DNA from: Cordylochernes scorpioides
Lineage: Eukaryota; Arthropoda; Arachnida; Pseudoscorpiones; Chernetidae
Reading direction: 5' to 3'
DNA length: 64,000 nt
Assembly: GCA_030710605.1 (NCBI GenBank)
Contig: CP092863.1
Location: 137,672,994-137,736,993 of the forward strand
Position numbers and translations under genes: made by a program. The notes beneath the pieces were generated by a model that was not told the origin of the DNA, made no database searches, and was given only the letters and a program-made list of their open reading frames with translations. Positions 1 through 64,000 of the stretch are shown here, piece by piece; position 1 is the stretch's first letter; each line of letters begins with the position of its first letter.

Positions 1-70
1 TAATTTCAAGACCTAACCTTTTTCTATTTTTCCTTATTTTTCCTTTTTCTATTTTTCCTTTGACATATAT

Positions 71-377
71 ATACTCATAGGGAAAGCTAAAGGAAGTTGT
101 ACCTTTTACCATGTATATCGGGATTCTCAGACAGACTCTGAAAGATATTACAGTGACCTTTTTTGAAGATACACGAGATAACCAAGTTTGAACAAGTTTG
201 TACCTTTTAACATATATATCGGGATTCACACAATAACTCTGAAAGATATTACAGTGACCTTTATTGAAGACACACGAGATAACCAAGTGTGAACAAAATT
301 GCCTCTGTCTCCATAAAAAAAAATAGACAACCGGCCACATCAAAGACTTTCCACTTAAGTTTTATCGATGCGTGTCA
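71..377. mobile_element. Family A MITE (Tc1/mariner-like), copy 1, two internal units
   Basis: Degenerate copy of the commonest repeat in the window. Full copies run from ACTCATGGACAAAACTTAAGG to its reverse complement, usually flanked by TA as for Tc1/mariner elements. The body contains the signature TCTGAAAGATATTACAGTGA followed by CTTTATTGAAGACACACGAG. Here the body occurs twice in tandem, about 105 bp apart. No transposase is encoded, so the copy is non-autonomous. Confidence 0.8.
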
Positions 378-1047
378 TATTGTTGAAAAAAAAGAGCGAT
401 CCATTTTATAATAAATAAACTGGCAAGAATTGAATCCCAGAAGAAGATGAGCGAAAAGCCTTGTAGAAATATCGGACTTTAATGATAAATACGATAGATC
501 AAAGATAAGCTTTTATATATATTACAAAAATATATGTGTGATTATAAAAGCAATTATAATAAATATAATTGGACCAAATGTCAGGATTCTCCAGCGAGCC
601 CAGAACACATCACATCAGGCATTGCCGAACAGACATCTACACCTGCTGTGGTCATCAAGGCGATAAAGAGGCCTTCAGGATCTGGTCTAGACTTGAAACC
701 TGGGACAAGAAATAAATAAATAAAAGCTATTAAGCTGTGATTATAAAACTTATAATTTACAATTTATAAAGAAGGAAAACAGCTAAGATTTTGCCATCTT
801 CATATATTTAAATTCCCAACTAAATACAGAATAATTTCTGTTTAGCTAGAAATTCCCAATTACCAAATCCTCAACTTGGAAAAGCAAGAATTTCTCAACA
901 AATATTTTAATGGAGTTTAAAAGGTTTCTGGCAATTGAGTCTCTTGGTTTCTAACTTTCATTTTATATTACGAGATTGCAATTTGACCATGAAATTAAAC
1001 TACAACTTTTTTCTACAACTAACAATTTACGCAGTCAAATCGTTTTT
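378..1047. other. No recognised feature
   Basis: AT-rich sequence. A 61-codon ATG ORF at 534-719 (+) has no splice or promoter context and I do not call it a gene. The composition around 580-690 is a little richer in GC than its surroundings. Confidence 0.4.
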
Positions 1048-1420
1048 TTTGTTTGTTTACAAAAAGGTATTGCCTCTTATTTACCAATATGCAAATAAAA
1101 GTTCGTGTTTCTTTTTTAGTAGAATAATAATAATGAGTATTGGATTTTTAATGGTTTTAATTTTTGTTTGTTTGTTTACAAAAAGGTATTGCCTCTATTA
1201 ATCACCTCTTATTTATTAATATGTAAATAAAAGTTGGTGTTTCTTTTTTAGTAGAATAATAATAAGGAGTATTGGATTTTTAATGGTTTTAATTTTTTTT
1301 TTGTTTACAAAAAGGTATTACCTCTTTTTATTGCCTTTTTTACCGATATGCAAATAAAAGTTGGTGTTCAGTTTTTAGTAGAATAATGATAATGAGTATA
1401 TTGTAATTTTAATGGTAACA
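1048..1420. repeat. Tandem triplication, unit about 120-130 bp
   Basis: Three diverged units each begin near TTTGTTTACAAAAAGGTATT (about 1053, 1171 and 1300), followed by an ATGCAAATAAAAGTT-like segment and a GTAGAATAATAATAA-like segment. The units differ by substitutions and small indels, so the duplication is not recent. An 88-codon ORF across it is a by-product of the repeat. Confidence 0.8.
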
Positions 1421-2082
1421 TGGTCAAATAGTATTATTTTTAATCATAGAGGAGAGTGCAAAACAAGAGAAGTCTTTTTTAACCTGTAAGTTTTTGTTTT
1501 CTGAAGATAGAATGCTGTAATGGACCAAATGTTGAATCATCACTCTGTGAGATCTATTTCCGACTACTTCCGAATATTTGACACCACTGTTATTCTTTCC
1601 AGTATCTTCTTTCGTTTTTTTTTTTGTTGAGACTTCCGTACTCATTCTTACTCTCTCTATCTATCTTCAGCTGAAGAGGTAGGTAGGCATAGCTTCTTAT
1701 CCTCACACCATATTTATCTTTTCTGTGAATATTGAAAATATATTTCTACTGAATTTACTAATCGAGCATGTATTACTCTGTATTTTTGTGAGCAAATACA
1801 CAAATTATATTAAGACGTGATTTATCTTTAAGGTACTCTTAAAAACTTTTTATCAAAGTATACTATTTTCATTTCTTGTATAAATACACTAATGGATATT
1901 ACTTAAGGAAATTTCTTATTTCAAATTTAAGCATAAACCACTCCTTATTTGCTTATATAACGGTGGATTTCCCATATATGTATATTTGAATCCCCGAGGA
2001 AGATAGGCGAACAGCCTCATCGAAATATTGGAAGTTATAATAAATAATTTGATCCAAAATAAGCGTTGGTAATTAAAATTTT
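1421..2082. other. No recognised feature
   Basis: AT-rich. A 73-codon antisense ORF (1424-1645) is low-complexity and lysine/serine-rich with no supporting context. Confidence 0.4.
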
Positions 2083-2215
2083 AATTAAAAAGGCATATAT
2101 TGGATCAAAATATCATTTATTTTACCTTTTATTTATATATATATTTAAATAAATGATATTTTGATCCAATATATGCCTTTTTAATTAAATATTTATTTAT
2201 GGATTTCTCTATTTT

Positions 2216-2217
<2 letters not shown>
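2083..2217. mobile_element. Family E palindromic element, copy 1 (short)
   Basis: Inverted arms containing GGCATATATTGGATCAAAAT and its complement meet in an AT spacer. The flank after the right arm (TTTATGGATTTCTCTATTTTC) recurs beside the other E copies, so it belongs to the element. This copy has lost the stem-loop core present in E2, E3 and E5. It is followed by an (AT)n run. Confidence 0.75.
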
Positions 2218-2253
<36 letters not shown>

Positions 2254-2294
2254 CTAAGAGGTACAACTTCCTTAAGTTTTGTCTATGAGTGTAT
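2218..2294. repeat. (AT)n microsatellite plus family A terminus
   Basis: A run of about 16 AT units (2219-2250) is fused to one family A end: GGTACAACTTCCTTAAG, then a TTTTGTCTATGAGTGTA terminus. The rest of that MITE is missing. Confidence 0.75.
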
Positions 2295-3104
2295 TTAATA
2301 TTTTGTTTTTTTTTCATTATCTTAATATTATAATAAAGGTAAATATTTTGCTATATTATAGAATATCCCAATAATATGAAGTTGAAAATCTATAATAATA
2401 AATTGTCAATGTCATTTTCTATATAAAGGATAGGATACATTAGTTATAGCAAAATGTGTTATTGGGTTGTCCATATATCAATTTAATATTCTTTTCGGAT
2501 AATATTTTATCGCTGAAAATAATCAAGTAATATTTCAGGATTATATATAAAAGGAAACATATATAGATTCTTTTTTTTTAATATATTCGATTTTCAATAT
2601 TATCACATTACCAGAATTTATGAAATATCTATCATTATATACTCTATATATTTAATTTTATAATTTTAAGAACTGAAATTTACCTATAACTCAAGAAGTG
2701 AAAAGTGTATCAACCAAAATTTATATCGACAAAACATTTAAATTAAACCTATATAATTTAGGTTTTAAAAACATATATTCGATGCTATCATTTAGAAATT
2801 TAAAAAATAATTTTAAAAATATTTTGATACGTATATAACTAAATTACGATGTTTAATAAATTTTCCAAAAATATGCTCTCGAATAAAAATATATATTCGA
2901 GCATATAGTCGTTTATATACACCTGTAGAAGGGTTCATACTACTTGAAAGCTTGTAGAGACGCCGGTTATGTAAATTTCTCCTTTTTTATTATTTGCATA
3001 TTCATTCAGAATATTTACATATTTGTAAATATAATTCTGTATATGAGGATGCGTTAGTTTAATAAACGTGTGTCGGTTATAAATCGGGTGTTGGGGAATC
3101 ATTA
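2295..3104. other. No recognised feature
   Basis: Very AT-rich sequence with no exon-like or repeat structure that I recognise. Confidence 0.4.
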
Positions 3105-3114
3105 ATGTCATCAG

Positions 3115-3256
3115 GGTTTCTGGTGTTGTGGGCACTTTTAAGGAAGCATATAGGCTTCGGTTGGAGACCAGAAGAAGTCTGGCAAGAAGATACAGTCAAC
3201 ATAACTATTCAGATAAGACCAGACATATCCAGGATGGGGCAAGCTTTCCGAGCTTA
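3115..3256 (+). CDS. Candidate internal exon, unknown protein
   Basis: An open frame runs from an ATG at 3105 to the splice junction and ends exactly at a consensus 5' splice site, GTAAGTG (3257-3263). A plausible acceptor, ATGTCATCAG, ends at 3114. The translated middle contains GFGWRPEEVWQEDTVNITIQ, followed by IRPDISRMGQAFRA, and is balanced in composition, unlike the low-complexity ORFs nearby. Read through the donor, the frame stops at once (TAG 3255-3257), which suits splicing. GC content is locally raised. I do not recognise the family. The opposite strand is also open for about 37 codons, which weakens strand assignment. Confidence 0.35.
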
Positions 3257-3418
3257 GTAAGTGAGGCAGTGATCGTATCCGAAATAGCTTAAGAGAAGAA
3301 ATTTAATAAATAGGAAAATCATCCTTGGAGTCTGCGTTTTATTGTAATTTCAGAAGATTCTTTCTATATATATTTTATATACTACCAAAAGATTGTGTTA
3401 CATTCTTATGTATTAAGA

Positions 3419-3590
3419 AAAAGGCATCTCCTTATCGTGCAACTAAAAATTGCTGATGGCTTGCGCCATCTATCGGAATAAATATCAACTATTCTCGTTG
3501 ATTTTTAATTATTCCAGAATTCTTAATTCATGCACCTTATCCCAGTACAATATCACATTTGTACTATTTTTTCACATTCTTATGTATGCG
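3419..3590. mobile_element. Family C hairpin element, copy 1
   Basis: Begins AAGGCATCTCCTTATCGTGC and contains TTGCGCCATCTATCGGAATA. It ends with a conserved tail containing GCACCTTATCCCAGTACAAT. One palindrome arm is degraded compared with the complete copy at 26078-26290. Confidence 0.75.
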
Positions 3591-3604
3591 TGTCTTATGT
3601 TTTT

Positions 3605-3790
3605 TTGTAATTTGTAGAAATTCGCAAACCTGTTGTATGAAAAAGTGCAAGTTGTATAAGCTTATGATTTTGCTTTGTTTTAAAAATGAATCGATGTTGG
3701 TTCCATATGCTTAAATTGAATATTACTCCTTAGTTCTATATATTTTATTGCTTAAAAGGGAACACAACAAAAAGAAACTACAATTGCAAA
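3605..3790. repeat. Family G repeat, copy 1
   Basis: Shares GTATAAGCTTATGATTTTGC, the GAATCGATGTTGGTTCC region and following sequence with 19330-19520, where it lies inverted. The class is unknown. A poly-T-interrupted segment just upstream (GTGTCTTATG...GAAATTCGCAAACC) recurs near 5150. Confidence 0.65.
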
Positions 3791-3917
3791 TGATTTGATA
3801 ACTAACTAACAAAAATAAACAATAATAAAAATGATGATGATAAAAAATTGAATATGTCTGCCAGAAAAATGCTTCTATGAATTAAAAAATAAGAATAATT
3901 ACAAATTTAACATATAA

Positions 3918-4075
3918 AGTCGGCAGTGACTAACCTATGAAAAGGTAGAAGTTTATATATTATTGTTCAGTGTTTTCAACAAATATGAATAATGTTTGTT
4001 TTCAGAAATTCATAATAAAGTTCCCAATAAGATAAATGATGTTCACAAGGTTTAACGGAATATACAGATAAAAAT
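3918..4075 (+). repeat. Family H repeat, copy 1
   Basis: Matches 5205-5352 over about 150 bp, including GACTAACCTATGAAAA and GATAAATGATGTTCACAAGG. Both copies are in direct orientation, 1.29 kb apart. The second copy abuts a family A MITE. Confidence 0.75.
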
Positions 4076-4639
4076 TATTATCGTATTTCGAAAGTATAGA
4101 TAAAAAAAGAAATTAATGTTTTTATTTCCAACTATATTCACAATTTATATATAATATTTTAATTACACTATTAATTTGTTAGATAAATATAAATTGTAAT
4201 TACAAATTAGAGTAAAATGAAGTAGCAATAAACTTGTGTTTAATTATATAGGAATTTAATCATTAAATATATACAGGTGAATATATTTTACGTCTTTTTC
4301 AGAGTGAAACACCAATTCTCCTTAAATTATATTTACTTTAGAGTGTTAACATTTTAATTATTTTAATTAATTGAGATGTTTATATATTTTTGTTACCAAA
4401 CAATCAAGTGTAAACCAATTAAAATTTAAGCTACGACTGAAAACTATTTCAATTAATTTTTAACAAGTAAAAATTGTTGTAATTAAAATATATAGTATTT
4501 TTGGTGAAATACTTTAATTTTCAACACACTTTTCCTCCGTAAATTTCTTATTGGATAAACTCTCTGTAACTACTAACTATAACTAACAGGTGATTTAAAT
4601 TGTCTTATGTATTAATTGAATAGATTAAATATATTGAGA

Positions 4640-4960
4640 GATTAAATTTGAACATAAAGTGTAATTACAAGAATGTAATTCAACTGTCCTATAAGCTTAT
4701 GTCCATAGTCTTTTTGAAAACCATTTCTGAGATTCCATCCTTCTGTGCTGCGTATATAAGCATAATCGTCCAATACAGTATTAGAGCTCTGAGAAGCGGT
4801 CTGGTGGATTAAATTAGCGAAACCGCTGGGAGGGTTCACCACTGATTGGCCAATCCCTCCCAATATATTTTTTCATCGCAGTAAGGACAGTAGAAGTTTG
4901 TATTATGTATAAAAGAAACATTCGTGCTTTTAAATCCTTTCATTTTATATGTATAGATGG
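4640..4960 (-). mobile_element. Family B interspersed repeat, copy 1
   Basis: One of about eight copies of a repeat of about 280 bp. On the minus strand it reads from a segment translating as FYCPYCDEK, through the complementary 7-mers GGGAGGG and CCCTCCC, to GGACATAAGC near the end. The 73-codon plus-complement ORF here (start MGGIGQSVVNPP) recurs in copy 2 but is broken elsewhere, so I read it as a by-product. No transposase or tRNA head is visible. Confidence 0.75.
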
Positions 4961-5204
4961 CGTGTTATTGCTTTGTGATAAAGTGTAATTACAAGAAAGA
5001 ATAAGACGTATATAGTTTTTATTAACTTGAATAAAAGGAAACGTTCGAGCAATAATTTCTTCAACTAACTGAAAACCTAATAAACTTTAGTTAGCTGAAG
5101 AAGAGTCTGTCCGAAAGCTTTTTCTTTAATTACGTTAAAAAAAGCTGCGGAGTGTCTTATGTTTTTTTTTTTTTTTTTGTAACTTGTCGAAATCCGCAAA
5201 CCAA

Positions 5205-5352
5205 TGAGTCGGCAATGACTAACCTATGAAAAAGTAGAAGTTTATATATTATTATTATACAGTGTTTTCAACAAATATAAATAGTGCCTGTCATCAGAAT
5301 TTAAAAATATAGTTCCCCAATAAGATAAATGATGTTCACAAGGTTTAACGGA
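5205..5352 (+). repeat. Family H repeat, copy 2
   Basis: Direct repeat of 3918-4075 with about 85% identity by eye. It joins family A copy 2 without a gap, which suggests the MITE inserted at its edge. Confidence 0.75.
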
Positions 5353-5353
5353 A

Positions 5354-5558
5354 TGTACACTCATAGACAAATAGTATCGTTTATCATGCATATCGGAATT
5401 CAGACAATAACTGAAAGATATTACAGTGACCTTTATTGAAGAAATTCGAGATAACCAAGTGTAAACAAAATTGTCTCTGTCTCCTAATAATAAAAAAAAA
5501 AAAGACCACCGGTGCATTAGAGACTTTCCACTTTCATAAGTTTTGTCCATGAGTGTAG
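5354..5558. mobile_element. Family A MITE, copy 2
   Basis: Starts ACTCATAGACAAATAG after TAC and ends TTTTGTCCATGAGTGTA. Single internal unit with the signature GATATTACAGTGACCTTTAT. The 102-codon antisense ORF lies inside this non-coding repeat. Confidence 0.85.
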
Positions 5559-6577
5559 TTGCGTTTCCAAGCTAAACATATTTTTGACTGATTCTGAAAA
5601 TTTGATGAAGATTTCTGTGTGCTTTTATTAAAAGAGACTAGTTGTTTTTTAGTAGAGTAATTCCATCCTTCCATTGTTATATGCTCTTTTCTTAAAATCA
5701 TATTCGAGAGAATAATTTGAAATTTTTAAATTTAAGTTTTTTATATATATAATAGCTAAATAAAATATAACAAATGTATCTGTAATAATTTTTTTAATGT
5801 CATTGCGAAAAGAAAATACTAATAAAATTCAAATTATATTTACTATTAATTAAGATAGATAACTATAGTTGTAAAAAACTCAATTAGTAAAGTCAATAAA
5901 AATCATGTATGAAATAGTTAACCTTTCAACACTTGTCAGAATATTAGTTTAACTTTTTTATAGTTCGAGACGATCTTCTGCTTATATTTTATTTAATTAT
6001 CTCTTTTCAAATTCTTCATTTTTTTTTTGACAGAGCAAACCTAAGTTTTTTTTCAGTTAAAAACGTTTTCAAGTTTTAACTCGACATTGAATGCGGGCGA
6101 AATTGCTCTTTTTTTTATGTCAGTGAATGTGTTTAAATAAATATCATTTCTTTTATTGAAAATAAAGAATGATATTTACTATAAGAATGCCATTAATATT
6201 ATAAATGATTTTTTTTATGAGGAATCGGTTATAGAGTTTAGAGAAATATGAGTATTTTAAAAAATATTTATTCTTTAAAATATATCGTACAATCTTTTAC
6301 CTTATTAAACATAGCAAAGTCAATTTGGGATTTTGTTTTATCTAAAGAAATAATTCCTTTACAAAAATTCAAACTAAAAATGTGAATGTATACATTTAAA
6401 TACCAAATTGAAATGTGGTCAAAATGTTTTAAATATTTATTATTGAAATCTGTGAATAAATAAACGAAAGTTGTATGTAATATACACGAATTAAGATAAA
6501 TATGTATGTTACAATAAATCATAAAGCTAAACTGGGTGCCCTTGTATTTTGTGGTTCCCCTTTTACAAAAGAAGTAC
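5559..6577. other. No recognised feature
   Basis: AT-rich, with scattered T runs. If 6578-6708 is an exon, part of this stretch would be the intron downstream of it on the minus strand. I could not find the following exon. Confidence 0.35.
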
Positions 6578-6708
6578 CTTCAGGGGGGATATCATAGCGT
6601 TCTGAAAGTTAGTCCACGCAGAAAATTGTAGATGGGAGGGTCTGATAAAAGGATTCTCAAGTAATTTTTCATTAAAGGCGTCAGCTTTTTTTTCCTTCTT
6701 CGTCTCTC
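6578..6708 (-). CDS. Candidate internal exon; weak LPCAT-like resemblance
   Basis: On the minus strand a strong acceptor (pyrimidine-rich tract ending CTATCCTGACAG) precedes 131 nt that stay open in one frame to a donor (CTGAAG then GTACTTC). The frame reads ADAFNEKLLENPFIRPSHLQ and then FSAWTNFQNAMISPLK. The NPF-x(n)-aromatic-P-hydrophobic layout recalls the segment before the first membrane helix of lysophosphatidylcholine acyltransferases, but I compared it only from general knowledge of the family and the match is weak. The 60-codon ATG ORF overlapping at 6681-6863 is in another frame and hits a stop inside the exon, at the A8 run. It could instead be a first exon with a 1-bp homopolymer error. 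Confidence 0.4.
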
Positions 6709-6869
6709 CTGTCAGGATAGAATAGGAAAGAGGGATGCTGTTTGCCCAGCTGACGGGAAAAAGGAAGAGTCTCTTTAGTACCCAAAGGTGTGTGTGACGA
6801 AGGATCGTTTGCTTTCTCAGCTTTGAGCGCCATCTTTAAAATTATCGTTTGATTACCTGTCATCCTTCT

Positions 6870-7916
6870 ATTATTAAATCTTTCTTTATTGTTTTAAAGA
6901 TTGTTTAAATTATCCCGTAAAACTTTTTTTCGTATTCAAAATATTTATACGTTGATTTATTTCTAATTAGTCAATTTTTTTCTGTTTAATTGCGCCTCTA
7001 CTTATCTTTTTCTATATTATGATTTTTAGGGTGTTATATGTTTATTATGAATAAATGTTATTATATTGGGTTTCTCGTTCAATTTTGAACAGAATTATTC
7101 AATGTTCTTATATATAATATAGGTATTTTATTTCTAATTTTTAGAATTTTTATGGCTATCAAATTTATATAGAAACTAATGAAATAATTTTAGTGCTAAC
7201 TGAAAGATATTGTTTCGGGTTTAAAATTGAGGCAAATAATGATTACTGTGTAATTTTATGAATACATTGACAATATAAATAATTGTTATATCTACAAATA
7301 TCTTTTTTGTTCTCTTATTTTACTCTTTAAAAACTATCTTCCTAATAAATATATTGTGAGTTGTAAATAAGGATTATGTAAATAAATAGGCAAATTTTTA
7401 ACATCGTTCTTTTTTGATTGAGTTTTTTTTTTAATATTTATTCGGAGATACAATTAAGCTTTTGTTCTCCAAGACTTTGAATCACCTATCATTTCCTACT
7501 CTACAATATTTCATACTTGGTATCTCAATCTCTTTAAAAGTATAAATTTGATATTATAATTTTACTTTAAAAATATATAATCTTATAGATTCTTCAAATT
7601 TAACAAAAAATAGTCAAAGCAATGATAATAATGGCTTTTAATGATCATTGTTATTGAATTGTAGGTATTTGGGAAACAATTTGCTTTATGATTGGTATCT
7701 CAATCTCTTATTATTGTATAATATAATATACTATGAAAATTGGAAACTATTTTAGACGCGAAGATACTAATTTTCATAACAAATGGCGCGCTAGTGCATC
7801 GTAATATAATATACTGCTCCAAGTGATTGTTCAACCTATAATATGAATAATGTGAGGGAAATTATAGAAAGTTAATATTTTATGAATGCTATGATATATT
7901 TCATATGCTGTATGTA
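6870..7916. other. No recognised feature
   Basis: AT-rich sequence. At 7745-7805 there is a short match (CAAATGGCGCGCTAGTGCAT) to the flank of family B copy 6 near 52075, so a remnant of that repeat may lie here. Confidence 0.4.
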
Positions 7917-8382
7917 AGAAGACAGAGGCAATTTTGTTAACATTTGGTTACCTCGTATGTCTTCAATAAAGGTCACTGTAATATCTTTCAGAGTTATTGT
8001 CTGAATCCCGATATACATGTTAATAGGTACAACTACCTTAAGTTTTGTTCACACTTGGTTATCTCATGTGCCTTCAATAAAGGTCACTGTAATATCTTTC
8101 AGAGTTATTGTCTCAATCCCGATATACGTGCTGAAAGGTACAACTTTCTTAAATTTTGTTCACACTTGCTATCAATAAAGGTCACTGTAATATCTTTCAG
8201 AGTTATTGTCACGATCCCGATATACATGTTAAAAGGTACAACTTCCTTAAGTTTTGTCCACACTTGGTTATCTCGTGTGTCTTCAATAAAGGTCACATTA
8301 ATATATTTCAGAGTTATTGTCTGAATCCCGATATATCTGATAAAAGATACAACTTCCTTAAGTTTTGTCTATGAGTGTATAA
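7917..8382. mobile_element. Family A MITE, copy 3, four internal units
   Basis: The internal region beginning AGGTCACTGTAATATCTTTC occurs four times at roughly 100-110 bp spacing, then the terminus TTTTGTCTATGAGTGTA closes the element. Units differ by point changes. The left terminus is missing or diverged. Overlapping ORFs on both strands (126, 63 and 72 codons) are repeat by-products. Confidence 0.85.
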
Positions 8383-9042
8383 ACTTGAGGGTTAAGGGTG
8401 ATAAAAGTCATTTTGAAATCAGAACAATTCGTTAATGTAAAAAATGTTCGATTTAGAGAAAAACATCAAACACAATAAAGCAATGATGATAATGATAAGA
8501 ATAATAGTAATTTATTCATTGATTATCCATTGTATTTTGGTGTGAATATTATTATATGTTTTCTAGAAAATCTTTTATTAAGATCTCAAATATTTTTAGA
8601 AGAAAAAATAGAAAATTGAATCGCTCTGTTTCTTAATAAATCAATAAAAAAGGGTTTATTTTTAGCCAATGTTTTTATATCTTTTCCCCCCTCCCTTTGT
8701 AATCATTTAAAGCTAAAATGAATTAGCGAAACAATCAGGAATTTATTGGGCAAGTAACAATTGGAGAAATGTTCTGATTGTTTTCTCTCTCTCACAATCA
8801 AATCTCTAATTGGTCTAATCCATACAATGATATAGCACACGATGAAGGTAAACAATGGGAGTAGAATTTCTGAAAAGATTTTTTTAGCATTGCTGCAGGA
8901 ATAAGATTTGATAAGACTAATGAATCTATTTGTATGTGTGATTAACTTTACGTTGTAGTCTATTGAATGTAGGATAGACTAGATAATTGTCTATGTCTAA
9001 TCATGATGAAATTGTGAAAAACGTATTAAAATTACAAAATAT
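8383..9042. other. No recognised feature
   Basis: AT-rich, with no repeat or exon that I can support. Confidence 0.4.
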
Positions 9043-9247
9043 TTTCTCACAATGAGTTTCTTTTCATTTCAAAATGCTAGCTTTCAAGTGTTAATCTCTC
9101 TTCAACGGGCTTAATAAAACATCGACTATATCTTACAAGAAATATTTCTTGTAAGATATAGTCGATGTTTTATTAAGCCCGTTGAAGAGTGATTAACACT
9201 TGAAAGCTAGCATTTTGAAATAAAAAAGAAACTCATTGTGAGAAGAT
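9043..9247. repeat. Long near-perfect palindrome with hammerhead-like core
   Basis: Two arms of about 100 bp are centred near 9144 with almost no spacer; the centre reads AAGAAATATTTCTT. Arms contain CAATGAGTTTCTTTT, TGCTAGCTTTCAAGTG and CGGGCTTAATAAAACATCG. The right arm reads TTGAAGA, then GTG, ATTAA, CAC, then TTGAAA, a degenerate hammerhead layout. The left arm has a small mismatch at its TCTCTCTTC segment. Confidence 0.85.
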
Positions 9248-9549
9248 ATTTAGTAATTTTAAAGCATTGTCTATTCGCTTCTGCATGCGACATAGAATTC
9301 CAAAGATATATAAATGAAATTGATCAACTTGGATAAAAACCCCTCATACTCAATCATTTCAAAATAAGCGAATTTTACCACTTATAAACCAGGCTTTCAC
9401 AATATTCTTACATTGCAATAAGAACACTAGAAAGCTCTTTTTATGTAAAAGAGGGAAAATATAATCGCTAAATAATGAAAAATTTTGCAAACAGATGGCG
9501 CGCTATTTTCCCATATATTTAATACATTTCTTTATATGGTATGAAGTGG

Positions 9550-9625
9550 CTTGCATAATATTATACTCCTGTAAAAGGATTTGCGATACCCGAAAGCTTG
9601 AGATGAATATACAATAAAACAAGAA
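9550..9625 (+). repeat. Hammerhead-like retroelement fragment (family L)
   Basis: CTCCTGTAAAAGG followed by CGATACCCGAAAGCTTGAG matches both arms of 51265-51440 and ends with the same AAGAAACTC tail. The GAAAGCTTG part recurs in the palindrome at 9043-9247 as GAAAGCTAGC. Confidence 0.5.
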
Positions 9626-9961
9626 ACTCAACCTCAGAAGCCATTTTGCTTATCATTTATAAAAAATATTATTTTTTGTATAGAAAATAAATGTTGGGGA
9701 AAGATGTTATGTAATCTTAAGAGAATTTCTAAAAAGTAAAAAGTTTGTTCCTGATGAAAACAGGCGACAAGCCATTCTAAATAATAGATATTTTGAATGT
9801 TCAAATTGTGACCTATTTACATATTAAATAAATAAATAAAATATCGAATATATATATTGTAGATAAATCAATTACATTAGTAAATTGGATTTATTTGTCA
9901 AATATAAAACTTTGGCTAAAAGGTAATCTTGTCCAGAAGTTATCGGTTTTTAAATACACTA

Positions 9962-10320
9962 CAGTAAACTCTCCTATAACGCGATTAATGTGTTCCGTGT
10001 TATAGGAATTCGCGTTGTACGAAATAAAACTTGTATAACGCGAATGTTGTTAGGGTAAATTGTTAGCGACAAATATCATGTAAAAATGTATTGTATAAAA
10101 TGAGGTATATAGGAAAAATAATTATATACTAAAACAAAACTAAATGTTATATTATTTTATATGCAAATGTATTGTACAGTTGTCAATAAGGAAATTTCCT
10201 CATTTTATTTTATAACGCGTTATACGAAAATTCGCGTTGTATAAATAAATTTGTCGCAATTTTTTTATCGCGTTGTACGAAATCGCGTTGTAAAAACTCG
10301 CGTTATAGGAGAGTCTACTG
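9962..10320. mobile_element. Pogo/Tigger-like MITE
   Basis: TIRs CAGTAAACTCTCCTATAACG and its near-complement ending GAGAGTCTACTG, flanked by TA on both sides (9960-9961 and 10321-10322). Sub-terminal copies of the ATAACGCG and CGCGTTGTA motifs recur inside. CAGT...ACTG ends with a TA target fit pogo-class elements. There is no coding region. Confidence 0.85.
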
Positions 10321-10322
10321 TA

Positions 10323-11300
10323 CATGGTTAATACTGGAATTGATATTTGTTAATTTATTCTATTATTGTTTTTGATAAAGATATAGGAGTAAAAGTAATG
10401 TCAACGTATACGCCACCTATGGATAAGATATAATTGCACTTGGGGAAAAGTTCTTTGTTTTTTAAATTTTATACAATTTATTGATTCCTTGGATTTTTGA
10501 AAAGTTATTATTGGTTTATATATATATGAATAATTTTAGATTATTTATGGTCTTTATATGATGTGGCGATTAGGGTATTGTTTGGTAAAATTGGTGACCA
10601 AAAGAAATGACATTATTTTAAAAAATTAATATTTCTTGTAGGTAAATTTTATCTTTCTCTTAATTAATTAGAAAATCTATAATCTATTACAACGTTACTC
10701 TTTTAATAAATTATACAAAAGATTAATTAGAGATTTATTAAATTTTATTGTTGTGAAAATGAAAAGAGAGTTTTCGCTGAATATATTATAAAATTGAAAT
10801 TTTAATAAATTTGTCCAAACTTTCCTCTCTAGTTTGTAGTTTTGACCCATTATTCATTGTTCTCTTGTTATTGTATTTTTAAAAAGTTGAATAGATAAGT
10901 TAATTATGAAGGTGGGTGTTATTTAAAACCTTTTGAAATTTGACTACTTTTCAAAATTAAGCATATTCATCACGTTCTCTTTTGCATGATTCTAACCTTT
11001 CCCGCCAATTCTATTACGTCTGCTATTTTTTTACCAGTGTTACCAGATGCAATTTCAAAAATTAATAATTTGCCTAATTTTATTGTTAATATTTTGAATT
11101 TATTTTGACCACCTTCGTATCCGTTTAGTTCAGCTGATTAAAATATAATTTGAATTAAAATAATTGTATGATTATTTTTATCTAAAATTATATCGATTAC
11201 CAAATAATAATTTTTCAAAACACCTTTTATAATATATCTATTAATCTTTTAATTAATATAAAATTATTCAAATACGATAAGTTTACATATATTTCAATAT
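10323..11300. other. No recognised feature
   Basis: AT-rich, without clear repeats or exons. Confidence 0.4.
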
Positions 11301-11550
11301 TTAATTAAAATGGCATATATTGGATCAAAATATCATTTATTTTACCAATATTTCAGTTGACTTAACGCCAACTTTTAATAAAAAAAAAGGTGTTATAACA
11401 TTTTAAAACACTTTAAAATGTTATAACACCTTGATAAAGGTTGGCGTTCAGTCAACTGAAATATTGGTAAAATAAATGATATTTTGATCCAATATATGCC
11501 TTTTTAATTAAAGATTTATTTATGGATTGCTCTATTTTCAAAATATATTT
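11301..11550. mobile_element. Family E palindromic element, copy 2
   Basis: Arms share GGCATATATTGGATCAAAAT, CCAATATTTCAGTTG and GTTGGCGTTCAGTCAACTGA. The right arm folds as a stem-loop (GTTG and CAAC flanking GCGTTCAGT) followed by GAAATATTGG, which can re-pair with CCAATAT. This resembles a worn hammerhead with TTGATAA in place of CTGATGA. The ends match the Penelope-like element at 58675-61200. Confidence 0.8.
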
Positions 11551-11970
11551 TAATGTTTTCATATCATTATTAATTTTTAAAATTGTATTCATATAGTAAC
11601 TACCTGGAGCCTTTTCTCACTGCATTATCCTAAATAAGGAATATATTTGAAAATGTTAAAATAATCCTTGATAATAACATATTGTGGTATTTATAGATAA
11701 GAATGTTTATAAAGTTATATATAAAATCTCTAACGACATTTTCAATATAATTTCTCTTTTCAAAATTGATACTAAATAAAGATAGCCATTAAAAATAATT
11801 ATAATATTATTATATATATTTGCAATCATTACTACATTAAAATAGGTTTTTCTTTTTCAAATGTAAATTATATTTCCTTATAAGTATATTGATACAAGTT
11901 TCAAGGAAGATATATATATTTAGAATATGTAATTTTCTCTTATATATATGTTATAAATAAAGATGAATGA

Positions 11971-12262
11971 GATTTCTGTTGTATTTTAGAATTGTTGAGA
12001 TTATGCTATGGTAATGCAGTCGTGGTTAAAAATCTTGAAATAAAAATAATAATGGTTTTGATCAGAGGTTTCTTTAATTGAGCTAAGGAATGTATAAAAT
12101 ACATAATTTGGTAAAATTACTGCCTGGCTTAAGGCGTAAGAATAAAAAAAAAATGAAAAGTTTATTTACATAATGTACAAATGTTTTGAGCCGGCCATCG
12201 GGATAAAACAACAACGAGTTTTTATATGCAAAGCGCGACCTCTGGCGGTCGATTTAACAGAA
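11971..12262 (+). repeat. Family J repeat, copy 1
   Basis: Matches 35716-36012 in inverted orientation. Shared landmarks are TGGTAATGCAGTCGTGGTT, TACATAATGTACAAATGTTT, GAGCCGGCCA and CAACAACGAGTTTTTAT. There are no TIRs; the class is undetermined. Confidence 0.75.
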
Positions 12263-13647
12263 TATTTGATTCTATAATATATAATTTTAAATAGAATGAT
12301 ATTTCTATATAACATATATATATATATACTTATTTTTCCTTGTACAATATAGAATATAGCTCAGTATTTCCTCACTACAAAAACAAGCCATATTTCACAG
12401 CGTCATAAAATACATTTCTATGGAATAAAAACAGTTTTGTACAGTTTCTACACAAAAGAGATTTATAGACTACTGTAACATCTATTATATAGCCTCTAGC
12501 TATAATAAATATTTAGTGTGTTCATATATATATATATGTCGTAATATTTAGTGCTTTATTTCAGACCACCATTAAATCAAAGAATTATGATCTTTATTGC
12601 AGTCCGTTTAAGAACAAGGAGACCCATTATGTCTTGATATATGATTATATATGTTGACACTTTATAAAATATCTTTAGCGTAATAGTTGTCGTTAGCATT
12701 ACATTTAGCATGTCATCTCTAGTAAATATAATAAATTATTTTTTTTATTTCAGGAGAGAAGGAAATCCTATATTTCGGCATTTATATTTCATTCTTTTTT
12801 CTCATAATCTGCCCACTCCGCTGTATATTTCATATTCAAAGGAAATTGTAATATACATGAAAGTATGCAAATATTTTCTATTTGCATATCAGAGAAGAAA
12901 GACGTTATTAAAAATATTTTTAGATATTTCGATTTGAATACTTTTTTTTTTTCGTTTTTTTTTTTTTTGAAGAGTGAAGAGATGATAGAGTTTTATTACA
13001 AATGGGAAGCGTTTTTTTTTTTGTTTTTATCAAAATGTTATAAGAAAAATTATTAAATATAAAAAATATATAATTTATTATAGATATTAAAGGAAAATTT
13101 GTTTTTTTTTTTTTGAATCCCGAAAAATAAAAATTCTCATAGGAAAATACAGAATAAATAGATTTTTAATTTTATTTCTATGATTACTAAGCAAAAATAA
13201 ATAAATTGGCAACAATGTCATGTCTAAGATATATGTGGTGCTTGCTTTTTTTTAATATATAATAACTAAAATATCTATATTGGAATGTATGTGTGTGTTA
13301 CACAATCCTACACCTATATATCGATTTTATGCCTATGTATTTTAATTTGATAATATTTATACAAGTGTATCGATAGATATACACTATATATATTTTTTGA
13401 GATGACACTAACTTTATTTCCCCCCAAATTCCTGAGTATATGGAAATTTTGGTTGACTATATTGTATTTATAAGTATGAGGGATTTAATATGTATTACAG
13501 TCAGATGGGGTGGTATTTATAGCCCCTGGTGAATTTAAAAGTTATAGTTGTGATGTATAAAACGTAAAGAAAAACATGCAGTAACATATCAAAAATCATA
13601 TATATATGTTATGATTATTTTGTTTTGTTGTTGAAAAATATAGGGAA
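12263..13647. other. No recognised feature
   Basis: AT-rich, with T runs at 12950-13020 and 13100-13115. Overlapping phenylalanine-rich ORFs here follow from the T content. Confidence 0.4.
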
Positions 13648-13935
13648 TTGAAGGTGCAGTCGTAAATATAGAAAAGATAATTATTTACCCATTAAGTAGT
13701 TTTTATTTTGAATTACTTGAAGCAAATTACACATAAAATTATTTTTCACAGTAATATAGAATTTATAAAGTGAACTCTATATTCGTGAATTAAAATATAT
13801 TGGAAGGTTAACTATACATATTTACAAAATATATTTAAAGTGTCCTATTCTAAATCTATGGTCAAAAATGTAAAACAGTCAATTAATGAAAATAAAATAT
13901 TTGAATTTTAGGTTATATAATATATATATATATTA
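13648..13935 (+). repeat. Family I repeat, copy 1
   Basis: Direct match to 58303-58600, beginning GAAGGTGCAGTCGT and continuing through GATAATTATTTACC, AATTACTTGAAG and TATAGAATTTATAAA. Both copies end in a TATATATA run. The repeat class is unknown. Confidence 0.7.
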
Positions 13936-14379
13936 TATTTTATAAATAACTAATCTTTAGAAGATCGAGAAACAATCAGCTTACCTTTTATAGATATTTA
14001 CGACTGTGGAGTTTGAATTTAAGTCTTCTGCACCTAATTTATCTCTAAAAAATATCCATAACTTTTCAAAGTATTAAAACATTCTTTAAATGACATTCAG
14101 AGTGTAAATTACCTAAAAATACATTTTAAAAAATGATACCATTTAATTTTGTCCAATTTTCTATAATTCGATATTTGAAAAAGAGACAAATAGTATTGGT
14201 AACCAACCCTACAATATCATATGTTTATTATAAAGAGCAAACATATGTTCAATAAAGAGAGAACAGAAGGTTACAACATGAAACAGACTTACACGTTACA
14301 TTTCAACCCATATTAAAAACGATTTCGGAAAAAAAATATCGTTAGAGAAAAAAAAAGTTTTTTCCACTTCCGTTAAGAA

Positions 14380-15000
14380 AGATCCGGAACAGTTGAAAGG
14401 GCCACAGCGATGATGTTATAGCTATCCTAGAAGGGGTCATGCTTCAGAAGCATAAAAAAAAAAAAAAGATTTGAGCACATGGACCAAGACTCGGGAACGG
14501 TTTTTTGTCAGCGGGGGTTCTAGAGGTCACCTTGGTTTAGCCCTTTCATTGACGAAAGCAGCTGAGCGCCCTTGCGTGAAAGGAACTATTGCCCATAGTG
14601 AGCGAGTAAAGAAGAAATCCTTGGCTAAGGGGCGATTGGTCGTTCAAGTAGGGTCCATTAAGTGTTTTCCTTAGTGGCTAGCAAGTCCGTGAAGATGATT
14701 CAAGAACATGGAGGTCCTAAAAAGAGCGTCTTGGGTTCCAAGGTCACCGGGTCAACCCGTTCGTTCCAACCCCCTCCCATTTCCTCCCGTCCTATAGAGA
14801 CCCCCCCGTCTGGGGAACCGGGGAGAGAAATGAATAACCCCCCCCACCCCTCCACCCCATCACTAATTACGTAATCACCATTATGCAACCCCCCTTTTGG
14901 TCCAACGGCGCACGTGGCACAGATTTTGGCCAGGAAGGGTTTTGGCTGTTACGAGATCCCCTTCCAGACTTTCTTCTCCATACAAGAAGGCTTTCAACAT
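14380..15000. other. GC- and CpG-rich island, function unknown
   Basis: The sequence switches from about 25% GC to close to half GC, with many CpGs, then back to AT-rich. Several short ORFs overlap on both strands (67 and 70 codons on plus, 62 and 83 on minus) and none is clearly coding. It could be a CpG-rich promoter or UTR, a non-coding RNA locus, or a foreign insertion. An A14 run precedes the island at about 14455. No TIR or tRNA box is visible. Confidence 0.4.
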
Positions 15001-15851
15001 ACCTCCTGTCTACGAGGAGATTTCCTTTTTTGCATATTATATATACTAGACCTTCCGCGTAACATTTTATAAGAGAAATATATGTAGAATAACGTATTAT
15101 AAAACAACCAAAAGGCATGACATGGAGAATCTGTATTCCCTTTACAAGCTTTAAAAAAATTAAAGAAATAAAAACAAACTAACTCGAATGAATGAATGAT
15201 ATAGATATCATAAATAAAGATGCTCAATCATTAAGAAAGCTGTCATATGAATCAAGAAACAGAAAGTATTATTAATGAAATTGATTAGATAGCCAATTGA
15301 AAGAGAAATAGGTTGAAATCTAAACCACATATATTTTTACCAATCCTCCCTAAGTCTTCTTCTAGGATAGAATACCTATCAATGGGATGATATCCAAGAA
15401 CTATCTATTATTCCTTTTTGATGTTAGCAGGTTTCGATAACAGTAGTAAAAAGGAAATACTACACACGCTTTTAGTGGCTTTTGGTATATAACGGTTTAG
15501 TGAAAGCATCGATGGAATATATGGAAAATAGTCTGTTTATTTCCTTCGAATTCATAGATTAGTGGTTAGTATGCCTGTCCTCTTAGAGATTTATTTATCT
15601 ATATGGTTATTCTTTGGACGATATCGTAGGATCTTTTACCGGAATGGTGTATTTGAGAATTCCATTCTAACCCTTCCTGGAATTTTCTTCGTATTTCTCT
15701 CCAGTAATACTTGTAACCACTCGGAGTGTCAGACAAGATGTCCAAACTACTGATTCTTCTTTCCCTCCATCATTTTAAGGACATTTTCTGTCAAATCTCG
15801 AAAACTTACAACCCTTCTGTCATGTATGTCTTTTCCTAATAATGTTGAATA
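15001..15851. other. Unassigned sequence of intermediate composition
   Basis: Less AT-biased than most of the window, apparently single copy here, with no convincing splice-bounded frame. The ORF at 15562-15753 (63 codons, + strand) is hydrophobic then cysteine-containing and may be chance. Confidence 0.3.
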
Positions 15852-15906
15852 TATATTAAGAGAAAAAAACTTAAGGTAGTGGGAATTCCTTGATGTCTGG
15901 TCGTCT

Positions 15907-15939
<33 letters not shown>

Positions 15940-16090
15940 AAGAAGAAGAAGACGGATGCAATTTTGTTCACACTTGGTTATCACGTGTGTCTTCAATAAA
16001 GGTCACTTTAATATCTTTCAGAGTTATTGTCTGAATCCCGATATACATGTTAAAATATACAACTTCCTTAAGTTTTGTTCATGAGTGTTT
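15852..16090. mobile_element. Family A MITE, copy 4, with a poly-T run
   Basis: Left end AAACTTAAGGTAGTGG, a T run at about 15909-15938, internal signature CTTCAATAAAGGTCACTTTA, right end TTTTGTTCATGAGTGT. The T run matches the shorter T run at the same place in other copies (for example 26605), so it grew from a site within the element. Confidence 0.85.
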
Positions 16091-18154
16091 TATTATTGGT
16101 ACAAAGTTCGTTTGGTAAAGAACAAAAATTAAGTGCCTCTTTTCATTTATAAAAACTCATGCCTACCGATTACTTAGATTGTTAAATTAGAATAGGTTTC
16201 TTCTATTCGAACTTATATAAATCTCTCATATACGTTTTAAAAACAAATTTAACATTTTAACATATCTCTTTAAATTGTGCATAATGTTACACTACTCGCA
16301 AACGGCTTTTGTCATTCATTGTTGGATCAAATATGTGAATACCTACTTTGGAAGTCTATAAGACAGATTATGTGGAATGGAAATATAATATGCAACTTAA
16401 AATTTATTTTTGTAATATTTATTTGTCTGGCTTATAAATTTTATGATTACGAAGGTTTTTTTTTTGTATTTATTCAATTGACCTAAAATTGTGGTAAGAA
16501 AGAAATATTAGTAACGAGGAGAGAAATCAAATAATTTGTGTAGAAAGCTTCTAAATTTGTCCATTAGATGGCGCTATACCCCGATATGTGGCAGTATGTG
16601 AATGGGGGAGAGGATGTCTGGGCCATACTAATGAAGTGATGATAAGGTGATTTCACCGGTGAGAGAAATGATACATCAATTATCCAATTAACCGGATGAA
16701 AATGGATGTCTGGCAAATTGAATCTTAATTTATATGTACCTCTTCTCCTTAACCTTCCATATAATTCTTACCAAACCTTTAGATCCTACTTAATAACATT
16801 AGGAAAATCTTGAAATATCAGATCACGCTTCTATATTTTTTCTATATATATCAATTCAAAATAATATGCCTAAAATGCAGTAAATTTTATTCTATATTAG
16901 CATGTTGTGTTGAATATTCTTCAATTGTTATAGTGAAAAGAAAAAATATATTATAAACATTTCATTAGTTTTTTTTTTTTAATTTAGAATGAAATGTTTA
17001 GCACTTAAATCTTTTGTATTGAATCCAATTTTATTAAATCAGTTTATATGTCATATAGTCTCTTAAAAAAGATTTATTTATTTATTATCAAATAAGACGC
17101 GATATCCCCACAAGGGATGCTTGCATCAAGAAACAACACTAAATTCAGATACTATATTACATAAACAATTGAATAATTACATGGCTTGAGTAGAGTTTGA
17201 AGAAGAAAAGAAAGGACATTAAAATCATACTTGAATTTACAACCAACTAATGAAATAAATACAATTAAATATACTTAGTTTGGCAATTAATCATATAGTC
17301 GAAAAAAAAGGTTTTATTTTTAGCATTTTGAAATAAAATGTATTTCTATTATTAATATATAGGGGCGTTTTATAGATACTTATTTGAAAAATCGTAAATT
17401 ATATTTCTATCTCTATTTGAAATAATAGTTTTAAATATTTTTAAAATTCTTCAGTTATTTTATATCATAGACTTTCCATCAAGCGAGAGAAAGCTATTAA
17501 ACTTAGATCAATATTCTTTTATCGATTCCCTTCACTTCATTTTGAAAATTTCAAGTCTCATAGAACGTATCAAAAGAAATTGTTTCAATAAAGTCAAAAA
17601 TGGCGAATATTAAAATAGCAGAAGTAATATTTATTTCGCGCCCTAAATGAAAATAACGTTATATAAAACAAAGAAATATATATATAGTTGGTAAAAGTAT
17701 TTCAAAATATAATACATTTTTGTGCAATATATATAAATTTCTAAAATTTAAATATATATATATTACTTTACATGAATAAAATTTCTATAGGCCCCTCTCG
17801 TATATTTTCTATGCCATTATTTTAAATAATTCGCAGACTTCAGTAAACAACTTTATTTATAATGCTATAGCCAAATATTTTATCCCTAAATCTACTTAAA
17901 ATATATCGCCGGCTTGTGGTTTTGAAAATTTCCATATATTTTTGACTCCTTATTTCTATACTTTATATTTTTGTAAGCGAACTTTATATATATAAAAATA
18001 TTAAAGGAATATTTATTTTAAATTAATATTTTGATATGTATAAAAAGTAAAAATAATATAAATTTGTCTTTATTATATAACAATATTTATATATTTTACA
18101 ATATATTTTATATTCTTAAGTATGTGGGAATTATATTATTTATATTAAACTATA
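16091..18154. other. No recognised feature
   Basis: AT-rich. A patch at 16560-16720 is richer in GC and apparently single copy, without an exon that I can defend. Confidence 0.4.
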
Positions 18155-18432
18155 ATTAAAAAGGTATATATTGGATCAAAATATAATTTATTTTACCAAT
18201 ATTTCAGTTGGCTGAACGCCAACCTTTATCAAGGTGTTATAACATATTTAATGTGTAATTCTGTTGACGTTATGTGGCGCTGAGTTTGTTGTTGACACAT
18301 ATTAATATGTTATAACACCTTGATAAAGGTTGGCGTTCAGCCAACTGAAATATTGTTAAAATAAATTATATTTTGATCCAATATATGCCTTTTTAATTGA
18401 GATTTATTTATGGACTCTATTTTCAAAATATT
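18155..18432. mobile_element. Family E palindromic element, copy 3
   Basis: Full-length E copy. Arms run from the TATATTGGATCAAAATATAA region through TCAGTTGGCTGAACGCCAAC to the TTATCAAGGTGTTATAACAT segment. The central spacer contains GACGTTATGTGGCGCTGAGT, shared with E5 and, inverted, with E6. The right arm has TTGATAAAG, a GGTTGGC/GCCAACT stem, GAAA and TATTG. Confidence 0.85.
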
Positions 18433-18729
18433 AAACTATATTTTAATGATTTTTATTTAATATAAAAAAAGATGTATTGATAGTAATTTCTCTAAAATAG
18501 TATTTATTGTAAAAAATATATATATAATAGAATATATAGTAGATTCTTCCTCTAAACAACACCTAGTTTCAGAACCAAATTGTCCTTTAGGGAGAGGTGT
18601 CCTCTTAACGGAGAGTTGCTAATTAGTAAAAATGGCAATTTATCCGATAAAAAAATCTCCTTTGTAAAAAGGTGTCTACTCATGGAGAGGTTCTAATGTA
18701 TTTTAACTCTAATTACATTTATATATATA

Positions 18730-18900
18730 AACTGGGTTGGCCACAAATATCAGGGAACAGGCTAAATCAATGTTTAGTTGATTTCTGTTCCACCAGATGG
18801 CGCTCTGCCTTCTGTAAAGCACATGTTCTCCTGGTCAGGATATGCCATTTTTAATATTGATTTCAACACATGATCTTTTTATCTTTTATTTTTTTCTTTA
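18730..18900 (+). mobile_element. Family D ribozyme-linked repeat, copy 1 (body only)
   Basis: Starts GGGTTGGCCACAAATATCAG, contains AGATGGCGCTCTGCCTTCTG and ends near TGATTTCAACAC. It lacks the hammerhead region present upstream of the copy at 34976. Confidence 0.8.
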
Positions 18901-19329
18901 GTTTTTTTCATATATAGACTTGATGAGTAATTTACGACAAGTTTTAAAAGAAAAACAAATATTTAATTAATAGATAATAAATATTGATTATTCTAGCTAA
19001 ATCTACATCATATGTATTTTTAATAAATGCGCATTAATAAATTAAAGTGTGTTATGATAATTAAAACCGTTTCAACGGATCTTCGGCAGTTACCCGTCAT
19101 ATGCTGGCTATAAGAGGAATATGTTCAAAGATTTATTGGAAAATAGGGCAAACATAGAACCATGATAATATTGTAAAATTTCAATATTTTAAATAAAAGC
19201 TAAGGTTAATAAAGGGCTTTTTCTCTCCTCTTCTGATGAGATATGATAATTTATTACCATATAATAATTAATATATTTATTGAAAATATCAAAAACAAAC
19301 CTATTATTCATTAAAATCAACATCACGCC
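18901..19329. other. No recognised feature
   Basis: AT-rich spacer. Confidence 0.4.
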
Positions 19330-19600
19330 TGTAAGAAAAAGTGAAACTTGTATAAGCTTATAATTTCTTTTTTGTTATGCTGTGTTCCTTTACAAGTAGA
19401 ATATTTAGAAGTAAGGTGTAATATTCAATTAAAGCATATGGAACCAATATCGATTCATTTTTAAAACAAAGCAAAATCATAAGCTTATACAACTTTCACT
19501 TTTTCATACATTGTGGTAGCAGAGCGTGGTTTCTATCCGGCTAAAAATCACGCTCTGCTACCACAATGTATGAATAAGTGAAACTTGTATAAGAAAAATC
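19330..19600. repeat. Family G repeat, copy 2, joined to a GC-rich hairpin
   Basis: 19330-19520 is the inverted counterpart of 3605-3790 and is bounded by AAAAGTGAAACTTGTATAAG and its complement. Its right end overlaps a hairpin (19508-19588) with arms ATACATTGTGGTAGCAGAGC and the complement, around a loop of about 20 nt. Repeated AACTTGTATAAG at both outer ends suggests the whole block is one inverted-repeat element. Confidence 0.7.
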
Positions 19601-19814
19601 AACGCCCTAGGCGTGAATAGTTAGCTGGAAGTCATACTTCTAGTTCCCCTGTTGAAGAGCATGTTGGCCTGAAATCTAAATAAATAAAAATAGTTAAAGA
19701 AACCTGGCCCTGATTTGTTTGTTTGGATTGTAAAGTCAGGGATTTTATTACAAATCTATTATGTTTTAATATATTCCAATACCATATATAAACAAAACTA
19801 CATCATACACACAT

Positions 19815-20095
19815 TTGAATGTAATTCTACTGTCCTAAAAGCTTATGTCCATAGTTTTCTTGAAAACCATTTCTGAGATTCCATCCTTCAGTGCTGCGTA
19901 TATAAGCAGTATCGTCCAATACAGTATTAGAGCTCTGAGAAGCGGTCTGGTGGATTAAATTGGCGAAACCGCTGGGAGGGTTCACCACTGATGAGCCAAG
20001 CCCTCCCAATATATTTTTTCATCGCAGTAAGGGCAGTAGAAGTTTGTATTATGTATAAAAAAACATTCGTGCTTTTAAATCCTTTCATTTTATAA
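19815..20095 (-). mobile_element. Family B interspersed repeat, copy 2
   Basis: Best preserved B copy. On the plus strand it reads TTGGC, GAAA, CCGC, the GGGAGGG 7-mer, then CTGATGA, GCCAA and CCCTCCC. On the minus strand a 35-codon frame (starting MKGFKSTNVSF) includes YCPYC before a stop. Confidence 0.8.
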
Positions 20096-20182
20096 AACTA
20101 TATCATAGTTGTAATATATCTGTTATATTAAATATAAGTTTTATGCCGGCCAAAATAAAACAACAACAATAGATTTATATAC

Positions 20183-20368
20183 AAGGTTATCTCAAAAGTT
20201 AATAAACACTTACAAAAAATTGAAATACCAATATTATTCGCCGTTATGTAAAATGTCTTTGTATTATGTATAAAGTAATTGTATTATGTATTCGCCGTAA
20301 TAATATTATTCGCCATGTAATAAGAAAAACAATATTTTAAGAAAAACACGAACTTTTGGGATAACCTT
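20183..20368. mobile_element. Family K mariner-like MITE, copy 1
   Basis: Ends are AAGGTTATCTCAAAAGTT and its complement (AACTTTTGGGATAACCTT); the inner region is GAAATACCAATATTATTCGC. The consensus end AAGGTTGTCCCAAAAGTTCG resembles mariner TIRs. No ORF. Confidence 0.8.
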
Positions 20369-21570
20369 ATAGAATAAAGCGGCGCCATCTTGTGATCAAC
20401 TTTATATATACAGAACATATATTTTAAAATAAAACTAAATGTGCCATCATATATGCCAGAAGAGGCACCTTTCCTACTAAATTTACATATAGGCCGAATA
20501 TATGTGTGATGAAAACTCTAAGCTACTATCTATAAAAGTGTAGTTTTCACAATTTAAGTATTAGTAAATCCATCATGTCTAAAAAGGCCTGTAAAATTGT
20601 GGAGAAATTAAACCCACATCAAATTAATTACTTTAAAGAGAGGGGCTACTACAATAAATATATATACACAAGGTAATATATAACACTTATAATTAATTTT
20701 AACTTTAAAATTTAAAACAACAATAATAAATTAAGCTAAGAGCTATCTGTTAAATAAATTGATGGAATATCAAATATTTTTATATTTTTTACCCAAACGA
20801 TTAATTGAACCTCTTTTAAACTCGGAGAGTGTAATATAAAAAAAAGTTGTGTTAAAAAATTCGCAATAAATTATTAATTACTATTAAAATTAGTTATCAG
20901 GCCTAATCCATTTTGATAATCAATTCCACAGATATTGAATCTATAGAAACATAATAGATTATCGTCTGCCATATTTGCATATTATCTTTAATATATATTT
21001 GTGATACATTCTATATATTGATATTTGAATGAGAGTTTTTTTTTTTCTGGCTATTCTATATCTATATATGATGTAAATATTTATGTGTAAATTAATTTTA
21101 TATTATAATCATTTATAATATATACATATAACTATCACACTAGATTATGCATTAGTTGGGTGTATACACGATATGAATTTGACTATAATTTTATATTTGT
21201 TTGAGTGTTTACATGTTTAAAATACATCTTAACGTTTTTATAAATATAGTGACGTAAACATTTCCATTTATAAAATTGATTACCAAGGTATCAGATTTTT
21301 AAAAATATTTATTAGGAGTAGTATTTCAATTACATAATGTATAGATAGACTTTTACTATATGAAAAACCTTATAATTAAATCTGTATTTCAAATTTAATT
21401 TCGTAATGTAAGTTATTTATTTCCTTATGTTTATTCCCTTATCTATTTAAAAATAATCATGTATACTTCTGTAAGGTCCAGTTAATGATATTGTATTTTC
21501 TTAATAAAAGGGACTCCACATTTTAAATGATAAAATTTTCTAAATAAAAAAGCCAAATAGATAATTTTAC
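20369..21570. other. No recognised feature
   Basis: AT-rich. The stretch near 20380-20400 contains GGCGCCATCTTGTG, an isolated GC-rich fragment. Confidence 0.4.
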
Positions 21571-21736
21571 AAGGATGTCCCAAAAGTTCGTAAACACTTG
21601 CAAAAATTGAAATACCAATATTATTCGCCGTTATATTTAACGTCTATGTATAAAGTAATTGTATCATTATGTATTTGCCGTGATAATATTATTGGCCAAG
21701 TAATAAGAAAAACACGAACTTTTGGGACACAACCTT
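21571..21736. mobile_element. Family K mariner-like MITE, copy 2
   Basis: Ends AAGGATGTCCCAAAAGTTCG and GAACTTTTGGGACACAACCTT in inverted orientation, with the same interior as copy 1 and small deletions. Confidence 0.85.
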
Positions 21737-22171
21737 ATATATATGAATCTCAATATTTCTACATAAATTAACAAACTAATTTAAAACTAATTCGAACGAA
21801 AATTTTAAAAGAAATAACGAAATAGCTTCAATTCACTATTTTAAAAATTATTAATAGCGTTTATTCAGGGACTCTAAAATATATTGAGAAATATAGAAAA
21901 GGTAATATATATATATGTTGTAGAGATTTCAGTGAAAACTATATATTTATAAGGTAAAGTGTAGATATATATATATATATTACTTGCCCGTGACTCAATT
22001 TCTGATATACAGAGCTGATAAAATTTACTTTTAAGGAAAATTCCTTTTACCCCAACATCAAAAAATATTTTGAGAAGAGAAATAATGGCTTTTAAAAGAT
22101 TTTTTTTCAAATAAATAAACTTAAATTCAGCCTATTTTCTGAATCTCTCTATATATATATTTAATCAATAG

Positions 22172-22196
22172 ATTTCTCTCTCTCTCTCTCTCTCTG
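22172..22196. repeat. (CT)n microsatellite
   Basis: About eleven CT units, isolated in AT-rich sequence. Confidence 0.9.
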
Positions 22197-22344
22197 TTAG
22201 CTTTGATTTTTGCCTCGAACGTGTTTTTTGTAAATCACAATTTGATTGTACACAAGAATACAGTTTTGATACATTTTAAAAAAAAAGTTTTTTGAACCTC
22301 TGTAAAGATTAGAAATTTTACTGGAATATAAATTATTGTATATT

Positions 22345-22500
22345 AAAAATGACATATCCTGACCAGAAGCACATGTGCTTTACAGAAGGCAGAGCGCCAT
22401 CTGGTGGAACAGAAATCAACTAAACATTGATTTAACCTGTTCCCTGATATTTGGCCAACCCAATTTCTTGATAAATCAAGAAAAGCCATCCACGAATCCA
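22345..22500 (-). mobile_element. Family D ribozyme-linked repeat, copy 2
   Basis: Minus-strand copy that begins at about 22494 with TTCGTGGATGGCTTTTCTTG. This is the sequence around and just after the predicted cleavage site of the hammerhead at 34933-34986. The CTGACGA and GAAA core is absent. The body then follows as in the other copies. Confidence 0.8.
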
Positions 22501-22539
22501 TTTTTCATAAATTATTGTACGTATAGTTGTGGGAAGATG

Positions 22540-22645
22540 ATATTCATGTATTAAAAGAGGCACCTCTCCCTTTAAATATTCATCAGGATGTTGCATTATT
22601 ATAATAATGCATCGTTCTGACGCATAATTGAAGGGAGAGATGCAT
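22540..22645. mobile_element. Small palindromic MITE
   Basis: Inverted ends AAAAGAGGCACCTCTCCCTT and AAGGGAGAGATGCATCTTTT surround an ATTATTATAATAAT-like centre. A single matching end (AAAGGGAGAGGTGCCCAC) occurs at 45778. Confidence 0.75.
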
Positions 22646-22997
22646 CTTTTCGTATATAAATGATTACGAGTGTGATATATTTTATATTTATAATGAATAA
22701 TAATAAATAAAATGAAAACAAAATGCAAATGTGTGTTAATGATTTTTTTAAAAAGTAGTTTCACCTAGATTGAAATATTTTATTTTCGATGTTTTTTTAG
22801 TTCAATCCTGTAAACTATTTAAGGAGTATTTATTCAACGCTATGTTTCGGTTAACGACATGTTCGCATTTACGACATTTATTCTAAGATATCGTTCTGAA
22901 TATCAGAAATTGAAATTTCAAATTTTAAAAATCTCCTGAGATCGTGTATTTGATCAATATTTTGGAATACATTTTTAACAAATGTACAATTAGATTA
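22646..22997. other. No recognised feature
   Basis: AT-rich spacer without recognised content. Confidence 0.4.
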
Positions 22998-23062
22998 TAT
23001 TTATTCCGATAGATGGCACAAGCCATCAGCAACCTTTAGTTGCATAATTAGGAGATTTTTTT
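22998..23062 (-). mobile_element. Family C fragment, copy 2 (one arm)
   Basis: TTATTCCGATAGATGGCACA, then AGCCATCAGCAAC and TTTAGTTGCA, equal to the right arm of the complete copy at 26078-26290. Confidence 0.75.
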
Positions 23063-23199
23063 TCCTTTAATTTATCAACCTAACCTCAGTTCAGTTTCAC
23101 TTTGATGCTCTTTTTTCATATTTAAATTTTCGTAAAATGTTCAAACTTTTGTTGATAAACATATGATAATACTTTCTTTCAATTATATGTATGCACCTC

Positions 23200-23420
23200 T
23201 ACAGATCTATAAACGTATGTCCATAGAGGTTCCCCTAAACACCCCTAAGCTTCCTTCCATAGTAAATGCAAGGAATATATAAGAGAAACAATCCAATACA
23301 ATAGTAGAGCGGTCTGGAGATTAATTTGTCGAAACCGCTGAGATGGTTCACCTCTGATAAGCCAAGCACTCTCATTTAATAATTTTAATCATTGTAATAA
23401 GGTCTGTAGAGATAATATTT
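23200..23420 (-). mobile_element. Family B interspersed repeat, copy 3 (degenerate)
   Basis: Keeps the GAGCGGTCTGG, GTCGAAACCGCTGAG and CTGATAAGCCAAG landmarks of family B, with many substitutions. Confidence 0.65.
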
Positions 23421-23867
23421 TATTATATTTATCATAAACACATTGACAAAAAATATTACAAATTTAATTGATAGATGGCAAATGTATATATAAAGGAAAA
23501 CTCTTGCTAAAATAACAAAAACATTGGAATGGGGAGAAAAAAAAGGATAAGGTGTGTCCTCATAACAAACCCTCCATATCAACTCACCGTCATGTCTTTA
23601 ACCCACTAATAAAAAATAGCGACAAAGAAATGTGGTGAAGTATTTGAAGAAGTTGTACTTCACCCTGAGGTAGGTATGTAAAAAAAAACAAGGAGGGGCA
23701 GGCAGGCACATATGTGGCGTTAAATCTTGGAGGTATACGGGCAGGAAGTGGTGGTTGTATTCTTGTGGTCGTAGGGGACAACGGCCTTGGAAGACATCGA
23801 CCTTACACTGGGGGTCACCTTCTCTCCCCCTTTTCTTGTGGTGGGGTCACGTTTAATTGGGTTACAT

Positions 23868-24133
23868 CTTCTATTATATTGGTGGAGACTTGATTAGGTT
23901 GTTTGGGGGGTCTGTCTATAGCTTTCTTCTTTGGTATTGATAGCATGATATGGTTTGTTTTAGTGGGGTCTTGATTAGGTTGTTTGGATGGTCTGTCTAT
24001 AGCTTTCTTTTTGGTACTGATAGCATGGTATGGTCTGTTTTAGTGGAGTCTTGATTAGGTTGTTTGGGGGGTCTGTCTATAGCTTTCTTCTTTGGTACTG
24101 GTAGCATGGTATGGTTTAATTTAGTCATATCTT
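23868..24133 (+). repeat. Tandem triplication, unit about 82 bp
   Basis: Three units contain TTGATTAGGTTGTTTGG, the GGTCTGTCTATAGCTTTCTT stretch and TAGCATGGTATGG. Flanking TTGGTGGAG phrases occur at 23880 and 24350, so the following family F block appears inserted in this locus. Confidence 0.8.
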
Positions 24134-24330
24134 CTATTATTCTTAAAATTAAAGATACTTCGGCTAGTAAATGTTTTTATTATCTTGAAATTTCGACATT
24201 TTGTCCTCGTCAGGAGCAAACAAAAATTAAAACATTTGGCAAGGCCTTAAAAATTATTGTCTAGATTTACTGGCCGAAGTATCTTTAATTTGAAGAACTA
24301 TGAATGCCGGCCTGGCAGCCTCTATCTTTA
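24134..24330 (-). mobile_element. Family F retroelement-like repeat, copy 1
   Basis: Inverted ends TAAAGATACTTCGGCTAGTA and its complement, followed by GAATGCCGGCCTGGCAGCCT. On the minus strand CTGACGA, GGAC, AAAAT, GTC and GAAA appear in hammerhead order. I find no matching stem I or cleavage site. Related pieces lie at 54700-54780 and 56043-56205. Confidence 0.65.
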
Positions 24331-24400
24331 CGATAATCTTCTACTATATTGGTGGAGTTTTATTTAAGTTATTTGAGGGATAAAAAATAGAAAATATATT

Positions 24401-24825
24401 ATGAAAAAGGCATCTCCTTATCGTGAAACTGAAAGGCTTGGCGAAAGCCATCAGCAACTTTCAGTTTTTTTTTTTTTTAGATTTTCTTATTATATCCTTC
24501 ACGTGGCTGGAGAATTTCAGTTTAGAATCGAAAGTGACTCCCAAATATTTGACCTGCTGGGTCCAAGACATAAAAGACCTGGACTTCACTCTACCTGAAC
24601 TGTGACCTTCCAGTCAGTTCTGAAGGCCATTTTTTAGAAATTCTTGATGCCTAACATGCACGACAAAGTGACTCGTGAGTTATATGCTCGAATGGTACAC
24701 TGTAAATTTGAGAGGAAATAAATAAATAAACTTTTAGTTGCACGATAAGGAGATGCCTTTTTAATAATTTATGCACCTTATCCCAGTACAATATCACATT
24801 TGTACTATATTTTTTCACAGAAAAA
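24401..24825. mobile_element. Family C hairpin, copy 3, interrupted by a LINE fragment
   Basis: The left arm (AAGGCATCTCCTTATCGTG, 24405-24470) and the right arm plus tail (TTTTAGTTGCACGATAAGGA onward, 24734-24825) are separated by foreign sequence coding for a reverse-transcriptase fragment on the minus strand. Confidence 0.75.
24479..24607 (-). pseudogene. Non-LTR retrotransposon reverse transcriptase fragment
   Basis: The minus strand reads SFMSWTQQVKYLGVTFDSKL followed by KFSSHVKDIIRKS. The KYLGV-x-FD-x-KL-x-F-x-x-H motif is the well-known conserved segment after the reverse-transcriptase palm in Jockey/CR1-like LINEs. Only about 40 codons remain, with frame breaks upstream. The plus-strand ORFs of 65 and 60 codons over this site are shadows. 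Confidence 0.75.
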
Positions 24826-25304
24826 TATATTTGTGTGTGAGAAAAATATATATAGAAAAGACACAGGTGCATTGATATTTAAAAATAAAAAGGACACCTT
24901 CTAACTGCTCTCACATGATTATTTCAGATAGCAACTGCTAATGTAAGTGATCAGAGAATACGACTTTTAATTTTTAATAGATATGTAAGAAAACTTTATA
25001 TTTTAAAATTAACTATTTTAAATGATCAACGTATTTCTTGCCTTTTCCAAAAATTCAGGTAGATCCGAAAATGTTTCAATATTAAAATCTAATAGACGGG
25101 CGTCAAATATTGATATAAAATTTAAACTTTTTTCTTTTCTTTTCATTTTTAATCTATCTCTTAACCTAATTTTAATAAGGGGTATCATAGAATATTTTAA
25201 ATTTTAAAAATATTTGACCCTGTAACCTACACGTATACAGATTCATAGAAGATATAATTAGTCGCAAAAATTAAAAATAAATATAAATATATGTTAGATA
25301 GTAA

Positions 25305-25540
25305 AAAAAAGGCATATATTGGATTTAATAAAAGATTTATTTACCAATATTTCGGCTGGCTGAACGCCAACCTTTATCGAGGCATTACATTTTTGTATAC
25401 ATTATGCAAAAATGTAATGCCTTGATAAAGATTGGCGTTCAGCCAGCCGAAATATTGGCAAATAAATCTTTTATTCAATCCAATATATGCATTTTTACTA
25501 TCTAATCAATTAAGTATGGATTTCTCTATTTTCAGAAAAA
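25305..25540. mobile_element. Family E palindromic element, copy 4 (variant)
   Basis: Arms AAGGCATATATTGGATTTAA, CCAATATTTCGGCTGG and the complements flank ACATTTTTGTATAC. The stem-loop reads GATTGGC/GCCAGCC before GAAATATTGG. Compared with GGTTGGC/GCCAACT in E2, E3 and E5, both strands changed while most pairing is kept. Confidence 0.85.
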
Positions 25541-26077
25541 AATAGATATATGTGGTACGATATTTTCGTTAGATATCAGAATATTTATCTTTAAAAAAAT
25601 GTAATATTCAGGTTTATAAATAATTTGTTAGTGTGTAACTTCAATAAAGGATATAGCAAATAATAACGACAATTTTAATAACAATTAGCTGCCATGTTTA
25701 CTAATTAGATTAGGCCTAGTCTCGAATATGTTAATTAGCTCACTCAATGCCCTATATATATATATTTGACTATATGCAAATTTACATAAGGCTCTTTCAA
25801 GATAATTAGTTAAGGGCAATTAGTGATGGTCTTTATCACCTTCTTTTGTTTAACTAACAGAAATAGTTAAAATTTGGTGTTAATTGCTTTACGGTGTAGT
25901 TAGTTAGGATCGATTAGGTTGATAAGGAAGATTTGGTTAGTTAGCTCTCACCAATATTAGAAAGGTGATGTATTAAATGGCCTACACTTCTCATTGATAG
26001 TTAAGATGAGCTAGTTAAATTTATTCGATATTCTATTTAAGAACTTTTTTTTTAATAATGCCTATATTTATAACTAT
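25541..26077. other. No recognised feature
   Basis: Slightly less AT-biased than its neighbours, many TTAGTTAG-like phrases, no exon or repeat assigned. Confidence 0.35.
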
Positions 26078-26290
26078 TAAAAAGGCATCTCCTTATCGTG
26101 CAACTGAAAGTTGCTGATGGCTTGCGCCATCTATCGGAATAATTAAAAATTAACGAGAATAGTTTATATTTATTCCGATAGATGGCACAAGCCATCAACA
26201 ACTTTCATTTGCACGATAAGGAGATGCCTTTTTAATAATTTATGCACCTTATCCCAGTACAATATCACATTTATACTTTTTTCACATTAT
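26078..26290. mobile_element. Family C hairpin element, complete copy 4
   Basis: Arms of about 65 bp start AAAAAGGCATCTCCTTATCG and end in the complement. They enclose GATGGCTTGCGCCATC and TATCGGAATAA. A single-copy tail (TTTATGCACCTTATCCCAGT) follows only on the right, as in copies 1 and 3, which gives the element a polarity. Confidence 0.85.
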
Positions 26291-26546
26291 ATTTAATATG
26301 TTTTTATATAAATAGTGAATTATTGGTTTAAATGAATATGTTCTAATTTTCCTCTCTTTTTTTTTGTTGTTGTCTGCGTTGGTTTTGAGTAAACAATTTG
26401 TAAATATGTAAATAGGAAGATATTGTAAGTCTACTGTTTATGTATTTAATAGACGATTGAAACGGTATCACGTGAAGTTTATGTCTCTAAATTATATTTA
26501 ACCCAACTCTTTGGTTTTATTTTATTATTCCGAAGATATATATAAT

Positions 26547-26766
26547 ACACTTATGGACAAGACCTAAGGAAGTGGGAAGTCTTTGATGCGCCGGTTGTTT
26601 GTTTTTTTTTTTTTTTTTTAAAGAAGGCAGAGGCAATTTTGTTCACACTAGGTTATCTCTTGTGTCTTCAATAAAGGTCACTGTAATATCTTTCAGAGTT
26701 ATTGTCTGAATCCCGATATACATGCTAAAAGGTACAACTTCCTTAAGTTTTGTTCACGATTGTATT
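26547..26766. mobile_element. Family A MITE, copy 5
   Basis: Left end ACACTTATGGACAAGACCTA, a T run, internal signature CTTCAATAAAGGTCACTGTA, right end TTTTGTTCACGATTGTA. Confidence 0.85.
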
Positions 26767-27319
26767 TGTTACCATCACTGTTTTCTGAAAGGAACGAGTG
26801 GTATAAACTGTCAATTAATGAATATTATATATTACTGTATATATCTCTACTTTTTATTTTTGATTTGATTTGAATATCAAATATTTGAAATAGATTCAAT
26901 TCACATCTCGTTTGCTATAAAATTCCAGGAAGGTGACTAAATAATTGGGAATAAAAAATAGAAAAATAAAGAAATTAGAAAAAAAAAAGAATTGTAGAAA
27001 ATGAAAAAACAAATCAATTTCCAAGATATTTGATTTCTAGAAAAAAAAACATTTTCGATCGAGTAAATTATAGAATTGAAAATAATAAGAAATAACAGAC
27101 GATAGCGTTAGAAAAATACGATTTTTTTTGTTTGTTATTAGTGGAATTGAAATAAATGTTTTATTTATATCCTTTAATATGAAAATACATCGAGAAAAAA
27201 CGTGAATTAGTATTTATGATTTAATCATATTCATATTATAAATATCTCCATTAATTTAATTAATACTCTCGTTAATTAAAATGCATTCTTGATCATTTTA
27301 ATGTTTTAAAATGAATTTA
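26767..27319. other. No recognised feature
   Basis: AT-rich with A-rich patches. Confidence 0.4.
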
Positions 27320-27600
27320 TATTAAGGTTTATAAAATGAAAGGATTTAACCACGAATGTTACTTTTATATAGAATACAAACTTCTACTGTCCTTACTGCT
27401 ATGAAAACTATATTGGGAGGGCTTGGCTCATCAGATGTGAACCCTCCCAGCGGTTTCGGCAATTTAATCCACCAGACCGCTTCTCAGAGCTCTAATAATG
27501 TATTGGACGATTCTGCTTATATATGATACACTGAAGGATGGAATCTCAGAAATGGTATTTAAGGAAACTATGGACATAAGCTTATAGGTTATATATATAA
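27320..27600 (+). mobile_element. Family B interspersed repeat, copy 4
   Basis: Plus-strand copy starting near AAAATGAAAGGATTTAACCA, with CTTCTACTGTCCTTACTGC, the complementary CCCTCCC/GGGAGGG 7-mers and a GGACATAAGCTTATAGG end. Confidence 0.8.
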
Positions 27601-27821
27601 TATAGATTTCACTCTGTGTATTTAGAGTCTATACTTAACATTCACTTTAGATAAATCACGTATTTTTATATCCTGTCTTAATTAAAATGAATCCATTTGT
27701 TAGAAACACTGTTTATTATTGTGAATGGAAAATTCTATTTAGATATATTGAATATGTCATAAAATTATAATATGTAGCTTTCGCCAATTTCACGGTGTGT
27801 GTTGCCACATTTATTTATTTA

Positions 27822-28193
27822 ATGAAGTCAGCACCAGCCGCAGTAGCCCCACCACTCCTAATACCTACTCCGATGACCCATGAGCTCCTGACCGTTCCTG
27901 CACCCCCTATAGCTCTCACTCCTGAGGGCGATGTGGACATAGAAAAGTTACTCATCCGATTGAAGGATCGAGAATTCTTGCACTCCATATATAACAATTA
28001 TAATGTGGTCAGGATGGATATCACACTCGCGGTCTATTACGAAGAAGAAACGGAGCACCTCCTCGGGCTACTCACGCCTGAAGACAAGATTCTTCTCGAC
28101 AAATTCTTCGACATTATCATTAAACATGTTCCGAACATGAACTCCCCAAATGGCAGGGATCTGTCTAGATTCAAGGCGGCTTTAAGCTCCTGA
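27822..28193 (+). CDS. Uncharacterised intronless protein-coding gene, 123 aa
   Basis: This is the strongest coding block. Base composition rises sharply and third positions are C/G-rich, unlike every chance ORF nearby. I chose Met 27822 over the in-frame Met 27795 because the first nine codons look like AT-rich leader; 27795 would give 132 aa. The N-terminal third is proline/alanine-rich (residues about 4-40). The rest looks acidic and helical, with EKLLIRLKDREFLHSIYNN at about 48-66 and VYYEEETEHLLGLLTPEDK at about 75-93. It has no signal peptide, membrane segment or cysteines. An AATAAA follows at 28303. I do not recognise the family. It could be the last exon of a larger gene, but I see no strong acceptor upstream. 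Confidence 0.7.
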   Translation: MKSAPAAVAPPLLIPTPMTHELLTVPAPPIALTPEGDVDIEKLLIRLKDREFLHSIYNNYNVVRMDITLAVYYEEETEHLLGLLTPEDKILLDKFFDIIIKHVPNMNSPNGRDLSRFKAALSS

Positions 28194-28302
28194 TCCGGAC
28201 GTGCCCTCGGAGAGGGCTACGTCGATTGTATATATCTCTCTTCATTCCTACCATTATTATTACCTTATAACTCCCTTTGAATGTAAAGATTGACGAGATG
28301 TC

Positions 28303-28308
28303 AATAAA
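28303..28308 (+). promoter_or_regulatory. Polyadenylation signal of the 27822-28193 gene
   Basis: AATAAA lies 110 nt after the stop codon and is followed by the T-rich TTGTTTAATTGTC. Because the spacing suits a short 3' UTR, it supports the gene being transcribed on this strand. Confidence 0.6.
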
Positions 28309-28473
28309 GTTGTTTAATTGTCAAAAATAAATTAATATAGGCTTACTCTATGACGCCTTTATGGAATTGTATGTGTATTGTGTGACAAATTTGTAAAACT
28401 ATATTATATGGTAGAATTGAACTATTGAATTTGAGAGGAAACTGAGCATTATATAATATTTGGTATATATATA

Positions 28474-28683
28474 TACACTCATGGGCAAAATTGAGGCAGT
28501 GGAAAGTCTTTGATGTCACCAGTCGTCTGTTTTATTTATTTTTTTTAAGACTGAGGCAATTTTATTCACACTTGGTTAGCTCGTGTCTTCAATAAAGGTC
28601 ACAGTAATATCTTACAGAGTTATTGTCTGAATCCCGATATACATGCTAAAAGGTACAACTTTATTAAGTTTTGTCTATGAGTA
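28474..28683. mobile_element. Family A MITE, copy 6
   Basis: ACTCATGGGCAAAATTGAGG at the left, GTCTATGAGTATGTA at the right, single internal unit. Confidence 0.85.
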
Positions 28684-28922
28684 TGTACATATAATACAAC
28701 TTTTGCTAATTGTAGCTGATTGAAAATAATTTTTAGTATTTTAAGCGAAAACATCTGGCATCCGAAGATGAGAGAGATTATTTATTTAAAATATTTTAAA
28801 GAACTCTTTCTTGCTTTCGGGATTGAAAGTTCTTCTTCAGGGAAACAAGACAAATTATCATGATCATTATATAAGCTGAATATAGATGGAAATTTTGTTC
28901 GGTAATTCATTTATCTATAAAC

Positions 28923-29098
28923 GGTCACCTCTCCCGTCAAAATAGACCCTAAAACTAGGCTCCGTCTATTGCCTGTCTCTACACAAAAGTAAACTACTCA
29001 GTTTGTCGACACTGGTGTTGTAGCTTTGTCACCGAATCCGATAGTGTGCAGTGATGGGGCCCAGTTTTAGCGTCTATTTTGACGGGAGAGGCCACCTT
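28923..29098. mobile_element. Family M TIR element, copy 1
   Basis: TIRs GGTCACCTCTCCCGTCAAAA and its complement ending GGGAGAGGCCACC. The second copy (40283-40638) is twice as long because of a hammerhead-bearing interior. Confidence 0.85.
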
Positions 29099-29385
29099 TA
29101 TTTTTTATTAACTAAATATGTAATTAAAATAGGATTATTATCATAATATTTTATCTTGTGTTTTCTTTTAGAGAGGCTTTTAAGTATGAAAGATAAAAAA
29201 GTCATGGTAAAAAACCTCTCTTATCGCTTGATGTTTTCGCCTTAATTTGATACAGTGTGGATTATTGAATTTAGAATTTCTTTGTGGAAGCTTCGACTTC
29301 TACTGAGCCTTCGTAGATTTTGTTCGATATTTTGGTTTCTTTCTTATTTTCTTTGGTGATCTCCAAATTATTATCTGTTATTAAC

Positions 29386-29695
29386 GGGGGTCGGTGGAAG
29401 GATAGTCTAAACCGTTGGTTTTTGACCACTACGACCCGGGTTCGATTCCTGCATTGGGAACTTTTTTCTGATTTAAAAAAATGCTCTAATGGCCCCGATT
29501 CTTGCAAAATTCCAACCCCACCAGCGAATGCAGGTAACCAAACGGGACTCTGGCACATTTGTAAGTGTAAAGTTACATTGCCTTCTACGTGTATAGACAT
29601 GTGGTGCACTTACAATAAAAGCAGGTGAACACTTCAACCAACCATGATTATCATGGCCTGTACCACGTGTACTAGGGATATTAAAAAAATTATTA
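29386..29695 (+). mobile_element. tRNA-derived SINE, copy 1 (full length)
   Basis: The tRNA-like head has a worn A box (GATAGTCTAAACCGTTGG) and an exact B box (GGTTCGATTCC at 29439-29449). The body includes CTAATGGCCCCGATTCTTGC and a conserved tail, TACCACGTGTACTAGGGATA, before an A/T-rich end. ORFs on both strands through it are by-products. Confidence 0.85.
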
Positions 29696-30315
29696 TTATA
29701 ACTGAACTCCTTTTTTATTACTAATAATTTGAAGCTAATTAAAAAAACAGGAACATTTTAAAGATCAGAATATTTTAATTGACCTCTTTCTAAGAAAAAA
29801 AAGTTTTATTTTATAGTTCCCCCCACTTTGAAATAAAATTAATAGCTTAAAATGTGTTTTCGGTATAAATAAGAAGTTAACCAGAAATTATTAGAAATTC
29901 ACGTTTAAAATTGATATTTAAATTTAAAAAAAAATACCTTTTAAAAATATTGACACGAAAGGCAATAAAAATACGAGTAGATGGTTGAAATCCCATTACA
30001 TTTCAAGTTGTTTAGTTGGTGAAATGTTTTCCCTGAAATTTTCTATTTGAAGGAATACGCGAGCTGCGCTATTTCAAAAGATAACATGTTGGTTCGTCTG
30101 CTCACAAATGAAATCTTTTGATATGCTATTTGACACTATTCCATGTACTCCTATAATATATCGTATTACTTCTATGAATATATTTATATTATGTGCTTTT
30201 ATATATATATAAATATTCTTAGAAATATCTGGTTTATCAGACCCCATAAATGCATTTGATATTAGAATTTCTTGGAATGATGTTTTTAAGTACTCTAAGA
30301 TATACAGTCAATATA
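29696..30315. other. No recognised feature
   Basis: AT-rich spacer. Confidence 0.4.
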
Positions 30316-32060
30316 CAGTTAAACCTGTCTATAGCGCCCCCTCTAAATAGCGCCTACCTCTCTATAGCGTCCTATTTTACACATTATAAATGTAAACATT
30401 TTACATTAAAAGTGACCTGTCTATAACGCCCCCTCTAAATAGCGCCTACCTCTCTATAGCGTCCGATTTTACACATTATAAATGTAAACATTTTACATTA
30501 AAAGTGACCTGTCTATAGCGCCCCCTCTAAATAGCGCCTACCTCTCTATAGCGTCCGATTTTACACATTATAAATGTAAACATTTTACATTAAAAGTGAC
30601 CTGTCTATAGCGCCCCCTCTAAATAGCGCCTACCTCTCTATAGCGTCCGATTTTACACATTATAAATGTAAACATTTTACATTAAAAGTGACCTGTCTAT
30701 AACGCCCCCTCTAAATAGCGCCTACCTCTCTATAGCGTCCGATTTTACACATTATAAATGTAAACATTTTACATTAAAAGTGACCTGTCTATAACGCCCC
30801 CTCTAAATAGCGCCTACCTCTCTATAGCGTCCGATTTTACACATTATAAATGTAAACATTTTACATTAAAAGTGACCTGTCTATAACGCCCCCTCTAAAT
30901 AGCGCCTACCTCTCTATAGCGTCCGATTTTACACATTATAAATGTAAACATTTTACATTAAAAGTGACCTGTCTATAACGCCCCCTCTAAATAGCGCCTA
31001 CCTCTCTATAGCGTCCGATTTTACACATTATAAATGTAAACATTTTACATTAAAAGTGACCTGTCTATAACGCCCCCCTCTAAATAGCGCCTACCTCTCT
31101 ATAGCGTCCGATTTTACACATTATAAATGTAAACATTTTACATTAAAAGTGACCTGTCTATAACGCCCCCTCTAAATAGCGCCTACCTCTCTATAGCGTC
31201 CGATTTTACACATTATAAATGTAAACATTTTACATTAAAAGTGACCTGTCTATAACGCCCCCTCTAAATAGCGCCTACCTCTCTATAGCGTCCGATTTTA
31301 CACATTATAAATGTAAACATTTTACATTAAAAGTGACCTGTCTATAACGCCCCCTCTAAATAGCGCCTACCTCTCTATAGCGTCCGATTTTACACATTAT
31401 AAATGTAAACATTTTACATTAAAAGTGACCTGTCTATAACGCCCCCTCTAAATAGCGCCTACCTCTCTATAGCGTCCGATTTTACACATTATAAATGTAA
31501 ACATTTTACATTAAAAGTGACCTGTCTATAACGCCCCCTCTAAATAGCGCCTACCTCTCTATAGCGTCCGATTTTACACATTATAAATGTAAACATTTTA
31601 CATTAAAAGTGACCTGTCTATAACGCCCCCTCTAAATAGCGCCTACCTCTCTATAGCGTCCGATTTTGCACATTATAAATGTAAACATTTTACATTAAAA
31701 GTGACCTGTCTATAACGCCCCCTCTAAATAGCGCCTACCTCTCTATAGCGTCCGATTTTACACATTATAAATGTAAACATTTTACATTAAAAGTGACCTT
31801 TCTATAACGCCCTCTCTAAATAGCGCCTACCTCTCTATAGCTTCCGATTTTACACATTATAAATGTAAACATTTTACATTAAAAGTGACCTATCTATAGC
31901 GCCCCCTCTAAATAGCGCCTACCTCTCTATAGCGTCCGATTTTACACATTATAAATGTAAACATTTTACATTAAAAGTGACCTGTCTATAGCGCCTACCT
32001 CTCTCTATAGCACCCTATTTTGGTAAGTCCCAAGAGGGGGGCACTATAGACAGGTTTATG
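30316..32060. repeat. 92-bp tandem array (about 18 units) inside a pogo-like TIR element
   Basis: The locus begins TA then CAGTTAAACCTGTCTATAG and ends in a complement, CACTATAGACAGGTTTA. Between them the 92-bp unit (CTGTCTATAACGCCCCCTCT, AAATAGCGCCTACC, CTCTATAGCGTCC, then a TTTACATTAAAAGTGAC part) repeats about 18 times with very few differences. Most units say ATAACG, the first and last few say ATAGCG, and one unit has an extra C. The single-unit relative is 55333-55494. Confidence 0.95.
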
Positions 32061-32129
32061 TTATACTTTCGATAGAATATTTCGGAGAACTTGTGTACAT
32101 CTTAAATTGAACGTTTTTGGTACTTCACA

Positions 32130-32345
32130 ATATACACTCATGAACAAAACCTAAGGAAGTTGTACCTTTTAGCATGTATATCTGGATTCTAACTGTGAAA
32201 GATATTACAGTGACCTTTTTTGAAGACATACGATATAACCAAGTGTGAACAACCTCTGTCTCTTTCAAAAAATAATTTAAAAAAGACGACCGGCTACATC
32301 AAAGACTTTCCACTTCCTTAAGTTCTGTCTCCATATGGGTGTATA
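32130..32345. mobile_element. Family A MITE, copy 7
   Basis: ACTCATGAACAAAACCTAAG at the left, TAAGTTCTGTCTCCATATGG then GTGTA at the right, single internal unit in inverted orientation to copies 5 and 6. Confidence 0.85.
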
Positions 32346-33989
32346 TATAACTATTTTCTGTAAAATGATGGAGATCTATGACTTAAAACTGACCTTTTAT
32401 AGAGGAATGACGAGTATAGAAATGTTACCTTTCATGAGATTTCTTCTTTGAAATTTACTTAATATTTTATGTTTGCTTTTGAAATATTTGAAGGAATAAA
32501 CTTCCAGAATATCTATATAAATTGAAACCTGTGAGAATAAGCATGGTTTTTATATTTAAAACATAGGTTATTAAAATAATTATTTCACTTTAAGCAAAAT
32601 ATTTTATTGAAAAGAAAGTAATACCAATGGCTGCTATACAAACAACAATTCAGTCAGTGGTCAAAAATAATAAAATCACAGATATATTCCAACAAAAACA
32701 TTAGAGGAATGGGTATTCCAAAGGAGAGTTATGTTGATGAAAGAAAATGCTATGAAAGAGATCAAGGTCGTGTTCTTTGTAACATCTAAGGATTGAGGTA
32801 TGTAAATAAAGGAGTTATGTAAATAAAGAGAGTTATGTAAATAAAAGATTGTCACATATATGTTAGAAACAGTCTTCTGTAACAATAGCAATAGCCTGGT
32901 AGAGGTCCAATCTCTTTCCCAGAATTTGAGCTTATTTCAGCGACAAAGAAAGTTTATTATAGGAACTTGGGCAATAGACTTGGCGATGTTTTACTTTCCA
33001 GAGGATGTTGTTTTTTTAATGCTCCCAGCATGTGTCTGTCTGTATCCAAGGGAGACAAAAAATGGAGGTGATGTAAGAACTTTCGTAGAAATCTGCCATA
33101 CATGTGATTGTGTTCGGAAGTACTGGCATTTCCTATGTACAGCTTAACTTTTGTTTTGGATTTTTTAAACCTTTTTTTTTGGTAATCAACCTTGAGTTAA
33201 ATTTATTTATTTTTTTTAGTATTTTCAGGGTTGTCTTTGTTTCTCTCTCTCTCTATTTTTTCTATGAAATATCATTTTTATATAATCTCGATATTGCAAT
33301 CCGACTATGTAACTCTTTAAGAGAAGTGGGGTTTCAACTAAATAAGGAAAACACTTCAAGAAAGGATAGTTAAAAAAAGAAAGGTTTAGAAGGTTTTTTC
33401 TAATAGAAAACTCGCAATGTAGGTTAAAGGCTAACCTAGACACAATTGTTACAATTGGAACTAGGCTGGAACTAAAGGTAAAAGTTTGTGACAGAATTTA
33501 AACATCTTCACAAACGTCCCTATTTCTGAGGATTTGTTAAATTTGCATACTTTTATATGTTTACAACATTTAATGAGAAATTCTGGGTCTAATTAACTTT
33601 TCTAATTATATAAATACACTTATAATTATTTATATGATATTGTTCATACTTATGGGTGGAAAAAAAAAAATATGTATACTCCTTTGTTTATGAATTTTCT
33701 GGAATAATGTGTTGCCAAATTTAAAAAGGTATTTTTATTTGAAATACTATCTTTCTTATTCACAGAGTGTATCATTACTATATTTAAAATCATTAATCGT
33801 TATCAAAATGCGTTATGAAAAATTCAAAATATAGTTATTGATATCTATAATTATAAATAAAAATAAACTTTTCTGTTTGTCTAGGACTATTTTTAGAAAA
33901 TTTGACTCTATCTTCACTCTGCGGTACTCCTCTCATACAAATATATTAACAATATAACAAATTAGCAACACAATAATTTTAGCAATATT
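32346..33989. other. Mostly unassigned; weak ORF at 32860-33147
   Basis: A 95-codon plus-strand ORF (32860-33147) has mixed composition and eight cysteines, for example ACVCLYPRETK and CHTCDCVRKY. I find no promoter, splice or poly(A) context, and a TAA follows directly. It may be an exon or chance. The rest of the stretch is AT-rich without repeats. Confidence 0.3.
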
Positions 33990-33994
33990 CATTG

Positions 33995-34187
33995 ACAATA
34001 CTTAAGTAAGTGGATAGTCTTTGATGTCATCGATTAGCTGTTTTTTTTTCTAAGGAGACAGAGGTATTTTGTTCACACCTGCTTATCTCGTGTGTCTTCA
34101 ATAAAGGTCACTGTAATATCTTTCAGAGTTATTGTCTGAATACCGATATACATGTTGTAAGGTACTAAGTTTTGTCCATAAGTGTAA
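33995..34187. mobile_element. Family A MITE, copy 8
   Basis: Left end worn (ACAATACTTAAGTAAGTGG), internal signature CTTCAATAAAGGTCACTGTA, right end TTTTGTCCATAAGTGTA with an internal deletion of the ACTTCC segment. Confidence 0.8.
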
Positions 34188-34784
34188 TTTAAAAGAAATA
34201 TTTTATATATAAATTCAAATATTATGAATTCACTCATGATATTAAAGAACTTATTTAATCCTAATCTATATTCGATTAAGTGATAATTAAATAAAATTCA
34301 TAAGAAATTGTTGTAAAATCACTCGCTATAGCCTTTATTTTTACATTTCTAAATTATAATACTTTAATTCAAAATTGTGCATAAAGGCTCTATATTAAGT
34401 ATATTTTATAATAACTTCACATATACGTGTAAGAAATACATTGCAAGTTTACGAATAGCCATAATTAAGGATGGCAGAAGAAAACACATAAAAGGTCAAA
34501 ATAGGAATTCTATGATGGGAAATAATAGACATGATATATGGCTGTATTATTTATGAAATACAACGTAATTATATGATTTCCCCTCCAAGCATACTGATTA
34601 AGGCTTCTATGGGGCTATTAATAATGTTTTTATGTTTTGTTATGGCATTTAATGCTTCTATCAAATTCCTATATCTTTGGTATCTTATTATAGCTTTTTT
34701 ATTTTATTGGTGGTGTGTATAGAGGTCTGGTTTCATTCAGAATTATATATTTCTTCAAAAAATAATCACATATATAATAAAAAT
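34188..34784. other. No recognised feature
   Basis: AT-rich spacer. Confidence 0.4.
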
Positions 34785-35172
34785 GGCATATCCTGACCAG
34801 GAGCACATGTGCTTTACAGAAGGCAGAGCGCCATCTGGTGGAACAGAAATCAACTAAACATTGATTTAGCCTGTTCCCTGGTTTTTCAAGAAGCCACTTG
34901 AACCAAAAAAATATTTTTGGTCGCAGTGGTACAGCCAACTCCACGCTGACGAGCGCCAAAAGCGCGAAACGCGTTCGTGGATGGCTTTTCTTGATTTATC
35001 AAGAAATTGGGTTGGCCAAATATCAGGAACAGGTTAAATCAATGTTTAGTTGATTTCTGTTCCATCAGATGGCGCTCTGCCTTCTGTAAAGCACATGTGC
35101 TCCTGGTCAGGATATGCCATTTTTATTATTGATTTCAACACCTGACCTTTTTATCTTTTTTTTTTCTTTAAT
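34785..35172. mobile_element. Family D inverted pair around a hammerhead ribozyme
   Basis: A minus-strand D body (34785-34890, containing CAGAGCGCCATCTGGTGGAA) faces a plus-strand D copy (34976-35172). A spacer between them carries the complete hammerhead at 34933-34986. The plus-strand copy begins exactly at the predicted cleavage product end, CGTGGATGGC. Confidence 0.85.
34933..34986 (+). ncRNA. Type I hammerhead self-cleaving ribozyme
   Basis: Stem I strand AGCCA (34933-34937), internal AC, TCCACG (34940-34945); core CTGACGA (34946-34952); stem II GCGC (34953-34956), loop CAAAA, GCGC (34962-34965); GAAA (34966-34969). Stem III is a palindromic CGCG (34970-34973) followed by T and T. Stem I closes with CGTGGA (34976-34981) and TGGCT (34982-34986). 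Predicted cleavage is after 34975, with U at position 17. All invariant core bases of the hammerhead are present. A tiny stem III is known from retrotransposon-borne hammerheads (Penelope-like elements and retrozymes), which are thought to act as dimers. Activity is inferred. Confidence 0.88.
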
Positions 35173-35199
35173 TTATATATATATGGGCAGAAATTGGAG

Positions 35200-35390
35200 A
35201 GAATTATATTGTAACAAAGTATTTATTATTTTATTAGCAGAGTATTATTTTTGATGTTTATATTTTGCTATACTCTGTACACTTCCCTCTTATCTTTTGT
35301 TTATCACTCATAGTTTGTTCTTGCCTGAAATAAATTGTTGTCTCATCCCGAAGTTGGTCTTCCCTAATTTTCTACGTGGCAATACAGTCG
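35200..35390 (-). mobile_element. Family N insertion element, copy 1
   Basis: About 185 bp that recurs inverted at 41531-41711, where it interrupts a SINE. Landmarks: TAACAAAGTATTTATTATTT, TTGCTATACTCTGTAC and CCCGAAGTTGGTCTTCCC. No long TIR is seen. Confidence 0.75.
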
Positions 35391-35394
35391 AACT

Positions 35395-35556
35395 TGGATA
35401 ATTCGAACCCCAAGGGACAATAAAAAAATTCGAATTATCTAAAAATTCGAATTAAAAACGTAAATTCTATTTATAGGAAATTCTAGGGACCAAGATAAAT
35501 ATTCGAATTAAAGAGGTTTTCGAATTAAAGAAGTTCGAATTATCCAAGTTCTACTG
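35395..35556. mobile_element. Pogo-like MITE
   Basis: Ends CAGTCGAACTTGGATAATTC and the complement ending CAAGTTCTACTG, with TA on both sides (35393-35394 and 35557-35558). TTCGAATTA-like motifs repeat inside, as usual for pogo-derived MITEs. Confidence 0.88.
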
Positions 35557-35715
35557 TATTAATTTTCCTAGGATTTCTAGTAAAGAATTAATATGAAGTA
35601 CTGGAAATGAATTATGTCTATGAGCAAGCTCAAATAGAACAATATAAAGAAAAACAAATATATATATGTTATATAAAAATGTTTTTAAAATATATTTCAT
35701 AGACAAAATACTCTT

Positions 35716-36012
35716 CTAAATCGACCACCAGAGGTTGCCGTTTTCACTATAAAAACTCGTTGTTGTTGTGTCCCGTTGGCCGGCTCAAAACTTTTGTACA
35801 TTATGTAAATTATCTTTTTGTTTTCCTTATTCTACTCGTCTTAAGCCAGTCATTACTTTTATCAAATTGTTTTTTTTTATATATTCCTTTAACTCAATTA
35901 AATTACTGATCAAAACTATTTTTCATTATCATACTTTAAAGATTTCAACCACAACTGCATTACCATTACCATAATCCTCAACATGATATAAATTCAAGCA
36001 GAAAATCTCTTT
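35716..36012 (-). repeat. Family J repeat, copy 2
   Basis: Inverted counterpart of 11971-12262, with AAACTCGTTGTTGTTGTG, TTGGCCGGCTCA, ACATTATGTAAA and TGCATTACCATTACCATAAT. A 68-codon ORF inside is fortuitous. Confidence 0.75.
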
Positions 36013-36029
36013 TTTTATATAATATATAT

Positions 36030-36182
36030 ATACGTTTTATATTTCATTTTATACGTTTATTTTCGTTTATTACGTTTATTATACGTTATACGTATTATAC
36101 GTTATAAAATAATACGTTTATTTACGTCTATATACGTTTATTTATAACGTTTTATATACGTTATAATCATTTATATAACGTT
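36030..36182. repeat. Degenerate TACGTTTAT/ATAACGT low-complexity tract
   Basis: TACGTT, ACGTTTAT and ATAACGT recur more than ten times at irregular spacing. CG dinucleotides sit in nearly pure A/T sequence, which is striking for this window. Confidence 0.75.
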
Positions 36183-36832
36183 AGTTGCTTTTAATATATT
36201 AACGCTAAAATAAAATTAAAAAGACAGTATAATATTGAGTTTACATATATTTTTCTTCTCATTAGGAAACCCGTTTTTTAATTATATAAACAATTCTATG
36301 TTTAATTTCATTTTTTTAGAGTTAAAAATAAATATAATAATAAATATATGTTAAATATATTTAAATACATATATATACTCTAGGTTATATATAAATATGA
36401 TATATAAAACATAATATACTAAATATATTACTTAAAGTTTTTCTATATCGAGTTCAAATTGTGTTATTTAGAGTTAGAAATGTTAATTCATTTTTTGTGT
36501 TAGTTTTTTTTTTATTCTTGTAGATAACTGACATGTACTTTTGATTTAAAAAAACAACGTTACTAACTCTTATTATATGACACGGCAATATGGGTAATAT
36601 AATTAACAAAGAATTTTAATTAAATCTGCCACATTTGTCGTTTGGAATGTTAATGGTAAAAGTTAAGAAAATGCTCTTACAACTAAACGTTACTTTTTTT
36701 TTTAACGATAATTACAAAATCTTGTTCTTTCTAAACAATGATTTCATTGATATTTTTTCTGTTTTTCTCAGAAATTTCAAAGATTTATTTTTTCTTTATT
36801 TCTATTTCTCTTATTTTGAAAAAAAAAAGTTT
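36183..36832. other. No recognised feature
   Basis: AT-rich. A phenylalanine-rich ORF reflects T runs. Confidence 0.4.
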
Positions 36833-37300
36833 TAGGAATGTATTATTGTTACGTTAAGATTTAATTATAACATTTGTATATGTATGTTAATATATATTTA
36901 TATATAAAATAAAATATTTAATTATAAACATTATATACTTGTTTTTATTTATATCTTATTTGGAAATAGTGTTTAAATAATTGAAAATTTCTTTTGGAAT
37001 ATATTTTTGTTATGTTTCGACTTAATTATAACATTTGCGTATGTATGTTAATATATATTTTAAATAATATATTTTCAATTATATACATATTATAGACTTG
37101 TTTATTCATGTTAATTGGAAATAGTTAGTGTTTAAATGATTGAAAATATCTTTTGGAATGTATTTTGTTACGTTTCGAATTAATTATAACATTTGTATTT
37201 GTGTGTAAGTATGTGTTAACATATATTTATGTAAAATATTTAATTATATTATATGTTTTGTTTTTTTTTAATTTTGTAAGTAAAATTTGTTTAAATGAGT
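36833..37300. repeat. Tandem triplication, unit about 160-167 bp
   Basis: Units start near 36835, 37000 and 37157 with GGAATGTATT, then GTTACGTT, AATTATAACATTTG and GTATGTTAATATATATTT. Divergence is about 15-20% by eye. Confidence 0.75.
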
Positions 37301-38039
37301 TATTTTTAAATTACATTTTAACATTATGCTCTATAAATATGATTGTGTATATATATATATATGGGTCAAGATATCGTTTCTTTATAAATAAAGAAAATAA
37401 AAACAATGAACTTTTGTATATTTAATAACAAGAAGTAATATATATTTACATATTTTTGTTATATGTATTATTATTTTTTTAATATACCACACTCATTCTA
37501 AATTTATTATGTCTTGCATCTTTGTTGTGATGATTATAATATCCTTTAAATGTTATTCCTACATTTTTATGAAATGTCATATTTATAAACTCAGAATAAA
37601 ACGTATTCTCTCTATATTATAAATGTTATTAATATATTTATAAAATAGAAGGTATGTGTCATTTTTATCTTATATATTCTAATCTAGTTTATTTTACTTC
37701 TCAATTAAAGATTAAAAAATAATTCTTTTGAAAAATGTTCGCAATATATTGATAGTATAATTTTTAAAATGAATATTTAATTTTAAATAATGTGTATTTG
37801 ATGTGAAATAGTAATATTCATTGTGTGCGTGATAAAATATAAAAGATATATCCGTTTTATGTAAAGATAAATAATAATATATTAGAATATCTTTGAGAAT
37901 AAAAGTGAGCAAACCAAACACAAATTAGGCTTAATCTTACATTGACATTCATACAAAATATGAATATATAATATAGTTTTTAAACACGTTGGGGAAAATT
38001 TTTAAATATATTAGATTAAAACTAGAATAACACTATTTG
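37301..38039. other. No recognised feature
   Basis: AT-rich, with a short (TA)n near 37350. Confidence 0.4.
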
Positions 38040-38165
38040 TAAAGTGCAAAGTGAACTGCTTTTCACATGTATAGACAAGTGGTGTACTTACAGTAAAAAC
38101 TGTCGCCTACTTCTACTGACTTCATGGCCTGTACCACGTATACTAGGAATAAGCAAAAAAAAACA
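38040..38165 (+). mobile_element. SINE 3' fragment
   Basis: Corresponds to the tail half of the 29386-29695 SINE (ACATGTATAGACAAGTGGTG, ATGGCCTGTACCACGTATAC) and ends in an A run. It is 5' truncated, as expected for LINE-mobilised copies. Confidence 0.8.
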
Positions 38166-39547
38166 CAAAATTAAAATATTCACTTTTAGTGTGAAAACTA
38201 AATTGTAAATAAAAAGTGAAAAAGGGAAAGTGTTTATAAAATTATTTTTAAATAATTGTAATAAATTTTTTTAGTAACTAATAAGGAAGAAAGAGTATAA
38301 AAAAGCACCAATAATACTAGTTTTGCAATACTACCGACTAATTAGCATACTCTTTATCTAGTCATTATCCAAACAAATTCCTTCGCAGTACACTAACCCT
38401 AGTACAATAACCTCTACCTAATGACCCTAGTGTTGCCAAGTTGTTTCTTTTCTTTTTATTACCCCGCTCATAGAGAGGTGGTCATTTCACTCTCATTGAT
38501 ATTTCAAAATGATTTTGACCTCAAATTTTTGCGAATTTATTTTTTTTGTTTATTATTATTATTTTTTTATTTTGATATATATATTTCGAGATATAATTAG
38601 CAGTGTAGATCGAAAATATTATTAATATTTGGATTGTATGATTATTATAATTCAAAAAGAAAAAATATATAATCAATATAATGTTATTCTTTTGTTATCA
38701 AAATAATGTGTGTTTTTTTATCTTTAAAATATTTTATATGTATTTAACCCAGAAAAAGAGCCATAAGGTTTTCAAAAAAGAAAAATTAGAATTATTCTAT
38801 AATATATCCATATTTTATTCATCTGTTAATATGTATATATAATTTAGGCCTGTTATTTTGATACTTATTCATAGTTTTTATTACTATAATTTTACTGTGG
38901 AATAATTTTAAACATATCATTTTATATATTTTGTCCCTTCTGTATGAAAGTAGTTAAACTTATAAATGGTCTATTTTTCTGAGATATCTTATTTACATAT
39001 GCTCTTCGCTAAAATGTTAAATCAAGTAACTCTGTGAGTATCAAATGTATCCTAACTTAAATGTTTTAATGATTTAAGTAATTTAATTAATGTTCTCTAT
39101 GTCATGGTCTCGTTAAATCCCTTTTCTCCCCTAAAAAATGCAATGACCTAGTGCCCCACATTCTTGCCAGCTAAAAATAGATTTATTTAATTTGGCATAA
39201 TTGAAAAATAATGAGGGGAATATTAATGTACAGATGATTTATTTCAAATAAAGGTTCTATAAATAGACTCTATACATCATGACATAGTGACACATTGGTA
39301 GCTTATATACCTATGCAAATATGAAATACATAGCATATGTTATATGCTTTATTTTAAATAGGAAATAGGTCATAGTACGTAACATATTGACCTCTATTCC
39401 AATATATATTTTGTATTAAGCTAGTCATTGATGCTTTATCATCATCATTTTTCATTTTAGTGATTTTTTTTATTCTCTGTATGTTATTATTTAGGCTTTT
39501 AATAACTAGTATCATGTTATATACACTTTTTTCTTAAATTGAAAAAA
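38166..39547. other. No recognised feature
   Basis: AT-rich. A slightly GC-richer patch at 38340-38480 has no exon that I can support. Confidence 0.4.
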
Positions 39548-39862
39548 ATACACTCATGGACAAAACTCGACAATTGGCAAAACCGATGAGAGAGTTCACT
39601 ACTGATTAACCAATCACTCTTATCTATTAATTGTTATCATTGCAGTAAGGTCTGTAGAGATAATATGTACTCATGGACAAAACTTAAGGAAGTTTCATAT
39701 CTACGGTCGTCTGTTTCTTTTAAGAAGACAGAGGTTGTTCACACACTTGGTTATCTCGTATTTCTTCAATAAAGGTCAATGTAATATCTTTCAGAGTTAT
39801 TGTATGAATTCCGATATACATGCTGAAAGGTACAACTTTCTCAAGTTTTGTCTATGAGTGTA
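39548..39862. mobile_element. Family A MITE, copy 9, chimeric with a family B piece
   Basis: Two family A left ends (ACACTCATGGACAAAACTC at 39549 and ACTCATGGACAAAACTTAAG near 39669) bracket about 85 bp derived from family B (CAATTGGCAAAACCGATGAG, then CTGATTAACCAATCACTCT). The second end continues into a complete family A body ending TTTTGTCTATGAGTGTA. Confidence 0.75.
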
Positions 39863-40282
39863 TTATTTTAGCTGTCAACAAATATGTTAATAAACTACGA
39901 TAAGGTGTGATCGAAATGTTAGATAAAATAAAAGTTAATTATAAGTAATATAATTATATATTTTCAATGTTATGGAATGGGAAGGAAGGTTAGGTAAAAT
40001 TTTGCATCGTTACGTAATAAATAGTATACCAATGAAAGCGTTTATGACGCCGGGATCTACTATAATGTATAATTTTATTAAGGAAGGGTTTTAAATTAGG
40101 TATAATGCTAATTAAAATTAAATTAAAAGTATCAAGCCAATATAAAACATCACTAATGACCTTCTGCGCTAAATTTGCATATCTAAAACGTTCTTGTATC
40201 ACGCTAAATGGCGTAAAACATCAGCTACGTCTGTTTACACGATCAAGATCATTGTTATTCTTATTTTCAGGGAGGAAATTGA
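39863..40282. other. No recognised feature
   Basis: Intermediate composition. Overlapping ORFs on both strands (70 and 73 codons) give no clear coding signal. Confidence 0.35.
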
Positions 40283-40638
40283 TCTATAAAAATAAAGGTC
40301 GCCTCTCCCGTCAAAATAGACGTTAAAACTAAGCTCTGACCGTCTCCGCAAACTAGCGGACTCGGGTCAGTGAAAAAAAAAACACGACACCAGCCTTCGA
40401 AAATTGAGAAGCGTCCACCTAGAGACTATGGTTTCGGGCTAATGGCCCTCGTCAGTCTAGGGCGGACTTTATTCTAATAAGATCCACAAAGGATTCAAAT
40501 GAAACATTTACAATCATCCAAAGAAGTATTTAACTGGTAGAGTGGCTAGTCAAAATAGTCTGCTAAGTTTTCTAGTTTTCAGAGACGGTCAATAGATGGC
40601 TCTTAGTTTTAACGTCCATTTGAAGGACGAGGGAGGTG
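40283..40638. mobile_element. Family M TIR element, copy 2, with hammerhead interior
   Basis: TIRs GGTCGCCTCTCCCGTCAAAA and a complement ending GAGGGAGGTGACC match copy 1. Inside, a second inverted pair (TGACCGTCTC and GAGACGGTCA) encloses about 250 bp absent from copy 1, including a minus-strand hammerhead. Confidence 0.75.
40413..40467 (-). ncRNA. Type I hammerhead self-cleaving ribozyme
   Basis: Read on the minus strand from 40467: GTCC, internal GC, CCTAGA (stem I, 40461-40456); CTGACGA (40455-40449); stem II GGGC, loop CATTA, GCCC; GAAA (40435-40432); stem III CCATAG; T, C; then TCTAGG (40423-40418), an unpaired T, and GGAC (40416-40413) closing the outer stem I. C at position 17 (40424) is the preferred cleavage base. 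Stem II is fully paired. Stem III (ACCATAGT) has one C/A mismatch as a self-palindrome. All core nucleotides match the hammerhead consensus. Confidence 0.87.
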
Positions 40639-40924
40639 ACCTATATATATATAACATTCTAAATATTTCGGTTTAAACCTGTTTGAACTGGGGGGTCTCC
40701 ATTTTATTTCCCACGCTTATCTCTCTTTCACTTCAAAACGTCCATCTATATTTCTATCATTTTTTATTTTTTTATTCCTTTTTAATGACGTGTATTAGAC
40801 GATGAATCAACATAACATTTTAAACTTTAACTTTAAAAAAAGCTTCGTAAAAATACATGTTATATATGGTATTATATATAAATATATTATTAGAAATTAT
40901 TTATTTTTGATGATATTTAAATTT

Positions 40925-41218
40925 ATTTTTGAAAATAGAGCAATCTATAAATAAATCTTTAATTAAAAAGGCATATATTGGATCAAAATATCATTTATTT
41001 TACCAATATTTCAGTTAGCTGAACGCCAACCTTTATCAAGGTGTTATAACATATTTAATGTATGTCAACAACAAACTGTTGACGTTATGTGGCGCTGAGT
41101 TTTTTGTTGACACACATTAAATATGTTATAACACCTTGATAAAGGTTGGCGTTCAGCCAACTGAAATATTGGTAAAATAAATTATATTTTGATCCAATAT
41201 ATGCCTTTTTAATTAAAG
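40925..41218. mobile_element. Family E palindromic element, copy 5
   Basis: The longest E copy, flanked on the left by the inverted GAAAATAGAGCAATC tail. Long arms surround GACGTTATGTGGCGCTGAGT, and the right arm has TTGATAAAG, GGTTGGC, GTTCA, GCCAACT and GAAATATTGG. Confidence 0.85.
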
Positions 41219-41423
41219 AGAGATATATAAGGATGTTTAATGATTAAGGAATGATAAGAATGGTGATATTGAGTTTAGATAAGCAGGATATGTAACGATG
41301 GCATTCTTGGAGTGTAACTCCAGGAGGTCACGACCAGGGTAATTGACCTCCTCATACTTCAGGATGGATGGATTGTCTGTTGTACTCCTGTCAGGATCTC
41401 TCTCTCTTCCTTCACTCATTCTC

Positions 41424-41930
41424 TTGAAGGAGATCGGTGGACGAATGGTCTAAACCATTGGTTTTTCGACTGCTACGACCCTAGTTCGAATCCCGCATTG
41501 GACACTTTTATTTTTCTAATTAAAAAATTGCTACGTGGAAAATTAGGGAAGACCAACTTCGGGATGAGACAACAATTTATTTCAGGCAAGAATAAACTAT
41601 GAGTGATAAACAAACAATAAGCGGGGGAAAATGTACAGAGTATAGCAAAATATAAACATAAAAAATTATACTCTGCTAATAAAATAATAAATACTTTGTT
41701 ACAATATATATTTGCCTCAATGACTTCCCGATTCTTGCAAAAGTCCAAAATCACCAACGATTATAAGTAATCAAACGGAATTCTTGCATACGTGTATATG
41801 CAAAAGTGGAAAACTTTTCATGTGTGAATATTTCATTGGTGAACTTACAGTAAAAACAGTCGCCAACTTCTACCTACCATGATTATCATGGCCTGTATCA
41901 CGTATACTAGGAATAATAATAATATAACTC
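41424..41930 (+). mobile_element. tRNA-derived SINE, copy 2, split by a family N insertion
   Basis: Head ATCGGTGGACGAATGGTC with B box AGTTCGAATCC near 41481. The body is interrupted at 41531-41711 by family N and resumes with CCCGATTCTTGC. The tail ends GTATCACGTATACTAGGAAT. N inserted after the SINE. Confidence 0.85.
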
Positions 41931-42489
41931 ATTATTTATCCTTTCTCACGCTGAATAACCTTCAACATATTTCAATTATCATTTTGGACACAGAGAAAGC
42001 TTTATTTAAGGGATTTATAAAGCTCTCAGAACACAGTTTTATCATCTTCGCCTTTTCAAAATTTAATTATTTTAACAACGGACACTTATGTCTATTTAGT
42101 AGAACATGAATTACAAATTCTTATTTGCATAATCTCCATCAAATTTATGCAAGATTAGAGGCTATTTTATTATTCAAAATTTGTCAACGAAATTTTATAT
42201 GAAAGTATTAGAATATTTACAAGACAATGAGTACAGTAGATTTATATAGACATCTATATATATCATAGATAAAATAATAACAGAGAAGTAATAGCTATTT
42301 TTTATGATTTTAGAATATATTTACAAAAAGAGTTAAAACCTCGATAATCTATTCGCCTTTAAACAATATCAAATCGAATTGAATACTCTATTGCGATTCT
42401 CAAGTCCTAATATAAATGGAAATCAGAAAAAGATACTTGGAGGTATTTGAAATGTAGGTAAGAAAAGTAAGCAGATTTCATCAACTTTT
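41931..42489. other. No recognised feature
   Basis: AT-rich. No repeat or exon assigned. Confidence 0.4.
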
Positions 42490-42560
42490 CATATTTATTC
42501 CGATATTTAAGTGGTCATTGAAAAAGACCGCAGTGGGTCGCCGAAATATCAACAAAATAT
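42490..42560 (+). repeat. Hammerhead-like stem-loop fragment
   Basis: Within 42511-42550 the order is TTGAAAA, GACC, GCAGTG, GGTC, GCC, GAAATATC. The hairpin and GAAA follow the pattern of the E and L repeats, but the core is worn and no stem I pairing is evident. Confidence 0.4.
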
Positions 42561-43499
42561 ATAAAAGGTTGATGAGATTTTCCCTACTTAAAATTGGTAT
42601 AAGTGATTGTAATATTATGGCATATACTATGAATTGAAAACACGTAATCATTATGTATGAATAAACAACGCCATTACTCTCTAATCTTAACTTAGATTTG
42701 GTAATTTCGTGCCAGAGGTTTATAATTGGGTACTTATCCTTATAGCCATGATTACCCATTTTCATTATTAATATCTATTTATAGACACACTACTGAGATG
42801 TGACTATTTTAGAAAAATAAGACAAATATCTTAAAGAGATGCGAGTTACACACACAAAAGCCTTTATTAGGGACTTGCCCCATACAGATTCTTCCAATTG
42901 GGTAAGGTAATAATCATCTTGTGTTATTTACATAGAAATTGAACTGGCTTTACTCTTCGTCTCAAAGTCATTCACTTGTTGACTGGTCCTTGCATAATGA
43001 TGATATAAAAAATTAATAATAAGCTATTGCCTTAGATTTGGTTGCTTATATTTTTGAAAGCAATTGATGCGAGTTACTAAAATGTATTTAAAATTCGTTA
43101 TGTTTAAATGAAATGTATATTTTAGACGATTTGAATAATATTGAAAATATAAATTAAATTTACTGTGTTGTGTGTTGTGTTGTATGTTGTGTTTGTGTTG
43201 TTTTATGGGTGCGCGTATGTTTCTTTACAAATAAAACAATGTTAGAGTGTCCCCTGTAATGATAAATATAATGGTAGAGCCTAGCTTATACCATTGATAT
43301 GGTATATCAATGGTGAATTTGAATAATGTGAGTAAAGTGTATAATAAATGTGTTAAGAGATTAAGAAATTGTTGTAAAATTTAAAAAGCGATGAGGGAAT
43401 GTTCTAGATAAGTTTCGTTATCACAAATATAAACATGAAAATAAAACTTTTTTTTTCAATTCAAGATGTGTTTGTGTGTGACCAAATTTGAATCGATAA
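42561..43499. other. No recognised feature; GTT-rich tract near 43165-43200
   Basis: AT-rich, with an imperfect GTGTT/TTGTG simple repeat around 43165-43200. Confidence 0.4.
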
Positions 43500-43945
43500 A
43501 TTAGATGCTATAAAAAAAGATAAGAAAAGGCGTGAAAATGGAGAATGTGAGAAAAAGATGGATGTATATATTACAATTGGTAATAAATTAAATATATATA
43601 TTGAGAGAATATTTTTAAAAAATCAAAGATATCAAAAGTAGATTACCTAAATTGGACATTATCAAAATATGAAGGAATGGGCTGGAAATTGATGGCGGTA
43701 TGAAAGAAAGATTTGAAAGTATATTGCAATTGATAGTAAAAATACCAAAATAAATTTTTAAAATCTTAAGATATCAAAAGTAGATTATACACCTAAATTA
43801 GACGTTATCAAAAGATGAAAGAAAAGGCGTGAAATTGATGCCAGTATGTAAGAAAGATTTGGAATTTAATAGTAAATACCAAAATAAAGAGAATATTTTA
43901 AAATGTAGGATGTCAGAAGTAGACTACATAAATTAGACGCTATCA
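43500..43945. repeat. Diverged tandem repeat, four units of about 135-150 bp
   Basis: Phrases like AATTAGACGTTATCAAAAGA start units near 43497, 43650, 43797 and 43930, each followed by GGCGTGAAATTGATG-like and GTAAGAAAGATTTG-like segments. The last unit runs into the GC-rich block. Confidence 0.75.
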
Positions 43946-44135
43946 AAAGATGAAGAAGGAAAGGGCGGGAAATTGATGGCGGGATGGGAAAGTGAGCTGG
44001 ATAAATGTTGCGGAACCCTAGTTGGGAAGAACTGGTTTACAAGGGTTATGGGTAGGCCTTCCGGGGGTGTGGGGTGAGCGACCCAGTGGTCGGCAACCTC
44101 GCTAAGACCTAGCTCACTTCCCACAACACCCCTCA
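43946..44135. other. GC-rich block, unassigned
   Basis: About half GC, with GGGCGGGAAATTGATGGCGG, TAGGCCTTCCGGGGGTG and GTGGTCGGCAACC. GTGAGCTGGA near 43991 and TAGCTCACTTCC near 44110 are an inverted pair, so a hairpin or MITE is possible. A 63-codon antisense proline-rich ORF is not persuasive. Confidence 0.4.
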
Positions 44136-44497
44136 GGACGTTTACCCCTCTCTTTTCTCATCGTTTGGTACCTCGCCCGCCATATTTGATTCCTTTTCAT
44201 TTTTATCAAACGAGATTTTTTTTCCTCTTTTATTTTTCTAAAATATTATTTTTTATTTCTCTCTCTACTCAAATTACAATATTAATTACTTTAATTATAT
44301 TATATTATTTATCAACAAACACTATTATTTTAAAAATAATTCAATATTTTTCCCTTTTTCTGAAAGACGTTTTTAAATAATATAAATGTCGATTTTGATA
44401 TAAATGATATTTTTCTTTCTCTCTACACATTCCAATATTCGTTTTATTATATTATTTCATTTTTATCAACAAACACTATATTGTAGATTGTGTGTAA
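44136..44497. other. No recognised feature
   Basis: AT-rich, T-biased. Confidence 0.4.
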
Positions 44498-44650
44498 AAG
44501 AAGATAAAAGTAAGCTTACAGTTGATTAAAATATATTTCATTTTTAATTTCTCTTATAAAAGAAACAACTCTAAATGCTCACTATTAAAGATTTTCTTGA
44601 AGTTAGAGTTTGCCTGGCCGTCATTCATACACCTGGCCGAAATGTATATT
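44498..44650 (+). repeat. Family O direct repeat, copy 1
   Basis: AGAAGATAAAAGTAAGCTTA to CACCTGGCCGAAATGTA, about 150 bp, repeated 700 bp downstream with over 90% identity by eye. The TGGCCGAA-like end resembles the family F end. Confidence 0.85.
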
Positions 44651-45197
44651 TAAAAATAATTCAATATTTTCCCCTTTTTTTCTAAAATAATTTTATATAA
44701 TATAAATATCTATTTTAATATGAATGATTAGTTGGTGTAATATAATATTACATTTCAATATTAATTCAAAATGGAAAAAGATAATTTCAAACAGGACATT
44801 ATAAAAAAAATGACAATAATGAAAAATAACTTTCTTAAATTTAATATGACAAATTAATGTAAAGTAAATCATTTTTGATATATATACATTTTTTTTATTA
44901 CCTTAATTTGAATTAATACTTAGGTATTATTTTATATTTGAAATATTTCATTATATTTTTGTATAATATATATATATATATATATATATTTAAAAAAGAA
45001 TACATTTAATATATTTTTACTAGATTTATATGTTGTTATTTATTTATTTATTTTTGACCAATTGGTGATGTTTGTTTTTATCGTTTGTTACGTTTTGTGT
45101 CGCCATTAAATCCAATACATTTGTTAAAGTATTTTACTTAAATTAAAGCAATTAAAGAGAACACAGATTTAATTTATTGAAATCACTGAATTGTTTA
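44651..45197. other. AT-rich spacer with (TA)n
   Basis: Contains a TATATA tract near 44968-44993 and a TTTATTTATTTATT run near 45040. Confidence 0.5.
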
Positions 45198-45350
45198 AAA
45201 GAAGATAAAAGTAAGCTTACAGTTGATTAAAATATATTTATTTTTAATTTCTCTTATAAAAGAAACAACTTGAAATGCTCACTATTAAAGATTTTCTTGA
45301 AGATAGATGTTGTCTGGCCGGCATTCATACACCTGGCCGAAGTGTCTATT
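45198..45350 (+). repeat. Family O direct repeat, copy 2
   Basis: Same 150 bp as 44498-44650, ending CACCTGGCCGAAGTGTC. Upstream A/T sequence differs, so the copy is either a separate insertion or a local duplication. Confidence 0.85.
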
Positions 45351-45613
45351 TTTTTTTACAGAAATATTAAAGATTTGTCTATATTTTATTTTGATATATA
45401 TATATACGTACACGTATATTTCTACAATTTAAATGATTTTAATTATATATAATACTTTTTTATGTAGAACAATTCAAATATATTCTGCTTTTGATTGCTT
45501 TTCTTTTAATATTAACGTCTTGATTAAAATGTAACCTTTGCTTTATAAATATATACGTTTTGTGTGGTAAATACAAACCATTTTATAACTTTTTGTAGGA
45601 TGTTATGAAATCG

Positions 45614-45674
45614 AAGCCGTCCCTGTACTGATGAGGGCTATAGCCTGAAACCATGGTATACAGGTTGTTGGCTT
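45614..45674 (+). ncRNA. Type I hammerhead self-cleaving ribozyme
   Basis: Outer stem I AAGCC (45614-45618) pairs with GGCTT (45670-45674) across internal loops GTC and TTGTT. Inner stem I CCTGTA (45622-45627) pairs with TACAGG (45659-45664). Core CTGATGA (45628-45634); stem II GGGC, loop TATA, GCCT; GAAA (45647-45650); stem III CCATGG, then T (45657) and A (45658). Cleavage is predicted after 45658. The first stem II pair is a G-U wobble. With A15.1 and U16.1, stem III is the perfect palindrome ACCATGGT and would need a partner molecule to pair fully. The antisense 70-codon ORF here is a shadow. Confidence 0.9.
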
Positions 45675-45828
45675 TTGTCTGAATTTGACAAAACTGGTGT
45701 TGTGGATCATTCTTTATAACCATCAATACGTTTTGTACTGAGGTGATAAACCAAATGCGTTGTTTTAATGTATATTTAAAGGGAGAGGTGCCCACTTTTG
45801 GTACATGTATATCAACCTCCCGTAACTC

Positions 45829-46096
45829 CCAGCCCTCTCCTTGGCCCTCCTCTGCGGCGGGTTGCTCGGAGACACCTAACTATGAGTTATGCCTTAAAAA
45901 GCTTACCGAAGCTTGTAGAAGGCACAATAATAGTATAAAGTCCACCTATTGTTCAAACCAACCACGGTTTTATCATTGTTTAAATTGCTTGCTTGAGAAT
46001 TCGGAGTCAACTCATTGTTTTAAACCAATCACTGTTCAACATTGAGAAAAGTTTGCATATTATTTAAAATTAATCACACGCTTCAGCGAGATAGAA
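45829..46096 (+). repeat. Left arm of a large inverted duplication
   Basis: 268 bp essentially identical to the reverse complement of 46974-47241, running from CCAGCCCTCTCCTTGGCCCT to TTCAGCGAGATAGAA. A cysteine-containing ORF crosses it (CSETPNYELCLKKL region). The same sequence feeds the satellite at 47395-48130, where that frame is broken, so I treat it as non-coding. Confidence 0.9.
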
Positions 46097-46412
46097 TCTC
46101 GGGTTAAATATATTTAACAAAATAATATGTAGTTTTTGGGCATATTTAAATTGTTTTTATAGTTATATAAATTTGAAACAATAAGTAAATACAATTATTA
46201 ATATAAAGCTATAAAAACAGTTTAACCGCATAAGTTTCTTTTTTATTCATGAAAAATCATTTTTAATTTCAAAGAGAAATATTTAATATTTCTAACTTTT
46301 GGATGACGTGTATGAAAGGTTGAATATATGAAGAGTGATGGTCTATATATGAATGGATGACGTATGGAAGGGTGAAAAATATGAAGAGTAATGGCGAACG
46401 GAAAAATAAAAG

Positions 46413-46487
46413 TGTCCAGGAGCGGGAATCGAACCCACAACCTTCTGCTTACCGGGCAGGTGCCATGTCCACTAGGCTATCCTGGAC
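46413..46487 (-). tRNA. tRNA-like gene or tRNA pseudogene, Thr(GGU)-like position
   Basis: Minus strand, 75 nt. An 8-bp acceptor (GTCCAGGA with TCCTGGAC), A box TAGCCTAGTGGACATGGC, exact B box GGTTCGATTCC, and a T stem GTGGG/CCCGC. The anticodon loop reads CCGGTAA on a CTGC/GCAG stem, placing GGT at 34-36. Position 33 is C instead of the near-universal U, the acceptor has one extra pair, and 27-43 is mismatched. No CCA is encoded, as usual in eukaryotes. It could be a real tRNA with unusual features, a pseudogene or a SINE head. Flanking CGAACGGA and TCCGTTCG form an inverted repeat. Confidence 0.6.
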
Positions 46488-46973
46488 GTATTTCTCCGTT
46501 CGTAACTAATATTTATAATTATACGCCGCAGTCATTTATAAGTACAATTATTAATATTAAATTTGGATAGTTAATGTAGTCAAATATTATTAAACCTTTT
46601 TAAATCTCGGATCAATATTCTTAGAATTTTTTTTAATTTTCAAATTTTAGATTATTCGAGTTAGGCGACTCTATGTTTATTTTAAATACATTGAAATCCT
46701 TTAGAATAAAAAAATATATAAAGAATAATTCTTCGAAACATTTTTATAAAAGATAATTAATTTTAAAACTAATTTAGTAATATGTAAGCTTAATTAATTT
46801 TTTTTTTCTATGATAAAAATATCCCCTCTTTTTTTTTTGTTCTCTCTTTTTATTTTGTTTAAACTGTGGACTTAATAATATTTGATATCCTTTATGTTTT
46901 ATTATTTTCATTCTTTCGTACGTATCTCCGATGAGAAAACGAGCTTAAATGACAATCTTGGTTTAATGACTCT

Positions 46974-47241
46974 CTTTCTATCTCGCTGAAGCGTGTGATT
47001 AATTTTAAATAATATGCAAACTTTTCTCAATGTTGAACAGTGATTGGTTTAAAACAATGAGTTGACTCCGAATTCTCAAGCAAGCAATTTAAACAATGAT
47101 AAAACCGTGGTTGGTTTGAACAATAGGTGGACTTTATACTATTATTGTGCCTTCTACAAGCTTCGGTAAGCTTTTTAAGGCATAACTCATAGTTAGGTGT
47201 CTCCGAGCAACCGCCGCAGAGGAGGGCCAAGGAGAGGGCTG
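46974..47241 (-). repeat. Right arm of the large inverted duplication
   Basis: Reverse-complement partner of 45829-46096, with a spacer of 877 bp that carries the tRNA-like gene. Near-identity implies a recent event or gene conversion. Confidence 0.9.
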
Positions 47242-47394
47242 GAGAGGCGACGGCAAGGCCGTGGGCGCCCCGGGGAGAGGAGGGCTAGTGCACGCCGTTT
47301 TGAGGGAACCAAGGCAGCGCCGAGCACAACTCCGGCACTGAAGGCTTCAAAAATATGGGATCATCAGAGATCAAAGGTCTGGCTTTTACCTTTC
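47242..47394. other. GC-rich block between inverted arm and satellite
   Basis: Contains GGCGACGGCAAGGCCGTGGG, AGCGCCGAGCACAACTCCGG and TTCGACCTCCCGAAGGAAG. It is not the common 28S/18S sequence as far as I recognise it. An 87-codon arginine-rich ORF is compositional. Confidence 0.4.
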
Positions 47395-48130
47395 GACCTC
47401 CCGAAGGAAGTCGGTGGACTCTCAATAGGTGGACTCTCAAATTTCAAACAAGCAATTTAAACAATGAGAAAACCGTGGTTGCTTTGAACAATAGGTGGAC
47501 TCTCAAATTTCAAACAAGCAATTTAAACAATGAGAAAACCGTGGTTGCTTTGAACAATAGGTGGACTCTCAATTTCAAACAAGCAATTTAAACAATGAGA
47601 AAACCGTGGTTGCTTTGAACAATAGGTGGACTCTCAAATTTCAAACAAGCAATTTAAACAAGTAAACAATGATTGGTTTAAACAATGAGTTGACTCGGAA
47701 TTCTCAACCAAGCAATTTAAACAATGAGAGTAAACAATGATTGGTTTAAACAATGAGTTGATTCTGAATTCTTAACCAAGCAAGTTAAACAATGAGAAAA
47801 CTGTGGTTGGTTTGAACAATATGTGTACTTTCAAATTTCAAACAAGCAATTTAAACAACGAGAGTAAACAATGATTGGTTTAAAACAATGAGTTGATTCA
47901 GAATTCTCAACCAAGAAATTTAAACAAGTAAACAATGATTGGTTTAAAACAATGAGTTAACTCCCCAATTCTCAACTGAGAAATTTAACCAATGAGAAAA
48001 CCGTGGTTGGTTTGAACAATAAGTGGACTTTCAAATTTCAAGCAAGTAATTTAAACAAGTAAACAGTGATTGGTTTAAACAACGAGTTGACTCCCAATTC
48101 TCAACCGAACAATTTAAACAACGATAAAAA
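47395..48130. repeat. Satellite-like tandem array, unit about 63 bp
   Basis: About eleven units contain CAAGCAATTTAAACAATGAG, AAACCGTGGTTG and GAACAATAGGTGGACT. The first four are nearly identical and later ones diverge. The unit is the same sequence as the inner part of the inverted-duplication arms (AACAATGATAAAACCGTGG). Confidence 0.9.
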
Positions 48131-48460
48131 TGATCGGTTTTAAGAGTTGAGGGTGAAAGACGATTCCCATTGACGTTGCACCAGAACAAATTGGTTGAAC
48201 AGTAACATATGTGTTCCTAGTGGGATTTTCAACCAAAATACTGCCTCCTCTCCTTAAAACCCACTTAAGACACTTTAAATTCAATCCATTAAAAACAAAG
48301 GTTAAATAGCCATGAGTAGTTTAAGGTATTGAGAGAGTTCGCCGTGTCAGGAAGGTGAAGCTTATAAACAAAAGGTGGAGAAGATAAACAAAGAAGAGGA
48401 GTGGGACACGACCTTGACATTGACCCAATCTCTAAATACGAAGAAGGACGGGGGGTGGAG
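48131..48460. other. No assigned feature upstream of the putative promoter
   Basis: Intermediate composition, apparently single copy. ORFs overlap on both strands. Confidence 0.35.
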
Positions 48461-48462
48461 GC

Positions 48463-48469
48463 TATATAA
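48463..48469 (+). promoter_or_regulatory. TATA box of a putative core promoter
   Basis: TATATAA within GGCTATATAAAGTGGAGGG, at the entrance to a GC-rich, single-copy stretch. A start site about 25-30 bp downstream would give a leader of about 145 nt to the ATG at 48642. Confidence 0.4.
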
Positions 48470-48641
48470 AGTGGAGGGGGAGGATGACTCCCCAAGGGGT
48501 CGATTTTTTAACTTTCGAGTTACGTCCCTTTCCCAACATCATGAAGTTCCCACCTTACGATACGACGCGAACTCCATTTGTCATATCCCGATTGCTTTTG
48601 TCTAAATACATCGTAATTGTGTTAAGATAAAACTTGGAAAA

Positions 48642-48683
48642 ATGCCTCTTCAACAAAATGATAAAGTCTATTCATTCGGAAAG
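48642..48683 (+). CDS. Candidate first coding exon, unknown protein
   Basis: MPLQQNDKVYSFGK ends at a good donor (AAG then GTATGA at 48684). It follows a TATA box 170 bp upstream and a non-repetitive leader. An earlier ATG at 48541 opens a separate 29-codon frame (starts MKFPPYDTTRTPF), either an upstream ORF or an alternative start. I could not locate the next exon with confidence, and the family is unknown. Confidence 0.35.
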
Positions 48684-48829
48684 GTATGATTTATCATTGC
48701 ATTAATTGATTTTTCGACGTTTCGAACACATATTTATCTATTTACGTTAATGGTAGCAGCTTTATTTTTTTTTGTAAGCTGTCATTTTAAATTATTGAAA
48801 AGAATTAGAGCAAATGAAAACATTAAGAC

Positions 48830-49040
48830 GCGAATGTTTCTTTCACACATGAATCAAACATTCTACTATCCTTACTGCGATGAAAAATATTGGGAGGGCT
48901 TGGTTCATCAGTGTGAACCTTCCCAGCGTTTGACCAATTTTTTTTAATCTACCAGAACGCTTCTTTAGATCTCTAATATTTACTTCGCCTTCTTAATGTT
49001 TTCATTTGCTATATAGATGGCGTGTTATTGTCCTAATAAA
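48830..49040 (+). mobile_element. Family B interspersed repeat, copy 5 (degenerate)
   Basis: Keeps TTCTACTATCCTTACTGCGA, the TTGGGAGGGCTTGG segment and an ATAGATGGCGTGTTATTG tail also seen beside copy 1 at 4955. Confidence 0.75.
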
Positions 49041-49825
49041 AAGAATTATGTAATCCGTTTGTATTTCAACTTTGACTAATGACAATTCATGATTTATTTG
49101 CCATAACTCTTTCTCTCTCTATTATCTAATTTAATATGAATGATAACATATGCTTTAATCGTCGTATTATGGTTTTCGGTTTTTAATTTGAATAAAGCGG
49201 GTTTTATATTCCCCACTTTATCTCATACCTTTACCTCATAGCTTATACCTTGTTTCATCTAAATTTTATTGTGAAAAGGGTATATAAATGGAAACTTCAA
49301 AAGAAGTTTTTTTAGCATTTCTATTAAGCTATTAGAGATTGACTTGTGCTATGTGTAAAAAGCTAGTGTTTCAGCGTTTTGTTTTATTCTACAATAAAAG
49401 AAAGTTCAACACGTTTTGTAAACAAAATATATCTTCTAAAAAGAGTGTAGGAGGTTTTATTCTCTAAAGAAAAGGCTTTTGCCAAGCGAAAAAGGAATAA
49501 ACATATCAGGATATTTCCTCTAAAAGCTTTTTTTCCGTAACATTTCCTTTACTTTAGACATCTCAAGGAGGTGTTTTTTTTTCTAACTACGGGACAATGC
49601 CCCGACCTTAATCGAGGCAAAACTATAAATGAAGGAAAATATGGCTTTGAGGTATAGTGTGACATGGAGGAAAACGGGGTCTAGGGCTATTTATATAGGT
49701 GAGAGGTCATGTTCCTTAGAAATCTTTTTAGCTTCAGCTAAATCTGGAGTAATACATTGACCAGAGAGAAGGAAATCGGTTGACTTCAGGTGTGAAAGAA
49801 GATTCCTCAATTAAAAACACGCCAT
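49041..49825. other. No recognised feature
   Basis: Intermediate to AT-rich, no repeat assigned. Confidence 0.4.
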
Positions 49826-50163
49826 CTACACTCGTGGACAAAACTTAAGGAAATGGAAAGTATTTAATGTCGCCGGATGTGTTTTTTTGTTTGTTTGTTT
49901 GAAGGAGACATATGCAATTTTGTTCACACTTGATTATCTCGTGTGTCTTCAATAAAGGTTACTGTGTATCAAATAACTTTCAGAGTTATTGTCTGAATCC
50001 CGATATACATGCTGAAAGGTACAACTTCCTTAAGTTTTGTTCACACTTGGTTATCTCGTGTGTCTTCAATAAAAGTCACTGTGATATCTTTCAGAGTTAT
50101 TGTCTGAATCCGATATACATGCTATAAGGTACAAACTTCCTTAAGTTTTGTCTATGAGTGTAT
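49826..50163. mobile_element. Family A MITE, copy 10, two internal units
   Basis: ACACTCGTGGACAAAACTTA at the left, the body repeated twice about 115 bp apart, TTTTGTCTATGAGTGTA at the right. Confidence 0.88.
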
Positions 50164-50294
50164 ATAATCGAAATGAAACCCTTTAGAACGAATTTTTAAA
50201 AATTTTCCTTGAATTCAAAAGGAAAGATAGGTTGTGATAACAAAGTCGAAATAGCCAGATACCAATGCTAAGAAGAGATACAAATCTAACGGCG

Positions 50295-50455
50295 AAGAGT
50301 TTCTTCATTGAAGAAGTATAAGCTTGGCGAGAGCTTTCAGACAATAACGTTCTTCAACATTCTATAATACGAATATTGTATTCAGCCTGACGAAGAACGT
50401 TTTTATCCGAAAAGCTCGTCAAGCTTATATATCTTTAATAAAGAAACTCGTAACC
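50295..50455. repeat. Inverted repeat with a hammerhead-like core
   Basis: Arms GAGTTTCTTCATTGAAGAAG, ATAAGCTTGGCGAGAGCTTT, AACGTTCTTC and the complements. The right arm has CTGACGA then, after AGAACGTTTTTATCC, GAAA and AGCTCGTC. The left arm (minus strand) has TTGAAGA, then GAAAGCTC. Stem II does not pair well, so these are worn cores. Confidence 0.6.
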
Positions 50456-50533
50456 GCTAGCTTTTACCTCTTCTTAGAATTTCCCTCCATTTATCCATCT
50501 ATATATAATATGTTATATATGTATATATTAGAT

Positions 50534-50655
50534 AATAAAAAGGCATATATTGGATTGAATAAAATATTTATTGCCAATATTTCGGTTGGCTGAGCGCCAA
50601 CCTTTATCGAGGCAATACATTTTTGTATACACAAACTCAGCGCCGCCATATGTAT
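50534..50655 (+). mobile_element. Family E half element, copy 6
   Basis: AAAGGCATATATTGGATTGA to TTTATCGAGGCAATACATTT, with CTCAGCGCCGCC as the inner boundary. The second arm is missing. Confidence 0.8.
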
Positions 50656-51039
50656 ATATGTATTATGTGTTTTATATACATGGGTGTGTTATGTTATATG
50701 TTATGTATGTATTATTCAAACTTTGTTAGAATATCAAGTTTAAAATGTCTGGGTTATTACGCGGTCCCTTCTAATAGTTATTTTATAAAATATTTTCCCA
50801 CAAGACAAACAAGACTTGGATGTTTGTTTCAATTGAAAAATTCCACTATATCTCCCCCTCTCCTTCCCCATTTAATCAAATTACATATTTGAAATTCTCT
50901 GATGAAAAATGAAATGTTCTGAAAAAGAATTGTTAATAACAAAAAAACTTCAAATCGCATTTAAAATTGTGTAAACCTAAATATCTCTCTCTTCTAGATT
51001 ATATATTTTATATATATATGTTATGATTAAGAAAAAATA
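50656..51039. other. No recognised feature
   Basis: AT-rich. An 89-codon ORF begins inside family E and is unlikely to be a gene. Confidence 0.4.
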
Positions 51040-51185
51040 AAAAAAGCATATTTATTCCGATAGATGGTGCACGCCATCAGTAACTTTTAGTTGCACGATC
51101 TGGAGATCTATTTTTCTTAATTTATTCACCTGATCCCAGTACAATTTTACTTTTTTACTATTTCTTTCACATTTTATGTGATTAA
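51040..51185 (-). mobile_element. Family C fragment, copy 5
   Basis: TATTCCGATAGATGGTGCAC and the tail ACCTGATCCCAGTACAATTT. Right arm and tail only. Confidence 0.7.
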
Positions 51186-51264
51186 GTTGATGGATTTCTT
51201 TAAAAGTCTACTCATATCAACAACAAATAGAGAATAAAAACAACACATTCTGTGTGAATACAAG

Positions 51265-51440
51265 AGATGAGTTTCTTTTTATTTGATTAAAGCAAGTTTC
51301 AAGCTTTCGGGTATCTCTGTCCTTTCACAGGAGAGGATAAATTTGGCGACGTTTTATTCGTTTATTTATGTTCTCCTGTAGAAGGACAGAGATCCCTGAA
51401 AGCTTCAGATTACTTTAATAAAATGGAAAGAAACTCCTGT
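51265..51440. repeat. Family L inverted repeat with paired hammerhead-like cores
   Basis: Both arms carry CTCCTGTGAAAGGACAGAGA-like sequence ending CCCGAAAGCTTG (left arm on minus) or CCCTGAAAGCTTC (right arm on plus), and AAGAAACTC at the outer ends. The core lacks one A compared with CTGATGA. Confidence 0.6.
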
Positions 51441-51520
51441 CCAGAAAACATTTTTAAATAATATAATAAAAGACACAATTTAATATTTGCGGAAGATCGA
51501 TTGCTCGAAGCAATTTATAT

Positions 51521-51791
51521 ACACCCATACCTCGCTTTGCGTCGGGGTTACGTTCCAAAAAAACACGACGCCAAATTGAAACGACGCAAAGCGAAAATAT
51601 GTGAAGGCGCAATCAAAACAAAGGTGTTGCCATATTTTAGGAAAAAAAATTAAAGACTCGAATCCAAAACAACGCAACTTCGAAAATCTAACGACGCACA
51701 GTGAAAATCAGTAAAAATTAAGCAGCGACGCAACTTCGAAAAAAAAAAAAAAAAACGCAAAACGAAACGACGCAAAGCGAGGTATTGGTGT
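51521..51791. mobile_element. TIR element with CGACGCAAAGCGA motifs
   Basis: Ends ACACCCATACCTCGCTTTGC and the complement ending CGAGGTATTGGTGT. Sub-terminal copies of CGACGCAAAGCGA are direct and inverted. An A run interrupts the right part. The design resembles the pogo-like MITEs at 9962 and 35395. Confidence 0.82.
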
Positions 51792-51799
51792 ATTTATAT

Positions 51800-52110
51800 A
51801 ATTAAATGTAATTCTGCTGTCCTCAAAGCTTATGTACATAGTTCATCTAAAATACCCATTTAAATAGTATAGCATCAGTATTACTATAAAAGGCAGTTCC
51901 AAAAATGCAATATAACAGCGGTATGGTAGATTAAACTGGCGAAACCGCTGGGGAGGGTTCACCACTGATGAGCCAGGCCCTCCCATTAATTTTTCCATTA
52001 GAGTAAGGACAGTAGAAATTGTTTATTTTTTAAAAGAATCATACGCGTCTATAATAGTTTCGAATTTTGATAACAGATGGCGCGCTAATGCATCATAAAA
52101 CTAAATACGT
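51800..52110 (-). mobile_element. Family B interspersed repeat, copy 6
   Basis: Minus-strand copy with CTGGC, GAAA, then CTGATGA and GCCAG. Compared with copy 2 (TTGGC/GCCAA) both members of a base pair changed. It is followed by CAGATGGCGCGCTAATGCAT, also seen near 7780. Confidence 0.75.
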
Positions 52111-52229
52111 AAGAACAAATTAAAATGTAAACTATACTGCGTCATAGATACCATATTTACATAGAGCTATTTACATAAATAGAGATTGAACAAGTCGTGG
52201 AGGTTTATATTGGCTCACTCTGTTTTTTG

Positions 52230-52300
52230 TCCAAGTGGCCATGGCAAACAGCCCCGGATGTGTCTCCTAGGGTGACGGCGTTACCATGGTGACAACCTAT
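52230..52300. promoter_or_regulatory. Candidate RFX X-box cluster
   Basis: GTGGCCATGGCAAAC (52235-52249) and GTTACCATGGTGAC (52280-52293) match the inverted-repeat X-box layout GTNRCC...RGYAAC bound by RFX factors, which often regulate ciliary genes. They lie in a GC-raised, single-copy stretch (52180-52400). The second site also overlaps an ATG in good Kozak context with a 48-codon frame (MVTTYHFQSPKPHPW start), so translation initiation is an alternative explanation. Confidence 0.4.
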
Positions 52301-52718
52301 CATTTCCAGAGTCCTAAGCCCCATCCATGGACACGTAAACAGCCAGTCAGAACCAGGAAATCTTGTTGTCCCTTCCTTGCTTTCTCACATTTCCCTTCTT
52401 TTTATGCCTGCCTGAACTACTTACTTAGCTAATATGGAACTGTGCCTTGTTTGTTTAATTACGTTTTTTACCTGAAACGTTTATATATTGGGAAGCTTTC
52501 GAGAGTCTTGCTCTTTTTCAGTAATATCGTAGGGCCGTGTGAAGAGGTATCTGAATTGAAAGCTTCAACCCAGTTATATTGGAATAGGATAGAAAGTAAT
52601 CGGTATAATAGAGCTTAGTTCAGTGTTGTAAAGAACATCAGAGATTTATTATTTATCTGGAATATACATGTAGAATATTAATTTTTTGGACACAAACACA
52701 CAAAATGTGTATATATAC

Positions 52719-52945
52719 ACTTATGGACAAACATTAAGGAAGTGAAAAGTTTTTTGATATCGTCAGTTGCCTGTTTTTTTTTTTTAATTTTTTTTTTTAT
52801 TTAAGGAGACAGAGGCAATTTAATTAGCACTTGGTTATCTTGTGTGTCTTCAATAAAGGTCACTGTAATATCTTTCAGAGTTATTATCTAGATGTACATG
52901 CTTAAAAGTTACAAGTTCCTTTTTTTTTAAGTTTTTGTAATGTTG
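52719..52945. mobile_element. Family A MITE, copy 11
   Basis: ACACTTATGGACAAACATTA, two T runs, internal CTTCAATAAAGGTCACTGTA. The right end is eroded. Confidence 0.82.
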
Positions 52946-53031
52946 TAAATTTGTGAAAGGGAAATTAATAAAAATATATCTAAAGTGTGTATTTTCCCCG
53001 CAATATTTACAGACACTGGTCGGTTTTTCAG

Positions 53032-53133
53032 GAATTCGTGGAATTCTTTCAAGTTACGGAATGACACCATTGTGGATCCAAAGACTCCCCACCTTTATAT
53101 GAGCGATTGGAGATAAGCAGGAAGAAGACAGAG
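53032..53133 (+). CDS. Candidate exon, unknown protein
   Basis: 102 nt bounded by an acceptor (GGTCGGTTTTTCAG) and a donor (CAGAG then GTACGT). One frame reads NSWNSFKLRNDTIVDPKTPH then LYMSDWR before TAA, 16 nt before the donor, so it would be the end of the coding region with a UTR intron. Another frame is open for 22 codons. It lies 740 bp after the X-box-like cluster and could belong to the same transcript. The family is not recognised. Confidence 0.35.
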
Positions 53134-53444
53134 GTACGTATCCCATTGTAGTTTAGTTTGTGATCTTGTAGCGTCTTCTCTTATTAATTATTTCTGCCAG
53201 TAGAAATGAAGAGCTGCTTTAAAAAGGTTTAAAATGTATAAGATTTTTAGAAGAAAGTTTTGCATTTTTGCACACACCTACACCACACGCAGAAAACCTT
53301 TATTAAAGACACCTTAGTAAATTATAATTTTAAATGCTAACTTTCGATCAATTTTGAAATTATTTTTGTGGGAAACAGGAGGTTTCTTATCAATATATTC
53401 CCCCTGCAAACCTTATACTGAAATGAAAGAAATTATTAGATGAG

Positions 53445-53590
53445 GCAACTTGGTTCATAAGTGTGGCGAACGTATATAATAATTTTATGTACCCGCTCAG
53501 AGGGTTCACCACTGATGAGCTAAGCCTTCTCTTCTAATAATCTCTATTATCATCAGTATAAGGTTTATAATAATTTCATATAATTTCAAT
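53445..53590 (-). mobile_element. Family B interspersed repeat, copy 7 (degenerate)
   Basis: Retains CGCTCAGAGGGTTCACCACT and GATGAGCTAAGCC. The rest is worn. Confidence 0.65.
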
Positions 53591-54403
53591 AATAATTTCA
53601 AAATTTAAATACCTTTGTCTTAGAAAGATTCTACATCCTAAACCTTAAATAAGAAAAAAGAAATAAAATTTCCAAGAAGAAGAGAGACGTACAGCAATAT
53701 GCGAGTGTTATATTCCCCCATCATATATTAATACCAAATTGTATATCTACCATACAAAATGCTATAAACAAAAAATTGAGACCCTTTCAGAACAAGCAAG
53801 TTACTATTGCAAACTATTAAAACATGTTTTAAAAATCCTATTATATATTAAATGTGTCAACCTTTTTGTTGTTTCTATTTTTATATGAATTGTTTTAAAC
53901 CTAGTTATAGAATTATTTATGCGTGTATGTATCTCTTTGCGCCTATGTATTATTATAATTTATAAACTTTATTTCTTCATAACATACATAACAAGGGCAG
54001 AAGCTAAAAAGATACCTAATGGATCAAACACAATGTTCTAATATTTCCAGTTGTGTCATTGAAATTTCCAGACCGACAGGAGAAGACATGTCTCAGGGTA
54101 ACACACAATCCACACATTTCCATTCTTTATTCAGTTCATGGAATTGAGACATTCTAACAGATCCTGTGGTGAAATCTATGATAGGTTGTTTTTATGAATA
54201 GATGACAATTTTTCTGTTTCGCATCTTTCCACCATGATACAGCCCGGCTTTATATATTCTGCTGTTTCAAATAAAAGGCTACTATATCGCTAAAAAACGG
54301 TACCTGAAAGGGAAACCAAACCCTACACCGATATCTCGATATTTATTGTTCTTAGCATTGACAATTCAACTAGTAAATGTTTTTTATTATATTAGTGTTT
54401 ATT
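53591..54403. other. No recognised feature
   Basis: AT-rich to intermediate. Patches near 54055-54150 and 54230-54320 look single copy, but no exon can be defended. Confidence 0.4.
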
Positions 54404-54685
54404 TATTTACGACCGTTACGACCCGGGTTCGATTCCCGCATTAGAAACTTTTTTTTTTCTGATTAAAAGAAAATGCTCTAATGGCCCCGATTCTTGCAAA
54501 GACCCAACTCCACCAGTGAGTGCAAGTAACTAAACGGGGCTCTGGTACATTTATAAGTGCAAAGACGAACTGCGCTTTTCACATGTGTAGACATGTGGGG
54601 CATTTATAGTAAAGCAATCGCCTACTTCTACCCCACCATGATATCATGGCCTGTACTACATGTAATAGGGATAGGCAAAAAAAGT
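54404..54685 (+). mobile_element. tRNA-derived SINE, copy 3
   Basis: Starts within the tRNA-like head (TTTACGACCGTTACGACCC), with an exact B box GGTTCGATTCC at 54426-54436 and the tail GGCCTGTACTACATGTAATA. Confidence 0.85.
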
Positions 54686-54699
54686 GTTTTTTTTTTTTA

Positions 54700-54785
54700 C
54701 ACATTTACTATCCGAAGTATCTATTTATTCTAAGAACTATGAATGCCCTCCAGGACAAATTCTATCTTCATGATATTCTTTTTTT
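54700..54785 (+). mobile_element. Family F fragment
   Basis: TTTACTATCCGAAGTATCTA and AAGAACTATGAATGCCCTCC correspond to the right end of family F copy 1. It is joined directly to the SINE tail. Confidence 0.65.
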
Positions 54786-55332
54786 TACAATTCGAACACT
54801 ATCAAAACCAACAAAACAACAAGGGGAAAAATGCAATAATCTCATAACTGTGTCTATTAATTATAAAAACAAATTTCTCAACAAGAAATAGAGAGAGATG
54901 GGGGAAATATTTCTCTCTTTTGACAATACCATCGACTTATGAAGATAACTAGATTGCATTTTAATAAGAGAATATTTTAAATGAATTTCTTTCTTTCTAG
55001 CTTTGAGTGATTTTTTTTTTTGAATAATCTCTTGTAATTAATTTTGGAGGAATTAATTGAAACCCCTCCATACAACAATCAGATGGATTCTTTTTGAGGT
55101 TGGTTACTCCAATTAAGGTATTGTGTTTTTTAAATAATTACCTGGACGTAATTTGTGTATTTAATATACAGATACGTAATTACTCAGAGATAATTAGAGG
55201 ATTATTAATTAGAAGTATATAATGATGGGAGTATATGTTACTATATATAATATGTAAATATAGAATTATGGGAAAGAGAATCAAGTTTTATTCTCTGATT
55301 GAATAACAGATAAGTAATAACCAATATATATG
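54786..55332. other. No recognised feature
   Basis: AT-rich spacer. Confidence 0.4.
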
Positions 55333-55494
55333 CAGTTAAACCTCTCTATAGCGCCCCCTCTAAATAGCGCCTCCCTCTCTATAGCGCCCGATTTTAAATA
55401 CGTAGTACTATGCGATTTACATTAAAAGTGACCTGTCTATAACACCCTATTTTGGGTGAGTCCCAAGAGGGGGCGCTATAGACGGGTTTAACTG
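55333..55494. mobile_element. Pogo-like MITE, single-unit relative of the 92-bp array
   Basis: CAGTTAAACCTCTCTATAGC to a complement ending GACGGGTTTAACTG. The interior has one unit of the sequence repeated 18 times at 30316-32060. Confidence 0.92.
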
Positions 55495-56042
55495 TATAAG
55501 GAAAAATGATTTTATTTGTATATGAATTTATATATTATTATCCCATTATATTCTGCTATTTATTGATGCATATATACTATAATAGTGATCACACACATTC
55601 CATATATATATAATATTTCAAAAATATTTATATTTTACCCCCAATCGTAATAGGGTTTGAAAGAAAATATTTAATATCCCTTTCAGATATGTAAATATAA
55701 AAGGGAGAAAAATAATTTTAGGAAAACGATATTTCTTCAAATAGTAAAAATGTTTATAGAAATAGCGAAATTGAATTTTGCAGTAGAAGTTGAGAAAATG
55801 TGTTTATTTAGTCTGCATGTCTTGACGCCTAATCGATGTTATCTAAATATTTGCTTTCGCAGGAAAAATAAATGTATTGGATATATATATATATGTCGTA
55901 TTTATTTCTAATATGCGTGTTGATAGTAAATATATAGAGAATATATGATTCAATTTGTCATTATAATTGATTATTAAACACCTTTTGATTAATTATCATT
56001 TTTTAAATAATTAATTTTAGACATAAAATCTGAATTTCTTGA
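55495..56042. other. No recognised feature
   Basis: AT-rich. Confidence 0.4.
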
Positions 56043-56205
56043 AAATAAAGATACTTCGGTCAGTAAATCTTTTTATTAGCTCAAAACTTGATCATAGTCT
56101 TCTCTAGTTACCTTGCCATCTTGAATACCTCGGGACCAAAAAGTATCTTTATTTTCAATAAATATGAATGCCGGCCAGGCAGCCTCTATCTTGACGATAA
56201 AATCT
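56043..56205 (-). mobile_element. Family F retroelement-like repeat, copy 2
   Basis: AATAAAGATACTTCGGTCAG and, inverted, AAAAAGTATCTTTATTTTCA. It ends GAATGCCGGCCAGGCAGCCT, then CTATCTTGACGATAA as in copy 1. Confidence 0.75.
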
Positions 56206-56954
56206 GAAGTTATAATATTAATAATTATTTTTCTTAATGAAAAATATATCATCTTTAAAAAATATTATAAAATTATTAAAAAATCAAATATATATTTTAT
56301 AGAATATATATATATATATTTTTTTTTTTTTCAGAAATAGTCTTTCACACAATTTAATATATAATAATATTGAAATAACCATCATAGAGTGTGTAGATAA
56401 AAATTGTTTGGCCTGGCACCACTGGGTAAATATTTGCAACTCGTGGCAGAAGAGCCCTGAGGGTTGACAGGACAAATTAAATCTCGAGATGTCAGACGTT
56501 GATACACAAAGCAAGCAAACGATGGAATTAACGGATAATTTGACCCTTAACTCACCTAAACTACTAAGTCTTGAACATGTTATTAATAAGAGGGAGAAAA
56601 CCACTAACTAATCTCACCTCTATTTAACCTTGGGATTATTATTAAATTATAATACAATATAATGCGACTTATGATTATAGAAAGACGTTTGACAAGTTTT
56701 ACAGCAAATGTTTCTTTTGAACGAAAAATCGTAATTTATTTTAAGGAGAAATAACGACTATTTCTAATCCTTAGGGATGAAAGGATGAAGTGTGAAGAGT
56801 AATGATGAACGGAAAAATACATTTGCGGTAAAATTTGTCAAACGTCATTATTGTTAAGTGTTTTCTAATAGTTATGACGTGGTTTATATGCTAGTTAAAC
56901 ATGCTATTATTATTATTATTATTATTATTGTGTGTGATAGTCTATAGAGGTCTT
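56206..56954. other. Mostly unassigned; frame remnant at 56400-56612 and (TTA)n
   Basis: On the plus strand 56400-56612 reads NCLAWHHWVNICNSWQKSPE, a stop, then about 45 more open codons including SKQTMELTDNLTLNSPKLLS. This could be a decayed transposase or exon, but no family is assigned. An (ATT)n run lies at about 56908-56938. GAAGAGTAATGATGAACGG near 56795 also occurs beside the tRNA-like gene at 46383. Confidence 0.3.
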
Positions 56955-57225
56955 TATGAGCAAGAAAAGGCGCACATTACCATATGAACCGCATCTTTCA
57001 TTTATTTGTATTCCACGAGATATGAGGTTGGGAATTATTTCGAACACGGTCTATAACTCGAGATATAGAGGTCTATGTTGTCGTAGCTAGAACCATCGGA
57101 TAGAGCAAGAAAAGTTGCACATGGAAATATGAACCAACATCTTCCAATTATTTGTATTCCACACGTTGTATCACTTTGGGAAATAAATTTTAACACGGCT
57201 CTATAATTCGAGAAATAGGTGAAAG
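56955..57225 (+). repeat. Tandem duplication, unit about 115-145 bp
   Basis: GAGCAAGAAAAGGCGCACAT and GAGCAAGAAAAGTTGCACAT start two diverged units that share TTATTTGTATTCCAC and AACACGG. Divergence is about 25% by eye. Confidence 0.75.
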
Positions 57226-58013
57226 GATAGATAAAAACTGGATGAATTTTCCACTCTATATATATACTTTTACTATCACCAGAATTTAAAAAAGCTACCT
57301 TAAAAATTGAAACGAATAATTACTTAGAATATTATTAAATTGTATTACACCATCTTCTTTATTTCACAAATTAACTTTATGGAAGATAAAATTCATACTT
57401 AGTTAGAAATAAAGAAATCTTTGAAAGATTGCCTCCAAGTTTCCAGGAACTTTGAATTAGATTTTTTTTTAAGTAATCTATTTAGTAATGTGTCTAGAAA
57501 TTCTTTGATGAGATCGTTTTATTTTTAAAAACACAACTTCTAATGAATACCATATTTCGTTGTTGTTTTTAGGTAGCTAAGATAAATTAATTTTAGATTA
57601 TTCGAAGTAGATGCCATTTTTATTTGATAGAGATCTTGTGTTTCAAGTAGTTTTTTAGTTTTCGATTGTGTTTTTTCGTTAAACCGATAAACGTTCCTGT
57701 TTTATTTTGGTTATTATAATAATTATTAAAGTATATTTGACTGGTAATACAGATATTTTCTTAGTATACCTTATTTTCAATGGACAATATTTTTTTTTCA
57801 AATTTAAAGTAGGAATTCGGTCAAGCTACCATGTTATAATCACTGATAATATCGTTTGTTTTCTGTCGTCTTATTAATTGGGGATTTTTGAAAAACAAAT
57901 TTTATTTTTTAAATGGAGTGTGATAAAATATTTCCGGATTATTATTTTGAGCAAATATAAATAATTGATAATAACGTGTTTAAAATTGGTTTATTTTAAT
58001 TTACTAATACTCG
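57226..58013. other. No recognised feature
   Basis: AT-rich. Confidence 0.4.
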
Positions 58014-58226
58014 TACACTCATGGACAAAATTTTAAGGAAGTTTTTTTACCTTTTAGCATGTATAAATTATATATATATTATTTATTATTATTATATTTT
58101 ATTACATTTATTTTTTAAAGAAGAACGTTCAAATATATATGTAAGAGAAATCCGCCGTTATATAAGAAAATAAGGAGTGGTTTATGTTTAAATAATGAAA
58201 TTTTTAAAATTTTGTCCATGAGTATA
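58014..58226. mobile_element. Family A MITE, copy 12, core replaced
   Basis: Ends ACACTCATGGACAAAATTTT and TTTTGTCCATGAGTATA are inverted, but the middle is AT-rich and lacks the GATATTACAGTGACC signature. Confidence 0.75.
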
Positions 58227-58302
58227 TATATGTATGTTATGAATAATTTGTTTGTTGTTAGATAAAGGGTTGATAAGACAAAGGATCGATAAGATAAAGG
58301 GT

Positions 58303-58596
58303 TTGAAGGTGCAGTCGTGATAAGAAAAAGATAATTATTTACCATCAAGTAGCTTTTTATTTTCAATTACTTGAAGAAATTTTACACATTAGTTATTTTC
58401 ACATTATATAGAATTTATAAAATTAATTCTATATTAGTGATTCTAAAAGATAGATATGTTAACTACGCTTATTTACAACAAAACTGAAAGTCTTTCTAAA
58501 AACGATGATAACCAAAAGTAAAAATATCAATGAATAAAAATAAATCTATATTTTTTAAAATATAAAAATATTTGAATTTTTATATAATATAATATA

Positions 58597-58600
<4 letters not shown>
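58303..58600 (+). repeat. Family I repeat, copy 2
   Basis: Matches 13648-13935. It runs into a (TA)n tract at about 58590-58646 that borders the Penelope-like element. Confidence 0.7.
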
Positions 58601-58648
<48 letters not shown>

Positions 58649-59067
58649 TGAAGATTTGGCAATCCATAATTAAATTATATTTAAAAAAAGATGCATATAT
58701 TGGATTTCTAACTTATTTTTATTGTTCCAATATTTCGAGGGGCAACTCGCCTCTCTTTATCGAGGGATGTTTGTGTTTTTCACTAGAACACGCGCGCACG
58801 CGTACACCACTCTCGTTCTACAAGGCCAATGAAAGAACTGTATCTTTGACTCAACTATTGCCTTCAGTTTATATACAGAAAATAATTATATTTATATTTA
58901 ATATTATAGATTATTATTTGTCTATGGAAGATATAGAGATTTATATACAACACAGTGTAATTGTAAAAAAATTGTGTTTACATATTAATTCTAAATTTAA
59001 AAAATTTTTTAAAGCAAAAAAAATAAATTATTAAATAAAAGGTATATACATAGTTATATATAAATAA

Positions 59068-59490
59068 TTAAGAAATGAATTCTTTATAAGATTTCTGGAA
59101 AAATCAATTTTTCTGTTTATACTCTGTTTATCTTCGGCAGAAGCCCAACTTTCTAAAAACAGTCTACTATGCTTTTCTGTTATGTTTTTGTATATAATTG
59201 TGGTCTGTTTGAAATCTGGTATATGGCTATTGTTTAGGGAGTGGTCTACTAGTAGGGATAATGGTTTGTAGTTTTTTAAAGCTGCTTTATGTTGATTGAT
59301 ACGATCTTTAAGTGATTTACCTGTTTCTCCAATGTATGTAGCTTGACATGTCTGGCAGGGAATTTTGTAAATTACATTGGTTGTATTTTCTTGGTTTGAA
59401 ATATTTTTGTATCTGAGTGGCGTAAGATTTGTCTTAGATTTTGTGCAGATTGATATGTTGTAATTATATTATATCTCTTTAAAATTCGGG
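59068..59490 (-). pseudogene. GIY-YIG endonuclease domain of a Penelope-like element, frameshifted
   Basis: Minus strand, contiguous with the reverse transcriptase. It matches the intact frame at 60391-60792, except that A5 replaces A6 at about 59403-59412 (ACAAAAATATTTC). This shifts the reading frame before the IYKIPCQTCQATYIGE motif. Confidence 0.85.
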
Positions 59491-60378
59491 CAATTCTCTC
59501 CGAACCGTAGCTATATGGAATAGAGCAATAACTTTTTTGAGACTGATCACGACTATTATTTGAAGGTATATCTCTCTGTTTATAAAAATGTTTTTCAATA
59601 AATTTTTTTGGATAATTATTATTTATTAATTCTTTGAAATTCTATTTCTTTCTTCTGTTGCACTATTTCTATTTGAATGGTGTGTTTCTATTCTTTTAGA
59701 AAGAGATTTCACTACGGCTATTTTGTTATGTATGGGGACCAAAGGAGCTAAAATTCAAATAGTTTCCGGTGTGAGTGGGTTTCCTTAAATGCAAGTTTCG
59801 ATGTTATATTGATTCCTTTTAAGCTGATGTCCAAAAAGGCTAGGGAATTATTGCTTTCTTTTTCATATGTGAACTTTAAAAAAGGTTTGAGACTATTGAG
59901 AAAACGTATGAAGCTGTCAATGTCTATTTCTGTTAGACAAAAAAATGTCATCAATATATCGTAGCCATAATATTATTTTAAATTGGTTTGAATTAATTAT
60001 TTGTTTATCTATTTCGTTCATAAATATGTTGGCTAATGCAGATGAAATCGGGTTGCCCATTGGTAGGCCTTTAATTTGCCGGAAGAATCTGTCTTTGAAA
60101 ACTGAAATAACTATTGTCTAAACAAAGTTTGATTAAATCTATTAATGCTTCTTTAGAGAGGGGCAGAACTATTTCTGGGTGGATTTCAAGAAATGATTGG
60201 AGGGCCAGGAGTGCTTCATCGTGCGGGATTGAGGTGTAGAGAGATTCTATATCGAAGGAAACCATCCTGCTGTCATTTGATATTTGAACGGTTTTGATAG
60301 CTTCAACAGCTACTATGGGATTGGGTACTGTGTGAGGTAGTTGCTTTTGGAATGGAGAGATGACTGAAGATAGGAATT
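59491..60378 (-). pseudogene. Penelope-like reverse transcriptase, 5' truncated, frameshifted
   Basis: Reads KFLSSVISPFQKQLPHTVPN, then MVSFDIESLYTSIPHDEALL (motif A), a frameshift near 60095, GLPMGNPISSALANIF (motif B), YIDDIF (catalytic motif C, about 59955), another shift, then FLKFTYEKESNNSLAFLDIS. The order and the GLPMGNP-to-YIDD spacing are typical of Penelope-like enzymes. The thumb leads into CSIPYSYGSERIARILKRYN and the GIY-YIG arm. The N-terminal part of the domain is missing at the inverted junction. Confidence 0.9.
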
Positions 60379-60390
60379 TTAAAGAGATAT

Positions 60391-60792
60391 AATATAATTA
60401 CAACATATCAATCTGCACAAAATCTAAGACAAATCTTACGCCACTCAGATACAAAAAATATTTCAAACCAAGAAAATACAACCAATGTAATTTACAAAAT
60501 TCCCTGCCAGACATGTCAAGCTACATACATTGGAGAAACAGGTAAATCACTTAAAGATCGTATCAATCAACATAAAGCAGCTTTAAAAAACTACAAACCA
60601 TTATCCCTACTAGTAGACCACTCCCTAAACAATAGCCATATACCAGATTTCAAACAGACCACAATTATATACAAAAACATAACAGAAAAGCATAGTAGAC
60701 TGTTTTTAGAAAGTTGGGCTTCTGCCGAAGATAAACAGAGTATAAACAGAAAAATTGATTTTCCAGAAATTTATAAAGAATTCATTTCTTAA
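60391..60792 (+). CDS. GIY-YIG endonuclease domain of the inverted copy, open frame
   Basis: About 133 codons without an ATG near the start: RYNIITTYQSAQNLRQILRH, then NVIYKIPCQTCQATYIGETG, KSLKDRINQHKAALKNYK, and an end at FPEIYKEFIS. It shows IYKI, CxxC, the Y-I-G pair and the conserved R of the KDR motif, as in Penelope-like elements. It lacks its own reverse transcriptase on this strand, so it is a fragment despite the intact frame. Confidence 0.85.
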   Translation, partial: NIITTYQSAQNLRQILRHSDTKNISNQENTTNVIYKIPCQTCQATYIGETGKSLKDRINQHKAALKNYKPLSLLVDHSLNNSHIPDFKQTTIIYKNITEKHSRLFLESWASAEDKQSINRKIDFPEIYKEFIS

Positions 60793-61174
60793 TTATTTAT
60801 AAATAACTATGTATATACCTTTTATTTAATAATTTATTTTTTTTGCTTTAAAAATTTTTAAATTTAGAATTAATATGTAAACACAATTTTTTACAATTAC
60901 ACTGTGTTGTATATAAATCTCTATATCTTCCATAGACAAAATAATAATATCTATAATATTAAATATAAATATAATTATTTTCTGTATATAAACTGAAGGC
61001 AATAGTTGAGTCAAAGATACAGTTCTTTCATTGGCCTTGTAGAACGAGAGTGGTGTACGCGTGCGCGCGTGTTCTAGTGAAAAAAACAAACATCCTCGAT
61101 AAAGAGAGGCGAGTTGCCCCTCGAAATATTGGAACAATAAAAATAATTAGAAATCCAATATATGCATCTTTTTT

Positions 61175-61200
<26 letters not shown>

Positions 61201-61209
<9 letters not shown>

Positions 61210-61315
61210 AACTAATATATGAATCGGATATTCTATATTCAACTGTTATAATTATGGTCGTATATAATCCATCTTCGCATATAATTTTATTATTAAAAAA
61301 TTGATTTTTTAATAG
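61201..61315 (+). other. Intron end preceding the candidate exon
   Basis: AT-rich spacer that ends in a T-rich tract and acceptor, TTGATTTTTTAATAG (61301-61315). Confidence 0.4.
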
Positions 61316-61539
61316 CAAATGCGTACTTTGACCATGCGAGTCCATATGCTATAAAAATGACCACACATAGTGGAATGTTCTTCAATACGTGTTTACAGGT
61401 GTTACGTAAAGATTTCTATGTGCAGCACGGTATTAAACACGGAATGCGTACGTTACATAATTGGGAATTCTCCCACAATGGGCTCGTCCAAAAGCGAGAG
61501 ATTAAACTCAAGCAGGCTCAAGAAACAATGACTGATTGA
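61316..61539 (+). CDS. Candidate terminal coding exon, unknown protein
   Basis: A strong acceptor is followed by 74 codons open to TGA. The frame starts in phase 1 with NAYFDHASPYAIKMTTHSGM, continues FFNTCLQVLRKDFYVQHGIK and ends HNGLVQKREIKLKQAQETMTD. Composition and codon use look coding: basic, with a Lys/Gln-rich helix at the end and no low complexity. The ATG at 61357 is internal. The upstream intron would hold the Penelope-like element. I do not recognise the family. CAG/GTGTTA near 61388 could be an alternative donor. Confidence 0.5.
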
Positions 61540-61633
61540 CCTTGCAGCCAAGTTGTGGTGGATCCTTCAAAATGAAGGGTAAGATTGGAGGTCGCTTGGC
61601 TCTAACAATAGCTTCGATTCAATCGTTCAAACC

Positions 61634-61920
61634 AGGTTATTGTGCTGACAGCTGGGTTATATAACTTTGGAACATCCGCATGCCGTCCTGTAGCTTGGGT
61701 TATATACCAGGTTATTGTGCTGACAGCTGGGTTATATAACTTTGGAACATTCGCATGCCGTCCTGTAGCTTGGGTTATATACCAGGGTTATTGTGCTGGG
61801 TTATATAACTTTGGAACATCCTCATGCCGTCCTGTTCCCTGTAGCTTGGGTTATATACCAGGTTATTGTGCTGACAGCTGGGTTATATAAAACTTTGGAA
61901 CATCCGCATGCCGTCTTGTT
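61634..61920 (+). repeat. Tandem repeat after the candidate exon, unit about 77 bp
   Basis: About 3.5 units of CAGGTTATTGTGCTGACAGC, TGGGTTATATAACTTTGGAA and CATCCGCATGCCGTCCTGTA. Nearly identical copies with small indels (an extra TTCCC, a missing CTGACAG). If the gene extends here, it is the 3' UTR. Confidence 0.9.
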
Positions 61921-62188
61921 CCCTATGTTTGTTATCCTCTTCGCCAATACTAGACATAGATGATGGCCATTTTTCTTGTTGATATTTTTGTATCTCTCTA
62001 TTTGACCCTGGGACGATTCTATTTAAGACGAAATAGCTTAATAAAAAACTGTCCTGTTGTTGTATGTGGAGAGCAAAAACAAGGATATCTTGATTGAGAG
62101 TCTTCAAAGTAATATAAGATTCAATCATTGATTCTTATTAGTATTATGTTCCAAGCAAAATGGTTCTATTCAAGAAGTAAGTTTTCAG
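61921..62188. other. No recognised feature
   Basis: Intermediate composition. An antisense 81-codon ORF (61883-62128) overlaps the tandem repeat end and has no context. Confidence 0.35.
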
Positions 62189-62378
62189 AACACTCCCCTG
62201 TGAGAGAAGTGGAAACCCGCGCGCTTCGTCAAATGAACCTGGACCTGAATTTATAAAGAGTATGAAGTGGACGCCCCTGGATTTTCCTGGAATGTATTTT
62301 CACATTTCGAATGTGACCTACACATCATATTTAGATTCAGTTTCTGTGTGTGTAAACACCACACTTAACACCATATAG
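62189..62378 (+). CDS. Weak candidate exon
   Basis: After an acceptor-like GTAAGTTTTCAG (ends 62188), 62 codons are open to TAG. They read TLPCERSGNPRASSNEPGPE, then FIKSMKWTPLDFPGMYFHIS, and end VNTTLNTI. There is no ATG near its start. It may be a coding exon of a neighbouring gene, or chance. Confidence 0.22.
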
Positions 62379-63595
62379 CGGTGGAAAATTCTAGTTTAAT
62401 CGACATTATCAGCTCTTAATTCTTTTTTGTTTGTTTATTTTTGTTCGAATTTGGTTAAAAAGACAAATTTCTACAAGGATATTTTGATGCGACGACAGAT
62501 TTTTATTGAGTCGAATTTAGAATGATCTGTGTAAACAAGATTCAAACGAATTTCACGTTTTCTCTAACGGGTTAAATTCTATATTTTGACCTACTAAAAA
62601 TTCCATTTAAATAATAAATATTTTATAGACGAGTTCAACCTGTTCGTCTTTTTTATTATTAATAATAATTATATTTTATTCTGAAATATATAATGGTCCT
62701 TACTCAATATAGTTTTACCATCCTTTTACTACTATATTCTTAGGTTTACACACCTCTAACTTCAGTAATTCACATTTTTAAAAAAGAGACCCAACTTTAG
62801 AAATAAAAGAATCGGGCGAAAAGAGTTAGGCCTAAGATATTTTGGCGCGGAAGCCGTAAAAAAGGCTTAACTTTCAGATCAATACAGTTTGTTTACGTGT
62901 CCAGAGATGAAAAAAGAAAAAGTGGGTAACGAACGTGGGGTGTCAAGATTATGAAATTTACCCTCGATACAGTCTCTTCGCACGCGATATCGCATGGAAA
63001 GGTGCAAACTGACGCTGAATATAGCTGAGGATGTGTAAATAAGTTGTTCGTACAGTACCTCCTATACTTGGCCGACTCTCTAAATTTAGCTGTTGCATAG
63101 GCCGTGAACTTTGAACGTCTTTGGGTGTTGTTGTTTTTTATGCTAGCGTCTTTGAAATGTTCTAAAGTGTTAAGATTCTTTTTTTTTTGGGGTAATATTT
63201 TCTCTTTTTCTTTTTAATTAATATGATAGCCATATCAAAACGGGATAGCTTCAGACACCACCAATTTTTCATTACATTTTTGTTGCGCATAAATACATTT
63301 TTATTTCAAATCTCTACAGTTTTGTAGAGCTACAGTAAAAAAATAAATAAAGGAAGAAAATAAAATATAGATGAGATAATAAACTAGCTTTTATTGCCTG
63401 CCATTTCTTTTTACAGTTGGAGTGTTTTCTTTATTCAATCAATTCTATGTAAATATATATTTTGGATTTTTTTTCTGAAAAACTCGTATTTGACACTAAA
63501 TGTCATATATCTATGTTTTGGCATTACTTTTATCATCTAAGGGCATTTATGGTATATCAGTTTAAGGTCATCGCTTGTAAAAAGCAAGAGCAATA
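62379..63595. other. No recognised feature
   Basis: AT-rich with an intermediate patch at 62810-63130 that includes GATATTTTGGCGCGGAAGCC and TTCGCACGCGATATCGCATG. A regulatory function is possible but unsupported. Confidence 0.35.
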
Positions 63596-63712
63596 TTCAA
63601 ATTATAAAAATAAAAATACAACCTTTCGCATTGAGTTTCTTTTATTATATAGAATATATTTATATAGAATAAAAGAAACTCAATGCGAAAGGTTGTATTT
63701 TTATAATTTGTA
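63596..63712. repeat. Near-perfect palindrome
   Basis: Arms of about 55 bp contain AATACAACCTTTCGCATTGA and GTTTCTTTTATTATATAG plus complements, around a very short AT centre near 63655. The AAGAAACTCAATG phrase is also in the palindrome at 9043-9247 (AAGAAACTCATTG). Confidence 0.9.
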
Positions 63713-64000
63713 GCGCAATTTTTTCGTTTACTTCAATATTCAAATTGGCAAGAATTTATTACTACACTCTAAAAAATCTTTAAAATATTTCCTCAGTGTT
63801 CGTTTCAAATAAAACGGAAATGGTTTACACCATACCAGAAAAAATCAAAGCTAAAGGTCATCAGAAAGAAAAGGTTTTGCAAGACTTTTAATCTCCTGCC
63901 TATATTTTTTTCCTATAACTATATATATATTTTAAAAACTTAGCAAGTTTTTTTACTAATTATAAAAAAATCTATTTTGCAATCTTTTAAAAAGAATCGT
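63713..64000. other. No recognised feature
   Basis: AT-rich to the window end. Confidence 0.4.

What the first reader, a model, noticed from the sequence alone, without database searches (positions are those of the whole stretch)
34933..34986. Hammerhead ribozyme whose cleavage site marks the start of a repeat family
Core CTGACGA/GAAA, stem II GCGC/GCGC, stem III CGCG and stem I TCCACG/CGTGGA plus AGCCA/TGGCT are all intact. The family D copy at 22345-22500 begins at TTCGTGGATGG, at the predicted cleavage junction, without the ribozyme core. This is the pattern expected if self-cleaved RNA was the integration intermediate.
Basis: partly seen in the sequence, partly recalled or inferred. Interest (0 to 1): 0.9.

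Follow-up and report, generated by a model that had tools for sequence, protein, structure and literature searches.

The report
Retrozyme family inserted the Penelope way
The spot is a real self-cutting RNA motif in a jumping element with thousands of copies in this genome, and the way the copies examined sit in the DNA suggests that they are copied in by a known class of retrotransposon (Penelope-like), with the RNA self-cut setting the start of only a minority of copies.

Summary
The hammerhead at 34933-34986 is real: correct core, stems kept by paired changes in relatives, no match in 60 resampled windows. It belongs to a ~352-bp unit that also occurs in tandem and has thousands of copies in a 2.62-Gb genome: a metazoan-type non-LTR retrozyme. 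Genome-wide, 1067 copies break at the cleavage junction against 65-313 at four nearby positions. But in a sample not chosen for its 5' ends only 4 of 90 ends lie in the 4 nt before the cut. The sharp ends are 3' ends, at two sites 54 nt apart. Two-copy insertions are mostly head-to-head (52 against 1) with one outer end at each site (51 against 2 of 59). Published work describes this layout for Penelope-like elements, and one lies at 58645-61210 of this window. Best reading: a retrozyme inserted by Penelope-like machinery through two-sided target-primed reverse transcription, cleaved RNA being one template among others. No RNA, circle or enzyme was tested.

The parts
34774..34886 (-). Left arm: inverted retrozyme copy, unit positions U43-U155 (U1 = first base after the predicted cut); outer end at the first 3' site (U155)
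34879..35173 (+). Right arm: sense copy, U255 through the ribozyme to about U198; outer end of the second (tail) class
34933..34986 (+). Type I hammerhead ribozyme with very short stem III; predicted cut between 34975 and 34976 (GUU/C)
22340..22496 (-). Retrozyme copy starting at TTCGTGG (cut junction) and ending at the U155 site; no ribozyme core
22328..22340 (.). 13-bp target-site duplication, left copy (ATAAATTATTGTA)
22507..22519 (.). 13-bp target-site duplication, right copy; 10 filler bases (possibly a minute second arm) lie between it and the copy
18729..18907 (+). Third copy in the window, U29 to about U206, without ribozyme core
58645..61210 (.). Broken Penelope-like element in the same layout: inverted arms 58676-59487 / 60374-61182 (98.4% identical), GIY-YIG domains at 59031-59468 (-) and 60364-60792 (+), RT-like remnants between (recognised by eye from recalled motifs), in an (AT)n target, with about 30 nt of tail on the left arm only

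Best explanation
Family D is a metazoan-type non-LTR retrozyme with a ~352-nt unit. Transcripts of tandem copies are cut at the hammerhead into unit-length RNAs, linear and probably circularised (inferred). The enzyme of a resident Penelope-like element (PLE) makes a staggered cut in A+T-rich DNA. It then reverse-transcribes retrozyme RNA from both target ends, starting inside the RNA at two sites (about U155 and U209), one per target strand. The two cDNAs are joined head-to-head at variable points, giving an inverted pair, a one-sided tail and a target duplication. Templates that pass the ribozyme junction (circles or uncut multimers) give read-through and tandem copies. Linear, cleaved templates give cDNAs that run off at the cut, which makes the 5'-end peak. 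Shown by sequence: ribozyme with covariation, units and arrays, head-to-head bias, two 3' sites and their pairing, target duplications, 5' peak, PLEs with the same layout. Inferred: use of PLE protein, circles, run-off.
For: Tandem 351-353-bp units each with the ribozyme. Of 138 distinct 3' ends 74 lie at U151-164 and 49 at U205-212. Strand order among 105 insertions: 52 minus-plus, 1 plus-minus, 1 four-part, 51 of one strand. Outer ends of 59 two-copy insertions: different classes in 51, same in 2, unclassed in 6, p=1.6e-13 on the classed 53; without a near-duplicate and the loci picked for their 5' end 49, 2 and 6 of 57; in the subset 32, 2 and 2 of 36. Shared flank words of 12 bp or more in 35% of insertions against 8% for shuffled flanks. 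5' peak counts. A PLE pair in the window has the same layout and one-sided tail, and the 11 neighbour pairs closer than 10 kb among 146 listed GIY-YIG hits are all minus-plus. PMC3846280 (passages): PLE inverted repeats most often head-to-head, a 31-bp tail optionally on one of the inverted pLTRs, short target duplications. PMC11167929 (parts 1-2 of 4): a PLE protein cuts and extends both strands at A+T-rich DNA and starts at two internal sites that bound the tail. Circular fold of the unit z=-5.8.
Against: No sequence ties this retrozyme to a given PLE: the window PLE gave no match to the unit below E 0.96, and L145 only weak A+T-rich ones (best E 0.001, filter off). The tail is 54 nt, not the ~30 nt of the window PLE or the 31 nt published. 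Single-arm copies are common: 64 against 59 two-copy insertions (51 against 52 by the stricter), although two of 41 solo 5' ends carry a minute opposite arm and a third may. 55 of 105 insertions show no shared flank word of 10 bp or more, and many words that do occur are plain (AT)n. In PMC11167929 ribozyme cutting was not needed for insertion in vitro and no RNA ends were found at the cut, so the run-off part has no support there. The TT before the peak is unexplained: if RNA simply began at C, most copies should show other bases.
Confidence: 0.78

Rival explanations
1. One reading: HHR-cleaved linear RNA is the normal integration intermediate, so copies begin at 34976.
For: Genome-wide peak before TTCGTGG, 1067 against 65-313; flush target duplications in L031 and L138.
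Against: Only 4 of 90 ends in the sample lie in the 4 nt before the cut; 61 stop short and 21 read through. Tandem arrays need circular or uncut templates. Most 5' ends lie within 25 nt of an opposite copy (105 of 146).
Confidence: 0.12
2. A retrozyme mobilised by a LINE; inverted pairs come from twin priming.
For: Variable 5' truncation and target duplications are LINE-like.
Against: As generally described (recalled), twin priming inverts the 5' part of one cDNA and leaves one 3' end at the target. Here both outer ends are 3' ends, and mostly of two different classes. LINEs of this genome were not examined.
Confidence: 0.07
3. A foldback or MITE-like DNA transposon that captured a hammerhead: the inverted arms are terminal inverted repeats.
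For: 104-nt inverted arms, 98% complementary, at 34774-34877 / 35026-35129.
Against: Arm lengths and inner junctions differ from copy to copy, the two outer ends differ by a tail, and solo and tandem copies occur.
Confidence: 0.02
4. The 5' peak is an artefact: CpG decay of intact ribozymes at the CG just before TT, or an RT pause, rather than run-off at the cut.
For: L135 is such a decayed copy; the patterns accept different shares of A+T-rich flanks at different positions; the peak sits two bases before the predicted cut as aligned.
Against: 15 of 16 fetched places are breakpoints; two changes would be needed, and AA, GA, TT and others occur besides TA. Corrected roughly for flank composition the excess is still 2.5-9.6 fold.
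Confidence: 0.1

Closest known systems
Metazoan non-LTR retrozymes (Cervera and de la Pena 2020, PMC7229834; parts 1-4 of 6 read)
   Same: Type I hammerhead in a 170-400-nt unit, tandem copies, low G+C, target duplications longer than 4 bp, highly paired RNA; mussel units of ~350-390 bp; a weak helix III as in amphibians
   Different: That paper names PLEs as candidates from shared hammerheads, tandem copies and co-existence. In the parts read I saw no head-to-head pairs, two 3' sites or 5'-end peak.
Penelope-like elements (PMC3846280, passages; PMC11167929, parts 1-2 of 4)
   Same: Head-to-head inverted copies, target duplications, A+T-rich targets, tail on one side, two internal start sites, partial tandems, hammerhead in the repeat
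   Different: PLEs encode RT and GIY-YIG; a 352-bp unit cannot hold them. Tail here 54 nt against about 31. No hammerhead was seen in the window PLE.
Plant LTR retrozymes (PMC4918200, listing only; description from PMC7229834 and passages of PMC7761336)
   Same: Non-autonomous, ribozyme-bearing, circRNA-based
   Different: Type III hammerhead, LTRs, PBS/PPT, 4-bp duplications, ~700-bp units
Schistosoma W-elements (PMC8490949; passages)
   Same: Satellite-like repeats, some with active type I hammerheads, and signs of mobility
   Different: The passages seen describe no two-sided Penelope-type layout

Membership tests
Metazoan non-LTR retrozyme | Type I hammerhead in the unit | tested here: met
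Metazoan non-LTR retrozyme | Small tandem units, about 150-450 bp, low G+C | tested here: met
   351-353 bp, four inverted plus four sense ribozyme sites in L009
Metazoan non-LTR retrozyme | Target duplications longer than 4 bp | tested here: met
   Shared flank words of 10 bp or more in 50 of 105 insertions against 17% for shuffled flanks; 13 bp at the 22340 copy
Metazoan non-LTR retrozyme | No LTR, PBS or PPT | not tested
   No search for these was run
Metazoan non-LTR retrozyme | Abundant linear and circular unit-length RNA; in vitro self-cleavage | not testable with these tools
   No RNA data; only a predicted circular fold, z=-5.8
Penelope-like element (as the element itself) | Own RT and GIY-YIG ORF | tested here: not met
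   The unit is 352 bp, too short for them; not filed as a PLE
Mobilised by PLE machinery | Head-to-head pairs with tail on one side only | tested here: met
   52 against 1; 51 against 2 of 59, 6 unclassed
Mobilised by PLE machinery | PLE resident in the same genome | tested here: met
   Window 58645-61210; 146 GIY-YIG matches among 150 scored of 17015 first-look candidates; that most are PLEs is inferred
Mobilised by PLE machinery | Start-site sequence shared with a given PLE, or activity of its protein on this RNA | tested here: inconclusive
   No clear match to the window PLE or L145; a weak likeness of the first PLE end to the U155 end was seen by eye only; activity not tested

The most novel reading that the evidence does not exclude
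Retrozymes are inserted by a PLE enzyme that as a rule uses two different start sites, one per target strand (51 against 2), probably by engaging one RNA with both halves of a dimer. The hammerhead feeds this with both circular templates (tandem arrays) and cleaved templates whose run-off cDNA is joined through a TT/AA match, giving the ATT-CGTGG peak.
Probability: 0.4. Interest if true: 0.75.

Novelty: new member of a known kind. Interest (0 to 1): 0.6.

Why it matters
Which enzyme moves animal retrozymes has been inferred from shared hammerheads, tandem copies and co-existence with PLEs (PMC7229834, PMC7761336). In the copies sampled here the insertion layout is that of PLEs, which turns the idea into something testable. 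The two-site rule and the 5' peak also say which RNA forms were templates. I found no report of this for retrozymes in the listings of my searches, which cover open-licence PMC papers only.

Tried and rejected
Rfam at gathering thresholds found only a tRNA; the hammerhead needs an E-value search. Window PLE and L145 as sequence partners: no convincing match. A recalled PLE helix-turn-helix Pfam accession was considered and not searched. Filing it as a foldback transposon, LINE product or PLE was rejected for the reasons given. The organism was not identified. My guess that L145 is a permuted (Naiad-type) PLE rests on domain order and recall; Pfam confirmed only its GIY-YIG.

The TT before the 5' peak was first read as target sequence because the PLE endonuclease favours ATT (PMC11167929). 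The shared flank words of pairs do not generally end in ATT, so joining through a TT/AA match is now preferred but unproven.

Limits of the counts: one search pools loci chosen in different ways (one search hits cover the ribozyme, and one search hits the 3' body) and drops copies under 90% identity, duplicate junctions and tandem continuations. include the near-duplicates L041/L042 and 16 loci picked for their 5' end; one search leaves out 3 odd layouts. The subset comes from 80 of the 100 listed places of 4944 matches, all on contig C1. A first tally of that subset (13 read-through, 69 short) misplaced copies that start at U163-U230; one search replaces it. The genome-wide breakpoint counts ask for exact 28-mers and are not corrected for duplicated segments; the flank correction uses the window's base composition.

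Full report
Observation. The hammerhead at 34933-34986 reads as described, except that stem III is about 2 bp. Rfam HH9 hits it at 31.6 bits, below the gathering score of 52. A strict descriptor finds three hammerheads in the window and none in 60 resampled windows. Relatives show compensatory changes: U-A to A-U in stem I (5 of 12 rows) and C-G to G-C in stem II (4 of 12); 94.8% of cells are paired against at most 41.4% for slid structures. Of the shuffle controls, cells changed on both sides (14) are never reached, but pairs changed on both sides (5) are reached by 62 of 500. The 12 rows were picked by hand. A related subfamily has GUC where this copy has GUU, in line with the same cut position.

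The element. The window lies in a 2.62-Gb genome of 24 contigs; the window is 29% G+C. A 47-mer of the element body has 4944 exact matches and the 35-mer of ribozyme plus cut has 3702. On contig C2 four inverted and four sense ribozyme sites stand head-to-head, spaced 351-353 bp; tandem-repeat analysis gives 4.4 and 3.9 copies of 352 bp, 99% alike. I number one of these units U1-U352 from the predicted cut. Its RNA circle is predicted to fold at -104 kcal/mol, z=-5.8 against 150 shuffles.

Ends. Of 138 distinct 3' ends, 74 lie at U151-164 and 49 at U205-212. Of 146 distinct 5' ends, 105 lie within 25 nt of an opposite copy, and positions scatter over the unit. The fullest 4-nt stretch is U349-352 with 9 ends against a mean of 1.7, but U92-95 has 8. 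In the subset fetched through the 3'-body 47-mer, 4 of 90 lie in U349-352, 4 more within -10 to +2, 21 read through the cut and 61 stop short. Exact genome-wide counts of copies whose two preceding bases both differ from the unit: before U346 65, U351 1067, U352 313, U1 151, U7 205; the excess at U351 is 2.5 to 9.6 fold after a rough correction for flank composition. In 100 listed places the base before TT is A in 74. Of 16 places fetched, one was a decayed ribozyme. L138 has a 10-bp target duplication ending exactly at the C after the cut, and L031, from another set, one of 14 bp; the other 14 breakpoint places show no clear flush duplication, and several of them join an inverted copy.

Layout. 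Of 105 insertions 52 are minus-plus, 1 plus-minus, 1 four-part and 51 of one strand. In 59 two-copy insertions the outer ends are of different 3' classes in 51, the same in 2 and unclassed in 6 (p=1.6e-13 on the classed); 49, 2 and 6 of 57 without a near-duplicate and the picked loci; 32, 2 and 2 of 36 in the subset. Single-arm copies number 64. Shared flank words of at least 12 bp occur in 35% against 8% for shuffled flanks; 55 of 105 have none of 10 bp. The finding's own locus is such a pair (34774-34886 minus, 34879-35173 plus).

Comparison. PLE inverted repeats are described as most often head-to-head, with a 31-bp tail optionally on one of the inverted pLTRs and short target duplications (PMC3846280, passages). 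A purified PLE cuts and extends both strands at A+T-rich DNA from two internal sites that bound the tail; ribozyme cutting was not needed there, and reads ending at the cut were not found (PMC11167929). The window holds a broken PLE in this layout: arms 58676-59487 and 60374-61182, GIY-YIG on both, in (AT)n, with about 30 nt of tail on the left arm only. Among 146 listed GIY-YIG matches (150 scored of 17015 candidates) the 11 pairs closer than 10 kb are all minus-plus.

Reading. The element is a retrozyme, and its insertion pattern is that of a PLE. Cervera and de la Pena proposed PLEs as movers from co-existence and shared features (PMC7229834, PMC7761336). The pattern here is more direct evidence, but still indirect: no shared sequence with a given PLE was found and no biochemistry was done. 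The ribozyme cut marks one minor class of 5' ends, which fits run-off on cleaved RNA. The copy at 22340-22496 is of this class, though 10 filler bases separate it from its target duplication, perhaps a minute second arm.

Noticed in passing
window about 40412-40467 (-), element about 40285-40653: A second, different hammerhead family (CTGACGA, GGGC/GCCC stem II, GUC cut) inside an inverted-arm element; relatives in L014 and L032, the latter with two ribozymes 319 bp apart.
   Followed up: partly
window about 45616-45670 (+): A third hammerhead family (CTGATGA, GGGCT/AGCCT); the stretch has relatives in L021/L047, L072, L018 and L027.
   Followed up: partly
window 58645-61210: Penelope-like inverted pair with one-sided tail in an (AT)n tract; the reading frames are broken.
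   Followed up: yes
L145 (G000:C22:25102678): A GIY-YIG domain that stands ahead of RT-like sequence; perhaps a permuted PLE (RT likeness by eye).
   Followed up: partly
window 27771-28193 (+): Open frame of 140 aa without a Pfam match at its cut-off; possibly a host exon.
   Followed up: no
window 46414-46486 (-): tRNA gene above the Rfam gathering score.
   Followed up: no
5' ends at U19-U32 across loci: 18 of 146 5' ends fall in this stretch, at the CTTGATTTATCAAG hairpin of the unit; perhaps an RT stop.
   Followed up: no
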